From Deltaproteobacteria bacterium (GTDB lineage: Bacteria; Desulfobacterota; Syntrophia; Syntrophales; Smithellaceae): a stretch of 11,796 nt of DNA. Position 1 is the first letter of the stretch. Each line of letters opens with the position of its first letter. The translations under genes and the position numbers were made by a program. Shown piece after piece: positions 1-11,796 of this stretch. Location of the stretch: contig JAGFXG010000028.1 in NCBI GenBank assembly GCA_017860985.1, forward strand, positions 1 through 11,796, in the 5' to 3' direction. The notes under the pieces are model-generated. The model had not been told where the DNA came from and did no database searches. It saw nothing but the letters and a program-made list of their open reading frames with translations.

Positions 1-1
1 C

Positions 2-730
2 CTGCCGAATCTTTTTACCACAGCCAGTTTATTTTCCGGATTTTATTCAATCATTGCATCGGTACAGGAGAAGTTTTATATCGCAGCTGTGGCTGTGCTG
101 GTTTCAGTCGTTTTTGACAGTTTGGACGGCCGGGTAGCAAGAATGACAAACAGCACAAGCAAATTCGGAGCTGAATATGATTCCCTTTCAGACCTGATTG
201 CGTTCGGCATGGCTCCTGCTTTACTGGCCTATATCTGGGCAATGTCCTTTTACGGAAGACTTGGCTGGATGGCAGGTTTTCTGTTTGTTCTCTGCGGAGC
301 GCTTCGCCTTGCCAGATACAACATACAAATCGGTCTTATCGAAAGTAAGGTGTTCAACGGTCTTCCCATACCGGCGGCTGCAGGTGTCATCGCCACCACG
401 GTTATTTTTTTAGATGATCTTGGCATTGATTACGGAACATTTCACAGTCCTTTCATTATGGTCCTCGTGTTTGCCCTGTCTGTTTTAATGGTTAGCAATA
501 TTAAATATTACAGCGGCAAGGACATGAAACTTTTTTCCCGCATGCCGTTTATGACTTTTCTGGTGCTTGTCGGCATATTATTGATCATCATTTATAAACC
601 GGAAGTGATGTTTTTTGTCATTTTTGTGGGATATGCCTTATCCGGACCTATCTGGTGGCTGTTGAAATTCATTCAGAAGATGCGCCAGAAGGATTTGAAA
701 CCAAACGATGTTTCCAGTAAGGAATCATAA
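2..730 (+). CDS. pssA: CDP-diacylglycerol--serine O-phosphatidyltransferase, 5'-truncated by window edge
   Basis: Integral membrane enzyme that condenses CDP-diacylglycerol with L-serine to give phosphatidylserine, the precursor of phosphatidylethanolamine. The frame is open from base 2, and its first residues (LPNLFTTASLFSGFYSI) match the usual start of type II PssA, so probably only about 5-15 residues are missing. The GTG at base 89 is internal and is not the true start. The CDP-alcohol phosphotransferase signature D-G-x2-A-R-x8-G-x3-D-x3-D is complete: DGRVAR begins near base 125, followed by G, D and D up to the Asp near base 191. Several hydrophobic segments follow, as expected for a multi-pass membrane protein. 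The visible part is 242 residues, close to full family length. It is the first visible gene of a + strand run; rsmD follows after 32 nt with no terminator between. The related phosphatidylglycerophosphate synthase is an alternative, but the N-terminus and the segment after the signature (AFGMAPALL) favour PssA. Confidence 0.93.
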   Translation: MPNLFTTASLFSGFYSIIASVQEKFYIAAVAVLVSVVFDSLDGRVARMTNSTSKFGAEYDSLSDLIAFGMAPALLAYIWAMSFYGRLGWMAGFLFVLCGALRLARYNIQIGLIESKVFNGLPIPAAAGVIATTVIFLDDLGIDYGTFHSPFIMVLVFALSVLMVSNIKYYSGKDMKLFSRMPFMTFLVLVGILLIIIYKPEVMFFVIFVGYALSGPIWWLLKFIQKMRQKDLKPNDVSSKES

Positions 731-762
731 AAACTGTATCGCTTGAATTCCAACGAGATCCT

Positions 763-1314
763 ATGAGAATTTCCGGAGGTGAAGCAAAAGGAAGAACACT
801 GAAGTTTCCTTCCCGCTCAACACAAAGACCGACAACGGATTTTTTGCGGGAAACACTTTTCAACATACTCGGATCACCGGCGGATCAAACTTTTCTGGAC
901 TTGTACGCCGGTTCAGGTTCAGTTGGACTGGAGGCAGCGAGCCGTAAAGCAAAAAAAGTTGTTTTTGTTGAAAAAAACAGGGACCTGATCGGGACGATCC
1001 GGGAGAATGTTTCATTGTGTGGTTATGCGGATCGATGCCTGATCATCCATGCTGATATCCAAACGGCCCTGCGGGATCTTTACAGACAGAAAAGCGGTTT
1101 TGATGTGGTTTTTGCCGATCCTCCCTATAACAGGGGATTTATCGCAGAAACACTTCGTTCGCTTACGAAATATCCTGTCTTTGGGGAAAACGGTTTTGTT
1201 GTGCTGCAGCATTCCATAAAAGAACAACTGGCCTTTTCCACGGAATGGTTCATAACGGATCAGAGGAAGTATGGGGATAATTTATTAACTTTGCTAAGGA
1301 TGGGCAGTGCATGA
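763..1314 (+). CDS. rsmD: 16S rRNA (guanine(966)-N(2))-methyltransferase RsmD
   Basis: Cytoplasmic SAM-dependent methyltransferase that makes m2G966 in 16S rRNA, acting on assembling 30S subunits. At 183 residues it has the usual family length. Seen in order: the N-terminal MRISGGEAKGRTLKFP; the RPTTDFLRETLFNIL segment (22-36) typical of RsmD; SAM-binding motif I LDLYAGSG (45-52); an acidic motif II residue in VFVEKN (67-72); and the catalytic DPPY (119-122) of N2-guanine/N6-adenine methyltransferases. The ATG at 763 is chosen because it gives the canonical N-terminus. Its ribosome-binding site is weak (a GAG about 5 nt upstream), so it may depend on translation of pssA 32 nt upstream. Its stop overlaps the coaD start in an ATGA (1311-1314), so the two are translationally coupled. 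The rsmD-coaD pair is widespread in bacteria. Confidence 0.95.
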   Translation: MRISGGEAKGRTLKFPSRSTQRPTTDFLRETLFNILGSPADQTFLDLYAGSGSVGLEAASRKAKKVVFVEKNRDLIGTIRENVSLCGYADRCLIIHADIQTALRDLYRQKSGFDVVFADPPYNRGFIAETLRSLTKYPVFGENGFVVLQHSIKEQLAFSTEWFITDQRKYGDNLLTLLRMGSA

Positions 1315-1826
1315 ACACAGAAAAATTCGAAAATAAGGTTGCAATCTATCCGGGTTCGTTTGATCCGATTACAAACGGTCATGTGGATATCATAAAAAGA
1401 GGCAGCAGAATCTTTGATGAAATCATTGTGCTTGTCGCTAATAATTTTAGCAAGACGGCCCTGTTTACGGTAGAGGAACGCTGTCAGTTTATCCGGGAAG
1501 TTTTTCAGGATTATCCGGGGATTCGCGTTGACCGTCATGATGGTCTGTTGATTGATTACCTCAAGAGCTCAGGAGCCAGCACTATTTTGCGTGGCATGCG
1601 CGCTCTTTCCGATTTTGAATATGAATTCCAGATGGCGCTTATGAACAGGCGTCAGACAAAAAAAGTTGAAACTGTTTTTCTTATGAGTGGTTTTAGATGG
1701 TTTTATACCAGTTCCAAGCTGATCAAGGAGGTGGCCAGCCTGGGGGGCTCGGTCAGGGGGCTGGTTCCGGAAAATGTTCATCAGAAATTATTAGAAAAAT
1801 ACAACGTGAATACTAACGGGAGGTAG
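1311..1826 (+). CDS. coaD: Phosphopantetheine adenylyltransferase (PPAT)
   Basis: Catalyses the penultimate step of coenzyme A synthesis, transferring AMP from ATP to 4'-phosphopantetheine to give dephospho-CoA, in the cytoplasm. The 171 residues are slightly longer than the usual 160 or so because of a short N-terminal extension and a polar C-terminal tail. Visible landmarks are YPGSFDPITNGH (13-24), which contains the nucleotidyltransferase TxGH motif (21-24); a Lys at 48 in the substrate loop; ILRGMRALSDFEYE (92-105) with the conserved Arg pair and pantetheine-binding segment; and TSSKLIKEVA (133-142), the ATP-phosphate-binding SSxxxKE motif. The start overlaps the rsmD stop (ATGA), with AAGGA about 10 nt upstream. 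The next gene begins 4 nt after the stop, so all three are probably one operon. No inactivating change is visible. Confidence 0.95.
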   Translation: MNTEKFENKVAIYPGSFDPITNGHVDIIKRGSRIFDEIIVLVANNFSKTALFTVEERCQFIREVFQDYPGIRVDRHDGLLIDYLKSSGASTILRGMRALSDFEYEFQMALMNRRQTKKVETVFLMSGFRWFYTSSKLIKEVASLGGSVRGLVPENVHQKLLEKYNVNTNGR

Positions 1827-1830
1827 GTCT

Positions 1831-3024
1831 GTGAAACTGGCAGGTAGAGTAGCAAAAGTGAAACCATCGGAGACACTGGCCATAACGGCAAAGGCCAATG
1901 CCCTGAGGGCAGAGGGAAGAGACGTCATCGGTTTCGGTGCCGGGGAACCGGACTTTGACACACCGGATCACATCAAGAAAGCGGCCATAAAAGCCATAGA
2001 GGCCGGTTTTACAAAATATACGCCGGTTGGCGGAACGGATGAATTGAAAGACGCGATTATTCAGAAACTGGCGGTTGATAATCATCTGGAATACAATCGT
2101 TCGCAGATCGTCGTTTCCTGCGGCGCCAAACACACATTGTACAATCTGGCCCAGGTGCTCATTGAAGAAGGGGATGAGGTTATTATTCCTGCCCCTTACT
2201 GGGTTTCGTATCCTGATATTGTTGTTCTTGCCGGAGGGTCGCCGGTTATCGTCAATACCCTGGAAAAAGATGGTTTCAAGATGCTTCCCCAACAATTAAA
2301 GGCTGCAATGACCGGACGCACCAAAGCAGTTGTTCTGAACGGTCCATCCAATCCGACGGGAGCCGGTTATTCACCGGACGACCTCAAAGCACTAGCGGCT
2401 GTTCTGGCGGATACAGAGATTTTCATCATATCAGACGATATTTATGAAAAAATCCTTTATACGGAGTATCCGTTTACGAACATTGCGACTGCTGATGAGC
2501 GGTTGAAAGACAGGACCATTGTGGTGAACGGTGTTTCCAAGGCCTATGCCATGACCGGCTGGCGCATAGGTTATGCGGCGGGTCCGCAGGAAATAATCGG
2601 GGCCATGGGGAAAATTCAGGGTCAGAGCACATCTAATCCGACGTCTATTTCTCAAAAAGCATCCGTGGCGGCTCTCAACGGCGATCAAAGCGTTGTTGAA
2701 ATGATGGTTCGGGAATTTAAGAAGAGAAGAGATTATATCGTGGGAGCGCTCAATGACATTCCGGGCGTATCCTGTCTCATGCCTGAAGGCGCATTTTATG
2801 TGTTTCCCAATGTTTCCGCAACGTACGGCAGTTCTCTTTCAGGCAGAAAAATAACAAGTTCAACCGATTTTATTGAATATCTACTCGACGAAGCGAATGT
2901 GGCCACGGTGCCGGGAGCGGCTTTCGGAAATGATCATCATATCCGTTTGTCTTACGCCACTTCAATGAAGAATATTGAGGAAGGCGTCAAGAGAATTAAA
3001 AACGCAGTTGCAAAGCTTGCTTAA
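1831..3024 (+). CDS. PLP-dependent class I aminotransferase, probable aspartate aminotransferase
   Basis: Cytoplasmic pyridoxal-phosphate transaminase of fold type I, most like the Igamma/Ib aspartate aminotransferases (AspC/AspB of thermophiles, bacilli and Deltaproteobacteria), interconverting aspartate and oxaloacetate with 2-oxoglutarate/glutamate. The 397 residues match the family. Seen: GAGEPDFDTP (36-45); SNPTG (173-177) with the conserved Asn; SDDIYE (201-206), whose first Asp contacts the PLP ring nitrogen and whose Tyr is the O3' ligand; the Schiff-base Lys237 in GVSKAYAMTGWRIGY (234-248); and the substrate-carboxylate Arg372 in HIRLSYATS. The GTG start at 1831 has a good GGGAGG Shine-Dalgarno at about 1818-1823, overlapping the coaD stop, so the two genes are coupled. 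Substrate preference cannot be read from sequence alone: aspartate/prephenate and other acceptors occur in this subgroup, so I leave the symbol empty. The PurF-like gene follows after 23 nt. Confidence 0.92.
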   Translation: MKLAGRVAKVKPSETLAITAKANALRAEGRDVIGFGAGEPDFDTPDHIKKAAIKAIEAGFTKYTPVGGTDELKDAIIQKLAVDNHLEYNRSQIVVSCGAKHTLYNLAQVLIEEGDEVIIPAPYWVSYPDIVVLAGGSPVIVNTLEKDGFKMLPQQLKAAMTGRTKAVVLNGPSNPTGAGYSPDDLKALAAVLADTEIFIISDDIYEKILYTEYPFTNIATADERLKDRTIVVNGVSKAYAMTGWRIGYAAGPQEIIGAMGKIQGQSTSNPTSISQKASVAALNGDQSVVEMMVREFKKRRDYIVGALNDIPGVSCLMPEGAFYVFPNVSATYGSSLSGRKITSSTDFIEYLLDEANVATVPGAAFGNDHHIRLSYATSMKNIEEGVKRIKNAVAKLA

Positions 3025-3047
3025 AAAGCCGTGGAAGGAAGGAAGAA

Positions 3048-4451
3048 ATGGGAGGTCTTTTCGGTGTAATCACACAGGACAGCTGTGTTCAGACGCTATT
3101 TTACGGAACGGATTATCATTCACACCTTGGAACCGAGCACGGCGGCATGGCGGTGTTTGGTCCTAAAGGATTTTATAACACAATTCACGGGATATCACAG
3201 GCGCAGTTCAAGTCGCGGTTTGTCGATGATTACAGAAAAATGGAAGGGTACGCAGGAATAGGCGCCATTGATGACGAATCACCGCAGCCGCTGATTTTTC
3301 GTTCCAAATTCGGTATTTATGCAGTGGTCGCCACGGGGTTGATCACCAATAAGAATGAACTGGTAGGCGAGCTGCTCAATGAAGGTGCCTCCTTTACGGA
3401 GATGGCCGGAGGAGGTGTCAATAACGCGGAAATTGTCGCCTCCCTGATTAACCGGGGAGATAATATCGTCGAAGGCATCGCTTCCATGCGCGGCATCATT
3501 GAAGGATCTATCTGTGTTCTTGTGCTCACACCCGAGGGTATTTACGCCGCCCGGGACAAGGTTGGGCGTTTTCCCCTTGCACTGGGCCATAGCAAGGATG
3601 TGAACAAAAAGTCCTATGTCGTTGCCACCGAAGCAAGCTCTTTTGAGAATCTTGGTTATGAGTTGCAACGGTTCGTGGGACCGGGTGAAATTGTGCTGCT
3701 TTCTTCCGATGGAATCAGGCAGCTCAAGCCCGAAGGAAGTCAGAAAAAAATCTGTTCATTTTTATGGATATACACAGGTTCCCCTTCATCCAGCTACGAC
3801 GGCATCAGCGTGGAGCGAACCCGGGAACGGTGCGGCAGCTATTTAGCCAAGCGGGATAACGTCGAGGCCGATTTTGTCGCCGGGGTTCCCGATTCCGGCG
3901 TCGGTCACGCCATCGGCTACGCGATGGAATCCGGCATTCCGTACCGGAGACCCCTGGTGAAGTACACGCCCGGTTATGGACGAAGTTACACACCTCCCAC
4001 GCAGGAAATTCGTGATTTGATAGCGACCATGAAGCTCAGCGCGGTAAGGGAGGTCATCAACGGCAACCGGATGATTATTTGCGACGACTCGATTGTTCGG
4101 GGCACACAATTAAAAAACCTGACCGTGAAAAAATTGTGGGACAATGGCGCAAAGGAAATTCACATTCGCCCCGCTTGTCCTCCCCTGATGTTTCCCTGTA
4201 TCTATGCGTCTTCAACCAGAACCACTGCTGAACTGGCCTGCCACAAAGCGATGCGAGCCCTGGAAGGGAAAGGTGTTGAGAATCCGTCAGAGTATCTCGA
4301 TACAGCATCATCAAAGCACGCGAAAATGATTGATTGGATCAGGCGTGATTTAAATGTGACATCCCTGAAATACATGACCATAGAAGATATGATTGCGGCT
4401 ATCGGTCTGCCTGAGCAACAGCTTTGTCTGCATTGCTGGCTGGGAAAATAG
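3048..4451 (+). CDS. PurF-like amidophosphoribosyltransferase homologue lacking the glutaminase active site
   Basis: Homologue of PurF, which makes 5-phosphoribosylamine from PRPP and glutamine in purine synthesis. The 467 residues have the PurF architecture: Ntn glutaminase-like domain (about 1-225) then phosphoribosyltransferase domain (about 235-467). The PRT half is well kept: the GRSYTPPTQEIR flexible loop (311-322), MKLSAVR (328-334) and the PRPP loop DDSIVRGT (346-353). Cysteines at 236, 384, 460 and 463 (KKICSF, FPCIY, CLHC) match the four 4Fe-4S ligands of Bacillus-type PurF. The glutaminase half is not kept: the protein starts MGGLFGV where PurF has Met-Cys-Gly; the Arg-Tyr motif is gone (GIGAIDDESPQPL, 71-82); the His-Asn-Gly-Asn oxyanion motif reads Ala-Thr-Gly-Leu (95-98); and Asp of the SD(T/S)E motif is Asn126. 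No propeptide precedes it. The start is supported by AGGAAGG-type Shine-Dalgarno sequence at 3035-3044. It is last in its operon, before a strong terminator. It may use ammonia or another amine donor, or may have a non-purine role; the sequence does not decide. I recall similar Cys-less proteins labelled PurF in other anaerobes, unverified. Confidence 0.85.
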   Translation: MGGLFGVITQDSCVQTLFYGTDYHSHLGTEHGGMAVFGPKGFYNTIHGISQAQFKSRFVDDYRKMEGYAGIGAIDDESPQPLIFRSKFGIYAVVATGLITNKNELVGELLNEGASFTEMAGGGVNNAEIVASLINRGDNIVEGIASMRGIIEGSICVLVLTPEGIYAARDKVGRFPLALGHSKDVNKKSYVVATEASSFENLGYELQRFVGPGEIVLLSSDGIRQLKPEGSQKKICSFLWIYTGSPSSSYDGISVERTRERCGSYLAKRDNVEADFVAGVPDSGVGHAIGYAMESGIPYRRPLVKYTPGYGRSYTPPTQEIRDLIATMKLSAVREVINGNRMIICDDSIVRGTQLKNLTVKKLWDNGAKEIHIRPACPPLMFPCIYASSTRTTAELACHKAMRALEGKGVENPSEYLDTASSKHAKMIDWIRRDLNVTSLKYMTIEDMIAAIGLPEQQLCLHCWLGK

Positions 4452-4481
4452 AATAGGAAAACCCGGTTTCGTATCAAGCAC

Positions 4482-4547
4482 AAAAGCGGCTGTCGACGGT
4501 GACGTTCATAACGGACCATCAGCGACTGCCGCTTTTTTGATTTTTTT
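4482..4547 (+). terminator. Strong intrinsic terminator after the purF-like gene
   Basis: The perfect 9-bp stem AAAAGCGGC (4482-4490) / GCCGCTTTT (4528-4536) is extended, after a T-T mismatch, by GTCG (4492-4495) / CGAC (4523-4526), and after a 2x2 internal loop by GGTG (4498-4501) / CACC-like pairing at 4517-4520 that includes one G-T wobble. It ends in T runs (4533-4538 and 4541-4547). The A-rich 5' arm would also allow some function in the opposite direction. It begins 31 nt after the purF-like stop and separates that operon from ispG. Confidence 0.88.
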
Positions 4548-4580
4548 CAGAACCAGTACCACAGGGATCTAAATTTGCCA

Positions 4581-4609
4581 TTGCCCGGGACGTTTACAAA
4601 TGTTATAAA
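4581..4609 (+). promoter_or_regulatory. Putative sigma-70-type promoter for ispG-proS-rel
   Basis: TTGCCC (4581-4586), 17 nt spacer, TATAAA (4604-4609). The -35 matches consensus at 4 of 6 positions and the -10 at 5 of 6. Transcription would begin near 4616, giving a leader of about 21 nt that carries a GAGAG Shine-Dalgarno (4625-4629) ahead of the ispG ATG. It lies in the only sizeable gap in this half of the window (4452-4636, 185 nt), directly after the terminator. Two copies of TAAATTTGC flank it (4570-4578 and 4606-4614). Confidence 0.6.
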
Positions 4610-4636
4610 TTTGCAAAGGATAAAGAGAGAAAGCCT

Positions 4637-5716
4637 ATGCCCGTGAAGCAGGTTTTAAAAAAAAGACGAAAAGCAAGAGTCATTCATGTCGGATCAGTCA
4701 AAATCGGAGGGGATGCGCCCATTATTATTCAATCCATGACCAATACGGATACCCGTGATGTTGAAGCAACGGTCAGGCAGATTCATGAATTACAGGAAGC
4801 AGGATGTGAAATAGTAAGAGTAGCTGTTCCGGACAAGCAGGCCGTCGATGCGATACCGGCCATTAAAAGACGCATTAAAATACCATTGATTGCCGATATT
4901 CATTTTCATTATCAATATGCACTTGATGCCATAAAATATGGTGCGGACGGCATTCGGATCAATCCCGGCAATATTGCCAAAGACAAGATCGTTCAAATTG
5001 TCCGGGCAGCCAAAGAACACAGGACGGTCATTCGCATCGGTGTCAATGCCGGATCTCTGCAGAAGGATCTGGTTGCAGAATATGGCGGAGTTACCGCGGA
5101 AGCTATGTATACCAGCGCTTTGCGGAATATCGAAATATTTGAGGACTTGGGGTTTGAATCCATCAAGCTTTCTCTCAAGTCATCCGATGTGCCGATGATG
5201 ATTGAGGCCTACCGGATGATAGCCGCCAAAACGGATTATCCCCTGCACCTGGGCGTCACGGAAGCGGGAACGCTCGTTGATGCGGCCATCAAATCAGCCC
5301 TGGGCATCGGCACGCTCCTGTATGAAGGCATCGGCGATACCATTCGCGTTTCGGTAACCGGAAATCCGGTGCTGGAAATCCCCGTTGCATACAGTATTTT
5401 GCGGGCATTGAAGATTCGTAAAATCGGTCCAGAAATCATTGCCTGTCCCACCTGCGGACGATGTCAGATCGATCTTACGGGGTTGGCGGAAACCATCGAA
5501 AAAGCGCTGGCCGGAAGAAAAAAATATATCAAGGTGGCGCTGATGGGATGTGTGGTTAACGGTCCCGGTGAAGCCGCGGATGCGGATATCGGGATTGCAG
5601 GAGGCCGTGGATTCGGTATGATGTTTAAAAAAGGCGTTGCCTACAAAAAAGTGGAAGAAGAGGATTTTGTCCAGGTGTTGCTTGAAGAGATAAAATCCCT
5701 GGATAATGAAAAATAA
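4637..5716 (+). CDS. ispG: 4-hydroxy-3-methylbut-2-en-1-yl diphosphate synthase
   Basis: Iron-sulfur enzyme of the MEP pathway that reductively converts MEcPP to HMBPP using ferredoxin or flavodoxin electrons; it shows that this organism makes isoprenoids by the non-mevalonate route. The 359 residues match the short bacterial (two-domain) form. The N-terminal TIM-barrel domain includes IQSMTNTDT (31-39) and DGIRINPGNI (104-113). The C-terminal domain has 4Fe-4S ligands Cys270 and Cys273 (CPTCGRC, 270-276) and Cys305, with catalytic Glu312 in GCVVNGPGE (304-312); the cysteine numbers equal those of E. coli IspG. It is first in its operon, about 28 nt downstream of the promoter -10. The proS Shine-Dalgarno overlaps its stop codon. 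In many proteobacteria ispG and proS lie next to dxr and rseP, which are absent here. An A8 run at 4657-4664 lies in codons 7-10. Confidence 0.97.
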   Translation: MPVKQVLKKRRKARVIHVGSVKIGGDAPIIIQSMTNTDTRDVEATVRQIHELQEAGCEIVRVAVPDKQAVDAIPAIKRRIKIPLIADIHFHYQYALDAIKYGADGIRINPGNIAKDKIVQIVRAAKEHRTVIRIGVNAGSLQKDLVAEYGGVTAEAMYTSALRNIEIFEDLGFESIKLSLKSSDVPMMIEAYRMIAAKTDYPLHLGVTEAGTLVDAAIKSALGIGTLLYEGIGDTIRVSVTGNPVLEIPVAYSILRALKIRKIGPEIIACPTCGRCQIDLTGLAETIEKALAGRKKYIKVALMGCVVNGPGEAADADIGIAGGRGFGMMFKKGVAYKKVEEEDFVQVLLEEIKSLDNEK

Positions 5717-5725
5717 GGAGGCACA

Positions 5726-7462
5726 ATGCGTTACTCGGAAATGCACCTGCCCACAGGAAGGGAAATACCTTCCGACGCAGAGGTTGTCAGCAATCAGCTC
5801 ATGATTCGGGCGGGAATGATTCGGAAACTCACCAGCGGCATCTATTCCTATCTGCCGCTGGGATACCGCGTGATTCGAAAAGTGGAACAGATTATCCGCG
5901 AAGAAATGAACAAAGCCGGAGCACAGGAGGTTCACCTTCCGATGGTACAGCCCGCGGAGCTGTGGCAGGAGTCGGGACGATGGACTTTCTACGGAAAGGA
6001 GCTTTTACGGTTTCGTGACCGCAATGACCGCGATTATTGTCTTGGACCGACCCATGAAGAGGTTATCACAGACCTGGTACGCCATGATATCAAAACCTAC
6101 CGGCAGCTTCCGTGCAACCTGTATCAGATCCAGACAAAATTCCGGGACGAAGTGCGTCCGCGTTTCGGGGTAATGCGTTGCCGGGAATTCGGTATGAAAG
6201 ATGCCTACAGTTTTGACGCGGACGAAGCGGGAGCTGAAAAGAGCTATGAGAAAATGTTTGCCGCATACAATAATATTTTCCGGCGCTGCGGTTTGAAGTA
6301 CCGTCCGGTCGAGGCGGATTCCGGCAGTATCGGAGGAAGCTTCTCGCACGAATTCATGGTCATGGCCGAATCGGGCGAGGACGCTATCGTTTTTTGTGAA
6401 AAATGCAATTATGCAGCCAATTTGGAAAAGGCTGAAATTGCGAAGCCCGCGGCGGAGGATCTCCAGAAGAAAGAACAGCCGGCAATGGAAAGTGTTGAAA
6501 CACCGGATGTGCGTACGATTGATGAGGTCAGCGCCTTTCTCAATGTGTCACCAGAGCAGATTGTCAAAACCCTGATCTTCAGTGCGGACGGCAAACCCTG
6601 TGCGGTCCTGATCCGCGGTGATCATGAGGTCAACGAAATCAAGGTAAAGAACTATCTGGGTGCGGCGGAAATGGAGCTGGCCGATGATGAAATGATTATG
6701 AAAGCGACCGGAGCGCCAAGGGGGTTTGCCGGCGCCGTCGGTATTAAAACCAGGGTGATCGCGGATTATTCAATCATGAATCTGGTGAATATGGTCACCG
6801 GAGCCAACAGAGAGAATTATCATCTGAAAAATGTGAATATCGGACGTGATTTCCAGGTGGAGTCTTTTGCCGATTTGCGTGTTTCCCAACCCGGTGATGC
6901 CTGCCCGCGCTGCGGTGGAGTCATCAAGTTTGTCCGGGGAATCGAAGTCGGTCATGTGTTCAAGCTGGGAACCAAATACAGCAAAGCCATGAAAGCCGCC
7001 TACCTGGACCGGGACGGAAAGGAAAAAACCATGATCATGGGTTGCTACGGCATCGGGATCGGAAGGACCGTGGCCGCCTGCATTGAGCAGAACTTCGATT
7101 CCAACGGCATCATCTGGCCGATGCCGCTTGCCCCTTATACAGTGATTGTAACTCCCGTGAACATCAAAGAGTCGGACGTCATGAAAGCCTCGGAAGATAT
7201 TTATGGCGAATTGCTGGCCTGCGGCGTGGAAGCGATCATCGATGACCGTGATGAACGAGCGGGTGTGAAGTTCAAAGACGCAGACCTGATCGGCATTCCT
7301 CTGCGGGTTGTCGTGGGATCAAAGAACCTGTCACAGGGCCAGGTCGAATTGAAAATCCGCCGATCCGGCGAGAGCAGTCTTTATGAGATAGGGGAGGTTG
7401 TTGCTCAAGTCCGGAAAATTATTGCCGCGGAGATGAGTTCAGCCGATGAGGCGCCGTTATAA
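5726..7462 (+). CDS. proS: Prolyl-tRNA synthetase with INS editing domain
   Basis: Class II aminoacyl-tRNA synthetase that charges tRNA-Pro; cytoplasmic dimer. The 578 residues correspond to the bacterial (prokaryote-type) ProRS. Order: N-terminal catalytic half with motif 1 near 55-76; the GPTHEE loop (107-112); motif 2 FRDEVRPR (139-146) followed by [11 protein letters not shown] (153-163); then the inserted YbaK-like editing domain (about 225-400) with the key Lys281 in IVKTLIF, which deacylates Ala-tRNA-Pro; motif 3 GIGIGRT (442-448); and the C-terminal anticodon-binding domain (about 470-570) with PVNIKE and [20 protein letters not shown]. Two CxxC pairs (224/227 and 393/396) flank the editing domain and could bind zinc. 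The start is fixed by a perfect AAGGAGG (5715-5721) 4 nt before the ATG, overlapping the ispG stop. Its product's substrate, tRNA-Pro(UGG), is encoded at the other end of the window. rel follows after 17 nt. Confidence 0.98.
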
Positions 7463-7479
7463 TATAACCGGGAATATCC

Positions 7480-9501
7480 ATGCTAAGAATCAATGACATT
7501 CTTGATAAAGCACAAGCCTATCTGACGGCTGAAGAGCTGGAAATGATCCAGAAGGCTTATATTTACTCGGCTACGGTGCATCAGGGACAGGTTCGTTTAT
7601 CCGGTGAACCTTATCTTACGCATCCCATGGAAGTGGCCGGTATCCTGGTCGACATGAAGCTGGATTCAGCGACGATCATCAGCGGACTTCTGCATGACAC
7701 CATTGAGGATACACTGACCACGAAGGAACAAATTGAAAGAGAATTCGGCAAAGATGTTTCTTTTCTGGTCAGCGGGCTTACCAAACTGAGCCGTATTTCA
7801 TTCGGATCCCAGGAAGAAAGGCAGGCGGAAAATTTCCGCAAAATGATTCTGGCGATGTCATCGGATATCCGTATCCTGATGGTTCGGCTGGCTGACCGTA
7901 TTCATAACATGAGGACTCTTCAGTATCAGAAGCCGGACAGACGGGTATATATCGCACGGGAGACAATGGATGTCTATGCGCCGCTGGCCAACCGTTTGGG
8001 AATCAACTGGATGAAGATGGAGCTGGAAGACATGGCGTTTCAGTATCTTTCGCCGGATGCCTACAATGAAATTAAGAGCAGGGTGGCCAAATCCTATGAA
8101 TCAAGAAACCTCTACACGGAAGAAGTAAAAAACATCATCTTTCAAGAGCTGGTCAAAGTATCGATTCAGGGTGAAGTCGAGGGAAGGGCAAAGCATCTGT
8201 ACGGCATTTACAGAAAAATGCATGAACAGCATATCGACTTCGATGAAGTTTATGATGTCATCGCGTTCCGCATTATCCTCGATTCGGAAAAAGAAAAAAC
8301 ATGCTACGAAGCACTGAGCATCGTTCATGCCTTATGGAAGCCTGTTCCCGGCCGTTTTAAAGATTACATTGCCATGCCCAAGGCCAATAACTATCAATCC
8401 CTGCACACGGCAGTGATCGGTCCGCATGGGGAAAGAGTAGAAATTCAGATCAGGACGAGGGCCATGCATGAATGGGCGGAAAAAGGGATTGCCGCCCACT
8501 GGCGCTATAAGGAAGGACGGGCATTTCAGGATGATGAAGATTCGCAGATTAAAAAACTTCGCGAAGCGCTGGAAGTACAGAAGGATATCAAGAATCCAAA
8601 AGAGTTCATGTCCAATCTGAAAATGGCGCTGTTTCCGGAGGATGTGTATGTTTTTACGCCCCATGGTGATGTTAAGACATTTCCCAGGGGGGCTACGCCC
8701 ATCGATTTTGCCTACAGCATTCATACCGATGTCGGAAATCAGTGTATCGGCGCGAAAGTAAACCGCAATATCGTGCCGCTGCGTTATCACCTGCAAAATG
8801 GCGATCAGATTGAAATTATCACCCAGGCCGGGCATCATCCCAGCAAAGACTGGCTGAAATACGTGGTAACCTCCCGTGCCATCTCCAAGATCCGTAACTG
8901 GATCAATCTGGAAGAAAAAAACAGTTCTCAGACGCTGGGCAGAGATTTGCTGGACAAAGAATTTAAGAGAAACAACCTGAAATTTTCGACTTGTGTCAAA
9001 TCGGACGAAATGAAGAAAATCCTCGTGGAGCATTCGCTACCAACGGTGGAAGATTTGATATCACAGGTGGGTTATGGCCGGATTTCACCCAGGCAGATAG
9101 TCAATTCCTTTCTTGTCACAGCTGAAGCGCCCAAAGGAAGTGAAAAACTTCCGGAGAAAACAAGAAAAAAAGCTGCCGCTCCTTCACTGGGAATCAGTCT
9201 CACCGGTATTGATGACGTTATGGTCAAATTTGCGATCAACTGGGATCTTCGCCAGAAGCATGCTTATCCCGTGCATATTAAGGTTGTCTGCAATGACCGC
9301 AAGGGCGTTTTAACAGAGGTCAGCTCCGTGATCACCTCGTTTGACATCAATATCAGCTTTGCCCAGGTGGAGACAACGGACATGATTGCCAATTGCATGT
9401 TTATCATTGACGTTAATGATCTGCAGCAGCTGAATTCCATTTTTTCCGCCATTCGCCAGTTGAAAGTTGTTCGATCCATTGAAAGGATTCGCAAAGCTTA
9501 A
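7480..9501 (+). CDS. Bifunctional (p)ppGpp synthetase/hydrolase, Rel/SpoT type, lacking the zinc-finger (CC/RIS) module
   Basis: Stringent-response enzyme that makes and degrades (p)ppGpp. Domains in order: HD hydrolase (about 25-160) with His48, His72-Asp73, Glu76-Asp77 and ADRIHNM (138-144), all consistent with an active hydrolase; synthetase (about 235-350) with RFKD (292-295), the RxKD charge motif of bifunctional Rel/SpoT rather than RelA ExDD, then YQSLHT (305-310) and VEIQIRT (320-326); TGS (about 386-450) with the tRNA-contacting His in YSIHTD (412-417); a helical region (about 455-565); and C-terminal ACT (about 596-673). The 673 residues fall short of the usual 700-740. After DDVMVKFA (578-585), where the family continues with a Cys-Cys zinc-finger/RIS segment, the sequence goes straight to INWD and the ACT domain, so about 45-55 residues are absent in frame. 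The Shine-Dalgarno is weak (GGGA, 7470-7473). It is the third gene after ispG and proS. Either rel or spoT could serve as the name. Confidence 0.95.
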   Translation: MLRINDILDKAQAYLTAEELEMIQKAYIYSATVHQGQVRLSGEPYLTHPMEVAGILVDMKLDSATIISGLLHDTIEDTLTTKEQIEREFGKDVSFLVSGLTKLSRISFGSQEERQAENFRKMILAMSSDIRILMVRLADRIHNMRTLQYQKPDRRVYIARETMDVYAPLANRLGINWMKMELEDMAFQYLSPDAYNEIKSRVAKSYESRNLYTEEVKNIIFQELVKVSIQGEVEGRAKHLYGIYRKMHEQHIDFDEVYDVIAFRIILDSEKEKTCYEALSIVHALWKPVPGRFKDYIAMPKANNYQSLHTAVIGPHGERVEIQIRTRAMHEWAEKGIAAHWRYKEGRAFQDDEDSQIKKLREALEVQKDIKNPKEFMSNLKMALFPEDVYVFTPHGDVKTFPRGATPIDFAYSIHTDVGNQCIGAKVNRNIVPLRYHLQNGDQIEIITQAGHHPSKDWLKYVVTSRAISKIRNWINLEEKNSSQTLGRDLLDKEFKRNNLKFSTCVKSDEMKKILVEHSLPTVEDLISQVGYGRISPRQIVNSFLVTAEAPKGSEKLPEKTRKKAAAPSLGISLTGIDDVMVKFAINWDLRQKHAYPVHIKVVCNDRKGVLTEVSSVITSFDINISFAQVETTDMIANCMFIIDVNDLQQLNSIFSAIRQLKVVRSIERIRKA

Positions 9502-9525
9502 AGACAGTTAAAATCAATTTGGATG

Positions 9526-9553
9526 TTGACAAACAAATCCACTCTGCTATAAG
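9526..9553 (+). promoter_or_regulatory. Strong sigma-70-type promoter for amidase-rph-rdgB-tRNA
   Basis: A perfect TTGACA -35 (9526-9531), 16 nt spacer, and TATAAG -10 (9548-9553), in the 97-nt gap after rel. Transcription would begin near 9560, with a leader of about 39 nt carrying AGGAG (9583-9587) before the amidase ATG. No terminator is visible after rel, so readthrough from the upstream operon is also possible. Two dyads overlap the -10 and the expected start site. Confidence 0.7.
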
Positions 9554-9561
9554 CAGGCGCA

Positions 9562-9579
9562 ATTTGAGCAGGGTCAAAT
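9562..9579 (+). promoter_or_regulatory. Candidate operator: ATTTGA-N6-TCAAAT dyad
   Basis: A perfect 6-bp inverted repeat, ATTTGA (9562-9567) and TCAAAT (9574-9579), separated by GCAGGG. Its core TTGA-N6-TCAA has the half-sites and spacing of CRP/FNR-family operators, and the right half reads GTCAA as in HcpR-like sites. It sits at about +2 to +20 of the predicted transcript, where a bound protein would repress. The alternative is a leader hairpin. Binding is inferred only from the pattern. Confidence 0.35.
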
Positions 9580-9598
9580 AACAGGAGAATTTGATAAA

Positions 9599-10288
9599 AT
9601 GATGTTGGGCAAATGTCAAAAATATACAATGGTCTTATTTTCAGTCCTTTTCATGTGCTTCCCGGGGTTATTGCTTCATGCACAAACGGTAAAGCATGTT
9701 GTGGTCATTGATCCCGCGCATGGCGGTGAGGATGCGGGGGTTGTCGGGATTGATAAAATTGCGGAAAAGGATTTAACTCTTGCCATTGCACAGGCGCTTA
9801 AAAAGGAACTGGCCCAGAATGCAAATCTTGAGGTGGTTTTAACCCGTGATTCTGACATAACGGTTTCTTTGGCTGAGCGCAGAAAGAATATTCGGAAAAT
9901 ACAACCTGCTATAGTTTTAAGCCTTCATATCAATGCGGGGTTTGGCAAAACCTCATCGGGATTCGAAATGTATTATCCGGGTTTTCATGAGGAAAATGAT
10001 TCCCCAAAAAAGAAAACGGGGAAAGATGATGCCAACGATGAAAAATATTTAAGCGATACCGTCCGGCTGTCACGCTTGGTGCAGAAGGGTCTTGACGGTT
10101 TATTTCCGCGGAAAGGCAGGGGGCTCCGGGAAGCAGATGTGCCACTTGCCGAAGATCTCGCCCTTCCCGTGTTGACGGTCGAGCTTGGTTTTGCCACAAA
10201 CCCCGAAGAAAAGAAGAAACTGGCATCCGGCAGAACACAAAAAGACATTGCCAGAGCGCTGGCAAAAAGCATAAATTCCTTTTTTTAG
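9599..10288 (+). CDS. Secreted N-acetylmuramoyl-L-alanine amidase (Amidase_3 family)
   Basis: Zinc peptidoglycan hydrolase that cleaves the bond between N-acetylmuramic acid and the L-alanine of the stem peptide, used in cell separation and wall turnover. The 229 residues comprise a Sec signal peptide (positive KCQK then a hydrophobic stretch at about 11-27, probable cleavage after LLHA near 28) and a single Amidase_3 catalytic domain. Zinc ligands are His41 (DPAHGG), Glu56 (AEKDL) and His110 (SLHIN); the catalytic Glu is 195 (VELGFATN). There is no AMIN, LysM or SPOR targeting domain, unlike AmiB/AmiC. A Lys/Asp-rich loop (about 131-150) is inserted where AmiC-type enzymes carry their regulatory helix. 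No lipobox is present, so it should be soluble in the periplasm. ATG 9599 was chosen because AGGAG lies 11 nt upstream; ATG 9602 is an equally possible start and would drop one Met. The promoter directly upstream is strong. The rph Shine-Dalgarno overlaps the stop. Confidence 0.92.
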
Positions 10289-10295
10289 GAGCCCC

Positions 10296-11027
10296 GTGTT
10301 TAAGAGAAATCAGGATCGAAAATTTGATGAACTGAGGCCTGTTCGCATCTCCAACCATTATTTGCGCAATGTGCCGGGTTCCGTTATGGTCGAATTCGGC
10401 AATACGAAAGTTCTGTGCGCTGCATCGCTGGAAGAGAAAACGGCGGCTTTTTTAAAAAACACGGGGAAGGGCTGGCTGACCGCGGAGTATTCCATGCTGC
10501 CCATGTCTACACAGACGCGTTCCTCCCGGGAATCCGTAAGGGGTAAACTAGGGGGCAGAACCCATGAAATACAGAGACTGATCGGCAGATCGCTGAGGGC
10601 CGTAACGGATCTAAGCGCTTTCGGTGAAAGAACCATATATATCGACTGCGATGTTATTCAGGCAGACGGCGGTACCCGAACCGCATCAATTACCGGAGCT
10701 TTTGTAGCGCTGGTCGATCTTTTTAGACATATGATAAAGCAGGGATTGATCAACGAAATCCCCATAAGAGATTTTGTTTCGGCAGTCAGTGTCGGAATTA
10801 TGCAAAATCAGGTTTTACTGGATCTGGAATATGAGGAAGATTCTCAGGCTGATGTGGATATGAATTTTGTCATGACGGGAGCGGGTTTGTTCATCGAGGT
10901 ACAGGGAACGGCTGAACATATGCCGTTCAGCATTGACCAGATGGATCAGATGACCGCTCTTGCGAGAAGCGGCATCGCCCAAATCATTACCTTGCAAAAG
11001 CAAGTCACGGGTGAAATCCGTTCATGA
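10296..11027 (+). CDS. rph: Ribonuclease PH (tRNA nucleotidyltransferase)
   Basis: Phosphorolytic 3'-5' exoribonuclease that trims tRNA precursors at the 3' end using inorganic phosphate, releasing nucleoside diphosphates; it works as a hexamer in the cytoplasm. The 243 residues match the family. Seen: DELRPVRI (11-18), [11 protein letters not shown] (34-44), [11 protein letters not shown] (59-69), the RNA-binding arginine-rich segment up to [17 protein letters not shown] (87-103) with the conserved Arg88, phosphate-binding GGTRT (125-129), and acidic residues in [12 protein letters not shown] (179-190). The GTG start (10296) is chosen because AGGAG (10287-10291) is 4 nt upstream and overlaps the amidase stop; it also gives the normal N-terminus. 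Its stop overlaps the rdgB ATG (ATGA, 11024-11027). The rph-rdgB pairing is common. No frameshift like that of E. coli K-12 rph is present; the C-terminus is intact. Confidence 0.97.
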
Positions 11028-11617
11028 AAATTGTATTTGCAACGAAAAATGAAGGAAAGGTAAGGGAAATCAAGGAAATGCTTGCCTCCACGAACGTCGA
11101 ATTATTATCTTTAAACCATTTCGAATCCTTGCCCGAAATAGTCGAGGACGGTAAAACGTATCTGGAGAATGCTTTAAAAAAAGCTAGAATTGTATCAGAA
11201 TCTACAGGTGAAACAGTACTGGCAGATGATTCCGGTCTGGAAGTGGCTGCTCTGGGGGGGGAACCCGGTATTTATTCCGCACGTTATGCTGGTGAGGGTG
11301 CTTCAGACGATGAAAACAATGCCAGACTCCTGGACAAGTTAAAAGATATTCCCCGCGAGAGAAGAGACGCGTCTTTTTGTTGCGCATTGGTGCTTTACGA
11401 AACTAATGGTAACTATCATTCCTTTGAAGCGCGCTGGCAGGGTAGAATCATTGATGAAAGCAAGGGAGACAATGGGTTTGGATATGATCCGATTTTTTTC
11501 TGCCCTGAATTGAATAAAACAGCAGCTCAGTTGCCGCCGGAAATAAAAAACAAGGTCAGCCACCGGGGGCAGGCATTTGCAAAGCTCAAAGATTATCTTG
11601 GTTCTTTATTAACATAA
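11024..11617 (+). CDS. rdgB: dITP/XTP pyrophosphatase (non-canonical purine NTPase), RdgB/HAM1 family
   Basis: Hydrolyses dITP, ITP and XTP to the monophosphates and pyrophosphate, keeping deaminated purines out of DNA and RNA; cytoplasmic dimer with magnesium. The 197 residues match the family. Motifs: the ATKNEGK phosphate-binding start (6-12); LENALKKA (47-54); ADDSGLEV (67-74) with the catalytic/metal Asp pair; [15 protein letters not shown] (76-90); base-recognition GFGYDPIF (151-158); and KVSHRGQA (177-184). The start is fixed by the ATGA overlap with rph and by the canonical N-terminus. An eight-G run (11254-11261) encodes the Leu-Gly-Gly of the ALGG motif, and the frame is intact through it. 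tRNA-Pro starts 6 nt after the stop, so the mRNA and tRNA are probably one transcript. Confidence 0.96.
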
Positions 11618-11623
11618 CATGAT

Positions 11624-11700
11624 CGGGGCGTAGCGCAGCTTGGTAGCGCGCTTGCTTTGGGAGCAAGATGTCGCAGGTTCAAATCCTGCCGCCCCGACCA
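11624..11700 (+). tRNA. tRNA-Pro, anticodon UGG
   Basis: A 77-nt cloverleaf with CCA encoded. Acceptor stem CGGGGCG (11624-11630) pairs perfectly with CGCCCCG (11690-11696); discriminator A at 11697, CCA at 11698-11700. D arm GCGC/GCGC with the GG of the loop; anticodon stem CTTGC/GCAAG around loop TTTGGGA, so the anticodon is TGG (11658-11660). T arm GCAGG/CCTGC around TTCAAAT. The C1-G72 pair is the identity feature of bacterial tRNA-Pro recognised by ProRS. UGG can read CCA and CCG, and all four proline codons if modified. It starts 6 nt after the rdgB stop, with no recognisable promoter of its own, so it needs cutting out of a longer RNA. Confidence 0.98.
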
Positions 11701-11763
11701 TTTTCCTTTAATATTATTAATGTTTTTACCATATGCCCCGTTTATTATCCATTTGGTAACGTC

Positions 11764-11782
11764 AAAAACGCGCCACGTTTTT
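11764..11782 (+). terminator. Possible weak intrinsic terminator or palindrome downstream of tRNA-Pro
   Basis: AAAAACG (11764-11770) and CGTTTTT (11776-11782) form a 7-bp stem with a 5-nt loop and a short T run on the 3' side. Only two of the pairs are GC, so it is weak as a terminator. Being A/T-symmetric it could work in either direction, or be a protein-binding palindrome. It lies 64 nt after the tRNA in a gene-free AT-rich tail. Confidence 0.35.
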
Positions 11783-11796
11783 CTAATATTTCCAGA

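Follow-up and report, generated by a model that had tools for sequence, protein, structure and literature searches.

Gene content of the locus

The window (the whole stretch of DNA that was analysed, 11,796 nt in length) carries on its forward strand rsmD and coaD (763..1826), an aspartate-transaminase-like gene (1831..3024), the gene for a Cys-less PurF paralogue (3048..4451; 'PurF2, MGG type') and, 185 bases downstream of the latter, ispG (4637..5716). The best NCBIfam match of the transaminase-like gene, which ends 23 bases upstream of the paralogue, is aspartate transaminase, with a score under the cut-off of that family. The paralogue lies outside any pur operon, its neighbours in the window being rsmD, coaD, the transaminase gene, ispG and proS. 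In addition, a RelA/SpoT-family gene (7480-9501) is located three genes downstream of the paralogue; a structure of E. coli PurF, 6czf, was solved with ppGpp. A tRNA-Pro gene (TGG anticodon, 11624-11700) shares the window with a gene for proline--tRNA ligase.

The open reading frame of the paralogue starts with ATG, encodes 467 amino acids and is free of frameshifts. A comparison of the upstream 30 bases of 18 orthologues revealed a purine-rich, Shine-Dalgarno-like run (3033..3045, forward strand), in the window a GGAAGGAAGG run 5' of the ATG. The 16 open codons 5' of the ATG include two for Cys; no ATG, GTG or TTG was found in frame upstream in the window ORF. Given this run and the lack of an in-frame upstream start, the protein very likely does have Gly as its second residue. 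The first-pass annotation had named Cys at position 2 in a corrected sequence as a refutation; no start exists upstream, and the gene is not a damaged one.

Residues lost, retained and altered

The window protein was aligned with PurFs of the same order and with B. subtilis PurF. All features given below are encoded on the forward strand. The former glutaminase (Ntn) domain (residues 1-230, 3048..3737) still matches the fold of glutaminase domains, and its catalytic and glutamine-binding residues are replaced. Gly2 (3051..3053) stands in the place of the Cys nucleophile (Cys1), in agreement with the fold alignment to 1ao0_A, which sets in at residue 2 of the model and residue 1 of the chain. 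After Ile74 (3267..3269) eight residues are deleted, the Arg-Tyr glutamine loop RYSTTGSS, and HNGN reads ATGL at positions 95-98. These three losses were as described from the sequence at first reading. The fourth, a replacement of a conserved Asp by Asn126, stood in part: the Asp region is indeed changed, but the exact equivalence depends on the alignment, because five residues are inserted there (122-126). Three changes had been overlooked, namely HRGQ to HLGT at 26-29, by which the Arg of this motif is lost as well, a rebuilt mobile loop and RGTQ in place of RGTT in the PRPP loop.

The phosphoribosyltransferase (PRTase) half carries all the residues that had been listed as intact. MKLSAVR is present at 328-334, and the PRPP loop DDSIVRGTQ spans residues 346-354 (4083..4109), with D347 to Q354 found in 324 of 324 homologues. 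The Fe-S-type cysteines Cys236 (3753..3755), Cys384 (4197..4199) and Cys460 and Cys463 (4425..4436) are invariant in all 93 aligned proteins, among them three true PurFs, and likewise in 324 of 324 Cys-less homologues. The mobile loop over the PRPP (residues 305-322, 3960..4013) has a family-specific KYTP...RS sequence and is one residue longer than that of PurF (KYTPGYGRSY versus RNHYIGRTF). Against the NCBIfam profile TIGR01134 (purF) the window protein scores 222.2 bits, where the equivalog cut-off is 350, and across the 467 amino acids Pfam reports GATase_7 alone (36.7 bits) and no extra domains. By its residues, the protein thus does not belong to PurF proper: the Cys nucleophile, the Arg-Tyr loop, HNGN and a score above the TIGR01134 cut-off are all lacking, and the PRPP loop DDSIVRGT and the PurF fold are present.

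A widespread family without the nucleophile

Similarity searches with Cys-less queries yielded a set of 324 sequences, near-copies included. It comprises 232 database proteins (rows outside 455-480 amino acids or without an initial M were dropped), 79 of 80 genomic loci and 13 more sequences from the order. A first group of 42 loci was chosen by a pattern requiring residue 2 to be Gly, Ser or Ala. From the remaining 38, 37 were read from the start of the match with no residue-2 filter, and the cut-off locus L095 was dropped. Residue 2 is Gly in 296 homologues and Ser in 27, is missing in one and is Cys in none of the 323 in which it can be read. The Arg-Tyr loop is absent and the HNGN Asn replaced in 324 of 324. 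Another residue takes the place of the HRGQ Arg in 323, and the exception, P0105, also lacks its N-terminus. As judged from these counts, the residue losses are more than chance.

The window protein is, by similarity, a member of a large family and not peculiar to its own genome. Its nearest relatives, at least 120 proteins, are 77-96% identical to it; those that bear names are amidophosphoribosyltransferases, and their sources are Smithella, Smithellaceae, Syntrophaceae, Deltaproteobacteria or a hydrocarbon metagenome. Within the order, a relative with 47% identity led, among organism-named proteins, to Bacteroidales and other Bacteroidota and to two Syntrophales. A scan of one genome per species yielded at least 587 relatives; the best 80 of these, many from metagenome-assembled genomes, belong, judging by record titles, to Bacteroidota, Desulfobacterota, Hydrogenedentota, Lentisphaerales, Planctomycetota, Verrucomicrobia, Spirochaetes and Ignavibacteria.

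The tree of Met-Gly-Gly homologues that had been proposed was computed by quick maximum likelihood for 70 rows, with the root set by the long PurFs, where a long-branch warning applies. All 45 Cys-less rows fall into a single clade (SH-aLRT 100), which is sister to ten Cys-bearing rows (SH-aLRT 99 for the ten and 99 for the join), and both clades exclude the eleven glutamine PurFs and the four long PurFs of Bacteroidota. Sources of the Cys-less clade include Smithella/Syntrophales, Desulfobacterota, Bacteroidales and further phyla. Seven of the eight Ser2 rows form one clade, centred on Bacteroidota (L108, L111, L113, L131, L149 and others); here Ser is a possible Ntn nucleophile, and the glutamine-binding residues are gone.

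Selection on the former glutaminase domain

Median dN/dS values in the Cys-less family were 0.050 for residues 1-230 and 0.052 for residues 231-467 (43 of 153 pairs, dS under 1.5). For PurF, the corresponding values were 0.037 and 0.054, obtained from 6 of 10 pairs, several with dS above 1. At a threshold of 97%, applied to 45 Cys-less and 24 PurF rows, the N-terminal domain has 43 near-invariant columns in the Cys-less family versus 44 in PurF, and the C-terminal domain has 63 versus 42. In the N-terminal domain, 17 near-invariants of PurF are lost and 17 family-specific ones gained, the latter including Y19, D22, Y23, S25 and T29 in the old HRGQ segment as well as H47, F58, D76 and R174. In the C-terminal domain, 13 are lost and 20 gained, including K305, Y306, T307, P308, S313 and P316 of the mobile loop and Q354 after the PRPP loop. 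Had glutamine use merely been lost, drift of the N-terminal domain would be expected, yet its columns are conserved; therefore, this domain seems to bind something. With a rate of evolution as low as that of the catalytic domain and 17 near-invariants of its own, the former glutaminase domain is retooled rather than decayed and is maintained for some purpose. The pattern across 324 homologues and a dN/dS of about 0.05 bear out the first-pass view of a coordinated loss within one domain of a maintained, frameshift-free protein.

A Cys-bearing sister family

The sister clade, denoted CYS2, resembles the Cys-less family in the loss of the Arg-Tyr loop (absent in 120 of 120 proteins) and in its CDDSIVRGTQ-type PRPP loop, but differs in that Cys1 and the Arg and Gln of HRGQ are retained (120 of 120) and in that the gene adjoins carB, as found in nine of the ten loci read with flanks. 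HNGN is replaced by FSGN, with Phe at the first position in 120 of 120 and Ser at the second in 119 of 120. Since CYS2 retains the Cys and the HRGQ Arg and Gln without the Arg-Tyr loop, loss of the glutamine loop probably came ahead of that of the nucleophile, and CYS2 is a possible intermediate in the retooling of the amidotransferase domain. The Cys-bearing PurF-like genes at L037-L042, L064, L065 and L067 adjoin a second carB. A specific pairing of CYS2 with this carB2 was considered, but the distribution of carB2 revealed no link: among the matches listed, carB2 occurs in most genomes of the order, Cys-less carriers included.

To compare the two forms, 109 genomes of the order were surveyed (the window's own genome and 108 with at least 90% completeness). 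Matches were sorted by score and identity and listed from about 160 bits upwards, so that small pieces could escape. Among the matches listed, 60 genomes contain the Cys-less form (one as a fragment), 31 contain CYS2, none contains both, and 18 contain neither. If the genomes were independent, zero overlap by chance would have a probability of 7e-15; this assumption does not hold. The Cys-less N-termini that were newly read, 14 in number, are all MGG, as are the earlier-read rows that reach the N-terminus; 30 of the 31 CYS2 genomes show the Cys, the frame in G110 being without its N-terminus. Families f11 and f16 hold both kinds in different genomes, and thus one form seems to replace the other.

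Glutamine PurF in the same genomes

A second, Cys-bearing PurF, the search for which had been suggested, was found in the window genome (67.6% complete). It is 35% identical to the paralogue and is located after carB and before adk (neighbour names assigned by eye); hence, the paralogue is not the sole PurF of its genome. Within the order, glutamine PurF, whole or in pieces, was detected in 47 of the 60 Cys-less carriers, 25 of the 31 CYS2 genomes and 17 of the 18 genomes with neither. The Cys-less form was also considered as the sole PurF, since 13 of the 60 carriers showed no glutamine-type PurF, and this idea was rejected. In four of the 13, G012, G015, G041 and G061, the contig breaks off within the carB ahead of purF or shortly behind it, so that the absence there is most likely an assembly effect. 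Across the order, PurF is missing with purD present in 16 genomes versus 5 for the converse (P 0.027), or 12 versus 5 once the four contig-end genomes are removed (P 0.14), and PurF is missing in 19 of 91 genomes with a PurF2 form versus 1 of 18 without (P 0.19). A replacement of glutamine PurF by PurF2 is not claimed, the purD and with/without-PurF2 counts being too weak for it.

Outside the order, PurF scores over the cut-off in 23 of 38 carrier genomes (4 of 18 and 19 of 20). Of the other 15, 11 are Bacteroidota by their record titles, and ten of these also have long (628-651 amino acids) PurF-like rows; the eleventh, G133, has a similar split row, a shorter frame near a contig end. Pieces of PurF are present in G129 and G144, and no PurF was found in G128 and G132 in this profile comparison of carriers outside the order. 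In one long PurF, from Phocaeicola (L199, 3228-5114, 628 amino acids), Cys, HNRGQ and RYST are kept and CGNFN replaces HNGN; its gene lies between glmS-like and carA-like genes, and it scores below the purF cut-off.

Gene neighbourhood

Neighbours were read in 71 of the 80 loci, the other nine being without a clean frame. In most loci read from the order, coaD, with or without the transaminase gene, is followed by the paralogue and then ispG. Among the 26 loci L008-L033 (L030 and L033 unreadable), the transaminase gene separates coaD from the paralogue in 13, and coaD is the direct upstream neighbour in 11 others, at 9-69 bases in those checked. In other lineages, where neighbour names were assigned by eye except for guaA and two carB, L098, L099, L101, L107, L112, L122 and L156 have a carB-like gene nearby, and L100, L106 and L110 have guaA; in Bacteroidaceae and Tannerellaceae the paralogue is often followed by pepT-like and gcvT-like genes. 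The scan of close neighbours on the same strand covered 43 of 53, with ten omitted as likely repeats (eight pepT-like, two from another cluster). Among the 43, no Pfam family occurred in more than three members as a recurring operon partner, and no recurring amine-pathway gene was seen.

Possible functions of the paralogue

On sequence grounds, the window protein most probably works without glutamine and uses PRPP, and the conserved residues lend good support to a mode of action like that of the PRTase half of PurF. Our best reading, put forward tentatively, is that the protein is a PRPP phosphoribosyltransferase with no need of glutamine; most likely it would make phosphoribosylamine from ammonia, as a bacterial counterpart of the PurF' proteins discussed below. 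The PRTase domain would bind PRPP and Mg as PurF does, as its invariant residues suggest; an amine would then attack C1 of PRPP with release of pyrophosphate, and the resulting phosphoribosylamine would serve purines and AIR-derived cofactors, alongside the glutamine-dependent PurF of the cell. Because the N-terminal domain is unable to bind or split glutamine, free ammonia is the most likely amine, although we would not put this at quite an even chance. It would be the simplest mechanism, with a precedent in mutated PurF, and an ammonia-type enzyme next to a glutamine-type enzyme has a parallel in AsnA beside AsnB. Several observations speak against this reading, however: the N-terminal domain is conserved where drift would be expected; the mobile loop, which in PurF helps to form the ammonia channel, is rebuilt; the paralogue lies outside a pur operon in the window; most carriers retain another PurF or PurF-like protein, so that the need for a second route is not evident; and, among the matches listed, 18 of the 109 genomes of the order do with neither PurF2 form.

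In a rather unlikely alternative, the phosphoribose of PRPP is passed on to some other amine or nitrogen nucleophile, and the retooled N-terminal pocket binds this acceptor or its donor. The 17 N-terminal and 20 C-terminal family-specific near-invariants, the latter including several on the mobile loop and Q354, would fit such a change, as would the normal PurF co-resident in the window genome and in most carriers; moreover, CYS2 keeps the Cys and the HRGQ Arg and Gln without the Arg-Tyr loop, as if the ligand of the pocket had already changed. On the other hand, no amine-pathway neighbour recurs among the scanned genes, and the PurF fold and PRPP site are maintained throughout. In a broader form, to which we give perhaps one chance in four, an ancient, purF-annotated family, which reaches from Bacteroidota and Desulfobacterota to several other phyla at least, would have rebuilt its glutaminase pocket for a new amine donor or acceptor and would make an unrecognised N-phosphoribosyl metabolite, with the mutually exclusive CYS2 doing the same job with a non-glutamine amide.

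Doubtful, in our estimate, is a role as a regulator or pseudo-subunit, that is, a sensor of PRPP, nucleotides or oxygen or a mixed-tetramer partner of true PurF. The retained Fe-S ligands and the frequent presence of glutamine PurF would agree with it (47 of 60 carriers in the order, with contig ends behind at least four of the absences, and 23 of 38 genomes elsewhere), but PRPP-handling residues are conserved across phyla beyond the needs of sensing, Pfam finds no extra domain, and the family-specific changes sit on the catalytic loop. An ammonia-dependent synthase, an enzyme acting on another amine and a sensor of PRPP or oxygen are the three roles that had been put forward at first reading. 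Finally, it is extremely improbable that a wrong start or an assembly error has disguised an ordinary glutamine PurF: the protein is named amidophosphoribosyltransferase wherever sources supply a name, and two Cys precede the window ATG, but those upstream codons contain no start and overlap the Shine-Dalgarno-like run, residue 2 is non-Cys in 323 of 323 homologues, the remaining glutamine residues are lost too, and the TIGR01134 score is under the cut-off.

A family common in gut Bacteroidales and syntrophs, and present in many bacteria of gut and sediment, is named as the first enzyme of purine synthesis and, by its residues, cannot work as named. Metabolic models and predictions of purine auxotrophy that count the Cys-less paralogue as PurF may be wrong. 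In addition, the family can serve to test how an amidotransferase domain is kept and retooled once its chemistry is lost.

Comparison with known systems

The paralogue shares with glutamine PurF (EC 2.4.2.14, TIGR01134; 1ao0, 1gph, 1ecb) the whole fold, the PRPP loop and the B. subtilis-type Fe-S cysteines, but lacks the nucleophile, the Arg-Tyr glutamine loop and HNGN and has an altered mobile loop. Beta-lactam synthetase and carbapenam synthetase (1jgt, 1q15), which have an AsnB-type synthetase domain, differ from it in having no PRTase. Among titles in the open-licence literature, we found no paper on the Cys-less paralogue in bacteria and nothing on its gene in work on Bacteroides mutants.

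A Cys-less and perhaps ammonia-dependent PurF is an idea already in print for Crenarchaeota (PMC3261824). According to that article, the Crenarchaeota studied have a PurF and a Cys-less PurF', encoded close to each other and to purine genes; Ala or Val occupies the nucleophile site in many PurF', and in 2011 the authors suggested ammonia-dependent synthesis, to be tested, and cited E. coli PurF without Cys1 as still using ammonia (PMC3261824). As far as PurF' is described there, the paralogue differs from it in having Gly or Ser at this site, a bacterial host and, in the window, a location away from pur genes, with guaA or carB nearby in some relatives. Like PurF', it is a second PurF without the N-terminal Cys, in a genome that also encodes a Cys-bearing PurF.
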